Below, in pieces: positions 1-64,000 of a stretch of 64,000 bases of DNA. Numbering within the stretch: position 1 is the first letter of the stretch; each line of letters begins with the position of its first letter. The translations under genes were made by a program, and so were the position numbers. Source of the stretch: Bryoerythrophyllum caledonicum (lineage: Eukaryota; Streptophyta; Bryopsida; Pottiales; Pottiaceae); the NCBI GenBank assembly GCA_963971425.1, contig OZ020515.1:19898637-19962636 (forward strand). Reading direction: 5' to 3'. The notes beneath the pieces were generated by a model, which saw only the letters and a list, made by a program, of their open reading frames with translations, searched no databases and had not been told where the DNA came from.

Positions 1-1405
1 AAATTACTTTAAACCCTTCAACACCTACAAGGTCCTGGCAGGGTCGATTTTGGTGTTTTTCTTCTTTTAACTCTTTCCACAATTGGCCATTGTCTCTCAT
101 CTCCCCAAAACACATGTCAAGCTCCTCATTAGCTTTTCAACAGATCTCTCTAATCTTCAATCCATGCTAGCATTAGCAAACTACAATGATTTCCGTGAAG
201 TGGAGTCATGCTAAAATATACACTCTGTGTAGATGTTGTTCAACCTAATCAATTATGCTCATTGATTCTTCTAGGCTCTCATGTCCACCAAGGCAATAAT
301 GGATAACTTGAATGTACCAATTACCAAGCTCTTCTTTCATCATTTGATAAGGATTCTATTTAGAGATCATTAGAATATTAAACTCTCTTGATTTAGAACA
401 CTAATTGCATATGCTTTGAAAAATTTCATAACATTCAACAACATGGATTAGAATTTTATAGTGTTTTGGAGTAAGAAATAAGTTTATCCCTGTGTAAAAT
501 AGATCAACTGACCTCACCTTGCAATGTGTCAAATCTAGAGAAAGTCATTTCATCATTGAAAGTCAAAATTTTATAAAATTATATTGTATATGATATTAGT
601 TCTTTATACACACGTTGTTAGAGGTAGAAGAAAGTGAATAATCTTTCACAACATTATACAATGAAAAAGATTCGATAATTACCAAACCACAATTTCATTT
701 CTAATGAAATAAAGATTCCAAACAGAAATAAACATTTTTTATGTTTCTTATCATAGTAGAGAAAATGATCAAAACAAACCAAAATCTTTAATTTTAATGT
801 GAAAATGAATAAGAAGATGAAAATGATTTTTCACTTGGCTTGCCAAAGTGAGGAAACTTCGACTTCTCTTCAAAAGCCTAATAGTACATTCTCTACATAA
901 AATAATCTTTCAAACCATGAAAGCCCCTCCAATTCTAAAGAATCAGAAATATAATTATCAATGGAAACGAGTGATGTTTGGATGACCCCAACATGAACAC
1001 ATGAAAAATTACTTCCACAAGCCAAGCACATCATAAGAGACAACAGGCAAACACAGCGAAAGGGAAAGATGCAAGAAGATGTCTTCAGATTTTCAGATAA
1101 TTCCAAACCTTACCTCAACTTCTCTCCCCTAATCCAACATAAAAATCCTTCATGAATCCCCAAACCTCCTAAATTTATACCAATTGGTACATATAAACCT
1201 GTAAAATGTACAACATCTGTACACCCAAACCCAGCGATGATACTTCTAAACCGTACATACCTCTCTCACCACTTCAGGTTCAAAGCATGTTACTTCATAC
1301 CCAAATACATTGAAATCCCCTAACATGGTGCAAGAGCAATCAGCCTCTACCTTCACATGACAAATGGCAACAATACAAAACAGACAGTGGGTTCGATACC
1401 TTAGG
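1..1405. other. AT-rich 3' flank of the SIK1-like gene
   Basis: The bases next to 1405 are probably the 3' UTR of the minus-strand kinase gene that ends at 1406. The rest is AT-rich. I see no open frame of convincing length, no transposon end that I could pair, and no RNA gene. The short open frames here (for example 870-1106 minus) have no recognisable motif. Confidence 0.5.
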
Positions 1406-4400
1406 TTACAGACGAAGAATGGTGCGCAGTGTGTCCGACAAGTTGTGGATGATCTGCTGCTCCTGGGCGGCCTGCCATCCCTGCGACGGGAGCTCCTCGT
1501 AGCAGCGCTTGTGATACGCCAGAGAGCGAGCGAGGTTGGGAAGCGTGGTGCTCGTGGCAGCTCGCTGATGGACACTGGCAGGCAACGGCATGTCGTTGGA
1601 CACTTTTCTGCCTCGCCTAACAGGGCCCTCGCCGACGTACAGGTCCTGGATGGCTTCAAGAGCGACGTTGCTGCTGCGGTCCGAGCGCCCGTCTGTGAAG
1701 ATCCTGTCGAAGGTAAGGGCGATAGGTGAGAGGTCTGTGGCCTTGAGAAACGGGATGGGAACTGTGTTGCCGGCTGCGTACACGGAGAGGAGCTTGTCTT
1801 GGATGCCGAATCCGGGACGGCTGGCGCCTCCAACAGGGGTGCCCGGACCAAGCGTTGCCTCCATTGAGGAGAGGCTGCGTCGAGAGACGAAGGAGTTGAC
1901 GCCCGTGGCTTGGTGTGGCATGGGAGAGAAGACGGGAGAGCTTGAGGAATGGGGGGTGAGAGGTTCTAGGGTGAGACCTGGGCTGTCCTTGAACTGTTTC
2001 CTTTCAGGCGTTAGGCTCCGGGCCTGGTCAGTGTCTTGCTCTTTAAAGAGCAAAGAACTACCAGGAGGGGTCAAAGGCATAGAAAGAAGAGTCGACGCCT
2101 CGAACAATGGCCTCCTAGCGGCCTTTTCTACCGACGTGGAACCCCTCACTGTACCTGTACCCATATTCTCATCAAAAGAAGCGTCACTAAATGCCTTGAC
2201 AACGGTATCACGAACCAGCATTGTCCCTTCGCTTGTTTCGTGCATCTTCACAGTCTGACCTTTCTCCCACGATGCGTATTGGCCACCTGATGACACGGTC
2301 CCTTGCTCCTGAATGTAGTTGGCAGCTTGGGCAGCCAGTTCAGCTCTGATCCGCCTAGCCTTTTCAATTTGAGGAAGCATTGTTGAGGCAGTCCCTTTGC
2401 AGTTCTTGATGAACTTATGACTCAGCAGGGCGCTTGCAGTAGGTCGAAGCCTTGGTTCTTTCGTCAGACACTTTGCGACGTAGTCGTGGAAGACTAGAGA
2501 CCACCTTTCTTTATCCTCGAGCATTGGAGCTGGTTCTCGTGAAATCATAAATAGCACCCTCATGGGGTGTACGTTCGACCTAGGCGGCAAACCCTCCGCC
2601 ATTTCAATTGCCGAAACGCCGAGAGCCCACACATCCACCTGCAAGACAGGCGGAATGTTTTGTTCAGCCAAAATGCAATTCATGGGCTTAAGGCATGAAG
2701 AAAAGTTGGTCTACTCAGGAAGGGAAAGGCAGCAAATGCAACTTGGTCACTGAGTTGAGCGTGTGTAACTAGAACACATCTAGTCCATACCACCAAACTG
2801 GACAGCATATGAATGAAGCACAAAAATCTGAACGAACATGCGATTCGATTCAATCGTTTGCCTCTAACCAACTCAAGGCATAATCGCTTGCTACGAAGAA
2901 TCCACTGGATACATCAGGCGATGATAATAATTGACATAGGAAATGTGAGAATTTTCCAAAGTACCGTCTAGATAGAGACATAACAGCTTGAACTAAATAT
3001 TGCGAAATTCCTCAGCTACTCTTCTGTATTACTTATCAACATAACCGCCAAGTCCCAGGATCATTAAAAACCTAAAAATGACAATGTAAGCTGGATACCA
3101 CAGCCGGAATACTCATGACAATAATTTAGTGCCAAGTCAAACTAATCCGCTATCTTCTTCCGTATTACTGTAAACATTTCCCTGTCATTTTCTCTTCCAC
3201 AACAGTCGCTCCTACGTTTGTGCACGAATCGTGCAACAATTGTTTAATGAAACGAAACAACATTTGAGTAATTCTTACACAATGCTCAGACTACTTGGAT
3301 CATTAGAGGAACTTAAGAATTTCAAGCAAAATCTAACTTGTAAAGAAGAATGGTAGATTACTCCAAGAGCGGTGAGTTACTGCAGACAGCTGTAGTTCAC
3401 GACTAAAACCCTCAAAATGTAACCTGCACCGGATAATTTTGCGAAAACTCAAAATCCGCATATGCTGTGGATCACATATCTCCATTTCTCCTAATTAGAA
3501 GCTTATTTGAAAGAACTGAATTTTTCACCAAGCTAGGACAAACGCTGAGAGAAAAACAAGCAGAGAACTTGTGAGTAACTCGTCGTGCAAGCACTTCCAT
3601 GCGAAACCCTAAACCCTAAAAAGCACAGCAAGCCGTTTTTACCCCAAACAGACCACGATTCAGTAATTCGACAACGCACCTTGCCATCGTATCGATTCTC
3701 CTGGATCACTTCCGGCGCCATCCAGTGCGGAGTTCCAATAAACGTATTCCGTTTGGACATTGTCCTGGTGAGCTGCGCAGCTACTCCAAAATCCCCAAGC
3801 TTCACCTCTCCCTGCTCCGTCAACAAGATATTGCCCCCCTTGATATCCCTATGCACCTTAAAAATGGAGTGCAAGTACGTGAGCCCCTTGAGGGCCTCCC
3901 GGCAAATATACGCAATCTGCTGCTCTTCCAACGCCTCGTCCGTGATATTCATCAAATCCGCCACGCTGCCGCCGCCGCAATACTCCATCACAATCCACAG
4001 GTAATCCTCCCCCTGGAACGAGCCCAGGTAGCGCACCACGTTCGGGTGGTTGCACTGCTGCAGCATCCCGATCTCACCCCGAATCTCCTCATACCCCTCC
4101 TCCCCCTCCGTGAGCGATATCACCTTCACGGCCACGAGCTCGGACGTCAACAAGTCCCGAGCCTTGTACACCGCGCCATAGCTCCCCTTCCCGAGCTCGT
4201 TCAGGAGCTCGTACTTCAAGCTCGGATCCTCGAACGCCACATTCTCATTCAAGGGACTCGCCGTTGTCCGCTCCGCCTTGCTGCTCTGCGCTCTCGTCGC
4301 CCTCCCCGGCGAGGACGACACCTCCTTCCGGAAACTCTCCGCCGCCTTGTGCACCACCGTCGAGTACGCGTCCGCCACCCCGCTGTGCTCCACGATCGTC

Positions 4401-4522
4401 GCAAACTGCGCCGACGACGACACCGCTGCGTCCGGCTTCGTGATCACGGTCGCAAATATCGACGGCGACTCCGGCAGCTCCTCCTCCTCCTCCTCCTGCT
4501 GCCTCCTCGACGACGACGACAT
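1406..4522 (-). CDS. SIK1: Hippo/MST-type STE20 (GCK) protein kinase, SIK1-like
   Basis: Serine/threonine kinase of the STE20/GCK group, closest to plant SIK1, the counterpart of Hippo/MST; SIK1 is linked to MOB1 signalling and control of cell proliferation and expansion. Two exons: 4522-3680 and 2638-1406. The 1041-bp intron has donor AAG|GTGCGT and acceptor TTGCAG|GTGG, both in phase 0, joining YDGK to VDVWALG. The product is about 691 aa. The first 100 residues are acidic and Ser-rich. The kinase domain starts near residue 105 with GKGSYGAVYKA, catalytic K133 (VAVK), HRD D226 and DFG D244, then GTPHWMAPE. HRDIKGGNIL and the GTPHWMAPE activation segment are typical of MST/GCK kinases. The tail is long and polar and ends in a short conserved-looking segment (NLSDTLRTIL). 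I chose the ATG at 4522; the frame is open slightly further upstream but without an ATG. The exon 2 frame opens before 2638, but that part is intron. It is shorter than Arabidopsis SIK1, mainly in the tail. Confidence 0.88.
2639..3679 (-). other. Intron of the SIK1-like gene
   Basis: A 1041-bp AT-rich intron within the kinase domain, splitting it after the APE motif. Both splice sites fit the consensus and the phase is 0. I see no nested gene or repeat. Confidence 0.8.
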
Positions 4523-4916
4523 CGCCGTCCTCTGCAAAACCAAACCCTAGCTAAACAACTACATCGCCCTCCCCGCTCACCTCCTCCAACTCTTCAACAA
4601 AGACTTCAGAAACTCTGCACCTCTCATGAATTGGTCGATTTTGCTGCGACTCGGAGAAGACGACCCAACTCCGCGTCCGCACCTAAAGCCGCTTTCTGCG
4701 GATAATGTTCTGCTCGCATAGATAGTGGTGGTTTAAGGTCCAATGACGGTTTTGGGGCAGGAGACCGTCGGTGCCCTAAACTGCGAGACTGGATTGAGAG
4801 TTTCGGGAAATTGATGACTCAAAGGCGTTACTGATCCCAAAACCGACGCTTTCTTCGTAGAGACATACAGTGGTGGTTTTAGGTGTTGTGACGGTTTCTG
4901 GGTAAGGTCACGGGAG
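4523..4916 (-). promoter_or_regulatory. 5' UTR and proximal promoter of the SIK1-like gene, with telo-box
   Basis: Directly upstream of the start codon is AACCCTA (within 4541-4550), a telo-box-like motif common near the starts of plant housekeeping and growth genes. Two copies of a short GTGGTGGTTTTAGG-like word occur near 4725 and 4869. A segment at about 4780-4862 recurs, diverged and in direct orientation, at about 6045-6120. Confidence 0.4.
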
Positions 4917-5112
4917 TACCCTTAACCCGTTCACGTCAGTATTCTACATGTATGGTGGTGTATTTTTACATGATAAGGTTCACGTATTGAAATGACCTCG
5001 AAATGAAACATTCAATCTAAAGGTGTAAGTCTTGCTAAAGTTGATACGATTTTGGTATTCTATGCAGTAAAATACATGCTGATATATACCATTTGCAACT
5101 GACCTTTGAGGA
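4917..5112. repeat. Family A TTAA-type MITE unit (single arm)
   Basis: A copy of the about 200-bp unit whose best copies lie at 9926-10400 and 12385-12800. It shares, in order, the words TTCTACATGTATGGTG, ATGATAAGGTTC, GAAATGACCTC, AAATGAAA, AATCTAAAGGTGTAAG, CTTGCTAAAG and AGTAAAATAC. It begins with TTAACCCGTTCACGTCA, close to the family terminus TTAACCCTTAAACGTCA. It lies 0.4 kb upstream of the SIK1-like start codon. Confidence 0.7.
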
Positions 5113-5131
5113 CGTACACATGCTTGGAACA

Positions 5132-5357
5132 ACTACATTGATTTTTATGTTTAGTGTCATGGGTAGTAAATGACTTGTAAATGCTATAAGTTTTTACTTT
5201 TTGATATAAATTTTTACTAAGAGCACAACAATCTATACTATTCAAATAAGAGGATCATAGTGGACATGGTCGGTAAAAATATTCATCAAGAGTGAAAAAT
5301 TATAGCATTTACAAGTCATTTACTGCCCATGACACTAAACATCAAAATCAGTGTAGT
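5132..5357. repeat. Long hairpin (inverted repeat, about 89-bp arms)
   Basis: The arms at about 5132-5221 and 5269-5357 are reverse complements with only a few differences. Both carry GTGTCATGGG, AGTAAATGACTTGTAAATGC and TATAA. The spacer is about 47 bp. A transcript would fold into a long, nearly perfect stem. It could be a small foldback transposon or a young hairpin RNA locus. It lies between two half copies of the family A element. Confidence 0.7.
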
Positions 5358-5600
5358 CCCCACTTTCCTCAAGTCCCTTAACTCCCTCAAGTCTCTATCC
5401 CAGTCTGTTATCTCTGCCGTCGTTGTCCACGTCCATTTTCTCTAAAGTGTGTATCTTATCAGGTAGCATCGACTATTATAGAACTTGTCTAACTCAACAA
5501 CCCTTGTAAATCATTTTTTGTCGCTCGTGCTGACATCCAATATTATAGTTTGTTGTATAGTTGTCAACTTGCCTTATTCAAGAACTTACTTAAATTGATA

Positions 5601-5832
5601 TTAAGGATTGAACGTCAGTCGGGAACCCTATACATAGGCATGTATTTTACTCTGTAGAATACTAAAATTATATTGAAGTTTAGCAAGACTTGCACCTTTG
5701 GATTGAAGACTCTTCATCTATTGTAACATCTTTCATTTGGAGGTCATTTCATTATTAGAACCTTATCATTTCAAATGCAACAATATACATGTAGAATATT
5801 ATGGGCATTAGTGGCACCTTTTGGAGTTTAAG
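5601..5832. repeat. Family A TTAA-type MITE unit (opposite orientation to 4917-5112)
   Basis: This starts with TTAAGGATTGAACGTCAGTCGG and continues with ACCCTATA, GTATTTTACTCTGTAGAATAC, GTTTAGCAAG, CACCTTTGGATTGAAG, CATTTGGAGGTCATTTCA and ACATGTAGAATA, the order seen in the left arm of the 9926-10400 copy. It ends near TTTAAG at 5828. Confidence 0.7.
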
Positions 5833-7908
5833 AGTTTACTCCTTTGTTTTCTAAATTGAAATTTGCACTTCAAATTTGAGAATCTAATGATAATAATAAA
5901 ACTCTCAAAAATATTTGATTATCCCCACAATAAAAAATATAAGCTTCAGAAAATAGGGTGGATGAAAATGATGTTCAATGACAAGAAATTTTTCAATTGT
6001 AATCTAGCATGTGGATGATTGAGCGTTTAGGGGTTTATTGCAAAAGTGGATTGAGAAATTAGGGAATTGTGGCAATGATGCAAAGGCGTTATTGATTCCA
6101 ACACCTTCTTTAGATATTTTGCACATGGAGTTCTAGAGTGGTTTAATCTTTAAAAGACACACTTTTTGTTGAACAAATAATTGGAGTTTGATTAAATTTC
6201 CAAAAAAAAACTTAAATGTTTGAACAAAACATAGGGACATTCATCCGGTTTGTAAGGGGAATTTTTTAATTACATACCAATAGTAAAAGTTATACTACTA
6301 GAAACAATCAAGGCAATTTGGGCAATGGTGGCACATATAGGGCAATGTTGCAATGTGGGTGGTTGTGAAGGCATGTCTAGCTATTTGCATAATGAAAAGT
6401 ATATGTGCAAGCAAAGAAGATGTATTCAACAATACCATGATTATGTGCCATGTGAAGGGAAATAACATGTGAGTATAAACGACATTCATTTTTATTGATG
6501 TAATTTTTTTTTTAAATTGTAAATTTTTATTTTTATTTTTTTAATTAATTTAAAAAAATCCCATACAAAGTCTATGTTGATATTGGTTGTTCAAAGTTGT
6601 TTTGGAAGAAGCACATGATGCTTTTTAGCAAAAGCCATGAAGAAGCAAAGTGCAAGCCATTGTTGCATAGTTCCATGCTTTGATTTCCATTACACTTCAA
6701 CATTATATAGAATAAGAGAGGATAAATTTGTGTAAGTATAGAGTTCCATACTACTAAACCTATGTCTGGCGGACATGGATCCAGTGGTGGAACAAACAGG
6801 CATTTTATTCACGCCGGCCCCCTCTGCAAATCAAAGTTTTTTTTTTTTTGGGTATAAGTACAAAAGATTTTTTTCTAGACTTCAAAAAAATACTACTTGT
6901 AAATATGATGGGTTATTTGCTTTCATCGTTTTAGATTTGAGAGGAGAAAAAATTTGAGCGCGCAACAAATTCTTAGAAATCAGCCAGTATTGTCTTTTTT
7001 GTGGACCTCCTTGTATTGCATGACCATTTAAAATAGGTTGCATTGTGTATTTGCTTCTAAATTTTGGGTGTATGTACCATAAGATATACTCATGAATATT
7101 GAAGAGCCTCAAATTTTTTTAAGCAAATTTTTTGTTCCAAGGGAGCTTAAAGTCTTTGTTTTTGTCAGGCAAATTAGAAAAACTCAAATGGAACTTTTGT
7201 TGGTAATACTCTTTCAATCCACATGGTCAAATAGACTAAATTTTTTTCCACACATGATTTCTACAATGGTCTACTACCATTTTTGTATAGTTGAAGTTTA
7301 GAATTTTTTTTTTAATATTTTCCCTTTCCCAATCATCAAAAAATGGCATTTTTGACAATTTTCATTTTAAAAATGCCCCTAGTCCTTTAGGGATTAAATA
7401 TAAAGCCGTTTTGGATCTATATGCAATCTATGTACAAATCTCAATTGCAAATGTGAGAATTTGGTTAGCACCTTGTTGGGAAGGTCATTTAGCTTGATCT
7501 TAAGCACTACTTGATCCAATTTTGAGCCTCAATTTATTGTTGAAAAATGTCCACATATTACTTTCCAATTCATCATGTAATTAGAACGATGTGTTTTTTT
7601 AATAAAATTATCAATTATATGTATAATATGTAAGTTGAATGTGCTAATGGTACATTGTCGCCCAAGTACTTAGCAACATGGTCTGAATAGAATCAATTGA
7701 CTTAACTCGCATAGATATGAATATTAGAATTATGTAGAAACTCATTTGCTCTTGCATCCAATAGAAATATCCTTAAAGGTTAGGTTGGGAGTGAGGTGGT
7801 GAAAACCAGAAGCTTGACTATAATTTACTAATATTAAGGCTAGTCTAGTACCATGAATTTCATATACCACCTCACCTTCTCAATTCTCATCCATGTTTGT
7901 ATTGTAGA
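5833..7908. other. AT-rich intergenic DNA with element fragments
   Basis: No credible gene. The sequence is rich in T-runs and A-runs. About 6045-6120 is a diverged direct copy of about 4780-4862. At 7381-7397 there is AGTCCTTTAGGGATTAA, which matches the right terminus of the TTAA-flanked element at 19222-20148, so an old copy probably ends here; I could not find its left end. Confidence 0.4.
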
Positions 7909-8410
7909 GGCACCCAATTCCGATTAGTCACCCAATTCCAATCAGTAGAGTATGCATGGCATGGTGCATAAAGCAACCCAAAACCGATAACTCAAAATCT
8001 GAAAACCCTAGTCATTATCGGCATTGGGTCATGAAGTGTGTCATTTCGGGTTGCTCCACCTCAATTGAGCTCTCATTGGTGGCCTTGCCTCAAAAGTCAA
8101 ACAAGGCAGATCAGCATTGGATACCTTCCATGAGTTGGTTATCCATGGCATGTCTTTGCTCTTTTATTCACTCTCGCTTGTTGACATTGGATGAAGGAAG
8201 GCACAAAATCTCACCTACTCTACAGTTTGATTATGGCCTACGGTGGTTTATGGGCTTTTAAATTTTATATCAACTCCAAATCTTTGTGGTTAAATTTGAA
8301 AAAATATTTGTTGAGTTTTGTTCCTAATTCCGCATCTTTCTACATGAACGTTTTAGACATACGATGTCATTTGAGTCCCCAACTAGCTTAAGTGATCGGA
8401 ATTGGGTGCC
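7909..8410. mobile_element. Family E inverted-repeat element (502 bp)
   Basis: Perfect 16-bp terminal inverted repeats: GGCACCCAATTCCGAT at 7909-7924 and its reverse complement at 8395-8410. The interior matches, diverged and inverted, 42508-43072. Shared words include CGGCATTGGGTCATGAAG, TTGCTCCACCT and AATATTTGTTGAGTTT. An open frame inside (7956-8261 plus) resembles a minus frame inside the other copy, but it has no known domain and is probably just preserved repeat sequence. I see no clear target-site duplication. Confidence 0.65.
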
Positions 8411-9171
8411 ACTACTTTAATTGGAGTACATACGTCAAAAGGAACAAGTGAATAAAGTGTTTATTTGTTCCATCACTAAGACCATGTCCACCTCAATAAC
8501 AGACCAATTCCTATCACTTTTCGCAAAAGAGAACGTCGTCACAACTAGAAGATAGTCTATGTTGCATTAAAAATGATCACTCATTGAAACGTCCCCTTTC
8601 CATGTAAGAACAAGAACCCATACACTGCAAGAACAAGCTCCAAGAGAATAGGTGTCATTACCATTGCTTACCCCTTTAACCCTTTAGCGTTGCAGAAATC
8701 CCGAAGCACTGCTGGAAAGGCCCATTGTGGGCCTCCTAATGTTGAAGGGTTACGGACAATGAGCCACTATGGCAAACCAAATCAAGAAAGGCGAATGTGG
8801 ATACACGAGGATCGCAGGATTGATTTGGACAGCCTTGCAACGAGGCACTTGCTGCTACTCTCCAAAAATAACTATGGTCATCCAATGTGGTATTGAAGTA
8901 GCTCTTTCCAAAGAAAAGACTTCATTCTCTACATATTGAATAAACATGTTTTTCTCAATAAAAGGTGAAGAACAAACTCAAAGAATTCCCAAAGGTTAAA
9001 TGTCCAACCTCAACTATTTTCAATCCCAAATATTCAAATGGATTGTCCTACGATAAAGAATGGATCCCATTGAAACCTACAAACCTTCCCACCCATTCAC
9101 ATCCTTGACCTCCACTAATTCTCAACCGGAAACACAAGGTATGGTTCAAAGAAAAGCCAGTACAAAAGATC
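8411..9171. other. Intergenic, nothing recognised
   Basis: Moderately AT-rich with no supported gene. The frame at 8690-8896 plus is short and lacks motifs. Confidence 0.4.
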
Positions 9172-9440
9172 TTAACCCTTAAACATCAATCAGTAATCGT
9201 ATATATAGGCACATACTATACTCCATAAAAAATACAAAAAAATATTAAAGTTTAGCAAGCACCTTATACCTTTGATTTTAAGTTCTTCAACTAACATCTT
9301 GCATCAGGAGGTCATTTCAATATCTGAACCTTATCATGTTCAACGACAACACCATAACCATTTTGCAACTTCTCAAACATGTAATAAGTACAATAACAAT
9401 CTAGATTTGAAATGCCATGGGTCATTGGATCGGGCACAAC
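9172..9440. repeat. Family A TTAA-type MITE unit (single, diverged)
   Basis: It begins TTAACCCTTAAACATCA at 9172, the best-preserved outer terminus of the family, and continues with GTATATATAGGCAC, AGTTTAGCAAGCACCTTA, AGGTCATTTCAATAT and CCTTATCATGTTCAA. The inner part is diverged, ending near ATGCCATGGGTCATTGG, which matches the inner part of the 9926 copy. Confidence 0.65.
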
Positions 9441-9629
9441 ACAAATACAAACTATTGTAACTATTGTATACATCAATTCTTACACCTTGTTCGTCAAATA
9501 CACCTTGCAACCCAAATGTAGCTTCTCAGACCTTTAAGGATTAAAAGCAACACCCAGGAGTCATGTGAGAAAAATCATGGCTATTCACAAAAAAAATAAA
9601 AATGAAGAGAGTGTTACCCAACTGCTTCC

Positions 9630-12089
9630 TCAACTGCTTTCGCCGTGCTTATCTTCGTCGTAAGGCAGCTCATGCCGAGGTGCATCGTACTTTTCTCTCA
9701 ATTGCTTACACGCTATGAAGTCTCCCGCACCATCCATTCCATAAAACAGAAAGTATACGTAGGGATGGTCAAACTGCTCAAAATCAGGCTCCTCGGGGGC
9801 TACAAGATTATCTTCGGCCACATACGTCACCATCACGGACGGCTCCTCCCGAATGTCCACCAGCAACTGCAGTCACAGCACAAGGCTTTAGCCCCAGAAA
9901 TGCACAACACCTCATAATACATGTGTTAACCCTCCAACGTCAGTCGAGAACCCTATATACACGGCACGTATTTTACTCTATAGAATACAAACAATGTATT
10001 CAAGTTTAGCAAGCACCTTACACCTTTGGATTGAAGATTCTGCAAAAGACATCTTTCATTTGGAGGTCATTTCAATCCATCTTAACCTTATCGTGTTCAA
10101 ATACGACACCATACATGTAGAATACCATGGCCACCAGCGGGTCATTGGGTCGTTTAAGGGGTTACCCCTTAAACGTCATAAGGTGCCACTGGTGACCACA
10201 ATATTCTACATGTATGGTGTTGTATTTGAACATGATAAGGTTCAGATGGATTGAAATGACCTCCAAATGAAAGATGTCGTTTGCAGAATCTTCAATCCAA
10301 AGGTGTAAGGTGCTTGCTAAACTTGAATACATTGTTTGTATTCTATAGAGTAAAATACGTGCCGTGTATATAGGGTTCCCGACTGACGTTGGAGGGTTAT
10401 GTAAAGAAGCACCCTGAATAAGATGGTGAGCAAGGATAGGTTTCTTTCAAAAATCGCTACGAGGAAGAGAAAGAGAAGAGAAAAACGATTATGATCCAAA
10501 GAGAGCTCCCTTGCGAGAGAGAAGAGAAAGATAGCATTAACCAAGACGTGGTGTCTGTACTCGACCACATTCCGCGAGGATCTCATAATCTCATAATCTC
10601 ATAATCCTGGCATGTTGAAAGATAAGAAGTGATGATTATACCTGGTAAAATGGTTGGTTGCGGCCGCGAGGGAGCTGCTCCACGGCGACTTCACGCATCC
10701 AGTCCTCGGACTCGCAGCACACGGGGTCCATGCCGCAGACGACGCCGCGGTAGCCGAGCGCGCGGTGCTTCACTTTCTGGCCCAGGCGGAACTCGTAGCT
10801 GCNNNNNNNNNNNNNNNNNNNNNNNNNNNNNNNNNNNNNNNNNNNNNNNNNNNNNNNNNNNNNNNNNNNNNNNNNNNNNNNNNNNNNNNNNNNNNNNNNN
10901 NNNNNNNNNNNNNNNNNNNNNNNNNNNNNNNNNNNNNNNNNNNNNNNNNNNNNNNNNNNNNNNNNNNNNNNNNNNNNNNNNNNNNNNNNNNNNNNNNNNN
11001 NNCTTCAATCCAAAGGTGTAAGGTGCTTGCTAAACTTGAATACATTGTTTGTATTCTATAGAGTAAAATACGTGCCGTGTATATAGGGTTCCCGACTGAC
11101 GTTGGAGGGTTATGTAAAGAAGCACCCTGAATAAGATGGTGAGCAAGGATAGGTTTCTTTCAAAAATCGCTACGAGGAAGAGAAAGAGAAGAGAAAAACG
11201 ATTATGATCCAAAGAGAGCTCCCTTGCGAGAGAGAAGAGAAAGATAGCATTAACCAAGACGTGGTGTCTGTACTCGACCACATTCCGCGAGGATCTCATA
11301 ATCTCATAATCTCATAATCCTGGCATGTTGAAAGATAAGAAGTGATGATTATACCTGGTAAAATGGTTGGTTGCGGCCGCGAGGGAGCTGCTCCACGGCG
11401 ACTTCACGCATCCAGTCCTCGGACTCGCAGCACACGGGGTCCATGCCGCAGACGACGCCGCGGTAGCCGAGCGCGCGGTGCTTCACTTTCTGGCCCAGGC
11501 GGAACTCGTAGCTGCAGCTGCGCTGCTGGGAGGCCATGGCACTGGCCTGCGCCGCGAGCGACTCGGACTCGAGCGCCACAATCTTCTTCCGCACAGCCGC
11601 CGCCGCAGCGTAGTCCTCCGCCGCGATCAGCCGCTGGAGCTCCGCCTTGGCCTGCAGCAGCGTGAGCGCCGTGTCGTGCGCGTCACCCCCCTCACTCCCC
11701 CCCACCTTCACTTTGCGCTGCCGCTCCATCTCGCGCTCCACCTCCGCGATCTTCTCGCGCAGCCCCTGCGCCGCCTCGTACATGTCCTGGTTCAACGCGC
11801 GCCGCAGCCGCGTCGTCAAATCCAGCTGGAAGAAGAACATGAGCAGCTCCTCGTTCGCCCGGTCGCTCCTCTCCCCCGCGACCTCCCGCCTCTCCGCCCT
11901 GCACACCACCACACCTCTCCTCCCCCCTCCCCCGCACCACAACCTCCCGACCGCCACCCGCACACCCACACGGACTCCTCCTCCCACCTTCAACCGCGAA
12001 CTCGCCATCGCCAACCCAGGACTCGCCACCGCCACCGCCATCGCCTCGGTTCCTCCGCCCAACCCTAATGCTACATACGAAGAACACAT
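9630..12089 (-). CDS. CLPF: ClpF-like chloroplast UVR/YccV-domain protein
   Basis: Plastid protein like Arabidopsis ClpF (At2g03390), a substrate selector of the stromal Clp protease that works with ClpS1 and the ClpC chaperone. Two exons: 12089-11355 and 9866-9630. The donor CAG|GTATAA and acceptor CTGCAG|TTG are both phase 0, joining NQPFYQ to LLVDIREEP; the product is about 323 aa. Residues 1-65 are Arg/Ala/Gly-rich, as expected for a transit peptide. A second ATG at 12041 is an equally good start. Helical UVR-like segments lie near residues 90-125 and 150-180 (EDYAAAAAVRKKI). The YccV/HspQ-like domain follows (FRLGQKVKHRALGYRGVVCGMDPVC, YVAEDNL, FDHPYVYFLFYG), ending with KQLREKYDAPRHE. 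The intron holds a family A MITE and a 200-N assembly gap. The first 161 bp on the far side of that gap (10642-10802) repeat the end of exon 1 exactly and should not be counted as an extra exon. Confidence 0.9.
9926..10400. mobile_element. Family A TTAA-type MITE, head-to-head dimer (475 bp)
   Basis: A nearly complete foldback inside the ClpF intron. It starts TTAACCCTCCAACGTCAGTC at 9926 and ends with the inverted form up to GGGTTAT at 10400. The arms of about 230 bp are close reverse complements. They meet at 10151-10175 in a palindrome around AAGGGGTTACCCCTT. Each arm is itself a unit with TTAA...CCCTTAAACGTCA-like ends, so the structure reads as two units joined head to head. TTAA at the left end and TTAT at the right fit a TTAA target site with one mutation. 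Confidence 0.85.
10290..10802. repeat. Left copy of a 513-bp exact direct repeat flanking the gap
   Basis: Identical base for base to 11003-11515 at a constant offset of 713. It ends exactly at the first N and the second copy starts exactly after the last N. This is the pattern left by two contigs whose overlap was not merged. It contains the end of the MITE, part of the intron and the last 161 bp of ClpF exon 1 (10642-10802). Confidence 0.95.
10803..11002. other. Assembly gap (200 Ns)
   Basis: Exactly 200 Ns, a conventional placeholder length. Given the exact repeat on either side, the true gap is probably zero or negative and the 713 bases from 10290 to 11002 are probably not in the genome. 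Confidence 0.97.
11003..11515. repeat. Right copy of the 513-bp exact direct repeat flanking the gap
   Basis: The right-hand partner of 10290-10802. This is the copy joined to the rest of ClpF exon 1, so it is the one to use for the gene model. Confidence 0.95.
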
Positions 12090-12384
12090 CGTGTGTGCTC
12101 CTCTTTCTATCTATCTCCTCAAAATTTGCATGTGGGCTATGGTTTTTTGGGGCATTTGGTATTGGATTTGTTGGAGATCAATGTGAGGGTGTGTGTGATT
12201 TTTGTATCAAGTCATGAGCGCGAGGACGACGACTTCATCGTGATGATGAAGATGATGATGCAGCCAAATCTAGTGACGTGAGTGGTGCAGGATTGAAAAA
12301 CCTTGGGTGGCGACGTCCCACGAGTGGGGTGGTCACTGGTGAGGAAGGAGGAAAAGTTGAGGTTGAGGAATGATCAACCATTTG

Positions 12385-12800
12385 GTTACTCGGGAACCGT
12401 ATATACCTGCACGTATTTTACTCCGTAGAGCACCAAAACTGTATCAAAGCTTAGCAAACACCTTACACCTTTGGATTGAAGATTCTTCAACGAACATCTT
12501 TCATTTGGACGTCATTTCAATCAATCTGGACCTTACCATGTTCCAATTACGACACCGTACATGTAGAATATCGTGGCCACTAGTGGGTCGTTTGGTTGAT
12601 TAAGGGGTTAACCCCTTAAACGTCAGAAGGTACCACTAGCGGCCACCGTATTCTACATGTACGGTGTCGTAATTGGAACATGGTAAGGTCCAGATTGATT
12701 GAAATGACGTCCAAATGAAAGATGTTTGTTTAAGAATCTTCAATCCAAAGGTGTAAGGTGTTTGCTAAGCTTTGATACAATTTTGGTATTCGAGAGAGTC
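12385..12800. mobile_element. Family A TTAA-type MITE, head-to-head dimer
   Basis: A foldback about 0.3 kb upstream of the ClpF start codon. The arms contain TATATACCTGCACGTATTTTACTC, AAGCTTAGCAAACACCTTACACC, GGACGTCATTTCAAT and CATGTAGAATATCGTGG, and their reverse complements in mirror order. The centre is a perfect 20-bp palindrome, TTAAGGGGTTAACCCCTTAA, at 12600-12619. It can be read as two unit ends, TTAAGGGG and CCCCTTAA, sharing one TTAA. Confidence 0.85.
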
Positions 12801-12974
12801 AAAAACGTGTTTGTTTGTATTGGCGTTCGAGGTTTAAGCAATGTGCATATGTGGAGAGAAGAAAGAATTATACAAATATTTTATAGTAATAGCCAATCTC
12901 AATCCAAGTGATTTCATTTTTTTGTTCATGAGATGGGAATCAGTTATGGATTTTCAATGTGTGTTGTCATCTTT

Positions 12975-13565
12975 AGTCGGTGGTCGCCACTACGTACCTC
13001 CCACAAGCCCCGACGGAAAGTAGGAGATTCTGACTGATAGTGAACCTTCGTTTGGACGGGTGAGTAATTGAGGTATATCCAATCCACTTCCATCCCAGTT
13101 GGAAATGGATTTTGGTTGGTTATGAGGGGGTATTGTACCTCCCACAAGCGCTGACCAAAAGTAGAGGATTCTGACTGATAGTGAACCTCCTTTTGGATGG
13201 GTGAGTGATTGAAGTATATCCAATCCACTTCCATCCCACTTGGAAATGGATTTTGGTTGGTTACCAGGGGGTATTGTACCTCCCACAAGCGCTGACCAAA
13301 AGTAGAGGATTCTGACTGATAGTGAACCTCCTTTTGGATGGGTGAGTGATTGAAGTATATCCAATCCACTTCCATCCCAGTTGGAAATGGATTTTGGTTG
13401 ATTACCAGAGGATATTGTACCTCCTACAAGCCTTGACCAAAAGTAGAGGATTCTGACTGATAGTGAACCTCTTTCTGGATGGGTGAGTGATTGAAGTATA
13501 TCCAATCCACTTCCATCCCAGTTAGGAATGGATATTCGTTGGTTACCAGGGGTACCGTACCTAGT
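12975..13565. repeat. Minisatellite, 141-bp unit, about four copies
   Basis: The landmark TTTTGGTTG recurs at exactly 141-bp spacing (ends at 13118, 13259 and 13400), and less perfect copies lie outside these. Each unit carries GTGAGTGATTGAAGTATATC, CAATCCACTTCCATCCCA and TCTGACTGATAGTGAACCTC. Because 141 equals 47 codons, two overlapping minus-strand frames (12944-13375 and 12990-13586) stay open across the array. This follows from the period and is not good evidence of a protein. The core resembles the dispersed repeat at 54072-54283 and 63494-63706. Confidence 0.85.
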
Positions 13566-13589
13566 GATATTTGTAAAGCCATCCAAAGT

Positions 13590-15440
13590 TTTGATATGTC
13601 TATTAGATGTGGAAATTTTTTGTAGTCTTCAACTAGAGCCCTTGTAAAGTGTGGAAGAGTTTTGTGGTCTTTAAGCATAGGTTTACATTGTTTTTTAATT
13701 AGCTTTGAGAAGAAAAAAAAAGAGGTCATGTTGTACCGTGAAATCTATTTTTTTTTTCTCTGAGTTTATTATACACATTTAGAATTTTTTACCGCTGATT
13801 TTCTTACTTGAGATTAGAAAAAAATCAAAACTCTTGGTATGCTTGGCTGACTTTACTAAAAAAAAATCTAGTTATTCAAGATCTTTTGGCATGAATTTGG
13901 GAAAAATAATGATTTAGTTCAAAATTATTTTCATAACTTTGAAGGAATTTTGAAATTAGTAACATGTGATTTTTAATTGTTTTGCATAGGATTCTAAAGT
14001 TCAAAGTAACTTTAAGCCATGTCAAGCCTTAGTTTTTTACAAGTTGTGTTAAATATCCACCATCTAGCCTATGTTGCAACCCATAATATGATTGTGGAGC
14101 ATTATTTGTGCTTGAAACCACAAAGCAAACTTGGAATTATTATTTTGTTGCTCTGCAATCTTTCTATAACATCTTTTTCCATCTAGAGAATGTGGAACCA
14201 ATGTCCTATAATTTATAAGACATGATTTCTCCATCCATTAAAAATATACAAGAAACAAAATTAACCACTCCATAATCAACATGATACATTCATAACCTAT
14301 TTCCAAATACATACTCGTTTTCAACAATACACCTACACTCACCATATGCATCTAAAGATGCTTCTCATACACCATTACAAGAAGAAGAGTACCCATAATG
14401 ATGCACAATACATATAATTTTTCGAGCAACATATTAATTCCTAAAGGAAAATTTGTACCTTGGGTACAAATCAAGTTCGGACATGTTCTTGAGAATTTAT
14501 TTTTGAAGCTACATTTTTGAAAAAATAACTGAGAATAGAAAGAATAGTTATCCTTGTGGGGATTTTTTTTTGTTTCTTGGAACTTTTAGGAATAATGTCA
14601 TGGAACTTCAACATGAATAGCTCAAGTCTGGGGAAGCTAAACAAGATACCACAAAGCTAAGTAGTAGTACATACACTTGACTTGTGCACCATTTTAAGAT
14701 GGGCAATAGTGAAGGAAAGTTCTTGGTAGCCCTCATTGTTTTCACTTTAAAATGTATAGAAATTAAGGATTTTTTTTTTGAAATTCTTCGAGTAGAAGAA
14801 GGCATGATTATTCTATCCACCATTCAAAATTTAGATTCACCAATTATTTTTCCATTTAAAAATTAAATACATTTCTTAAATAAAGGGCTACTTTTAAAAC
14901 GTTTAGTTATTGCAAGTCCATCTTTATTTTCCTAAACACCTCCACTACTTGTGATTTTTGGTGCACAATGACCTAGCACAAGGCATAAAATATATACAAT
15001 GTATAGTGGAAAAATATGTCATTATCTTAAATCAAAGTATCTTGACCATGTCTGTGTTGGGAAGAAAAACACCATACTGCACACATTATTGGCATGTATC
15101 TTACAATCTTTGCAGTCAAAGGTTACAAAATGTTTTAAGTGTCTTCTAGTAGTACTTAACTTGAAGACCTTCCATTGAAAATAGTAAAAAGATGTTTCAA
15201 TTGGTCTTGCATTGTCTCATCTTAGAGAGGCAATTTTGGAGTGACTTGGGTGAAAGATAGTCTTAGTCCTTTAGGGATTAGTGTCGTACCACAAATTTTC
15301 AAAAAAATTCTAGCTAGTTACTTAGGAGGGGTAAAACTGAACAAACTAATAAGGTTTGGAGGTTGGTATCCACATAGTTTTAGGTTTTAGAAAGGAATAG
15401 GGTAGGAAAGATACAGAGTCATTTATAAGTGCTAAAGAAG
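13590..15440. other. AT-rich intergenic DNA
   Basis: No supported gene. Near the right end AGTCCTTTAGGGATTA (about 15265-15280) matches the terminus of the TTAA-flanked element at 19222-20148, suggesting the edge of an old copy. No left end was identified. Confidence 0.35.
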
Positions 15441-15610
15441 ATAAGGGGGGGTTTAACACCGAAGCCTAACACTGGAGCCTAACACCCTAGCCAAGCGGGT
15501 AGACCGAGGCCTTCAGGGGGCTCACCCGACGGGAGCTCGGAAGGCCCACCGACACGGACGTTAGGCTACCTCACCCATAGGAAGCCCGACAACTTCCCAA
15601 GGCGAGAGAG

Positions 15611-15835
15611 GAGGTCCGAGCACGAGCAAGGAGGCGGCACGCAAGTCCGAGTCGGGGAGAGCTGCAGCACCACAACGAGCACGAGCAGCGAGGCGGCAGG
15701 CAGGTTCGAGCCGGGAAGCGCTGCAGCACCACCACAAACACGGCACCACCACGAGCAGCGAGGCGGCAGGCAGGTCGGAGCAGTGGAGAACTGCAGCACC
15801 ACAACGAGCACGAGCAGCGTAGCGGTAGGCATGTT
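15611..15835. repeat. GC-rich minisatellite, about 60-bp unit, four copies
   Basis: AGGCGGCAGG-like words recur at about 15631, 15691, 15761 and 15821, so the spacing is 60, 70 and 60 bp. Units contain CGAGCACGAGCAGCG and CTGCAGCACCAC. Several frames stay open on the minus strand because of composition. Confidence 0.75.
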
Positions 15836-16193
15836 CAAGCTCGAGGAGCTTCCAACAACAACAGTCAAGAGAAGAAGAAAACGGATAGAGGAGGTCCGAA
15901 CAAGCAACACTTAAGCAAGAAACATGACCTCCATGACAAAGGACATCTCTCCCACCATTCCAAGGGATCCACTCAAACTTACCGAATTGAAGGAGGACCT
16001 TCTTCGAATGGGTTGTCTGTCTCTCCTAGACTTTTGCTAGAGTTTTTGTGTGGACTCAACTGTGCAAGAGCTACGGCAAGATCCCTGACCAGAACCAGAG
16101 CGGGATAGCTTCCGAGCTTGTTCGGAGCGTTGGACCATGGGAAGATGGCAGGAGGTGTACAGTTTTCCACGCCTGGGGACATGATGGACGAGT

Positions 16194-17559
16194 TTGAAGA
16201 AGGAGGAGTACGCTAGAGGGCTTTTTGGTATCAAGGATGCCAAGAATGGTTATACATTGCAAGATTGCCTGGATCCCCGGGCCAAGCGGGTTTTCTCATT
16301 CCTCATATCAATCTTGCACCCGGACTCGAGCTGCCGCCCGTGCAGCCGCTACAGGACTAGCTCAGCTCGACAAAAAGACTTACGGTGCCTCCGAGTTGGT
16401 AGAGGCTCTTCGTGTGTATGTGAACAATGTAGATAAGATCCTAGGACAGGTAGGCAACTTGCTTGGCAACCCATCTTACCAAAGACTGGTCGTTGCGGCC
16501 AAAGAGAAGATTGGAGGAGTTGGTCACCTCCGCATTATAGAATAGAAGGTCAACCGGCTCACTCTTGATGTGACAAAGATGAAGATCCGGGCATTGGAGG
16601 CAGAGAAGAGTTGCAAGGAGACTCTCCTCGAAGCCAATGCCTCGGCATTGGCGTTACAGCAGGTGGAGGAGGCATTGCACGTCCCGGCGGATGCAGTGAT
16701 GAAAGCCAAGATGTTTGATGCTAGATTGGAGAGAAATGGCCACATTTCTAGCAAGAAGGTGATTGCCTTCATGGTGGAGGAGGCCGTTAAGATTGAAGAG
16801 GCGTATGCTAACATAAGGTTGTTGGTAGGCAACCTTACCCATATCCTACCCAAGTTTGTGGAAGATTCGGAGAGTTTGGACAAGGATGCCGACTGTGGTT
16901 CATAAGCGGATTCGAAGAAGCAAGGCTTGGATGACCAACAACTTCTAGCAGAGAAAGGCGTGATTGATCTTGATAGCCCGGATCTTCCCTCTCGAGCTCT
17001 CCTTGTGGGAGTTATCACTTGTCTTTTCCCTTCGGATATCATCACGTAGGTGTAGAGTGGAAGAAATGAGAGCATGGGTACCACGATGGAGCCTCTAGGA
17101 GCAACTCTCCCTCGCCAGTTTTCCCTTGGAAACCCCGTGCATATAACACCGGTTGTTGCCCCTTTACAGAGTGCGTCTCATCTTGGGAAGACCACTTATG
17201 AGAGTTCCGCTTATTTACACCTTCCGGTATAGCCGGAGGGCAAGTCCGGACACACTTCTGAGTAAGAGGCCTTCATAGGAACCCCATGCCAGGTACCGGT
17301 CCTTCCGGCCCGGTCCGAGTTACTTCCGAATACAACTTCCGTGCTACTCACTCCGAGCGGCATGGATGCCTCTTTGACTTCGGAGGAGACCTTGCCTTGA
17401 TCATCCATGGCCATATCGGTGTCTTCTTTGTCTGTAGATTTGTTATCACCCCTTGCGACTCTTGCAAAGGTCGCATTCAAGCCGACTTTGGGACGGAGCA
17501 CGAAGAAGTGTAAGAGGAAGGAAGAGAAGAGAAGACTTGAGGAGCTAGCCCGAAAGTAG
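16194..17559 (+). pseudogene. Degenerate retroelement-like coding frame
   Basis: A coding-like stretch broken many times. A first frame from 16194 reads FGIKDAKNGYTLQDCLDPRAKRV up to about 16330. Coding character then moves to another frame, starting near KTYGASELVEALRVYV. That frame runs to 17559 with internal stops at 16543, 16903, 17047, 17053, 17230, 17263 and 17398. Residues between 16570 and 16905 are Ala/Glu/Lys-rich and would form coiled coil. The end is strongly basic (RSTKKCKRKEEKRRLEE). This resembles the gag-like or transposon-associated coiled-coil proteins in plant genomes, but I recognise no diagnostic domain and see no reverse transcriptase or integrase nearby. Every internal stop is TAG, TAA or TGA, as would arise from CAG, CAA or CGA by C-to-T change. 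Confidence 0.5.
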
Positions 17560-18922
17560 GTTAGGAATCTGGTCTTGTAGGTCATTGTTCACTCTCGGAC
17601 TAGGCCCCGGTTTGAACTTGGATTTGACTTGGTTTTGCCTTGGGATTCGTATGGATACCTTTTGACTTGGCACATTGAGTTGGTAGTACGGTGGCCGCCG
17701 CCGTCTAGGGTAGTTAATGCCGCCGTCTTTAGTTAAAAGGCATCGTTTGTTTTTGGCGTTTGTGTGAGTTCTTGGTAGTATAAGTGAGGAGCCTCTTGGC
17801 ACCTCTCTTCACTCCTGGATGTGTGTATTTGCTTTCAGTTTAATTCTAAACCTACGCTCTCAAAGCCTTCAATGGTTGGAGAGATCGGATTCTATACATG
17901 ATTGTGAGTGCCATTTCAAGTGGTCCGTTTTAACCTTCTCGTTATTGTTTCCTTGTTCCATCATTTAGAGTAGTTAGATACGGTGGGCATAACAGGTGAG
18001 ACAACGGGAGGATTAGAGAGGCATGAATCTGAAGTTGAATGTTTGTTGTTGTTTCGTTGTGCCATCACATAGAACTAGTTAAGGTAGGATGGAAATAACA
18101 GGTGAGACAACAAATGTTTAAAGGAAGAAGAGGGGGGAGTGACGGGTGAGGAAGGAGTCTTGGTGTGCCTTGTGTGACCTATCGGTGGCAGGATGTAGCC
18201 GATTGTGAAGGCGTGGTTTAGATTATGGATACACTAACCTTTGGTTGGACGGTTGATTTGTATGAGCATTACCTTACCTTAAGCATCAAGTCTAGTTTCA
18301 ATCTTTCCCTTTGGGCGGATGTCTATTAGTGAGGACTAAACCCAAGACTATGAAATATGGACTGAGTAGGACTTGGTTTGATCCCTTGTGTGGATGTCTA
18401 TCCGGTTATAATTATGAACTACTCTAACAACTTGGGTTAGCTTGGGAGAAGGAATGAGATTTAATTAACATCTTTGTGTGGATGTCTATTGGGGTACGAG
18501 AAGAAGGACTTTGTTCTCTGAAGGAAGGAGTAGAGCCGGTAGTCCCTTGTGCGGATGTCTATGAAGACCAGCTAGATAATACTCTTTTAGCCGTCTCGAG
18601 GTAAAGGAAAGACTAACAGCTCGGATGGTAGGTAGGTAAACCACGTGCCTACTACGAGAGTTGCAGTAGTCCTAAAGGCCAAGGGCCTTATCTCCCTTAC
18701 GGGGGAAACATAGTGAAACCACAACCATCCCAAGTGAGTGAGTAGTAGTAGTCGGAGAGAATGTGAGGAAGGATAGTTGTTACTTGTGTCAACACTAAAA
18801 TCTTTATGAGTCCACGGACCATCATCCATGGTGATATACCCTCTCCGGATACTCATGTACTCCGGATGTCTATATTGTACATAGATATAAAGATAATCCC
18901 TCCCCTAAGACTAGACTAATTA
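17560..18922. other. Flank of the degenerate element, no gene seen
   Basis: Mixed composition. Words such as GGTGAGACAAC (near 17995 and 18100) and GTGCGGATGTCTAT or GTGTGGATGTCTAT (near 18390, 18475 and 18550) recur, so this is probably more of the same decayed element. I could not pair long terminal repeats. Confidence 0.35.
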
Positions 18923-19060
18923 GAAGTAGGATCTCACCCGAGGGTCCTTCCCGTCCGAGTGAAGTAGGATCCTATCCAAGGGTCCTTCTCGTCTGAGCGA
19001 AGTAGGATCCTATCCAAGGGTCCTTCTCGTCTGAGCGAAGTAGGATCCTACCCAAGGAAG
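18923..19060. repeat. Minisatellite, 38-bp unit, about 3.6 copies
   Basis: GAAGTAGGAT starts at 18923, 18961, 18999 and 19037, an exact 38-bp period. Units also share CCAAGGGTCCTTCTCGTCTG. The first copy is slightly diverged and the last is partial. Confidence 0.9.
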
Positions 19061-19221
19061 TCCTTTGTATGGAGACCGGGGTGATTGGTGTTGTTAACAC
19101 TTAGACTTTGTGGTTTAAACCTTATTTTTTTTCTTTGTATGTATCTATTGTGGTATGTATAGTAGTTTTGCAGTTCCCGAGGATTCTCTGTGGGAACGAA
19201 TTCCTCAGGGTATCTTTTGTG

Positions 19222-20148
19222 TTAACCCTTAAAGGACTAAGAGGACCAAAACGGTCCTCTGGTGAATTTGGGCAGGTACCTATGATTCGAAAAAAATCCT
19301 TTTTAATTGGATTTTTTTTCAAGACATGATCTGATAAGAGTTTCGTGGAGGTTTTTTTTTTTTTTTGGATTTGTGGTTTGAAAGTTAGTACCACTTAAGC
19401 CAAAAGTGGGGACTTCGGGCACCTCCAAAATTTTTGACAAAAGTTTCTATTGACATTGAGATTTTTCACACATATAAAGAATATTTCCTTATTTAGAAAT
19501 TTTCCAAAAAAATCTTGTCTTTAGTGTAAAAAGGCATTTTATTCCAAGTCAAACATTTTCACACATTGTCGGGCAATGGGGGAAAAAAATTTCATCTTTT
19601 CTACATAAAACCTAGAGATCTTCATATTTTTCACTTTTTATTTTTTCAATAACAATATGTGGTGAAAACCTTCTTATTGACCGTTTGGATTATCATTTAA
19701 ATACATACGTAGTTCACAAAAAAATAAAACGTGAAATGGCAATTTTTGAACCTCCACTCCTTGCACACTTGTTTTGAATATGCTACACCTCTTTTTTACC
19801 TCTAAAAATTGGTGTGTTGGGAAATAACATCATGCTTAATACAATCGTAAAAGATTTAGACCTTGTGCAATGCAAAAATTTGATACAAAGTGGAGTCAAA
19901 GTCAGCTGATCTACTCAACGCAAGGATGAAAATGAACCATTGTTTTGACTTTAAACACTAAAATCTATCAATCCGTGCGGTGGATTGCAACCAAAATTTG
20001 ATGGCATGTTCATATGGAAGTCTATTTTAAGATCTTACGGTTGAAAATCCGAAATTCACTTTAAAATGTGATTTTCATGTCTCTTTTTGATAGTGGCAGT
20101 TTTGGACTGGTTTTAGAGCGAAATAGGTCGTTGTCCTTTAGGGGTTAA
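19222..20148. mobile_element. Family C TTAA-flanked inverted-repeat element (about 0.92 kb)
   Basis: Bounded by TTAA on both sides (19222-19225 and 20145-20148), with inverted termini CCCTTAAAGGACTAA and the reverse complement of CCCCTAAAGGACAA. No coding capacity is visible, so it is non-autonomous. Two further copies are recognisable by long stretches: one inverted and split by the LINE (31990-32727 plus 39997-40254), and one in direct orientation ending at 42055. A TTAA target with CCC...GGG ends is the pattern of piggyBac-type elements, but no transposase was seen. Confidence 0.75.
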
Positions 20149-21907
20149 GATGTGAATACTTGCCAACACGTACTACGACAATTAGATACCCCAACACCTC
20201 CCAATATTTCTCCATATTTACAAATTACCCAAATACCCAACAAATATATATAGCCTTGGTTGTTTATATTTCCACAGATGATCTTTCATCAAGAAAATCT
20301 CAAATAGTTGAAACCATCAAAACCACAATATTAGAACAAACAAACATACATCCAAATCATACATACTTGTTGTATGTTGGTTTAATAATTGTATTTCATT
20401 AATTAGTTGACGAATCAACAACCAAACTTTTCTACTATCAATAGATAATCTTCAACGGAAAGCCTTCAAAGACAACCTACAACTCACTTACATCCACAAC
20501 AAACACTCAAATTTTTAGACATGGTGGCAATAACTATACAACAACTAACTTTACAAATGACTTCTACATTCACTCATGGAGCTCCACATCTTTATATCCA
20601 CTACACAAACTAAATGTGAACCTTAAGTCAGATCATTCCATCCAACTTCACACCAATACAAGAATTATCAGTCCTATTCTTACTAAATTTGACTTTTTTT
20701 TGGAAGAAAACTCTGCTCGATTGGACATCCTAACGAACATAATTGAAAACAATGAACATTTAACATGACCAACAAATGTGAAAACAATAGCATATGTCTT
20801 GTATCAAAATCAAAATATGAAGTCCGGTCTCCAAGGGAGGTGGACATGAATAAAGTCTTTGTTTGTTCATTACTAAGTCTACCGGTATGTCAATAGAACA
20901 TAGGTTAGTAGTATGAACTACTTCTCCTCCTTGAGGGTAGACACTATTGAAAATGGAATCGACAAACCAATAGCATAATATGACTTGTATTTGTTTGAAT
21001 GATGGGGGGTTTTAGTTGTTTCTTTAAAGGTGTTTGTGAAGTATTAGGGAAAATTTAGGGGCAGGTTGTTTTGAAGAGGATAATGAGGTAATTACTTATT
21101 TATGCGTGTTTTTACGTATGACATTTCTACATTTTGTATTACAAGTTTTTGTGATAGAGGTTGGTTATTTTCCAACTTTTTCTTGTAAAGGAAATATTTG
21201 ACATGACATGTTGTATTCCTATAGTGTTGATGTTATTTACAATAATTGTTTCTACTAGAGGAAGTCAAAAATTTTAAGTTATCTTTTATCTGGTTCATAG
21301 AAGGGATATGGGTTGCAACTCAAGTCTAGGCCATTACAATAAGAGAGTCAATTTTCCATCCCCGTGCAATAATTGCATTGATGAATGGTTGCATTAATTT
21401 TTTATTAAATTTTAATGAATTGTATTGGGTAAAGAGTTATTTTTACTATACTTTTATTTTACAAAGTCTATTGTGAAGTTGGAATTCTTATTTTCTCATG
21501 GGGGTTATTATATAAGAAGCCACAAATGCAAAAAATATTTGGTTTGAATTTTGCATCACAGTGTCATCTTTGGATGCCACATGTAGAAGAGAGTAGCCAA
21601 GGTGGTATTGTGCTTTTTTGTAGATTGTTGTTAAAGGTACCATCATGTACGAGAATAAAACATCAAGATTTATTGGATGATGTAATCAATTTTCTAATTT
21701 TCCAAATTGCTTTGTTGTGTCTCTTAAATATGAACATCATTTTAATACATCTTATCTTTCATATTTTTTACATCTGACATTGAAAAACTTCAAATTAGTT
21801 TACAATGATTTTTATTGTTTACAAACATAATATTAGCACAAAGTATATTCAAAGGAAATGAATGTACACAAAAATACATGAAGATATTATAATGCAATAG
21901 AAAAATC
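20149..21907. other. Very AT-rich intergenic DNA
   Basis: No supported gene. The frames at 20160-20402 and 21526-21777 plus are short and low in complexity. This is the 3' side of the minus-strand gene ending at 21908. Confidence 0.4.
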
Positions 21908-24900
21908 TTACTGTCGTTGAAGTTCATTCCGAAAGAATTCATTATCAATACATAGTTGATTGATAGCAGCCCAACACAACTGTAAATCCAATTAAATGTG
22001 AACCTTAGTTGGATTTACACATGATCTAATATTCTAAAATAATGAATCAACTAAAATTAGATATAACCCTTTTTGTATGAGTTATTTTTAAATTGATTTG
22101 TCATACTTCAAGTTCCATTTTATGTTCTTGACATTGTTTTTCAATTGCCTCAATCTTTAGCTGCCAATCAAAAGGTTCAACTATTGATTCTAAAATAAAT
22201 GTTTAAAATAATGAATCAAAATTTTATTGTACAACATGTTGCAAATTCTTACATTAGATTTTTGATTGTCAGTTGACATGGAAAAATATGTTTCTTCCAA
22301 ATTCTTTAAACTTTGTTGAAGGCTTGTAGCATCTTTGATATAGTCTATGCTTTGGATTGTTCATACATATTTCAGAACAAAAACCAACTATAAAACATCA
22401 TTACAAGCATAGAATGTTTTTTTTTACTATTTAAAGATCAACATATCTATGAAAACGAACCTAGAAGTTTTTTGAGATGAGTTGATTTGTTGTTTATTAT
22501 TATCACATTGAAGTACTATATTTAATTGATTTTTTATAGTTTGTAACACTGCATCGGTCCTACAAGATTTAGATAAAGAAGATATTGATTATCAAAGACC
22601 ATAAAACCTAATACTATATTTTTATCTTTTCATTGTTGGTTTTTCATCTTTACAATGAAATCCACCAAAACAAATTAAATTTAAATATATATAAATATTA
22701 TGATAGAATTATTCATGTTATAAAGCATTTAGCATTAAAAATGACTACTATATTTTGTTAAATATAACTTAAAGGTTATGATGTTCAAATATAACATATG
22801 ATTGGATATTTGAATACATGCTCATTTCTATTGTTAGATATAGTCCCTTAAATGCTATGTAATGTTTTAGAAGGTATGGTATTATACTTTGTATTTTGGA
22901 CTTTTCTTTTTAGATTTATCGGCTGCACACCTTGCGAAACGTTGTTGAAATTTTGAAATTATTTGGTTTTGAGTTAAGGCAATTATATTTTTGTTTGAAT
23001 TTACTCTGCATCTTTGCTGTTAATAATAAAAGTACAAAGATAATAAAAGATAAGTCTCACTATAAAAATCTATAAATTTGAAATATGTAAATGTTCTTAT
23101 CATTTTTAAATTATATATGAGATTTACTACATAAATTGTTATAAATGTATATAATACATGTATAAATAAAATATATGAATGGGAGTCAATATAGTTTATA
23201 GGGTTTCCATTTTTACACATAAAATGGACATGAAATTGATATCTTAAAGAACATATTCTTCAAGTTCAATCATTATTTTGTCCCTTTCGTTTTATTTTTT
23301 AAATACAAAAAAGAAATGTAACATCTCTTATGTTTATTTTGCTTACCTTTTGATTTCCTTCAAAGTAAAAATAAAATTGTATTCACTACTATGATAAGGT
23401 TTTTGTCCATGATTTTAAAAATAAATTAAAAATATAATATCCAACTTGTTTCATTTCTAAATTAATATATATATAATTATCGCTACCCATGTTTTGGCAA
23501 GAAATCTTATAACATTACGGCATTCAAACATGTTTTTATATGATTTCTAACATGATAAACATTTGTGTTAATTAATAGTGAGATTTGACCTAAAATCAAG
23601 TTAAACAAAAAAATACTACAAACGATATTTGGCATTGTCAATGATTGTTCATTGTTTTTGTGAAATGCAAAATTGACTGTTGCTATAAGTTAACTTTTAT
23701 TATATTGAAATTTCATCAATAAAATATCATTAATTTTACCTGCCGTTGAGATCTTTTGAAGCATTTTATGTGCCTCAAGATTTTCCTTTCAATTAATCCA
23801 ATAGATTCTTTGATAGCTTTTACTTCAATCTGGGATGTTGTTGAGGTGTGATTTGTAAGGTTTGCAAATTTGGATAGCAACAATGGAATGTCACTCATAG
23901 TTTGATTTGCAATAGGTGTTGAATAAGATTGAGGAACATATGTAGCCCTTGAACTTCCCCTTTCAATCCAGCTATTTTCCATGCCAAGATTAGTCTCTCT
24001 ATTTAATTTTTTTGATTTTTCTAAATTTGAATTCGACAATGTCATAGCATCTGACATTTGACTTAGATCCAAGTTGAATTTGGTAATTGTTGGACAAGAA
24101 CCAGAAGAAAATCTTGATCCTACAACTGTTGGAAGTATCCTCACAATGTTTTTTACTTCTTTAGATGTATTGATAACATTTGGAATTGGATAAATCTTGT
24201 CTGATGGCTTCAAGCTCGAATCATTACCTTCTAACATGGATGCCATCATTGCATTAGAAATTTTCCTTTTTGTTAAAGATTGATCAAGATTTTGTAAAAT
24301 TTCATCAAGGCTTTTTAGTTTATTTATAAGCCTTTGCGTAGATTCATCATCTACTTGGCATTCTTTAGAGAAATCCACTAATTTAGAATCTTTTGTAATT
24401 TCCAATGGACATTCCTTTTTTACAAAAGGTTTTTTCTTTGTAGTTCTTCTCTTGACAAATTCTTGAAGGCTCCAAAAAGAAAGAGTATATGGTAGATTTG
24501 AAACGGATGGTGAATTTGAACATGTACTAAATGGTCCACTATAATTTATAATTTTTTTGGGAGAAAAATACTTTTCATGTGATGAAATTGGATGTTTATA
24601 TTCAAGTGGAATGAAATTGTCATTAATGGCTACTTGAGTTTGATTTGTCATTCTATCATTGTTGGAAACATTTGCAGAATACCTTGATTTTGTTCTTGAT
24701 GAAGTATACGATTTAGTCATAGGAGATTCGGAGCGCAAATTCTCTAACTTTTTATAAGTATTTTGTATATCTTCCAATGTTGGATGGGATTCTATGATGG
24801 ATGTTGAATTTTCTGAAGATGAAATTGCATCAAACAAATTGTTTGATTGAATTTCCATAGTATTCATCTCATCAACAGCCCTTGTAAATTTTTCTTTTGC

Positions 24901-25050
24901 ATGTGTGCAACTTTTGCAAGCTATTTTCTTTCTCCTAGACTTTGATTCTTCTTCTTTACAAGTAGTGTATGAGCAACTGCCACATCTAAAGCAAAAACCA
25001 AGTCTATGCATTAGAGTTAAGTTGGTATTATAGCCTTTTAAGTTCCACAT
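21908..25050 (-). CDS. Unrecognised six-exon gene: N-terminal cysteine cluster, C-terminal coiled coil
   Basis: I recognise no family. Exons: 25050-23740, 23016-22931, 22559-22461, 22349-22253, 22160-22107 and 21979-21908. All introns are GT-AG (723, 371, 111, 92 and 127 bp) and every junction keeps the frame: the phases are 0, 2, 2-to-1 completion, 0 and 0. The predicted protein is about 572 aa and ends NELQRQ-stop. Near the N-terminus are six cysteines in the pattern C20-x2-C-x2-C-x4-C31-x13-C45-x2-C48, separated by a basic run (SRRKK), which could bind a metal. The middle is Ser/Lys/Asn-rich and looks disordered. The small exons are Gln/Glu/Lys-rich and helical, for example SLQQSLKNLEETYF and IEAIEKQCQEHKMELE, as in a coiled coil. 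The start is uncertain: ATG 25050 has an in-frame stop 15 nt upstream, and a good acceptor (TTTTGCTTTAG) at 24986 would instead make this an internal exon that still keeps C23 to C48. It could be a transposon-derived gene. Confidence 0.62.
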
Positions 25051-26303
25051 TTGCAATATACATCAATTCATTCATCTTTGATAGTCTTTAAACTTCAAAC
25101 CTATCCTTACATTCAAAATTATATACAATAATAAAAATGTTCGCATCAATATAAGATATTGTCCAATGATTTTGAAAATATATGTGTTGATTCAAGTAAT
25201 CAACAATGAATTATCTTTTGCTATCATAGCTGAAATATTTTTGGTAACATGAACTCCAATTATAATTTATAAGTAATATATACACAAATTTTGTAATCAT
25301 GGAAGATAATAATCATGTCTTTGTTAAGTAAGCCTCTGGACTAATGATTCTTCATAATTAAATAACATTATATTATCGTTTGCTATCTTTAATATACGAA
25401 TAACTAAACCAAGTCTTAAACCTAAAATGAAAAATCTATGAAATCTTATGAATTCAAAGGATGTAAAACAAAAGGAATTACTATATTTTATCATATGAAT
25501 TTCTATTTTAAATCTTGTTTTGTTTGAAAAAGTTTTGATATCAAAATCCATTAAACAATCAATTATGTGTAAATCAATCATTATTTTATACATGGATGAC
25601 ATATAGTAATTCTAGAATGAATTTTCAATATCATCTTAGTTAAAAAATAAATAAATTTGAATTGATTGCATTATATGATAGATAACAACAAAGATAAATC
25701 TACGTTGAGCCACGTGTCTTTTTTAAAATCAAATTTATATAAAAATAACATTCTCTAACACAATGTATGCTTCCAAATTACATTTTACTTTGTAAACAAT
25801 ATCAAACAATTCAAAATTTTTAAATACCATATAATTGTAGATGTCATTGGTGCAACGACAATAAATCCAACGATAAATAAAGGGATGAAAAAATGAATGA
25901 TTCTAATACAACAAGACTCACGTAACTTTCATATAATTGAAGTGAGCCAACCTCGCTGTGCTACCAGTGACATTATTCAGTGCTCGTCCTGCCCTGTGAA
26001 AGAACACCTCATTACAGGAAAGGTCCAATGGTCGTCAAGAGACAACTATTCTTCACAACCTTCAAGTATACAACTATTTGATCCCAAAGGTTGTACTCCA
26101 CCATTCACCAATAAATCAACCTTTCATTGAACCCCCAATCCATCTTACCAACAATAATCTCAAACAACTCTAAAAAAATAACCATTATTGAAGCAAAAGC
26201 TTCTACCAACAACATGTCGTGTCTCATTTCCCACCTCTAGAACGCAACCAACCCACCGGCTCAACCCTCCAAGGATCAAGTATTCCAAAACATTGTCACT
26301 TTC
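25051..26303. other. AT-rich intergenic DNA upstream of the unrecognised gene
   Basis: No supported gene. If the gene at 21908-25050 has further 5' exons they would lie here. I found no exon with matching phase and convincing splice sites. Confidence 0.35.
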
Positions 26304-26646
26304 ACTCCAATTATTTTTCACTCCGTACGCTCAAATTTTACAAAGCTTTCACCACATTATCTCATCTAAGTTTAGCAGAAGATCCTACGGTTACATTCTC
26401 GTCGAGTTCATCCCGGCGGTTTTTAATCAATGGAGTTGGGATTCCTCTAAAATTGCCTCGGTGTTTTAGGGGTTTACCCCTAAATGACCACAACCAATTT
26501 TAGAGGAATCCCTACTCCATCAATTAAAAACTGCGAGGATGAACTCGACGAGAAGGTAACGGTAGGATCTTCTGCTAAACTTAGATGAGATGATGTGGTG
26601 AAAGCTTTGGGAAATTTGAGCGTACGGAGAGAAAGAGAATTGGAGT
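26304..26646. mobile_element. Family B foldback MITE (343 bp)
   Basis: The arms at about 26304-26464 and 26485-26646 are close reverse complements. They share CTCCGTACGCTCAAATTT, AAGCTTTCACCACAT, AGTTTAGCAGAAGATCCTAC, CTCGTCGAGTTCATCC and GGGATTCCTCTAAAATTG. They meet in the 20-bp palindromic TTTAGGGGTTTACCCCTAAA at 26465-26484. The sequence differs from family A but the architecture is the same. It lies about 0.65 kb upstream of the C3H start codon. Confidence 0.8.
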
Positions 26647-26659
26647 GGAAGGGAGGGGG

Positions 26660-27293
26660 GTAAACATAGGCGAACTCCCACCTCCTAGAACAATGAATGA
26701 TTGAGCCAAGAGGCCGGGAAGGTACCAAGCGAGGAAGAGGGGGGTCGGAGGGCGGGTCGCAGCGCCATCCCAACATAGCGACGGAAGATGCGAAGCGGAG
26801 CGAGGGCGTCGAAGGAGGCTTGACAGCGGTGGTGAGTGGTCGCGGATCGCTGCTCCCGATAAGCCTGCCCGGGCAGGGCCGCGCGCTGCCCGCCCCCACC
26901 AGTCGCCAGGCCTTTATGGCGCCCGGGCCGGGCAGGCTGCCCGGGGGGGGAACAAAGGGGGGCGCGCGAGGAGCACTAAGGCCCAGCGCGAGCTCACACT
27001 GACGAAGAGCTTGCTCTGCTCGGCTCACGCTTGCGAGAGGGAGCGGCTGCGACAGCCCGCGGATCGCGTCGTGAGGCGGAGTGTGCGGGAGATTCGAGCG
27101 CTGCGGCGCTGCGAGTGGCGGAGTTTTGTGGGGGTGGAGGATGGGGGCGGGGATTGGGGAGTGAGGGGGATGAGGAGGGGTTGACGAGACGGAGAAGAGG
27201 TGAGTTGAGTTGCGGTGGGGTGTGGATGGGTGTGTGGTGAGGGCCGCGGGGCTGACTGCAATGTGGGCGGGGGCAGATCTGCGCGCGGGCGAG
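26660..27293 (+). promoter_or_regulatory. GC-rich 5' region of the C3H gene
   Basis: A sharp GC-rich, CpG-rich island between AT-rich DNA and the start codon. It includes two palindromic clusters, CCTGCCCGGGCAGG near 26867 and CCGGGCAGGCTGCCCGG near 26930. It probably contains the promoter and 5' UTR. Long minus-strand frames across it arise from composition. Confidence 0.5.
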
Positions 27294-30200
27294 ATGGATT
27301 CGTATGAGGCGACGCGGATTGTGTACGGGCGGGTGCAAGCGCTGGAGCCGGAGTCGGGGAGCAAGATCATGCTGCATCTGCTGCTGCAGGAGCACGGGGA
27401 GCGGGAGATGATGCGGCTGGCGCTCGGGTCGAATGTGCTGATGCAGTCGGTGGTGAAGAAGGCGAAGAAGGAGCTGGGGCTGGACGCGCTCCCGGCGCCG
27501 CCGCCGCTGCCGCAGCAGCAGCAGCGGCCTGCGCCGCTGTACATTCCGGATCACGAGTTCGGGAGCGGGTTCTCCTCGTCCAATGTGCAGCTGGCCGCGC
27601 TCCAGCAGCAGCACTTCCTACAGGAGCAGCAGCAGCAGCTGCCGCTCCACGACCACATGTCGCTACTCGCCGATGCGGGTGGGGAGTTCTACTACCCGGA
27701 GGCGTACGCGTTTTTGAACAGTGGCAAGGAGCTCCTGCATTCCCGATCTAGTAGCAGCAGCCGCGCGTCGCCCATCGTGGAGAGCTCTTCCTCCCCGCCT
27801 GATCTCGGCCCCACGCTAGCGTGGAAACCGTGCCTCTACTTCGCGCGCGGCTACTGCAAGCACGGCAGCAGCTGCCGGTTCCTCCACGGGCCCATGCGGG
27901 AGAGCTCGGGCTCCCCCGCGTCCAGCAATGGCAACCACCGCTTGAACGACGACATGGCGCCGGGGTCGCTGGAGCGCCTCGAGCTCGAGCTCCAGGAGCT
28001 TCTGCGCGGCCGCCGCGCCCCCGTCTCCATCGCCTCTCTCCCGCAGCTCTACTACGAACGCTTCGGCAAAACTCTCCAGGCCGAAGGCTACCTCACTGAG
28101 TCCCAGCGCCACGGAAAAGCCGGCTACAGTCTCACCAAGCTCCTGGCGCGCCTGAAAAACACCGTCACCCTTATCGATAGGTACGCGCCCATCTCTCGGC
28201 TAACACACACACACACACACCCACACACACACACACACACACTCTGCAGGCTTCCTTTCTGCAAGTGCTGATGAATTGCACAGGTGATGCATCATGAGGT
28301 AGGCGAACAATGCCATTCATCTGATTGATGCAGGATTAGCATTTATATCATGTTGCTTGTAGGCTTCGACTAGTGAGAGTCAATCTACACACGCAATGGT
28401 AGTAGGAGCGGTGAGGGGGGGGGGGTGGCCTACCACTTGATAGATCCGAGAGGTGGGAAGGAAGGGCAAGAGACAGACAGCAGAAAGAGAGGGTACCCTT
28501 CTTACAGTGGGTGTGGGCAGTGGTTTACTCAGACACAAGCACACTGCTGGGTGTTTGAACAGGCCTCATGGTCAACATGCAGTTGTGCTTGCGGAGGATG
28601 CGCATCGCTTCACTGCGTACCGCTCTGACCACCGCGGCGAGGACTTGAGTGGCATCAACCCGTCGTCCCGCCAGATCTACCTCACCTTCCCTGCCGAGTC
28701 TACCTTCACCGAAGAGGATGTCACTTCCCATTTCAGGTACTTCCCACTTCTAGCTCAAGATTCTCACCTCTCCACACAGGATTTACCTCTTCTCACAAGT
28801 TGGCTACCTGTTTTTTCAAATCTACCTCAACATATCCGTGTTTCTTTCAGTTCTAGCTCGCACTTGTTCTTATGAGATGGGTGGATGGATGTGTGTGTAC
28901 GCAGGGCATATGGTCCAGTCCAAGACGTTCGGATCCCTTACCAGCAGAAGCGGATGTTTGGTTTTGTGACTTTTGTATATTCAGAAACTGTTAAGGCAAT
29001 TTTGTCCGAAGGGAATCCGCATTACATATGTGGAGCGCGTGTGCTGGTCAAGCCCTACAGAGAGAAAGGCAAACATGGTGACAGGTAATAATGCAAGCTC
29101 ATCTTTCTTGAGGAGAGTGATTCGCTGGTTGGGAGGATACTGACTCTGTTCTCGTCGTCTTGTAGCAGAAAATATTCTGAGAGGGCAGATCATGTCCGAT
29201 TTGTACAGAACCGCAGTATTGATGGCAAGGATTTTGATTACCATGCAGGTGAGTCATTGTTGGTTCAGAAATTTATATTTTGACATGTTTTAGCTTGTAT
29301 ACTGCGCCATTTGAAGTTGGCGGGTTGACTGACCTCTCTTTGTGCAGTTTCTAAATTTTACGAAGAGGAAGAGGCTTTCACCCGCCGATTGGAAGAGGAA
29401 GAGGCGGCGCTGGAACAAGAGCGACGGCGCCTAGCCGAGCTTCATCTCGTTGACGCTCAGCGCCGTCGTGTCGAGGCCGACGCCACAATGGCCGTGGTGG
29501 CTGCACAGAACCGCGCTCTTGCAAACACTGCGTTTACCACTGATGATTTGGGGCTGTCCGATGAAGGTAAACGCGCCTGCAGATCAAAGCTTTTGAAAGG
29601 GAAATCATCTGGGTGCTCATTTTAACATCATGCTTTTGAGTGATCGGCAGGTCTGTCTCAGTTTCACCCGAGCAATTCGTTCGGTTATCTACTCGACGTC
29701 CTGGATGGCGTCGAACAGACTGACGAGATTGAACCCGCTCCTGATCAAGGCTTTTTTGGCAACAAGCAGAAAAGGTGGGATTCCCATTTCTTCAGACGCA
29801 TGCAATAGGATCAATGATCTACCCACTAATACCAACACTTTCTTTGCTGTTATCTTCTTGCAGCAGTGGTAACAACAACCTATCAGATGGTCGCAACGGC
29901 CACAATCTTCCAGATAGCCCATTCACGAGCCCCTTGGGAATGAGCAAGCAAAAATTTTCACTGCCCGAGAAGTTAAATAACTTGAGTTTGCAAGGCTCAC
30001 AGGTGAGTCGCAGCAATTTCCCTCAGTATCCATGAACACGTATTACCGTAGTCCTTAAACCAGAAGGTCGCAGTACTCTACATGTATGGTGTTGTACTCG
30101 AACATGATAAGATTCAGATATTGGAATGACCTCCAAATGAAAGATGTTAGGTGACGAATCTTCAATCCAAAGGTGTAAGTCTTGCGAAACGTAAATACAT

Positions 30201-30346
30201 TTCCTATATTCCAGAGTAAAATACGTGCCTGTTCATACAGTTTCCGACTGATGTTTAACAATCATCTGTGTTTCTCATTGCAGAACACACAGGAGACACT
30301 GTTCAGTTGGAATGCAGCCACTCTTTTTGCGTCCAGTGCGTTTTAA
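27294..30346 (+). CDS. CCCH zinc finger / LOTUS (OST-HTH) / RRM protein
   Basis: RNA-binding protein of the plant C3H subfamily that includes Arabidopsis C3H22, C3H46 and C3H53. Eight exons: 27294-28180, 28563-28736, 28905-29084, 29166-29248, 29348-29566, 29651-29774, 29864-30002 and 30284-30346. All introns are GT-AG and all phases agree. The product is about 622 aa. I chose the ATG at 27294 because [20 protein letters not shown] matches the usual family start. Domains: N-terminal helical region with Gln runs (about 1-120); CCCH finger C180-x7-C188-x5-C194-x3-H198; LOTUS/OST-HTH-like segment (about 224-294); RRM (about 332-408, with RQIYLTF and MFGFVTF as RNP2 and RNP1); acidic-basic coiled coil (about 443-490); Ser/Asn-rich tail ending LFASSAF. 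The fourth and seventh exons have tandem NAGNAG acceptors. The seventh intron holds a family A MITE. The likely role is post-transcriptional control of mRNA. Confidence 0.88.
28201..28242. repeat. (CA)n microsatellite in C3H intron 1
   Basis: About 20 CA repeats with one interruption, just after the exon 1 donor site. Confidence 0.95.
29163..29168 (+). promoter_or_regulatory. Tandem NAGNAG splice acceptor (exon 4 of C3H)
   Basis: The intron ends TAGCAG. Using the first AG gives an extra serine (reading SRKYS); using the second gives RKYS. Both keep the frame. Confidence 0.7.
29861..29866 (+). promoter_or_regulatory. Tandem NAGNAG splice acceptor (exon 7 of C3H)
   Basis: The intron ends CAGCAG. 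The first AG gives SSGNNN and the second gives SGNNN, again differing by one serine and keeping the frame. Confidence 0.7.
30053..30258. mobile_element. Family A TTAA-type MITE, single unit, in C3H intron 7
   Basis: A unit of about 206 bp running from CCTTAAACCAGAAGG to TGATGTTTAA. In between it shares TCTACATGTATGGTGTTGTA, AACATGATAAGATTCAG, GACCTCCAAATGAAAGATG, CTTCAATCCAAAGGTGTAAG and AGTAAAATACGTGCC with the dimer copies. It has no partner arm, so the unit can exist alone. Confidence 0.85.
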
Positions 30347-31901
30347 AGGTGAGTGTTGCCGTACTACCAATGTATGTTTGTGTGTACACACCCGGAGATG
30401 GTTCTAACCATGTGTGTGGTGCAGGTCATGCAGGTGGGCCGTGTTGATAGTGACCTTACAGCCAGAAAGAAAGCAGCAGCAGCAGCGGTGATGAACCGAC
30501 AACAGTGCATCAGGCAAGCATATATACCTTATTTATATGTTCAAATATTTAAACACAACCGGGCAGAGCCCCGGCAGACCTAGTCACGCATCTGCAGCTG
30601 CTCCAGAAGGGGTGCAGAAGCAGGTGCGTGGTGGGGCTGCCAGATACTAGTTACCACAACCTTCTTGTATGATGTGCCGTGAAGAAGAAGAAGAAGAGAC
30701 CAGGGTGGGAGCCCTACAACAGATGTAATTCAACATTAGTTTAGAAGACTTTTGGGTGAAGAAAAAGCTGTTTATGTTATTTCCTCATAGGCAGATCAAA
30801 AATAGTCGGCGTTGCAGTACATAAAAGAAGGCGAAGAGCACCCTACAGATGATAAATTCACCTCACTTGAATGATAGTGTTGGCAACCTACCTGCACAGT
30901 ATTTATTAGTAGTAGTAGCAGCAACCCACCTCTACATTTAGTACCTTCTGACCCTAACCTTAACCCTATCCTCACCCCATTTTTGGATGTCCTATACCCC
31001 TTTTGACACTCATTCCTTATCAGCTCTGTGGGTATTGTATCTTCCCGCCACCCTAATGGCAGCATAATTGATGCTGTATTCATTTTCAAGGATTATTTGA
31101 TCAAGGTATTTAGCAAGCTGAGGAAACGAAGTGTGAAATTTATTATTCTTACCGTATATATATTATTTCCTACCTTTCGTCTTTCTGTGTGAGTGAGGCT
31201 GGAGTTTTCTTAAAAATTTTACTTGGTTGTGGAGATATTTTAGTCGTGGTCTGTCTGTTGGTTGTGAGGATGTGAGGATTCTCTACACTCCCGAATGCCT
31301 TTTCTTTGGTCAATCATTGGATGAGGACAAAATTGCTTACGGTGATGAATTGAGATGCATTGAAAATTGAGATACCCTTCCCTGACACTTGGAACATGTG
31401 ATGTTGCTTAACTGGCACTCACAGCATCTAAATTTATCTTGCAAATTTTTTTACTGCTTGGGGTTGTTTTTAGGGATGAATTGGTTAGAAGTTTTGGTTT
31501 GGGGAAATTACCTTGCTCTTCAATTTATTTGAGTATACCGTAGTAAAGATATTCGGCATCCACAACATTCTTTGAACACAAAATAGTCTAAATAAAAATA
31601 TAGGTATTTGATGATCCAAAATTCATAAAATCTTGATTTAAAGTTTTGTGATAAGTGTTAGTGTCATGTTGAAGAGAAAAATGAAAAAGGGAAGGTGCAA
31701 AACCTCAATTATTATATGTACCAAATGTGGAATAATGGAAGTTTCTTTTGACATGATGCCTAGGAGGGGTCTGTCATAGGTTGCAAAGAATAAGTCATGT
31801 GTTTCAAAAAGAAAGAAATAATAAAATAAATCAACTCCAACCTAGACATTGACAGTTTTGAAGGAGAATTTACAAGAGCTCAAGCTCAGTTGAACACCTT
31901 C
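30347..31901. other. 3' region of C3H and following intergenic DNA
   Basis: The first few hundred bases are probably 3' UTR. AAAG|GTGAGT just after the stop codon and GTGCAG|GTCATG near 30420 could mark a UTR intron. A GTGAAGAAGAAGAAGAAGAG run lies near 30680. Beyond about 31100 the DNA is AT-rich with no supported gene. Confidence 0.35.
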
Positions 31902-31991
31902 AAGGACGATGGCCAAATGTGGTCCTCATCTCTCATAGATTATGCTCATTTAATCTACAACATGTAAGGATCACATTTGGCCATCGTCCTT
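31902..31991. repeat. 90-bp hairpin with 25-bp arms
   Basis: The arms at 31902-31926 and 31967-31991 are reverse complements apart from one position, which would be a G-U pair in RNA. The spacer is 40 bp. The right arm abuts the TTAA end of the family C element that follows. Size and pairing would suit a small-RNA precursor or a very short foldback transposon. Confidence 0.75.
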
Positions 31992-32727
31992 AATTCCTAG
32001 GAGCCCGTGACAATTTCACACCGAAAACACTTCAAAATTGTTGATTTTAGTGCAATGAGTAAGGAAGGAAATAAAACCTTATACTTGTCCTTTTGATTGT
32101 ACGATCTCCATACAAACTTACTAAGTAACATATTCACAAAATTTCATACACTTTGACTGCACGGATTGAAAGATTATAGTGTTTGAATTCAAGAAAATGG
32201 TTCATTTTCTTCCTTGCGATGAGTGGATCAGTAGACTTTGACTTCACTTGGTATTACATTTCTACACTACGCAAGGTCTAAATCTCTTACCATTGTGTTG
32301 AGCATGATGTTAGTTATGTATATAACAATTTTTAGAGGTAGAGAAGCGGTGTAGCATATTCAAAACCAGTGTGCAAGGAGTGGAGGTTAAAAAATGGTCA
32401 GTCCAAGATTTATTTTTTTGAGAATTTAATATGGTTTAGAATGATAATTTAAATAGTCACCAAGAAGGTTTACACTGCGTATTGTTGTAGAAAAAATAAA
32501 AAGTGAAAAATATGAAGATCTCTAGGTTTTATGTAGAAAAGATGAAGTTTTTTTCCCCGCTTGCCCGAAAGGTGTAAAAATGTTTGACTTGAGTTAAAAT
32601 GTTTTTTTACACTAAAGACAAGAATTTTTTTTGACATTTTCAAAGAAGGTAATATTCTTTACGTGTATGGAAAATCTCAATGTCAATAGAGCAAAATTTT
32701 GGAACTGCCCGGAGTCCCCATTTCTAA
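31990..32727. mobile_element. Family C element, inverted copy, left part (split by the LINE)
   Basis: Matches the reverse complement of about 19420-20148. Shared words include TAGCATATTCAAAACCAGTG, GGAGTGGAGGTT, CTCTAGGTTTTATGTAGAAAAG and AATCTCAATGTCAATAG. It starts at TTAA (31990) and stops at the LINE insertion point. The rest of the element is at 39997-40254. Confidence 0.8.
32716..32727. repeat. Left target-site duplication of the LINE
   Basis: CCCCATTTCTAA, repeated exactly at 39985-39996 on the far side of the LINE. Confidence 0.8.
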
Positions 32728-33111
32728 ATTTTTTTTTTTTTTTTGACACAAGTAAAGAGAACCTTTACTACACAGGAAAGAGGGAGAACAACCCGAAGGT
32801 CGAGGAAGAACCCGCTAGGGACGGCGAGGCCAATTAAGCACCTGGACCAACATCAAATGTTAGTAGAAGGATTAGACCTAGAGTTAGACCTAAGAGAGCT
32901 AGGGTACAAATTCCACCGCGGTCTCTCGCGGATCCACGAAGCCAGGACCTCGTTGCAATATCGGAGGTCTTTGAACTGCTTAGAAAAATTCGAATTCTTT
33001 TGAGGAGCAAGAGTATTCCTAGAATACGCCTTAGACCAAGCGGCGCGCCCATAGTCAACAAGCCCGAGCCAGACTTTAGTCCTCAACTTCTACATGGACC
33101 ACTTGGTGTCG

Positions 33112-36100
33112 TTAAACGTAGTGTCGTTTCTTTCGCTCCAAAGTTGCCACAATGATCCCTCTCATCAGCAGCCAAATCCTGCTAATAGGGATAAACCGCT
33201 TCGGGATCCGGTGACCAAAAATCCCTTGCATCCAAGACGGGGAGAAGGAATGGGACTGCAGGGCGTCATTGGAGTCGTCCACAGTCCCATTGACGGTCTG
33301 AGAGTCCTCGGCGCTGAGGGAACGGCTGGCTTCCTCCCTAGCACGTTCCGGAGAGGGACGAACAGCGTGAATGTTGGCGAGCTGAGCGTAGCTGCTCCGT
33401 CTGGGAACCCCCTTCCTGTTGCGCCACTCGACGCTGTTCATGACAGCCGAGCTACTTCTGTACGCGTGCAAGATCTGGTTGGTGGGGTATCTAGGCACCA
33501 TTTGCTCCACAAGATTGGCCCCCCAGACCCAAGTCTCTTTCGCGGAGTCATAGTCCCAAAACCTGTGAAGAATGGTCTCCAGAGTCGCACGATCGCACAT
33601 CGGGCAGTTTTGATCGATGGACGCGTGAGTCTTACCCCTCCAAACATTGACCGCCGCAGCCTTGTGCCAAATGGCCCAGATGAGCCCAACCTCCTTCTGC
33701 AACCTCTCAACATCCCAGGTATTAAGCCACTTAAGTTTATAAGTCGTCGGAAGAATTCCTCTCCACTTGTTCACAGGGACGGGGGGCACGAGATGACTAC
33801 GTTGAAGAAGCATACGGCCGATTTTCGCGGAGAAGGCCATGAATGGAATCTCCCCGTCCAATTTGTAACTATCTCGGTCCCAGGAGAGCAAGTCGCATCT
33901 TCCGTAAAATAACAACGTGGTATTCTTCCTGGAACCCCGGGTGACCTTAGCCACCCGAACCCGACGAATCATACCAAAGTGCGACGAAGTCCAGTCTTCG
34001 GCCAAAAAACTCCAACTAGGCGGCGTATTTGAAGCCTTCCTCCGCTCTGCCGAGCTGATGACTTGAAGGCACTCAGTAGCCGTCTTCACTGTATGGACTT
34101 CGCGGCTAGCAGGGATCTCCACACATTGCCATCCAACGTCAGGCTTGAGGCATTCTCCGGCTTGGAGTACGAAGGTTGGAATTAACGCATCCTCAGAATT
34201 AAATACCTCGATCCATTCTCTTGGGTTCGTGTGAAGGTTAACTCTTTGCAGCAGCTGGCTCCACGAACTCCCCAAATGGTGTACAATAGCCAGCCAAGCT
34301 CCTCTTTCTTCATCTCTTAGAGCGTGAACTGCCTACATCTCGTCGAAATTCATAAAGCGGTTGCCGTTCTAAATGTGGCGGTATTAGCGAACGCCTAGCT
34401 TATGGAGTGCCATCGCCCGTGACCGGGCAAATCCAGGTCCAATGGTCTGGATGGAAGGGCAAAACCAACTACTACAATAGAGGAACTCATCCAGGTGGTA
34501 GGCGGGATATATTTTAACGAAGGCAAGATTGTTTTCCACGCAGTCGTAACTGTGTTCCAAACATTGGAACCTTTCTTGGCTTGGTGCTTCAGAATCGTGA
34601 AATACTCCAAACTGTTATCCCACCTGCTATTGGTAAAAGGTTGAGAGGAAGCAAGCCGAAATCTGAGCAGGACATGTAAGTTGGAGTTCCCTGGCTCCAT
34701 AGCCTTCAACACCCACTTCGTCATGAGTGCCGTCGAAGCATCCACAATGTTGATGAGGTTGAGGCCACCACGAGCTTTGGGTTGGCAACATTGAATCCAA
34801 CTCACGCGAGTATGCAAGCGCCTCATCGTACCGGAGGCGAGGAAGTTCATGATGAAATCCTTGACTCTTGTGATTCCTCTCCTAGTACCTCCCCAAATTG
34901 ACAGAAAAAATAACGGTGAAGACTAGAGGACGTTGTTCACGATCACGCTTCTCCCAGTAGGGTTGAGTTTTGTGGAGCACCAGTAGACTAGCTTTTTGGC
35001 GATACGTTTGTAGAGGAAGTTGTCCATTGAGTTTGTGGCGAGCGTCATGCCGAATGGGGAACCCATGAGCTTCCCAATTTCGTCATCTTCAGCCCAGTTA
35101 ACTCCAAGTTGATCAGTCCAGCAAGGCCTGACCGAATTCCTCCAATCTTGCCAATATCCGCACGACTTGGTCCAATTAATCACCAATCCAAAGGCCAAGC
35201 AGAAGTTATTGAAGGTATGAACCAGGTTTCTTATTGAGTCCTTTCTTCCTAGCAAGGTGAAAGAGGTGTCGTCGGCATACTGAGCCAGAATCTATTGCCG
35301 ACCTTCGCATGGGAGCTTGATGCCTTCCACTCTTCCATAATGTGCTTCAGCTTTGATCATTGTGTTGAAAGCCTCTGCAACGATTATAAAAAGGTAAGGA
35401 GCGAGTGGGCAGCCTTGCCTTACGCCTCTTTTGATTTTGAACGTCGAATTCAGTTTGCCATTCATCTTGATTGCAGATGTAGCATCTTGAAAGATGATTT
35501 TGATCATTGATACGAATTCTCCTGAAAAGCCAAAGGCGCCTAAGACCTTGTATAGGAATTCCCAGTCAACCATGTCATAAGCTTTAGTGAAATCCAACTT
35601 CAAGAAGAGTAGCGTTTGGTTCGATTGTTTAGCCCAAGACATAGTTTCATGTGTGAGCAACAAGTTGTCCAGGATGTACCGTAGTGGAAGAAAGGCTGAC
35701 TATTTAGGGTTGATGATGTCCATCAAAATCGGCTGAAGGCGTCTCTGCAACAGTTTTGCGTAGATCTTATACGACGTGTTCAACAAGGAGATCGGTCTCG
35801 ACTTAGACAAGGATCGACCCTCCCCGCCCTTGTGTAACAAAGAAAGCATGCCATGCGTCATTCCTGACGGCAGTTTGCTTATTCGCACACTGGTCTGAAT
35901 TAGGTCAGTGAAATCCGCTCCGACGAGCTCCCAGTATTCGGAGTAGAATTTGATCCCAACCCCATCAGCGCATGGTGACTTGCTAGGTGGTATATCACCT
36001 AGCGTTGCTTTTAGCTCGTCCTTCGTGATCGGTGCGCACAGTGATTTCCTCATGTTGGCATCGAGCTTGTTGTTAAAATGAGCCAAGGTCGTGCGCTCCG

Positions 36101-37423
36101 CACCTTTTGTGCTGGCCGTTGAGGACCGCACCGAGTAGAGATGCTGATATTACTCCTAACACGTCAATTCGAGGCCTGCGCTTGATGAAACCAGCCGGCC
36201 ATCCTTGTCCATCAGCTCCGTGATTTGTGACGTTGTGGACCTGTTCTTGTGAGCGGCGAAGAATACGCGAGAGCACTTGTCTCCCACGTCAAGCAACTTG
36301 AGCCTGCTTCTCAACCTTGCCTCCACAGCCTTGGAGTATTCAATCGTTTGTATTCAGTTAGAGCTCAATTCTAGCTGAATTTGAGCCAGTTGATTACCTG
36401 GATCGACTCGAAGCTGTCCATGTGTGTCTTCGAGCTCCCTCCTTGCTATTGCCTGCAACTGTGTGCTCTCTTGAGCCTTGGAAATGCAGAATCTCTTGTA
36501 GTATCGAACCGTTCTCCTCAGTTTTCCGAAGAAGGGAAGGTGCGAGTGGCGCAACCAGGTTTGGCGAATGCCATGTTGTGCCTCGGGGAACTTCAAATAC
36601 TTCTTGTTCATGACGTAAGGTCAGGAGCGATGTTGTATAGGTTCTAGCTGCACCTCCCTCCACACCGGTAGATGGTCGGACAACGAAGTATCGCCGAGGA
36701 TGTGGTAAGTATAGTGCGTAGCAAGGGGACAAGCCCCAAGAAACGTGTAGGTGCGGTTGAGTCTTGCAAGCACACGACGCCCGTCACGTCTTCTAGTGAC
36801 CCATAAGAACCGGATTCGAGTCCCCCCTGGAAAGGCGTCTTCTACTTCGAGGGCATTCTTCAGTTCGTTGAAGAGTTGTTTCTCTTCCAGTGACCGGTAA
36901 GATTCCCAAAGATTGGACTTGTCTTCTTTGTCTTCTATAAAGTTCTAGTCCCCGGATAATATCCATCGGCAGCCGCGAGGAAGTGTTTGAAGCAGTTCAC
37001 TCCAAAGCATGCACTTTTTAGCTGATACATGCGGGCAGTAGATGTTAAGCACGACCATATCCTCTCCTGGAAGTCCCGAGAGCATTACCCACTACCCACT
37101 ACGCACTACCTTCTGGCGAGTACCCTTGAATACTGATTGGTGCGACAGCTTAGGAGATATCCACATCCCCGTACCACCACTCCCAGCACCCTCTTCTCTG
37201 TTGTCATTATTGTATGCGACCTGGGCTTCCTGACCAATAAAACACGCACCTGGCCAGAACAAACTAGCAAGAGCCTGAAACTTGTTGCCTCTAAGCTTAG
37301 TTTCTTGTAGGCAGATGATGTCCACTTTCCCGAGTACTCGGGAGAAGTAGTCCCTAATTATTGCCCTTTTAGTATATTCAATCATACCTCAAACATTGTG
37401 TGTTACGATTGACAGTTTCATGA
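33112..37423 (-). pseudogene. LINE ORF2 (endonuclease / reverse transcriptase), broken
   Basis: The reading starts near 37423 with MKLSIVTHNV, then a TGA where the family usually has R or W, then an AP-endonuclease start (VDIICLQETK, near 37320-37290). Reverse-transcriptase pieces follow: 36131-35700 (SPCADGVGIKFY and KSRPISLLN), 35663-35292 (LKLDFTKAYDMVDW and GVRQGCPLAPYLF), then QYADD near 35280, with an in-frame TAG four codons before it. Later parts are 35255-34923, 34850-34395 and 34275-33112. The last carries a zf-RVT-like region, with WHKAAAVNVWRGKTHA and CPMCDRATLETILHRFWDY. At least two in-frame stops are visible, and frame changes separate other blocks. The catalytic YADD itself is intact. 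Confidence 0.85.
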
Positions 37424-38453
37424 GTGGTGGGGAGAAGGAGCAAATAAAGGATGCACACCTACTGAAGAGTTAAGCAATGGTCCAAACCTCACAAATTTTT
37501 TCGGGTGAACGTGATGTATGTCGAGGTGTTGCTCTCTGCTTGGCCGGATGGAGGATCGAGACTTGCTTGTTGGACTTGACTCCGTCTCATCGTTCCACCC
37601 TTGATCCCTAAGCCATTGCCTGTATACCGATTCAATGATGGTAGGGGCAGGTGCACGGCTCTTTTAATTAGGTCCTCCCGAGAACTCCTGTGAATCTTGT
37701 GTGTCTACTAACTCAAGGCTGAGTTTGTCTGAGTCTCTCCCTGTCAGACGAGAGTTCTCTCCAGCTTGCCGACCTGTCGTTTGTCTTGCCTCCACGGCCA
37801 ACAAGTTTTTTTGCACGGTTGTCCTCGCCTGGAGGATTGTTTCCACCGAATAGTCTCTTGGTTGTACCAGAGGGAGGCCGTTAGTCCCATCTGGCGACAA
37901 GAACGCGGCAATCGTATATGCAACAGCAGCTCCGCTTGCTCGGCTTGGAGCAATGTCTGGCGCCCCTAGGTCTGCCGAGGAACCAATGTCTTGGTCTACC
38001 GAGTGAGCTGCGCCACTCGAGACACCTGCTAGCAACCTCTGGGGTTGGATCAGCGAGCCGTTGGCTACGCCTGCTCCCGGTCTTGTCCTTAGCTTAGGGT
38101 GGGGTTTCCTTGTCTTCCTAAACTTCTCCTTTCCCATGCCAGCGGCAAATCATATGTACTTCTAGACTTCTTCGAAGCTCCCGGACTTGAACACTCTCCC
38201 ACTCCTTGGAGGACGACGCGGCGCCGTCTTAATTTCGACCATGGATTCTTGTGGTTTCTGTATCTACCTCTATGGCGTATCTCGGGGTTTTGACAGTGAG
38301 AGGAGCTACTCTATTTCTCGGGAGAAAGGGAGGGGACAGGAACTCTTGCGTAGGCAAGACATCGAAACTCTCTTCAGCGACTCGAGTTTCCGATCCCAGT
38401 GCCGGGTCCAGGGTTACCAGGGGCGCCCTCAGCTCCAAACTTGGCAGTTGTCT

Positions 38454-39509
38454 CTACTGCTGTCCCTTGCCTGAGGTGCGTGCCTCGATGGCGTGGGGCA
38501 TTCTTGACTCCTCATTTCTCTGCTGATGGTTTGTCTGATGCTTCTTCAGCGCGTGACAGTCTTTGACCAAGTGGGATGTGGACAAACAATGCCTATAGCG
38601 GATTGGAAGGTTGTTATAGTCCACTGCCAATGACATCATCTCACCTGAGATGGGATTTGTAACGTTAGTGTTCACGACAAACGGCCTGGCCGTGTCAACA
38701 TTGACGCAAAATTTTTGATCTACTGAGTACCGGTTTCCCCTGTGTTTACCTACCACCCTCCCGATGCACCTGGCGATATCAAGAATACTACTACGCATCT
38801 CGTCAGACACGGCCTTGAGAGTGATGCAAACCGGCATCTGGGCTTTTATCGGGGTACTTGGGTCAAAACCAACAACCCATGGTTGTAACATGCATGTACC
38901 CCACTTTGAGATGTGTGAGGTAAGCATAAACAACTGCTGAGTAGCACAGACGTCTTTGGTGACAATTTGAAAGAAGCCGTTGCCTAGATTGCGTCCAAAT
39001 GAGCATTCCGCCTGCGCGTCTCTTGAGAGCATAGCTAGCCATGTAGGGACGGGATCCCACCTTGACCTTCCTTCCACAAAATATGCGATCACAGTGTTAC
39101 TTTGGAAATGATCCATTTCCTTCTTCACCTTCTCCTCATCGAGACTAAACAACGCAGCTTGTTTATATAATAAAAACCCTGAAGTACTACGGAACATGGA
39201 GTCTGGGAGAATCTCACCAGGGATAACTTTGGACGGGTTGAGATCAGCATGACTTCCCAAGTGTGCCATCGTAGCTACAACCTCCTGTTCAGGGAGTTCG
39301 TGTTTGAGTAGCACCTCTGCTTTCTTCCTCTCTTCCACGGCTGATGGCTTGAACGGGGCGTAAGCAGTATGCGCCTTCAGCTCTTCGGCAAAGCTGTAAG
39401 CAGGTGATGTCTTGGATACGCCAGGTGCTGCATCCGAGCTCGAGGTCATGGTTGAAACGGAGGAGTGACGTGGTGGAGGAGGCGAAGATGACGGCATGAG
39501 ATCGGCCAT
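38454..39509 (-). CDS. LINE ORF1, gag-like nucleic-acid-binding protein
   Basis: 351 aa from the first ATG at 39509; the open frame extends upstream only with a non-ATG codon. After a Ser/Pro-rich start comes a region like the DUF4283-type domain of plant LINE ORF1, including VEGRSRWDPVPTWLAML and the run around PFVVNTNVTNP. A zinc-knuckle remnant follows: the expected C-x2-C-x4-H-x4-C reads YRHCLSTSHLVKDC, so the first Cys is Tyr. It probably served as the RNA-binding chaperone of the element. It looks intact in length but cannot act alone since ORF2 is broken. Confidence 0.8.
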   Translation of the reverse strand: MADLMPSSSPPPPRHSSVSTMTSSSDAAPGVSKTSPAYSFAEELKAHTAYAPFKPSAVEERKKAEVLLKHELPEQEVVATMAHLGSHADLNPSKVIPGEILPDSMFRSTSGFLLYKQAALFSLDEEKVKKEMDHFQSNTVIAYFVEGRSRWDPVPTWLAMLSRDAQAECSFGRNLGNGFFQIVTKDVCATQQLFMLTSHISKWGTCMLQPWVVGFDPSTPIKAQMPVCITLKAVSDEMRSSILDIARCIGRVVGKHRGNRYSVDQKFCVNVDTARPFVVNTNVTNPISGEMMSLAVDYNNLPIRYRHCLSTSHLVKDCHALKKHQTNHQQRNEESRMPHAIEARTSGKGQQ

Positions 39510-39984
39510 GACGCTGGAGGCTTCTCGGCTGATCACGCGTTGTCTCTGTTCTTCCGTCCAACCCTAACCCTAATATCACCTTGCCAACAGAGGAATCCTG
39601 GTGATGCCTACGATTCTTGGTTTTGTAATGAAGTTCGGCCACTGAGAAGAGCTGCTTCTCTTGCTACTATCCTAATGATCTAACTGTCGTTGCCAACTCT
39701 TGGTACTATCGATTGTGTCACTCGATGTATTGCAGATCGCCTTCCGTTTGGTTCTACTAGTGTTTCTACCTTAGAGGCTAAAAACAACCTTCCAAAACCT
39801 AATCTATCGTGACTTGCTCCTCTCTTTGCGAAGAGATCCAGACCAAGGGTGGCGCTTGAGATCCCTTTGGACGTTAAAATGAGCAATCGGATAATCTAAC
39901 CTAGTTGATTCCTCCGTCCTCGGACTCGCCTCATCGTGTCTCGCTCATGAAGCCTCTTGCCGACGATTTAAACTCTAGTTTCTC

Positions 39985-39996
39985 CCCCATTTCTAA
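39985..39996. repeat. Right target-site duplication of the LINE
   Basis: CCCCATTTCTAA, identical to 32716-32727. Confidence 0.8.
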
Positions 39997-40046
39997 CTTT
40001 GAGTAGTACTAACTTTCAAACCATGAATAAATAAATAAATAAATAG

Positions 40047-40119
<73 letters not shown>

Positions 40120-40254
40120 ATCCACAGAGCTCTTATCAAGGACAATCTAGTATAAAAAAAAATCAAAATATATTTTTTCCAATTTTAGGAACCTACCCAA
40201 AATACAAAACGTACGCCCCACGTATACTTGGGCTCTTAGGGATTGAAGGGTTAT
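39997..40254. mobile_element. Family C element, inverted copy, right part (split by the LINE)
   Basis: Continues the element broken at 32727. GTAGTACTAACTTTCAAACCA matches the reverse complement near 19376-19395, and GCTCTTATCA, AGGAACCTACCCAAA and CTCTTAGGGATTGAAGGGTTAT match the other terminus. An AT microsatellite has grown inside it. Confidence 0.75.
40026..40115. repeat. (AATA)n and (TA)n microsatellite
   Basis: A short AATA run at 40026-40046, then about 34 TA repeats to 40115. Its length may be compressed in assembly. Confidence 0.95.
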
Positions 40255-41339
40255 AGCCTTCAATGAACTTGGCCTGTAGTAACTCCAACTCCATTAACCC
40301 TTTATGGCCGATGAGCTTTTCTCCCCTCTAAAAGTCTACGAGTGTTTAAAATTATGCAGAATGACATCTATGCGATACCTACATTTCAACACAAAAATTT
40401 ACAAACTCATTTCACGGAAATCACTATAGCTCGCCGATGCTTGCACCGATTGTCGTGGCAATGGTCTCAATAGATGCTCATCTTCCTCCACTTCTAAGTC
40501 ATGGTCTATTTTTACCTTCAAGGTGGCCTCTAGGGCTTGCTACAAAGGATCTTGTGCCAAAGTGACCCATATATGGTTGTTCATCTTTAAAAGGTTAAAA
40601 TACATTGTTCTACTCTCATTATGTAAATACATCCTTCTTCTCTCATTCTGTAAATATATCCTTCTTCTCTCATTCTGTGAACGCATCCTTCTACTTTCAA
40701 CCCTTCTACTCTTTTTTTCTAAATACATCCTTTTACTCTCATTTTGTAAATACATCCTTCTACTACTCCTTTCATGTATTGTCCCTCCTTACAAAAATTT
40801 GTAAAATTACTAAATATCAAATAAATATGGCCTTCAAATATGAAAGATTACAATATTGTTGGCCATGTGTCCAAGAGAAGGGGATGTCCATTCATACCTC
40901 AGAGAAGTTATAAGATTCAACCAAGTTATTATTGCCGCTAACTTATAATCTCTGCTAAGTGCAGCTGCCTCGCTTATTCCAACCAATACACCAATGGCCT
41001 AGAAAAGCAAAAATGATTTTTTAAAATAAATATAAGTATAGGGTGACTATTACACCTATACTTGAATTTCATTGGTTCATATGAAAGTTTTTGTACTACC
41101 AATAAATAGCCCCTATATGAAAAAAATCTTGAGGTAAGCTTTTGCAAATATTGGGCACGTTGCCATGGTTGCAATATGTATTTACAATTTTTGAATTTTT
41201 GTACAAAGATGCAAGAAGACAAGATGTACATGGGAATGTAAATTTTTTTTCATTGGATCTATGGAAAAAAAAGTTATGTCATCCTAAAGGAAAAATTGTT
41301 GAGTGTGGCCATGTCAGGCAACTCCAATTTTTTTGCTAG
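40255..41339. other. Intergenic with a CTTCTCTCATTCTGTAAATA-type short repeat
   Basis: Between about 40600 and 40770 a unit of about 30 bp (ACATCCTTCTTCTCTCATTCTGTAAAT-like) recurs five or six times, imperfectly. The open frames on both strands here reflect this repeat. No gene is supported. Confidence 0.5.
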
Positions 41340-42055
41340 GACACTCTTTTAGACGTGTAATTTTCAATACTAGCAAGTAATATTATTTCTTTGCATATAG
41401 TAAAAAAAATTCTTTTTTTTCGTGAGAAATAGCATTTTAACCCAAGTCAAACATTTTCAAACATTGTCACACATTTTTGAGCAAGGAACTAAAAAACTTC
41501 TTCTTTTTTCACATAAAACTTTGAGATCTTTATATATTTTACTTTTTATTTTTTCTAAAACAATATATGGTGTAAGCCTTCTTATAGACTGTTTGGATTA
41601 TCATTCTAAAACATAGAAAGTTCACAAAAAAATAAATTTTGAATTGGCAATTTTTGAACCTCTGCTCCTTGCACAATATTTTTGAATATGCTAAGCTCTT
41701 TTTCTACCTCTAAAAATTGGTGTACAAGGAACTAACATCATGGTGAACACGATGGTAATGACTTTAGACCTTGTGTAGTGCAAACATTTGATGCTATGTG
41801 AAGTCAAAGTTTGTTGATCTACTCAGCGTAGTAAAGAAAATGAAGCCTTTTCTCTACTTCAAACCTTATAATCTTTCATTCCGTGCGGTCAAAGTTTACG
41901 AAATTATGTGAGTATGTTATTTAATAAGTATTAATTGAGATCCAACGGTTTAAACTAGAGATAAATTTTTTTGTTTCCTCCCATATTGATTGCACTAGAA
42001 CCAACAGTCTTGAAGTGTTTATTGTGCAAAATTGTCAAAGAAATTTAGGGGTTAA
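41340..42055. mobile_element. Family C element, direct copy (left end not resolved)
   Basis: Matches about 19500-20148 in the same orientation. It shares AAGTCAAACATTTTCA, TTTTTGAACCTC, CTCCTTGCACA, TTTTTGAATATGCTA and CTCTAAAAATTGGTGT. It ends in TTTAGGGGTTAA at 42044-42055, the family terminus with TTAA. The left end is too diverged to place. Confidence 0.65.
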
Positions 42056-42507
42056 GACAAATATTGTATCCTATAATTATTTAAGTTTGTAACATTACAA
42101 CAATATTGCTTATTGTGGCAAGTCTTTACAAGCTATTACATATATACTTTATTAACTCATTAAGAGTGCACAAGTGAAACCTACCTACCTCTTTGACATG
42201 TGTTTTACCTATAATTACTCCTAGTTTGGTTTTAACTCTTACTTGGAACTTACCGTAGAGTAAAGTTCAACTTTAACTTTATATTCATTGATTTATGACC
42301 ACTTGATCTAGGGTTGCCTTCATTTAAGGGTCTAAAGTTTATTAGACTAATGAGACTCTTCACTTATAGATTGAACTAGTGAAGTTGTTCATTCTAAGAA
42401 TTGTCCATTTCACAAATAAGTGAATTTCTAGAGGCTTTTCTTTGGGTATGATAGGTTTGGCGTGTAAGAGTGTTTGTGGAGGTTGGTTTTTCTATTAAAA
42501 ACCAATT

Positions 42508-43072
42508 AAGGTGGAGCGACCCATAAAAGATACTTTAAGCCAAATGAGGTCTAAAATGATATTGTATTTCAAAGGAAATTATGTAGAAAGATGAAGAATT
42601 AGAAATGAAACTCAACAAATATTTCATGAGTTGATCATAAAATCTCAAAAATGCCAATTTGATATTGAAATTAAAAGCCCAAAATCCACCAAAGTCCATA
42701 ATTGTACTATAGAGTATGTGGTGCTTGTCATGAGTTGGGCCGGATTTTGTGCCCTCCTTTGCCCAATGCTAAGAAGTGACAGTGAATAAAAGAGAGATGG
42801 CATGCTATGCATGACCAACGTTTGCATGACCCAAAATTGCCCCCCCATTTGAGACTTTCGAGACAAGGCCACCAATGACAAGCTCAAGTAAGGTGGAGCA
42901 ACACAATATTGCACACCTTCATGACCCAATGCCGCTACTGACTATTTTTAGTTACTGAATTTTTTAGATTTTTTGAGATTGAATATGCGATATTTCATCA
43001 TTTTATCACCATTTCATACATATTCTACATATCGGTTTTGAGTAGGGGTGCGGTTATCAGTTGCTCCACCTT
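42508..43072. mobile_element. Family E element, inverted copy (565 bp)
   Basis: Terminal inverted repeats AAGGTGGAGCGAC (42508-42520) and GTTGCTCCACCTT (43060-43072), one mismatch in 13. The interior is a diverged reverse complement of 7950-8360. Its ends differ from those of the 7909-8410 copy, so one of the two may have captured the other or lost its original ends. Confidence 0.55.
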
Positions 43073-44978
43073 TAGAGACTATGGAGCCACATGAAGACCT
43101 AGGACCTAGCTCTAGATAATAATTAGGGTTAGGTCACTGCTCCTTGACAGCTAGGTCAATGGTGGTGTCTTTTGACACCTCATTCGAGACTTCAATATCA
43201 AATGACTTCCTTGCAGTGTTGAGGGAGACTCATCTTTCTCAAGTTGAGTCTCCCAGGTGATAAGGTGAGGGAGTGCGTTCCACTCTATTAGGTTCTTTGT
43301 GTGAAATGCTATCAATATTCTTTAAGAATGGCATGGACTTCATTTGTTGCAGATCGTAAAGAGGTTTTGTTGATTTCATAGTAAAAGGTACTTATGGACT
43401 GCTTATGAAACTTTGTGGTGTATGTAGTTTTGGGTATTTATCTCTTTACCTTGAGCCTAAGTTGCTGAGTAGTGCATAATTTATACTTTGAACTATTATT
43501 TTTGTTGACTACAGAGCCAACAGTGATGGTTTAGTCACTACTTTTCCAAGTTTGTCCCTAACTGTGCGTTCTCACATGTTTGCACAATGTTATCTTTTGC
43601 ACAATGCGTTTGTGCACGTCGTATATATAACCAAGGTGGTCGCTCTGCCAAATGTACTACTTACTATGTCTTTGCAAACTAGTTTGCTTCACGTGCAAGA
43701 AGTGACTTTTAAGTTTGTGGTGGTGGAGTTTAAGATATGAGATAGGTGCAACATGGCTGAATCAGGTGGAACTTCAAGTCAGATACTGCGATTTTCAGTG
43801 CATAGATTTCTTCCCTTGATTTGATTGCATTCATGGTGTAGTGTCTAATTTTTCTTGTGATTGCAATAACAAGCTGTAGAAGGCTGTAGACACATTTTCT
43901 GCAAAAATGATCCTAACTTTGCTTTTGGTTGTGTTTACAGGGACAAATGAGGTCTTTTACTTCTAGAATTTTCTGGCTATAGTCCAACAATATTCAAAGG
44001 TTGAAGAGTATTTTTGGAGTTTCAATCTATCTTTTGTTAAGGTATGTCTTTCTTTAGACAACCTTGCTTTCTAAGTTGGATTGGTTTGTTATTATAAAGA
44101 TTATATGGTGGTTGGACACTTTTTTGTAAAAAGTACCATGTAATTGAATTGGAAATATCTTGATACCAGAGAGTACATAAAAAAAACCTTTCTTTTACAT
44201 TTCTTTCGATCTGTTACTCTATGATTACTAGTAGTTTCTTAGTATTAATCACCATTTGATTGGTAATACAATAATACAAGAGAGTACATACATCTGATAA
44301 GATTTGAGATCGGATTGATTTGGAATTAATTTTGGTAAAAAATCAAACAAAATCTCTCTAGAATAGGGATGTGCCGCCTACCCGTCCTTAAGGGTAGGGA
44401 TTTGTTTTTGTTTTTTCCCCTTTTTCCCACCCCCAAGGATGTTAAAATGGCAGGTCTTGGCTTTTTCCATGGGAGGTTGTAGGCACAACAAGAAGCCTTA
44501 ACCAACCATGGTGACTGGAGGAGAAAGTTCCAGTCTTACATGTGGAGGCGTAGAAGGTGCCGCTTCAACACGTAATGTTGTAAAAATGATGTGGGGTTTC
44601 CGGTTGGCAACATGTTGTGGACCCGAGCGACACCATTGTAGCCAACCCAACAACATCCACGACACCCCATTCCCTGCTACAGAGCTCCTGTGTCCAACGG
44701 TGCGGATATTCCAACCCAAAACTTTGCTACCTTATAACCTCTGCTGACGCATATCCTCCACTAAGTTTTAACCCCTACTAAAGTCTTACCACCCCTACTA
44801 CCAGTGCCATATTGAACTAAAACTTATTTAAGGTGATTGTATAGTATCCCAACCAATTCCGCCTCAGAATGTACCCCTTGAGCAAGAAACACAACCCCTT
44901 TTGTAGATTCTACACACATATAGCACACCTTGTACAATCGAAGAAAGTATCTTTACAACAGACCCTTTCAAGTTTAAG
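43073..44978. other. Intergenic, no gene recognised
   Basis: AT-rich and then mixed composition. Frames such as 44508-44747 plus have no motif. No RNA gene was seen. Confidence 0.4.
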
Positions 44979-45182
44979 CCTTAAACGTCATAAGGTGCCA
45001 GTAGTGGCCACATGTATGGTGTCATATTTGAACATGATAAAGTTCAGATACTACAATAATCTCCAAATGAAAGATGTTAGTCATCCCAAAGGTGAAAGGT
45101 GTAGTAGAATATACGTTCTTAGTATATTCTCGAGATGAAAATACGTGCCGGTATATACGGTTCCCGGCTGACGTAGAAGGGC
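44979..45182. mobile_element. Family A TTAA-type MITE, single unit, in the RPB4 promoter
   Basis: Runs from CCTTAAACGTCATAAGGTGCCA to GGCTGACGTAGAAGGG. It shares ACATGTATGGTG, AACATGATAAAGTTCAG, CTCCAAATGAAAGATG, AAATACGTGCC and TATATACGGTTCCC with the other copies. It ends 93 bp before the RPB4 start codon, so it overlaps the proximal promoter or 5' UTR. Confidence 0.8.
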
Positions 45183-45275
45183 TATTCCGCGAAGGTGAAG
45201 CGCCGTCGAGACAAAAGAGAGAGCTGCTCGAGCCGCAGAAGAGCTCTTGTCTGTGTCTTCACCAAGCTTGCGGCG

Positions 45276-47330
45276 ATGGCGGCCAGAGCCGGAGCGCCCG
45301 CGGAGGAAGAAGACGCCAGTGAGCTCAAGCTCGGAGAAGGTATGTGAGCGCTCTTACGGTTTTTTCCTTGAAAGTTAGGGTTGCGAGATGGATGCCAGAA
45401 GAAGCACCTTATTCTGTGATTTTTACATGTTCTGGTGTAAAGGCGATGTTAGAATTGTTTCTTTGAAGTGCATTCTGTGGTTTACCTGCTCTGACGCTAG
45501 TTGCGCTCGAGATTTTGTGGAAAGCCGGTGTTCGAATCGTTTCTTTGGAGTGCGTGCTTGAGCAATTTTTTTTATCGTGTGAGATTGCGCTAGTTGCGCT
45601 TTACGATTCTAGTGTTGGAAAGGCTATGTTAGAGTTGTTTATTTGAAGTGCGTGCTTATTCTGCTCGTTTTAAAATAAAACATTGGCGTTTTGAGTTCTG
45701 TTCCATGTGGGAAGCCGATGTTATAATCGTTTCTTTGACGTGCGTGTTTGAGCATTTTTTTTTTATGTGTGAGATTGCGCTAGTTGCGCTTTTCGATTCT
45801 AGTGTTGCATTTGTGGGAAGACAATGTTAGAAGCGTTTTATTTGACGTGCGTGCTAATTCTGCTCGTTTAAAAAAATAAAAATCTGGCGTTGTGAGTTCG
45901 TTTTCTAACGGTCAATGTGGCAAGGGATGCCAGAATTGTTTCTGAGACGTTTCTGATTATTTGAAGATGAGAAGAATAATCTGTGGAACCGAGTAATGCT
46001 TTCGTGTTGCCGATTTTCAATGTGGCAAGCTGGATATGAGTATTGCTATTTGGTTTAGTCATATGACCTTTTTTCATCGTTATTGTGGTTGTGCAGATTT
46101 TGTGAAGGCGAAGTGCTTGATGAACGCAGAGGTGTCACTTGTACTGCAGAGAAAATACGAGCAACTGCAGCAACTAGCAGATGATCCTTCTGCTCAGATA
46201 TCACAGTATGCTCTTATTCGCCGTGATTGAATCAATGAGCGAAGGTGCTATCAGGGGCATCTATTAATTTGCCACCTTTTTTCTTTTTCTTTTTGTGCAG
46301 GGTGTTTGAGAAGTCTTTGCAGTATGTCCGACGCTTCAGTCGTTATCAGAATCCTGACGCCGTGAAGCAAGTTCGAGAGTATCCGCTCTTGTTTTTGTTG
46401 GTTTGAAACTGTTCGATTTCAACATCTTAGGTTTTGAAAATGCTCCATTATCTTTGTACATGAAATTTAGTGGTTTAGTTTTGAACATCGGTTGTCATTT
46501 CCGAGTACTGCATGGGGAGTTTTGGGAAACCAGCTGTGATTGAGAATAGTGTTACGCTGTAATGTTGTGTGAAACATTCTGGTCCCTGTCAACGACTATT
46601 CTGGTGGAAAATTCTTGACACAGTTCTTCAGGGTTTTGACGAGAAATCAACTGCACGAGTTTGAGGTACAACCTGCAACTTGCTACAATTATCCTGTTCT
46701 TAGTGCTTTTTGGGGATTGAGAGGTATCCCCAAGAATTTGTAGATACATATCGATACTTTCAAGTCCTAAGTGGTGACCACGAGCATCGCTAGTAATGGT
46801 AAATTTGAGAAGAGAAGCAGCTCATGTAGTAACATTCCAGGATATTTCGCCATAGCGTGTCAGTGTTCTTGGATCGGACTATGCTTTACAATAACGATTC
46901 GTGAGATTTTAGTGTGGCGTTTAATTCCTTCATATATTTGTGATCCTGAACGGTGTGTTGATGAGGTTTCAGGTGTGCGTGATTGGGAATTTGTGCCCAG
47001 AGACTGTCGAGGAGGCGAAGGCTCTTGTACCATCTATTACGGTAAGCTCATCGAGTCTTTCTCACTCAAATATACTCAGTGGACTCGTCTGATCACTAGC
47101 CTTATACCCCATTATTTCTTTCTCGAAGCTGGCATGTGTTTCAAGTTTGACGTTTTGGGTCTAAAACTTTCATATCTGAAGTTTCTACATACTTGATTAT
47201 ATCATTGATCTGATGTGAGAGTTGCAACTTGGATTTTGGCTGTGGTGTCTTACAGAAAAGAGGTCGCATGGACGACGAGAAAATCGAAACTATGCTAACT
47301 GATCTGGCTACTATCAAGAAATTTGAGTAG
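45276..47330 (+). CDS. NRPB4: RNA polymerase II subunit RPB4
   Basis: Subunit 4 of nuclear RNA polymerase II, which with RPB7 forms the stalk that helps initiation and mRNA handling. Six exons: 45276-45339, 46097-46205, 46301-46378, 46632-46665, 46973-47041 and 47256-47330. All introns are GT-AG and all phases agree. The product is 142 aa, near the usual plant length. Diagnostic stretches are AKCLMNAEVSLVLQRKYEQL, QVFEKSLQYVRRFSRYQNPD, EVCVIGNLCPETVEEAKALV and the end DDEKIETMLTDLATIKKFE. The acidic N-terminal tail (EEEDASELKLGE) is typical. The start codon is the first ATG after a 5' leader rich in GAG/CTC. Nothing is disrupted, so I expect a working gene. Confidence 0.95.
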
Positions 47331-48906
47331 TGGAGTGCTCTTGAGGCTTCTAGCGATGCGACTATCATCTTGCTCTATACTGAGAACCAACTCCACAAGC
47401 TCTGGAGGACGTTCAAACATCGTTCCTTCGCAGCTTTTTGGTACCGCATATACTGTTTAAGTCTGACAGACCACAGATTATACTGTTGGATTATTCAGTA
47501 ATGTAAAGCTTTTACATTGGACTAGTGATGGAATGACTGACTTTCACATCTGTGGTCATGCTCTGTATCATGTTTCTAGGCATAAGACGGAGCCGGTCGT
47601 AGGTTCGGGCTTTCAGATCCCTGTTGGAAGGTCATGTCCCTCTCTCCGCATTATTTAAAAATTAGCAAGTTATGATCAGAATATACGTAGAACCTGCAGG
47701 AATACGCGAAACTACGCGACTTAAATATTACCGGAAATTCCTGTGTATCTTTTGTTGAGATGTTCCACCTCTTTGTTTTGAAAATAAAATAGGACTCCTT
47801 CATTTACCCCAGAAACTTCCTTGTACTGACTCAGTCGTATCATCGGCAGAAGTCCAATCGTGGAGGAGTTGATTGCAGACAGACAAAGAGCAGGTTTCAT
47901 TTTGGTTCGAGGTCGTGAAATGGTTTTGTTGTTCTGGATTCTTACAGCTGAGGTCTCTATCACGTAAGAAAACAATTGTTCTGATCTTAATCCTTGAAGA
48001 ATTAGAATCACGAACCAGATTCCCACTTCACTGTATGCAAGGATCATGGGTCACCAAGACATCATTCTCAACATACACCAGATGAGATTCACGGTCATCC
48101 GCTCCGAAGACTCTCTTTCACTCAAGGCTTCTTCGCACTCTCCTGCTTTGGACAAACTTGTGTGGCTTCATTCCATCTCTTAAGAGAATTCTGCGTTGGA
48201 GCTGGAGCTGTAGATTGTGAAAGAAGCGGACGCTATAATATTAATATGTGCAAGAATATCCTTGGGATTATGTTTGTGGTTGTCATTGGATTAAGTGTTC
48301 GTTTTCTGAAGTGCTTTGCTAACTGTAATTGAGGTCTCAGCTGGAATCTGTTTCAGGTATGACGAACTACTTCAACACGATGGCAAATTACTAGAAGTCG
48401 CAAAAGCATATTGCACGGAATGTGCTTTTTAAGACACAGTGGAGGTGAGTTACGGGATGTGGTTAAGACATTTAATCTTCATGTTCATATTCGGTAACTT
48501 GTTAGAAATAATTTTTCACTGTAAAAGTGAGTACTTCTGACGATAATTTTGTTGTCAACATGTTACGTAATTCATAGTCGAGCGCATTGTTGGGAATGTT
48601 GGGGTCAGATGCTGTAGTGCATTCGTGGATCCGCGAGCAAGTTGTTAACAACATTACAACTTGCCCCCAAAACAGGATAAAACACAGCGTGTGATCAAGG
48701 ATGCACGCATTTCTAGCAGTTGAATCGCCTGACCTCGGTTTTCCTTGCTTCGATTTCGGAAGTCCGGTTTCTTTCTCTTGCTGAGCACTTATGGGTGTTT
48801 GAAACAAAGAGTTTCAGCGCAGACCGGTATGTGAACCTTCGCCAGGGATTAGAGTGGATAGTCTGTCTGTCGAGAGATTCACTTTCTTTTTTGTGGTTGT
48901 GGTAGG
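47331..48906. other. RPB4 3' flank and space before the receptor-kinase pseudogene
   Basis: The first bases are probably RPB4 3' UTR. The upstream exons expected for the receptor kinase (signal peptide) should lie here but I could not identify them. Small frames have no motif. Confidence 0.35.
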
Positions 48907-51900
48907 ATTTTTGAGCCTGGACTGTGGCGCTCCCGGGACCGTACGTCGACAAGAAAGGCATCTCCTGGGTGCCAAACGACACTTACATGTCTAGTGGCGA
49001 GACAGCCACAATCAACCTCGCAACCTGGCCAACCCCGATCTCAAGGAAATCCGCTACTTCCCTGATGTCACAAGAACCCGGTATTGCTACTCCCTGCCCA
49101 CCACAATAGGCCAAACCTACTTCATCAGGGCCACGCATTTTCACGGAGGGTACGACAGCAGCCCAGTGGTCAACTTTGATGTCGCTCTCGATGTCTACTC
49201 CACAAGAGTAACAGCTGCTTTGGATGCCAATTCTAACCTCTTATTTGAGGGTTATTTTCGAGCATATCAAGATTCCACCCAGTACAGCCTGTATCGCTTG
49301 CCGGCATCGGGCAACCCTTTCATCTCTTCCCTAGAGCTGCGGCCCTTGGACAGCATTATGTATGCAAAAGTGGCAGATGGTTCAGCGCTTCTACTGCAAG
49401 GTCGTTACAACTTTGGCGGCACCAAAGGCATCAGGTTAGTGCATACAACCTAGTGGGCAGCCTTTCTCTCTTTTCCCAGCTAACTAGATGCATTGTCCTC
49501 TGATAACGTGTGGGTTGTCATTCCTTGACAGGTACCCAGACGATCCGTATGACCGGTACTGGTTTTGCCCAGAGATAAGTAGCGCTACGATTTTGATTTT
49601 AAATTCAACGGGTGTAGTGGGCACAGGCTTTGCTTTGGAGAGGCCTCTACGAGCAGTTATGAACACAGCCATCACGAGCATCGGTGGAGAACTTTTCTAT
49701 ATCATGACTCCGTGTTCCACGACAATTCCTTCATAATAAATGATTATCTCAGGTAATAAACTATTGCAGCAGATTACTCTTGGATTTGCACACTGCTAAA
49801 AAAGCCTCAGTTTTGTTCTTTCATGCATTTCTAGTTCTGGATTTTGTGTTCATTGTCTGTGCCAGCCTCTTGATGGCCCGAGCAGAACGTTTGACATTCT
49901 CATCAACGATGTAGTGGTGTCTTCCAACGTCAATTTATACTCAAGCGCTGTGAATGCGAATTATAAGCCCATCGAGTACGTTTTCAACGGTTCCACAATC
50001 AACACAAAAGGGCAGTTAAATGTCACGCTTGAGCCAAGTTCAATTACGAGTCCAAGTCCTCTTTGGAACGCTGTGGAGTTTCTCTCCGTCCACTAGAAAC
50101 TGCCTGGGACTTTTGCTGCTGATGGTACGAGCGTATTTCTCACTCTAGAACCTCAGTGAGAGATAGATACGACCCTCTAACAGACAATGTGTATCTAATT
50201 TCTAGTATATTACATGTGACCTGTTTTTTGCTTCATTGACACCCCTTCGGTGCATCATGCAGTGGGAGCCATTGAAGGTGTGAAAAAGGCCTTTGGGCTC
50301 GGAGCGATGTGGGCTGGAGACCCTTGCCTACTGAACCCATATGACTGGTTGCTCTGAAGCGCAGATGCTTCTCCAAGAATAACTGCTGTGTATGTATCAG
50401 CTCTTACATTCTATCTTTTCAAAACCTTTCATTGTCGTTATTTATATGAATACTCTCTGGGCCACGCGGATGCCATTTCAGGTTCCTGTGCCATTGCTAA
50501 AACTGTGGAAGTTAGAAGTAGAATAGTCCAGCTTTCCCGATTTAATTAACAGTGATGATGGTCGAATGTTGATCCCGGAAACTTTCTAGCGCCAATTTGT
50601 CCGGGCATATTCCAGATATGCGAGCTTTGACCAGCCTTACCACTTTGTAAGCTCCAGCGTCAAGCGTTTCCTGAGACACCGACTTCACGCATTTACTTCG
50701 GCTCGGATAGTTCCTCTGCAAAGGCACTGTGGAAGTTGTTATAATATACATTTAGGAATTTTTCAAGCATCGATTCACCTGCCGTGTTTGAGTTAACAAG
50801 ACATTGGTATTTTCGTACAGTTGAATTATTGTATGAAACAGTTGTGTGAGTTAGAACGCCGAATAGGCAGACGAGTCCTTTTTGTTGTAGGACACTACTT
50901 TCTACACACCTGCAAGTTTGAGGGTATCCACTCATGTTCAATATAATGTTCGTTCCTCAGAGTGGAAGGAAATCCTGGCCTTTGCGCAAATGCGACATGT
51001 CCATCAGACGAGAAGAAGTCATCAAATTTGGGGATCATAGTGGGGGTTGTAGTTGGAGTACTAGTGGCGGTTGGAATTGCGGTTGCAGTGATTGTGGTGC
51101 TGTTTTGCCGTCGGCGCCGCCGCACCGAGAACATGGACCAGAAACCATTCGCTCCCCTGGTGTCTGAATCAGGTAATTCAGAGCATTAGCTGCTCCACGT
51201 CTAAATCATCATTTGCTCCAGTGGTAGTTCTCATTGTACCAGTGTATTAGTGGAAGGTGCTTTTGTGGTCAGTGATGGAGGATGGAACAACGACCCGGGG
51301 AAGCAGATTCACTCTGGCGCAGGTCATGACTGCCACAAACAGAAACGCCAAATTGCTGGGAAAATGAGGATTTGGTCCTGCGTATTACGGCAAATTGGCC
51401 AGTGGACAGGAGGTGGCTGTGAAAGTTGCTGTCGAAGGCTCAAACCAAGGCTCCAAGGAGTTTATCAATGAGGTAGGTCTACTCGCCTGCTGTTTTTTGG
51501 TCGCTAGTGGATCTTGATTGAGTTTTTGATGGATCCGGCCTCCTCCTTGGCAGATTGAGCTACTAACACGGGTTCATCATAAGAATCTCGTGTCCTTGGT
51601 TTGCTCCTGCGACGAAGGAGACAACCTGATCCTGCTGTATGAGTACATGTCAAAGGGCACTGTGCAGGAGCATCTGTATGGTGAGTTTACTGCTCTATTC
51701 TTACTTCATCGTTTTCTCAGTTTTTCCCACGTGTTTTGAATTGGTCATCTAATTATCATGTGGGCACGTGAATGCTTAATTGCAGGAGTGGGTGACCGGG
51801 AGAGAGACCTCTTTCTGGATTGGAAGACTCAAGGTAAGTACTGAAGACTACAAATCTGAAATCTCTGCGGGTGACCTCCATCTTCCAATTTATTCGATTG

Positions 51901-52790
51901 CCTTCTACACGTATCTTATAAATGAATTCAGTATTTTTTGCCACTGTCTTGATTTTGGGCCCAGGATTGGAGTACTTCTACGTGGGGTGCCAACCAGTAA
52001 TCTTTCACCGTGACGTCAAGAGCAACAACATTCTTCTAAAAGACAAACTGATTGCGAAAGTTGCGAATTTTGGACTGTCTAAGTCGGGGGAATCAAAGGA
52101 CAACGTCACGCCTAGGTCGACCATGGTGAAGGGCACCATTGGATACCTGGACCCTGAGTGAGTACCCATGATGCCCTTCTGCTTCTGACCTAGAATGCCA
52201 TGTTTAAAAACCACAGAAGTTTCTTTCTATTGTTCATTCCAGTTTCCAGCGACATCATGTAACACAATCTCCACTTCGATGCATTGCAGGTATTACATGA
52301 CAAACCAGCTCACAGACAAGGGCGATGTCTATGGATTCGGCATCTTCTTCCTGGAACTGCTTTGTGCACGACCGCCATTTACACATCAACTTCCCGAGTA
52401 CCAACGCCGAATAGATCAATGGGTATGTGCAATAACTTTTGAAACTCGGCCTGACTTTCTACTATTACCATAGAACTCACAATGTTTCTCCAACGACACC
52501 AGGTGAGGCCATTCCTGGAGAACGGCGCCATCGAGGAGGCCGTGGACCCTGCACTTCGCGGGCAGTACAACCTGGAGGCGCTGTGGAAGGTGGCGGACCT
52601 GTCCATGCAGAGCATGGACCCCAGGACCAAGCACCGCCCCACATGAGCACCGTCGTGCAGGAGCTCCGCTCCGCCGTCGACGTCGAGAACAACGAGTTCT
52701 CGTCCAGCATCGGCCCCCTGCAGCTGCTCCAGCACCTGGTCAAGACCATGCACCCGCTTTCAAGATGCCTAGCCAGATACCGTGATCTCT
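48907..52790 (+). pseudogene. Malectin-like/LRR receptor kinase, pseudogene
   Basis: A relic of a plant LRR-I receptor kinase with malectin-like ectodomain. Recognisable parts in order: malectin-like start (FLSLDCG; GISWVPNDTYM; KEIRYFPDVTRTRYCYSLP; QTYFIRATHFHGGYD), continuing to 49450 and 49530-49730; its second half (49880-50095, NAVEFLSVH); GDPCL motif (near 50320); LRR remnant LSGHIPDMRALTSLTTL (near 50600-50650); a transmembrane helix with basic stop-transfer (VVGVLVAVGIAVAVIVV then CRRRRR, 51040-51125); then a kinase. Damage: a frameshift near 48930; an 8-bp near-tandem duplication at 49013-49028 that shifts the frame; a stop (TGA 51365-51367) inside the glycine loop, at GK[13 protein letters not shown]; DFG changed to NFG (AAT 52066-52068) while HRDVKSNN remains; no visible exon for the helix before LEYF; and a lost base near 52641 that ends the frame early. 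Exon borders are still mostly clean, so the decay is fairly recent. Confidence 0.88.
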
Positions 52791-54071
52791 GACCCCCAGC
52801 ACGGCGCTCACCCGCCTATCAACGCTCGGTACCACCATCGCTACATCCAGTGTATGCTTCAGGAAGAGACAACTCGTCATCTGATCACTTTGATTTATGC
52901 CGCATCACTTTGCTAGACACGCTACATAGAGCTTTTCTTGTACTCTGTTTTTGCAGCGCTGGCAGTCTTGCTTCATCACCCAGATATTAGAGTTAGATCC
53001 ATTGATTCTCTCTCGCTGCTGTAGAGTACTTCGGTTTCAATACACAAAGTCATGAGCTGCTTTGGATCAAAGTTTTGGATCATGAGTTGCTTTGGGTGCC
53101 AATTAATCTGTCCAATTATTTTTCTTGATTGTTTCTTGTCTAGATGTCTGTTAACAATAGAAATGAGAAGGAGCTGAAGCTCTGGGAGATTGGGAGTAGG
53201 AACTGAACATCAATCAGTTGCTTGTTGCAGGCCGAGTGACAGTGGAGGTGGTGACACAAGATAGCAATAAGATGAATGCAGTCCGCGAGAGATGCCGGGG
53301 CTGTGTTTGATGTTCCTGGCTGCCTCTGTGATTACCCACCTCCTTGCATCTAAACAATCAACTAGTCACCGTGGCTGCAACCACTTATGCTGGACGAGAA
53401 TCCTACCATACTCCAAGTCAACCAACAAGTTGGTAGGTAGCTCGATTTATCCAATTGGTCAGTTTTCGGATTTGCAGCAGGTGGAGGTTGAGACGAGGGG
53501 CCGCTCTTGTGAGCTGGATGATTGAAGTTGCATGTGATGTGGGTCACTGCAACAAGGTGTATTGTGTAAATCCTGAGGAGGGTATGAGTGAAGAGAGTGA
53601 TGGTTATGGATGACGAAGATGGCACGCTTGGACGGAGCAGGAGTGCAGATTGGGCTTCTCTTTTTCGTGTTTGTAGGCGATGCTAATATTGATGAGGTTG
53701 TCCCTGGCATCCAAGCTTTGTATGTTTATCAGCACGCTTGCCATGACTGGTTCCGACATGAGATCCTGAGCCCAGACAGACATGTAAACATGTTGACCCG
53801 GGAATTGTACTGCCACGCCCCTAAATTCGACCTTCCTCTTACCCGGATATGGATCAGGGCCGGCGATTAATTGATTCAGAGGTAATGTGAGCTCTCTTTA
53901 CAATAGCATCTGTTGCAACATCCACTCCCGTTAGAAGAGTTGCCTTGTCAGGTACATTTGCACATTTCTAGACCAAAACTCTCCATCATAACAACATGCA
54001 AAACAAACAGGGCTATTGTAAAGGGAGCTCATTGTAGTTGTATCTTGGGGTAGAAGAATGGAGCTCATAGT
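52791..54071. other. Intergenic, no gene recognised
   Basis: 3' flank of the pseudogene. The overlapping open frames at 53604-53870 on both strands have no motif I recognise. Confidence 0.35.
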
Positions 54072-54283
54072 AAGGTAAGCCTCCCCATTACCAACAAAAA
54101 CCCATAGCCAATGCCTAAAAAATTGGGATATATCCAACCCTCTTCCATCCCATTACCACCAACTCAATTCCAAATGGAGGTTTGCAATTAGTCAAGACCC
54201 TTACTTTTGGTTGTTGGTTATGGGGGGTACGAACTGTTGGCCACCCACTAAACATGGCTGCACAGTTTGAAAATTCATAACTA
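54072..54283. repeat. Family D dispersed repeat, copy 1 (about 212 bp)
   Basis: Matches 63494-63706 in direct orientation: AAGGTAAGCCTCCCCAT, AACCCATAGCCAA, ATATCCAACCCTCTTCCATC, AGTCAAGACCCTTACTTTTG, CACTAAACATGGCT and TTTGAAAATTCA. A core resembles the 141-bp minisatellite at 12975-13565. Confidence 0.85.
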
Positions 54284-56501
54284 ATTCAGTTTTCATCAAA
54301 AAAATATGAAATCACTAGGGTTGGAATTGTAATTCTATTAGCAATTACTGAAAATTAATAATATAATTATCTCCTCTCTCCATACATGCACATTCCTTAA
54401 CTTGTCAATTTTGGACAGGACATCCCCCAAGCTCGGACTTACCCGAGGTGAGCCCCATCTTAATTGCATGGGCTCATTTTTCTGGCCCTCCCATTTTGGG
54501 GGGTCAGAGGTTTTCTTGGCTTTTTTTTTTACAAAATTGGGGCCTACGGCCACAATTTAGTCTAGGGGCCTCCTTTGGCTAAATTTAGGGCCCCATTCAA
54601 AAACAAAATAGGGGCCAGGTTTTGGCCCCACCACCTCGTACCCACCCAGTAAGTCCGAGTGTGGGGGATGTCCTGTCAAATCGTTCAAGAAGATGGCTAG
54701 GAAGTTCAGATGTTGCAATGTCCAAGGAGATAGAAAGTGGCCATTTCCTAAATCTTATATTTTTATTAAAAAAAATTAAATTGATGTTAAAATCCAAACG
54801 TTGTGTAAAGCCACATGCCCTTTTCTATTAGAGGGGGAAAATGAAAAAAATGAAATTCTAAATTTCTATGCATTTATGATTAAAAAAAACAATGTGGGCT
54901 GCTCGGTGAAGTGAACAGTGAAGTGAAGTGAAAGACACCAACTATAGTGCCACATACAACGAGTACCCTAGTCACTAAACGATAAGAAATAAATTAATCA
55001 ATCGAAGGCCAAGGATGTTTTCACTCGAATTTAATTATTGCTTTTAAAGTGCCATATGTGTAAAGAGAGAAGTAAAATCTCAATTGCACACTCTTTTACT
55101 AGACTTGCTGTAGATGATGTTGATCAATTTGAACTTATTTATTTATAATCTAAGAGATCACATTGAAATTGAAATTTTATGGATCATGTATAAATGTTTT
55201 GCTTCACATACGATACATAAAAGCTAACAATAAATGCAAGTTTGATGTTTATGAAAATAAAATGAACCAAACCTTCCAAATGTGAAAAGAATGTGAATGA
55301 ACCATGAAACATGTAAAGAAAATGAACCAAATAATCTTTCAATTTCGCACGTCACTGTAGACAAGAAGTGTACTTTCTTTTTTGAATTTTCAAGAAACGG
55401 ATGTACATAAAAATTCAAAAGCTTTGACGCATTTTGTTATTAACACCTATTCGACAATCCTCAATGTACCCAATGTATGAACAGACATGAGAGACATGAG
55501 AAGACGATGCAAGGTGATCCTCGGAGACACAGCCCATTTCCAGATTCTAGAAAATGATTCAGTGCCTGGAATTCCAACACCAAAGAAACTTGAGCTATAG
55601 TCAACTCAACAGATTGCCTGCAGAAAACTTGAGAAGAGTTACCAATCAAGCATCTACAGCTCAATGTGATTATAAAACAACCTCACATTGAACTACAGAT
55701 GCTTGTAACCTCGTGTTATTCATCTGCAGCTCAATATGGTTCATAATCACATGACTTTGCCATGAAACAACCTCACATTGACATCTGCAGTTTCCACCGA
55801 TTGCTGATCTAGGAACATTTGCTTGCCATCATCACAATTCTCCTTCCCGCAAAGATAATTATAAGTTCCCACATACCTTGTTATTCTCGTCTTTGTGCAT
55901 CATTTTCCAAAATTCGGCCCACTTTCAAGAGAGCGTTTCCATAGAGGCAAGGACCTGACTGCCACCGAAAAAGTCTCTCCGTTAGGATCTGTACAAACAA
56001 ATATCTGATCTAAATACTTTCCTGCATTAAACAAAATCTGAATGAACCAAATTACTTTCTCTGTTGAAAATACCATGAGCCAGTTTTTCGCTTACTTTAC
56101 CTGTGAAAGCATCACTTGAATCGGAGTGGTAAAACGCGGAGAAGACGCATTTCCAGTTTAGTGTGTTAATCACTCAGTTCTGCAGGACCATTCTTCAACA
56201 CAACGTTCCCCTGTTGTACCATGGCAAACCAAACGGCCTCTGCATCCAATTCGCAGGACTGTCCACGAAAGCTCGGGTACGAAACAGTTCCACGCAGGAT
56301 CAACCACCCCATCCATCGCAATCCACGCCGACCTTTGTCAGACCCTAGCCGCGACAACAAACCATTTGACGATCCAGGAACTGCTACACAATCAATTCCA
56401 CGTACTTGAAATATAAAATCTGACACTAGTGTTACGACAGCAACTCGCATCCAGGGGGTTGACCTCGGTGGAAAACCTAAAATAACGATGAGCCTTCTGA
56501 A
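54284..56501. other. Intergenic and 3' flank of the MAPKKK gene
   Basis: Left part AT-rich with no gene. Near 54470-54670 the text GGGGCC and GGTTTTGGCCCC repeats in low-complexity fashion. The 200-500 bases before 56502 are probably the MAPKKK 3' UTR. Words near 55670-55790 (CATCTGCAGCTCAATATGG, CCTCACATTGA) repeat locally. Confidence 0.35.
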
Positions 56502-58733
56502 TCATGATGCAATACTTTCTGAGGAGCTCATACTGATTGAGCTTCGCCTTGTTCTCATTGACTTCGGTTGTCCACGATTGATGTGTAAGCTCGTGACCAT
56601 ATTTGTAATCGGGGTAGGACTAGGGGCCCCATTGCTGTGGCTTGCCGAGCTTGTGTTAGATGAAAGATCGATAGATCTCTCCTCCGCAATTGAGGACAGC
56701 TCAGGTGTCGATACTAGCTTCACTGGACCGGTCATCGGGACACCAGTAATAAAGGGGTGTGTCAAAAGGAGGTCGCAAGTGGGTCGAAGTGCCACATTCA
56801 CTTCCAAACAATTGGAGATGAAACTTTTCAAATCATCTGGTAGGTCGTCCGGGATAGGAGGGCCCTCCCCGTGCCCCACTTTCCAAAGTACACCATGGGC
56901 CTCCAATTCTCCGAAAGGCGGTTTTCCTATTGCCATCTCCAATACCGTACAGCCTAGACTCCATATATCAGCCATCAAATTGTAGCTTCTCTTGGGGTTC
57001 ACGACTTCTGGAGCCATCCAGTGAGCACTACCCATGAATGACTTCAACAGGCCCAATTTATCCGTCTGTTTAGCCATCCCAAAATCGGCCAGCTTAACCA
57101 CTCCCGATGAGTCCACCAAGATGTTCGCACACTTGATATCCCTGTGAATGATCTTCCGGTCATGCAGATACTTCAGGCCAGAAAGAATCTGCTTGGTATA
57201 CGACCTAACCTGATCATAGAAAAATTCGTATTTGTTGTATACATGGGCTAATGAGCCCTTGCTGACCAGCTCCAGAAAAATGTAGAGGTTCTCATCGTCT
57301 CTCTCGGTACCCAGGTACTGAACAATATTTGGATGCTGAATTTCGCTAAGAAGTGCTATCTCCTGTTCCAGTTGTCTAATGGCCTGTGTCCCAGCCCTTC
57401 CTTGATCTGAAAGAGAAACTTCTTTCACGGCAAAAAACGTTCCATTGCTGCCCACACCCTCGTACACTGTACCAAATGTTCCACTTCCGAGAAGCTCACC
57501 TTTTGCCCAGCTGGTCCAGCTAGGTTTCTTCGGACCGACATCAGGTAAACTTTCGATACTACCGCCGCTAGCAGTCAAAGCCAAGGATTCCTGTACCTGC
57601 TCTACCACAACAGACGGGATTCTTGGTGTTTCCCCAACTTCAGTGATGACTACTTCCGACACCACAGGAAGTTCTTCTGCAGGATGTACAATAGATTCTG
57701 CCTCAGGAGCATGACTCGAAGACCTCCATCGAAGACTCCCACAACTCTTTGTCCGGGTGGGATCTTTTAAAGAGGATCTCCGACCTGAACTAGGCATTGC
57801 TACGGCAGCCGAAGGCAGATTATCAACGAAGAACGAACTCCTTCTAGCTGGCTCCCCACCTTCATCGCGCAACTCTGGTTCCGGTGCCTTAACAGCTCCA
57901 TCCCCAGGAGCTGCGTGTGCTTCAGTGAAATCGGCTCTGGCCGATGAAGGGGGGGACTCCAACGCGGGAAATGGCTCTGAATGCCTTCTGTTTAACAAAG
58001 TGCCTTCCATACTCAACAGTGATATATCAGGAACGGTAGAGTTATCAATCGAACGTATACTCCTAGTTAGGGCACGAAAGGCCCCAGGGTACTCTGTAGG
58101 AGTGGGTGGTGACCGCCTGACAGGACTAACATCAGGTTTCGCTTGCTGATCCTTGATAAAATTTTCACGATAGACCCTCCAGTCCCTTTCGATGGGTCTA
58201 ACAGGCGAAAGCCGCGGCGAAGGGGGAGACCCTGAACCAAAACTACTCGCCTGAAAACCCTTGAATTCGTCAGATATAGAAGTCTGGCCAGAGTCGACGG
58301 TCATGCCACGGGGAGACGGTGGTCGGCTGTTGATTGAAGTCTTCCGAGCCTCCCAAGCAGATGCTTCAATACCTAGTCCGGCAGGACTTTCCACACCTAG
58401 GAAGTCATAGAGTTTTTGTAAAACATCTTCATTGCCCCCCACCCGAAAACTATCCTGTCGCGTAAAAGTCTTGTTATCACGAGTCATAGGTGAAGGTCCG
58501 GGTGAACGAACAGAATGGGAAAAATCATCATCGAAGTCAATAGAGTTGTGATCTGCCTGATACTCGCGGTCCTTCTTAGCAGACAAACGCTGGAGCCGAG
58601 GCTTCGGGGTAGATGCCGACATTCCCTTGCCCCCATGAGAACTCCCTCTATCCTCGTTACTGCCCCACGAACTGCCCCGAGAACTGCCCCGGTCCTCGCG
58701 ATTGCCACGAGAACTACCCCTCTCCTCCACCAT
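56502..58733 (-). CDS. MEKK1-type MAPKKK
   Basis: MAP kinase kinase kinase of the plant MEKK1 clade. These enzymes phosphorylate MKKs in stress and immune signalling. The 743-aa coding region is uninterrupted and starts at ATG 58733. Residues 5-35 are a repetitive EDRGSSRG-like Arg/Ser/Gly segment. Residues 40-400 are Ser/Pro-rich and probably regulatory, with many SP and RxxS sites. The kinase domain spans about 408-662: GSGTFGTVYEG, catalytic K437 (AVKEVSL), HRD D532 (HRDIKCANIL), DFG D550, and SAHWMAPEV. The run YIFLELVSKGSL and the CANILVD motif are typical of MEKK1 rather than YODA or RAF types. All catalytic residues are present. A Ser-rich tail (STPELSS, RRSSISMSSSE) ends the protein. 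An acceptor-like GAATGCAG just upstream (58757) and a donor-like GAG|GTGAGT at 61165 suggest introns in the 5' UTR. Confidence 0.9.
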   Translation of the reverse strand: MVEERGSSRGNREDRGSSRGSSWGSNEDRGSSHGGKGMSASTPKPRLQRLSAKKDREYQADHNSIDFDDDFSHSVRSPGPSPMTRDNKTFTRQDSFRVGGNEDVLQKLYDFLGVESPAGLGIEASAWEARKTSINSRPPSPRGMTVDSGQTSISDEFKGFQASSFGSGSPPSPRLSPVRPIERDWRVYRENFIKDQQAKPDVSPVRRSPPTPTEYPGAFRALTRSIRSIDNSTVPDISLLSMEGTLLNRRHSEPFPALESPPSSARADFTEAHAAPGDGAVKAPEPELRDEGGEPARRSSFFVDNLPSAAVAMPSSGRRSSLKDPTRTKSCGSLRWRSSSHAPEAESIVHPAEELPVVSEVVITEVGETPRIPSVVVEQVQESLALTASGGSIESLPDVGPKKPSWTSWAKGELLGSGTFGTVYEGVGSNGTFFAVKEVSLSDQGRAGTQAIRQLEQEIALLSEIQHPNIVQYLGTERDDENLYIFLELVSKGSLAHVYNKYEFFYDQVRSYTKQILSGLKYLHDRKIIHRDIKCANILVDSSGVVKLADFGMAKQTDKLGLLKSFMGSAHWMAPEVVNPKRSYNLMADIWSLGCTVLEMAIGKPPFGELEAHGVLWKVGHGEGPPIPDDLPDDLKSFISNCLEVNVALRPTCDLLLTHPFITGVPMTGPVKLVSTPELSSIAEERSIDLSSNTSSASHSNGAPSPTPITNMVTSLHINRGQPKSMRTRRSSISMSSSESIAS

Positions 58734-61260
58734 CTTCCGTACTTCCCTTTGCGTTACTGCATTCTTGCACAGCAGACTTCCGTGTCAATCATGAGTCGTA
58801 GAAAGCAACAGCATCTAAACTTAAAAACAATTTTCTCCTGTTATTAACTAAAGAATAAAAGACACAAATAAATCTCCTACCTCCAGCCACGGAAAGAGCA
58901 ACATCCCCAAGCACCAAAAATCCCGAATCTCAACCTTTTTACTCTCTTCGAGATTCTAAACGTCGCAATCCGAAAGCTCGGCCATTCAGCAGAAACCTGG
59001 GCGAGTCCCGACACTGCAGATCAGTAAATCGGGTGCCTACTACGTCGATGCAGTCCTTCCGCCACAATATATCCTATCAGCCAGTTTCTGTCAAGTCGGC
59101 AATATCACGTTTCCGAATCCAGGTTAGAGCCTTTCAAGCCAGGAATTGATTCGCGGCGAGTCCTGACATCATAAACGCCAATCACATGAGTTTGCGATGG
59201 CCATACAACTAAGTCCAAACTAACTACATGAAGAGACATTGAATTGTGAGTTCCTAGATACTGCAAAAAGATCGAGTAGCAGAACTTACGCTAAGTTTAT
59301 CCACGCCAGAATCCTTTAGGCAGCCAACAAGATACTCTAGTCCAAACTGCACATGTCAAACAAGCAGTTAATGCATGTGGCTAACTTACCACGCCTCAAG
59401 AGTTTTGAAATTATCTGTAGCTAAAGAACTCAAGGAAAAACATCTTCCTACAAAGAAGCAGAAAAGAACCGCCACTTACTTTCAGACTGCACAATCCCCA
59501 ATAATAACAGGAGCTTGAGAATGAGGTGCGCAACAGCCTTGGTCATTTGTATACGCAACGTTAGACATTCCACCTATGTCATTGCCTGAGAGATTTCCAT
59601 CCATCAATTACAGCTCTGAAATGCCCTCAAAGAAATTCTGAATTGTCATTACTTCACAATCGAACAAGATATACTCACGACGTACAGGTCGGCCGATACC
59701 TCCACACTCACATCAGAACCTGGAAAACACCAACACAATCACCATTTCATGAAAATAAGACAAGAAACTAATCCACAAGTTCGGGAGAAAGAGCTAAGAG
59801 CAGGACATTAATCACAAGCCATAACGATTCAGATTCGAGCAAATCCACATGTCCACTCTTTGCCAATCCAAGTGTACACACGATGAGAATACCACCTTCA
59901 GAGGCCGACCACTATAATGGAAAGACACAACCACGAATTGGAGCTGGGGGGGATACTGACGAGTTTGAGCCTGTGACTTCCCAACATGAAATACAATACT
60001 TCTACACACAATACTTCAAAAGAGGATGCTTGCTAGCATCTTGTTCGTCAAGTGTTCCGAAAGATATACTAGAGATTTTACCCTAACTCCCCCGAAATAA
60101 TGGCTAACTCGACGCTTAACTCGCTCTAGAACGCTGGGTCTGAAACCCTCGGGACTACAACCCTACTAGAATCCATAGTTCAGCACAGCAACACTGTATG
60201 AGTTCGTCGGGATGATTGATGCGATGCCGTCTCAACGAACAGAAGCGAGTAACACTGTCCAATCACTCCTAAAATGTTAGAAGACATTTCCGTTTGCATA
60301 TTCAAATAATAATCGAACCCTAAAATGTAGGACATCACAATTGGATGTTCACGGGCTCTAACTCACTACACACTCGAACAGTAAAAGCAATCCTGACCTT
60401 TAATGTATTGAGAGAACAGCATCCATGAGTAATTAGATTCGGATAATTCGATCTGAACGGATTGTATCGTCCGGGCACATCCCGAAAAACAGAATGGGTG
60501 AACCTCTTCAACATCCCTCTCTACGAAGCAACACATATCCAGCCAACGGCTTCAAGAATCCGAAGAGAACCCAGCGCCGTCTGTCTAGCTTCTACTGGAC
60601 GGCCATCTGTGAAAATCCCATCCGGCCTCTCGCTGAATCCGCTCCAGAGATACTAAAAAGCGTCACGAAAATCAAATTTACTCTACACATGTCCCTTGGG
60701 GCTGAAGGAAGACCCCGACACGATAGCGGACTAGCGAGGTCCTCGCATCCATCCAATGCACAAAGTCTTCCAAAATCCACAACCAGAAATCACATAAAAA
60801 CAAGCTCACAACATCCAGACCTCGCAAATTCCAATCTCACTCGAATTGCAGCAAAATTCGAAATTCCTCAAATCCACGCAAAGAAAAATCGGAATCCCAC
60901 GCTACTACAATCCATCAACCATCACTCTCGCTCCACACACACGCCACCGCCAAAATTCTCGAAAAGATTCCCGGACCCGAATCCCTACGCCCGGATCCCG
61001 CGGCCACCGCCACGAAACCCTACGCAACGCCCTCACGAACTCACATCGCTGCCGAAATCACTCACTCAAACCCTCCCCCGCCATAACCTAACCCTGACGC
61101 AACGCCAAAACCTCGTTCAAACCTCCTCGTCTCCGCGAGAGCGAAAATGGCCGAGATCTACTCACCTCATCCTCCAAAGACAGACGCCGCCTCCTCCTCC
61201 GAGAGCACCACTCACTCCGCTGGCGATGGCGGACTCCTCCTTCTCCTCGAGGGTTCGACG
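58734..61260 (-). other. Probable 5' UTR with intron(s), and promoter of the MAPKKK gene
   Basis: On the minus strand, GGATGAG|GTGAGTAG at 61166/61165 is a strong donor after a GC-rich leader, and TGCAAGAATGCAG|TAACGC at 58757/58756 is a fair acceptor 23 bases before the start codon. If both are used, a leader intron of about 2.4 kb precedes an uninterrupted coding region. No other gene is seen here. Confidence 0.45.
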
Positions 61261-63493
61261 CGAAGCCAGGCTGTGCTCCTCACATCGCATCCCTTGTCTC
61301 CTCTTCGGACAATTAATCCGGTTCGCTTCTGTTGCTGGCACGCGAATCCGTCACTGAGAGCCCAAACCTGGCATTCGCGGGGAGACGGACATCTCTTCGG
61401 CTCGGAAGTACGCGTGTGCAAGATTGGGGCGGGTTTAGGGGAGGTGGTGGGTTTAGGTCGCCAGCTGCGTGTGGGGATTTCCCTTGCGTGTTCCCATGGG
61501 CGATGATTCTGTTCCCATTGGGTTGTGTGAGTTGGCCACTGGGAACGTACATTCGGGTACCGTTTTTCTGTCGCTTGCTTCTTATATTTTTATTGTTTTT
61601 CTAATACTTTAATTATTATTCTTCTTCTTGAGTCAGGCGGTGGGGAATTTCAATTGGGTGCATAATGGAATTATTTTGTAAAGTCACCCAAAGTTTGAAC
61701 ACCATATTCTTGGGTCACTAAAGGCACCTAGCTATAGAAATCATTATTTGTAAATCCATTTAAAAAAAAATTGGAGACGATCAGTATCATGGAGGTATTA
61801 CATGGGTATCACCTTAGTATTACATGGATTTCACCTTAGTACTACCTGGGTGTCACCTAGGCATTATCCGGGTATCACAGAGACTAATGTCTAGAATTCT
61901 AAAAAGAATTTGAACATTCTCCATTGTGAATCAAATTATGTCCAAAACTTACCCGCACGTAGGGTAAGATACCTCTTTTTTTGAACTGAAGTAACCCTTG
62001 ACGGGCCACGACAGAGTTTTCAAAAATTATGTGCAAAGATTATCATACCCGAGTGTTAGATTTGGGAAAAGAATTGATTAAAATATAGCTGCAAGAATAT
62101 TTAGAAATTATTTTTTGTAGAAGAATATTTGTATGCTGGAAAAATCTCCTTTTAGATCATTAACTAAATTTGGCAGTTTAGTGCTAAATCCAACCCTTCA
62201 ATATATTATTGTTTTTAGTGTTATTATGAAATATTTAAAAGAAAGCTGTAAAATCAACTTCTGACCATGGGATCTTATTGTATATTGCTAGAAAAACATG
62301 CCAAAATTATAGAATGATTGGTATATCAATTGGAAGATTGTATCATTTAAGGCAAGTTAAATGGTGTTTTTACACCTAATATTTCTAGTTCATTACAGTG
62401 TACTCCCTTCATGAGATTCAACTTTCAAACTCTACAGAGTTGCAATTCTTTACCATCACAATCTACACAATGTATGGTGCTTGTCTTACAAACTTATGTA
62501 TATTAAAGGTGCATGCTATATTCAAAACAATCTTGCAACAAGAAGGTATTTGCAATCAAACAAAGTACAATTTGTATTTTTGTAATCTTCATCATATATA
62601 AATTATCATACAACTTCAATATAAAGAATTTATGGATACTCAAGAAGGTTATGTTGATTATTTGTGTACAAAACCTCAAAGTTATCTGAGAAACAATGTA
62701 AAATTGTCTTGATTGCCCCCCTCCAAAGAAACTACTTTGGGCAACATACACTTTCCATCAAAGGTCTAGTGCATACAAAATTTGTAATCCAACAAAGTTC
62801 TTACACATATCCCTTCTATGGTTTAAAAAGCTAAAAAAAATTCTTGTATATGGTCATCACATGAACCTAACAAGATTCTTAAGAATCTAATAGTGGACAT
62901 TAAGTCTTTAAAAATCAATTGCAACACAATTCTTTGATCATTTATTTTTTGAATTTATATTTTGATAAACCTACTATTGTGCTATAGTTCTGTATAGACT
63001 GCATAGACAAACTAAAGTGGGAATTTTTAATTATTTTATGGAGGTGAAAAGTTCTTGACATTGTCGCACCAAAATCACAGGAAACCACCATTTTCAATGC
63101 ATATAATATTTTATGTTGGATTGTGAAAGCTCACACATTGAATTTGGTATAATGGAACTTGTACTAGCTGTTATGTTTTTTAGGTTGGAGCAACTTGGGC
63201 ATTATTTTCAAATTTTGTAAGGAATCAATGGCTCTTCTAAAAAAATTTAAAATTTGAGTTGGCCTTTTTTACAAAAACCAAAGAAAATTATGGCAACCAG
63301 GTTGTAGTTTTTGGTGCCTGAAAGTGGCGATATTCAATGAAAAGTTCTGGCTACAAGAATTCATGTGTACTAGTCCTGTTTAAGCAAGAAACATTTGTAG
63401 GAGAGAAAATTTTGGCGACAAACATTGGAAGTTGGAACCATATGCAAAATCTTACAACAGAAGTATGGCAATGCTCTCAGCAGAAGCACGACA
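61261..63493. other. Upstream intergenic DNA, AT-rich
   Basis: GC-rich up to about 61500 (promoter side of the MAPKKK gene), then strongly AT-rich. Near 61790-61870 GTATTACATGG-, GTATCACC- and TTAGTACT-like words repeat. No gene is supported. Confidence 0.4.
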
Positions 63494-63706
63494 AAGGTAA
63501 GCCTCCCCATAACCAACTAAAACCCATAGCCAACGCCTAAAAAATTGGAGCATATCCAACCCTCTTCCATCCCATTACCACCAATCTGAGCTCCAAATCG
63601 AGGTTCGCTATTAGTCAAGACCCTTACTTTTGGTCGTTGGTTATTCGGGGTACCTATTGTTGGCCATCCACTAAACATGGCTACACACTTTGAAAATTCA
63701 GAACTA
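63494..63706. repeat. Family D dispersed repeat, copy 2
   Basis: The direct-orientation partner of 54072-54283, differing by scattered substitutions and a one-base length difference. Confidence 0.85.
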
Positions 63707-64000
63707 CCGTAGGTGAACCTCTGGTCCGGCATAAATTAATTAGAAAAGCCCAGACCGAATTAAGTGGAAAATAATTTGTTGAAAATGCCGAAATTGTAAA
63801 AAATGTATATTTGCAGATTTCGGTACATGGATAGACATCAAAGGGGGTTAAGGCTTGGGAAGGGCTTCATCCATGGCATTTCATGCATAAATACTTGGGT
63901 TTGGAATCCCAAGGTCTAGAGTTCAATCCCCATGGGTGCCTAAGCAAGCCAAATATAATAGTCTTTGATTTCTTGCCAAAAATAACATTATTGTTATTTT
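63707..64000. other. AT-rich end of window
   Basis: Nothing recognised apart from flank of the family D repeat. Confidence 0.4.

Follow-up and report, generated by a model that had tools for sequence, protein, structure and literature searches.

How do TTAA-flanked MITEs that occur as single units come to stand head to head as mirror-image dimers? This question is raised by a 64,000-nt stretch of the genome of Bryoerythrophyllum caledonicum (GCA_963971425.1, OZ020515.1:19,898,637-19,962,636, forward strand), hereafter the window, in which an earlier note had claimed one family in both forms. This observation was confirmed: the window has five copies that stand alone and two inverted dimers, and all the single positions and dimers named in the note were matched by a query with arm A1 or B1 (E 2e-13 or better). 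The units proved longer than the approximately 200 bp given there, measuring about 215–240 bp. Their tip is CCCTTAAACG, and a terminal repeat of about 13 bp with a CCCT tip, CCCTTAAACGTCA, is present at both ends in most monomers.

Structure of the dimers and single copies

Dimer A (9926..10400) is flanked by TTAA (9926–9929) and TTAT (10397–10400). Its arm A1 (9930..10161, plus strand), whose inner end belongs to a Y type (AATGACCCGCTGG), meets arm A2 (10165..10396, minus strand), whose inner end is of the X type, the common one (AAGGTGCCACTGG), at 10162..10164, where the junction reads GGGG-TTA-CCCC, i.e., TTAA minus one base. An inverted-repeat search placed the arms at 9927–10162 and 10164–10399 with 93% identity, and the predicted RNA fold of the dimer reached −383 kcal/mol, whereas 100 shuffled sequences averaged −112. 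In dimer B (12374..12837; flanks TCAA at 12374–12377 and TTAA at 12834–12837), a central TTAA (12608..12611) is common to the inner ends of arm B1 (12378..12607, plus strand; a Y type, AACGACCCACTAG) and arm B2 (12612..12833, minus strand; X type). The junction TTAAGGGGTTAACCCCTTAA is exact at 12600–12619, and the inverted-repeat arms (12410–12609 and 12610–12809) showed 90% identity.

Among the single copies, monomer C (5601..5838, plus strand) lies between TTAA (5601–5604) and TTTA (5835–5838), and monomer G (44974..45189, minus strand) has an X-type inner end. Monomer F (4924..5118, minus strand) is degenerate, with flanks read by eye as GTAC and GTAC, and monomer D (30057..30264, minus strand) consists of unit sequence with degenerate ends. 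The copy at 9172, which the earlier note had listed as a single unit, has an outer end (TTAACCCTTAAACATC) and matched the unit over its first 185 bp or so, but finished at 9544 in a different terminus, AAAGGTCTGAGAAGC; we regard this element E (9172..9544, plus strand) as a chimeric or extended relative.

An apparent third arm at 11003–11112 was dismissed as an assembly artefact, being the tail of a 513-bp, 100% identical duplication (10290–10802 = 11003–11515) across a gap of 200 N (10803–11002). The same explanation for the dimers themselves was ruled out by the 7–10% divergence between the arms in A and B and by the 326 junctions found in the genome.

Target site and superfamily

Flanking sequences were compared for those elements in which both ends had been recognised, 45 in total, of which 32 were single and 13 joined (32 and 9 after rows with the same flanks had been merged). 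As the earlier note had proposed, TTAA was the target: the 32 monomers had 4-bp TTAA flanks (left, −4 to −1: T26 T26 A30 A30; right, +1 to +4: T25 T29 A28 A25), which were identical on the two sides in 15 of them, and a matching variant duplication, CTAA/CTAA, occurred in two copies. The base immediately to the right of the duplication leaned towards purines (A14, G11; n = 32). A search for empty sites returned one weak paralogous site, for L041, with 78% identity and 29 bp past the join.

The definition of piggyBac MITEs quoted in PMC2872659 comprises terminal repeats of 12–19 bp that include a CC[C/T]T motif. Here, most monomers carry the 13-bp CCCTTAAACGTCA at both ends, the TTAA duplication is supported by 25–30 of 32 copies per base on both sides, and a transposase resides in elements with the same tip, the common part being TTAA and the 10-bp CCCTTAAACG only. 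Judged by these sequence features, the units are non-autonomous piggyBac-superfamily MITEs. Kolobok agrees in its TTAA duplication, but the termini found here are 5'-CCC...GGG-3' and not 5'-RR/YY-3'. PIF/Harbinger elements (Tourist MITEs) make a 3-bp TTA/TAA duplication; this assignment was rejected, as 30 left and 25 right flanks of the 32 monomers have A as the fourth target base, and CTAA/CTAA was duplicated whole in two copies.

Resident piggyBac transposases

At least 120 matches to PF13843 (piggyBac) were detected in the genome (best 6.2e-81; 116 of 305 candidates scored), while 14 control genomes gave 0 matches to this profile. A search for a piggyBac-type transposase with the termini of the MITEs, as suggested in the earlier note, was successful: when 45 of the 100 listed matches to the tip pattern were used, four elements of 4.93–4.95 kb were found to enclose PF13843 matches and to end in TTAA plus the 10-bp tip. 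Both tips are exact (TTAACCCTTAAACGCCCAGG) in those at C9:3124490-3129422 and C14:1798016-1802945, and one mismatch is present at each end of those at C4:15096672-15101613 and C1:13582401-13587354. Past the tip, MITE and 4.9-kb element differ in sequence.

One of the four, the C9 element, encodes a 493-aa frame that matches PF13843 along its whole length. This frame is a distant relative of the piggyBac transposase (PDB 6x67/6x68; phmmer E 3.1e-31 against 6x67) and also matches piggyBat (9c0f; 4.3e-28). Asp residues of the frame face all three catalytic Asp of the piggyBac transposase (268, 346 and 447), as located by counting along the alignment. Separate element copies (one lineage with a single further copy, another with three) lost similarity within one base of the TTAA. 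In the C9 element, the approximately 2.5 kb read upstream lacked the left tip, which the pattern search then located; for lineage a (C749), no 3' tip was recognised within 1.2 kb. Taken together with the common tips, these resident transposases would be the enzymes that move the MITE units.

Orientation and pairing of ends at the junctions

The dimer junction had been read as two unit ends with one TTAA in common. Genome-wide, this reading held: the pattern CGTTTAAGGGTTAACCCTTAAACG, allowing up to 3 mismatches, occurred at 326 places in 437 Mb, with about 0.09 expected by chance in random sequence and 0 found with the reversed control. The 50 listed of these 326 were classified, which gave 17 inner-inner (II), 14 outer-outer (OO), 2 tandem and 17 other junctions; in the latter, other TTAA families abut units or each other likewise, 8 being one-sided and 9 two-sided (L077, entered as one-sided, faces a Y-like end missed by the profile). 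Since TTAA is palindromic, a unit should insert either way round with equal chance, and 50% of dimers would be expected to stand head-to-tail. However, instead of the expected 1:2:1 (inner-inner:tandem:outer-outer) we observed 17:2:14, with 31 of the 33 same-family junctions inverted and only 2 head-to-tail (p = 6.5e-8 vs. 50%; 2 of 32, p = 1.2e-7, without L085, a duplicate of L084).

Of all inner ends counted in the genome, X accounts for about 95%, with 1,244 X ends (including an array on C6) vs. 64 Y ends (including seven like copies from one C1 stretch). Yet inner-inner pairs, counted by pattern at equal stringency over the complete set of 21 Y places and the 100 of 151 X places that were listed, were X-Y in 14 cases, X-X in 0 and Y-Y in 0; 12 of the 14 are safe, since at C3:36970979 the facing terminus comes from another family and at C6:9318687 (= L077) it is a Y-like end. 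By eye, L081 combined X with an X-like end and L064 combined X with a shortened X-like end; in L056 and L060 the second ends were altered X-like, and L079 was without an X end. Inner-inner junctions are mostly X-Y, which is a tendency and no rule.

The Y ends themselves are mixed. Their mutual identity at 12–30 bp (0.538) was no higher than that between X and Y (0.552), so that a single ancestry for all of them is unsupported in aggregate and their diversity requires several founders or rapid change. Certain motifs of Y ends, such as AACAASCC and AAYGACCC, recurred at unlinked loci, and in 49 of the 64 Y ends no intact second tip followed. In the OO dimers, a standard outer end was joined to a variant one in 7 of 14, the remaining 7 being otherwise; those with two standard ends (L067, L069, L075, L076, L080) weaken the idea that the X-Y tendency is caused by instability of symmetric centres.

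Likeness between the arms of a dimer

The two arms of each dimer were compared in 16 listed dimers together with A and B, leaving out L085, the duplicate of L084, as well as L004, L026 and L039, which lie outside the 50 listed. At more than 60 bp from the junction, own-arm identity clearly exceeded that of permuted arms, both in II dimers (0.926/0.864 vs. 0.847/0.753) and in OO dimers (0.886/0.885 vs. 0.809/0.815), with 0 of 5000 permutations reaching it in either case. At 12–60 bp, the II arms (18 inner-inner dimers) scored 0.701 vs. 0.684 after exchange (100 of 5000), and close to the junction OO arms likewise surpassed exchanged ones (0.715 vs. 0.664; 0 of 5000), so the sparing of the dimer centre is only relative. 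In a tree of 62 units, the two arms clustered together for 7 of 10 dimers, the exceptions being L012, L026 and L039. L084 and L085, a segmental duplication, were the sole pair of dimers alike over their whole length.

Origin of the dimers

The reading that we favor, at a probability of roughly 0.6, is that these piggyBac-type cut-and-paste MITEs formed dimers in a few founding insertions, and that the dimers then spread as foldback units with conversion between their arms. PiggyBac transposases encoded elsewhere in the genome would cut units out and paste them into TTAA, and elements would frequently insert against each other, because the tip CCC-TTAA-ACG adjoins a TTAA and also contains one, leaving ends with one common TTAA. 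The founding event may have been the insertion of one unit beside another, and a few such junctions would have given rise to the inverted dimers. These would then have spread mainly whole, as a foldback element of approximately 470 bp with two like outer ends, as suggested by the orientation bias and the X-Y tendency, although 4-bp flanks around whole dimers matched in only 1 of 9 cases, vs. 15 of 32 monomers. The arm comparisons are consistent with arms kept similar by conversion between them or by template switching on the fold-back, either of which would act least in the 60 bp or so next to the junction.

The earlier note had suggested that a unit inserted at the TTAA beside another one; applied to every dimer, this makes each an independent event. 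The TTAA-sharing ends agree with this, as do the occurrence of all three junction classes, the other TTAA families abutting in the same way, the near X-X junctions L064 and L081, the mixed Y ends and the rarely matching flanks of whole dimers. An independent origin each time is nevertheless rather unlikely, given the scarcity of tandem dimers, the lack of X-X pairs by pattern despite the abundance of X, and an arm likeness far greater in the body than near the junction.

De novo mirror copying of one unit, through a template switch at a terminal hairpin and with later divergence of the centre, would account for the strong orientation bias and for arm bodies that reach 100% identity (dimer A, 120–190 bp). 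It is improbable, however, as it predicts like centres, where own II arms hardly surpassed exchanged ones, and as both 10-bp tips are retained at diverged centres, a feature for which the pattern search itself selects.

Monomers, which the earlier note had proposed to count against dimers, were in the majority, at 31 of the 40 places behind 49 matches of one genome search, a set that includes dimer A itself and is biased towards copies resembling arm A1. That they derive from foldback dimers by deletion or excision is most improbable: the inner junction does give each arm a full tip, from which a transposase could conceivably lift one arm, but monomers already predominate, and their inner ends are mostly recognisable, with TTAA on both sides, and mostly X, not Y.

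Comparison with known systems and implications

PiggyBac is best known from animals. Where a 2008 survey names five plant superfamilies, piggyBac is not among them (PMC2528002), and the relevant passages on a feather-grass genome and a fern give a single 75-bp piggyBac piece (PMC8319324) and 1,230 pieces of about 100 bp each (PMC6890710), respectively. A 2015 survey places PiggyBac among the superfamilies present in all studied groups (PMC4438587), and a 2024 review includes it in its plant superfamilies (PMC10794571), so by these accounts presence in a plant alone is not new.

The closest parallels are described for the Acropora CMITEs, short piggyBac MITEs with TTAA duplications, a CC[C/T]T terminal motif and multi-copy arrays, one family of which is linked to a resident piggyBac-like element by common terminal repeats. 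These coral elements are about 100 bp long and their tandem arrays are attributed to replication slippage (PMC2872659), whereas the present MITEs measure about 215–240 bp, occur in a plant-like genome and form mostly inverted dimers (31 of the 33 same-family junctions read). Carrot Stowaway DcSto elements are likewise plant MITEs nested in each other, but use a TA target, and a shared-target inverted dimer is absent from the description of their nesting (PMC3695323). Kolobok also duplicates TTAA, and KolobokP has multimers and solo forms, but the Kolobok termini are given as 5'-RR/YY-3' (PMC9587614), unlike the 5'-CC/GG-3' seen here.

The transposase matches, of which there are at least 120 and several with open frames, and the MITE ends, which number over a thousand, may belong to a large, perhaps recently active piggyBac community in a plant. 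We tentatively suggest that its mirror dimers are self-propagating foldback elements, mostly X-Y and with concerted arms, that supply ready-made long hairpins. Complete 4.9-kb elements, open transposase frames and a MITE family whose intact inner ends exceed 1,200 together make this genome a natural test bed for piggyBac in plants, and piggyBac tools adapted to plants might be derived from it. The dimers carry a testable signature, namely a common target, an asymmetric junction and arm likeness above chance, and bear on the general question of how MITEs become long hairpins, which are possible sources of small RNAs.

Units and Dimers in the Window

A repeated unit of about 215–240 bp, somewhat longer than the 200 bp first noted, was present in the window as single copies and as two inverted dimers nearly without spacer: dimer A (9927–10162/10164–10399, arms 93% identical) and dimer B (12410–12609/12610–12809, arms 90% identical). 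All five further places at which single copies had been reported carried unit sequence of varying completeness, with only part of the unit at 9172 and a different terminus at its end, 9544. Read inwards, both unit ends start with CCCTTAAACGTCA, followed by GTCGGGAAC at the outer end and by GAAGGTGCCACTGG (X type) at the inner end.

A 200-N gap (10803–11002) is bordered by 513 bp that are 100% identical on either side (10290–10802 vs. 11003–11515), an assembly artefact from an unmerged contig overlap; an apparent third arm at 11003–11112 was its product and was rejected as false. The window also contains tandem arrays at 12994–13552 (141 bp x 4.0) and 45516–45899 (190 bp x 2.0), and domains typical of plants (PABC_AtC3H46, DUF247), in the window and at the other loci read, point to a plant genome. 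The 927-bp stretch at 19222–20148, with TTAA at either end and termini CCCTTAAAGGACTAAGAGG / CCCCTAAAGGACAACGACC, belongs to a further family of this TTAA group. An unrelated foldback at 26296–26654 (160-bp arms at 90%, GGGGTTTACCCCTAAATGACC within a 39-bp centre) looks like a second family resembling two joined TTAA-type ends.

Target Site and Superfamily

Target sites were analyzed in 32 monomers with both tips recognised. In line with the flanks claimed by the earlier note, the four bases next to each tip were TTAA in 25–30 of the 32 per position, and the bases beyond were mixed, save the first on the right (a purine in 25 of 32). The 4-bp flanks were still identical on both sides in 15 of 32, two of these being CTAA/CTAA. 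The target of the unit is a 4-bp TTAA, not 3 bp. Dimers fared more poorly, with matching outer 4-mers in one of nine, and the search for empty sites yielded one paralogous site, by a weak match.

In the available text of PMC2872659, a TTAA target and CC[C/T]T termini are the hallmark of piggyBac; Kolobok, the other TTAA superfamily weighed, has RR termini according to the accessible part of PMC9587614. A PF13843 (piggyBac transposase domain) search of the genome gave at least 120 matches, all above cut-off (best 6.2e-81), while the same search of 14 control genomes gave none. The 493-aa frame of a copy on contig C9 matches piggyBac 6x67 and piggyBat 9c0f; counted along the alignment, the catalytic residues D268, D346 and D447 of piggyBac align with Asp in the plant protein, and a Cys-rich tail follows.

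The ends of a few PF13843 copies were read, and the left ends of the 4.9-kb elements were located by pattern search. The downstream end of the C9 element is TTAA-CCCTTAAACGCCCAGG, and likeness to a second copy ends at that TTAA; a second lineage, with the end TTAA-CCCCTAAAGGCCC, shows the same in three more copies, to within one base. Complete elements with a PF13843 match inside were found at C9:3124490–3129422 and C14:1798016–1802945 (two exact inverted tips each), and at C4:15096672–15101613 and C1:13582401–13587354 (tips with one mismatch each). The MITE and these four elements have TTAA plus the initial 10 bp, CCCTTAAACG, in common, the extent to which the proposed search for a piggyBac transposase with the same termini succeeded. 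We infer that the resident piggyBac elements move the MITE.

A 369–370 bp element of uniform length, probably a young MITE, was present in at least 16 places (e.g., C2:955676–956044, C15:10747320–10747688), and its tips, close to TTAACCCTTAAACGCCCAAG, resemble those of the 4.9-kb elements. Further, a monomer lay 0.85 kb from a Tc1/mariner-type helix-turn-helix frame (HTH_Tnp_Tc3_2, E 3.8e-12) at L020:1–651.

Animals are known to carry piggyBac MITEs; no account of their dimers in plants was found in the literature searched, which covers few subscription journals, and they may have been reported elsewhere. As far as their available text goes, published accounts differ on piggyBac in plants: it is not described there (PMC2528002), known as one fragment (PMC8319324) or, from a fern, as 1,230 short fragments (PMC6890710), present across all groups studied (PMC4438587), or listed among plant superfamilies (PMC10794571).

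Copy Number and Junction Orientation

In the 437-Mb assembly (894 contigs), X inner ends numbered 1,244 (pattern with up to 2 mismatches; control 0), a count that includes an array on C6. There (C6:3571028–3590223) the inner end repeats mostly at intervals of about 715 bp, with at least 25 copies on the same strand: a tandem array into which the unit has been incorporated. A search with arm A1 of dimer A gave 49 matches to 40 target elements at 39 loci: 31 monomers, seven inner-inner dimers (dimer A included) and two outer-outer dimers. Monomers are thus the majority in this set, which, with 40 of 3,127 candidates scored, samples those copies that resemble A1 most.

The 24-bp palindrome formed by two tips with one common TTAA, the arrangement originally read at a single junction, occurred at 326 genome places (≤3 mismatches; none for the reversed control). 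The best 50 (0–1 mismatches, one with 2) comprised 17 inner-inner, 14 outer-outer and two head-to-tail junctions, eight bordered by a unit on just one side and nine between other families. Ends like those of the 927-bp stretch meet at some of the junctions L044–L047. Doubled tips such as TTAACCCTTTAACCCTTAAACG (L061 ~2195–2224, L062 777–798, outer ends of L038 and L039) look as if an end had inserted into a TTAA within another tip, or as if excision had left a scar.

Insertion of a unit into the TTAA of its neighbour, the origin proposed initially, very probably takes place, since unrelated TTAA families adjoin likewise. However, as TTAA is palindromic, half of all chance insertions next to a unit should produce head-to-tail junctions, whereas 2 of 33 same-family junctions were of this class (p=6.5e-8; 2 of 32, p=1.2e-7); L084 and L085 are a single event, duplicated. 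Stepwise insertion alone leaves this orientation unexplained, as it does the pairing of inner ends.

Pairing of Inner Ends

Inner-inner dimers, A and B included, usually have an X end on one arm and a differing Y end (e.g., AACAACCC, AACAAGCC, AAYGACCC) on the other. GGGTTGTT-type Y ends are rare genome-wide (64 vs. 1,244 X). When 100 of 151 X-at-junction places were matched by coordinate with the 21 Y-at-junction places, 14 X-Y, no X-X and no Y-Y pairs were obtained among those listed; 12 are safe, as one partner belongs to another family and one is merely Y-like. Under random draw, X-X would be about ten times commoner than X-Y. The pairing holds as a tendency with exceptions: X faces an X-like end in L081 and a shortened X-like end in L064, and other second ends occur at L053, L056, L060, L068, L070 and L079.

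Likeness of Arms and Origin of the Dimers

Arms were compared within 18 inner-inner (A, B and 16 of the 50-junction set) and 14 outer-outer dimers, with 5000 permutations exchanging arms between dimers. In inner-inner dimers, own arms were far more alike than exchanged arms at 60–120 bp (0.926 vs. 0.847; 0 of 5000) and 120–190 bp from the junction (0.864 vs. 0.753; 0 of 5000), but barely so at 12–60 bp (0.701 vs. 0.684; 100 of 5000). Outer-outer dimers showed the excess beyond 60 bp (0.886 vs. 0.809 and 0.885 vs. 0.815) and a smaller yet clear one at 12–60 bp (0.715 vs. 0.664; 0 of 5000). In a tree of 62 units, both arms clustered together in 7 of 10 dimers. A concerted change of arms that is weakest at the dimer centre would fit fold-back template switching, which homogenises inverted-repeat arms according to the accessible text of PMC8604942.

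Recent local insertion would have left the centre alike too, which it hardly is in inner-inner dimers. The arm pattern at 12–60 bp likewise counts against the mirror copy of one unit that was weighed as a source.

A small number of founding junctions, whose dimers would then have spread as foldback units and undergone conversion between arms, runs against the weak outer duplications (one of nine dimers), the mixed Y ends (YY identity 0.538 vs. XY 0.552), the near X-X junctions (L064, L081) and the Y ends with no intact second tip (49 of 64). Taken jointly, founding junctions, foldback spread and arm conversion would explain the orientation, the pairing and the likeness of arms in this family.
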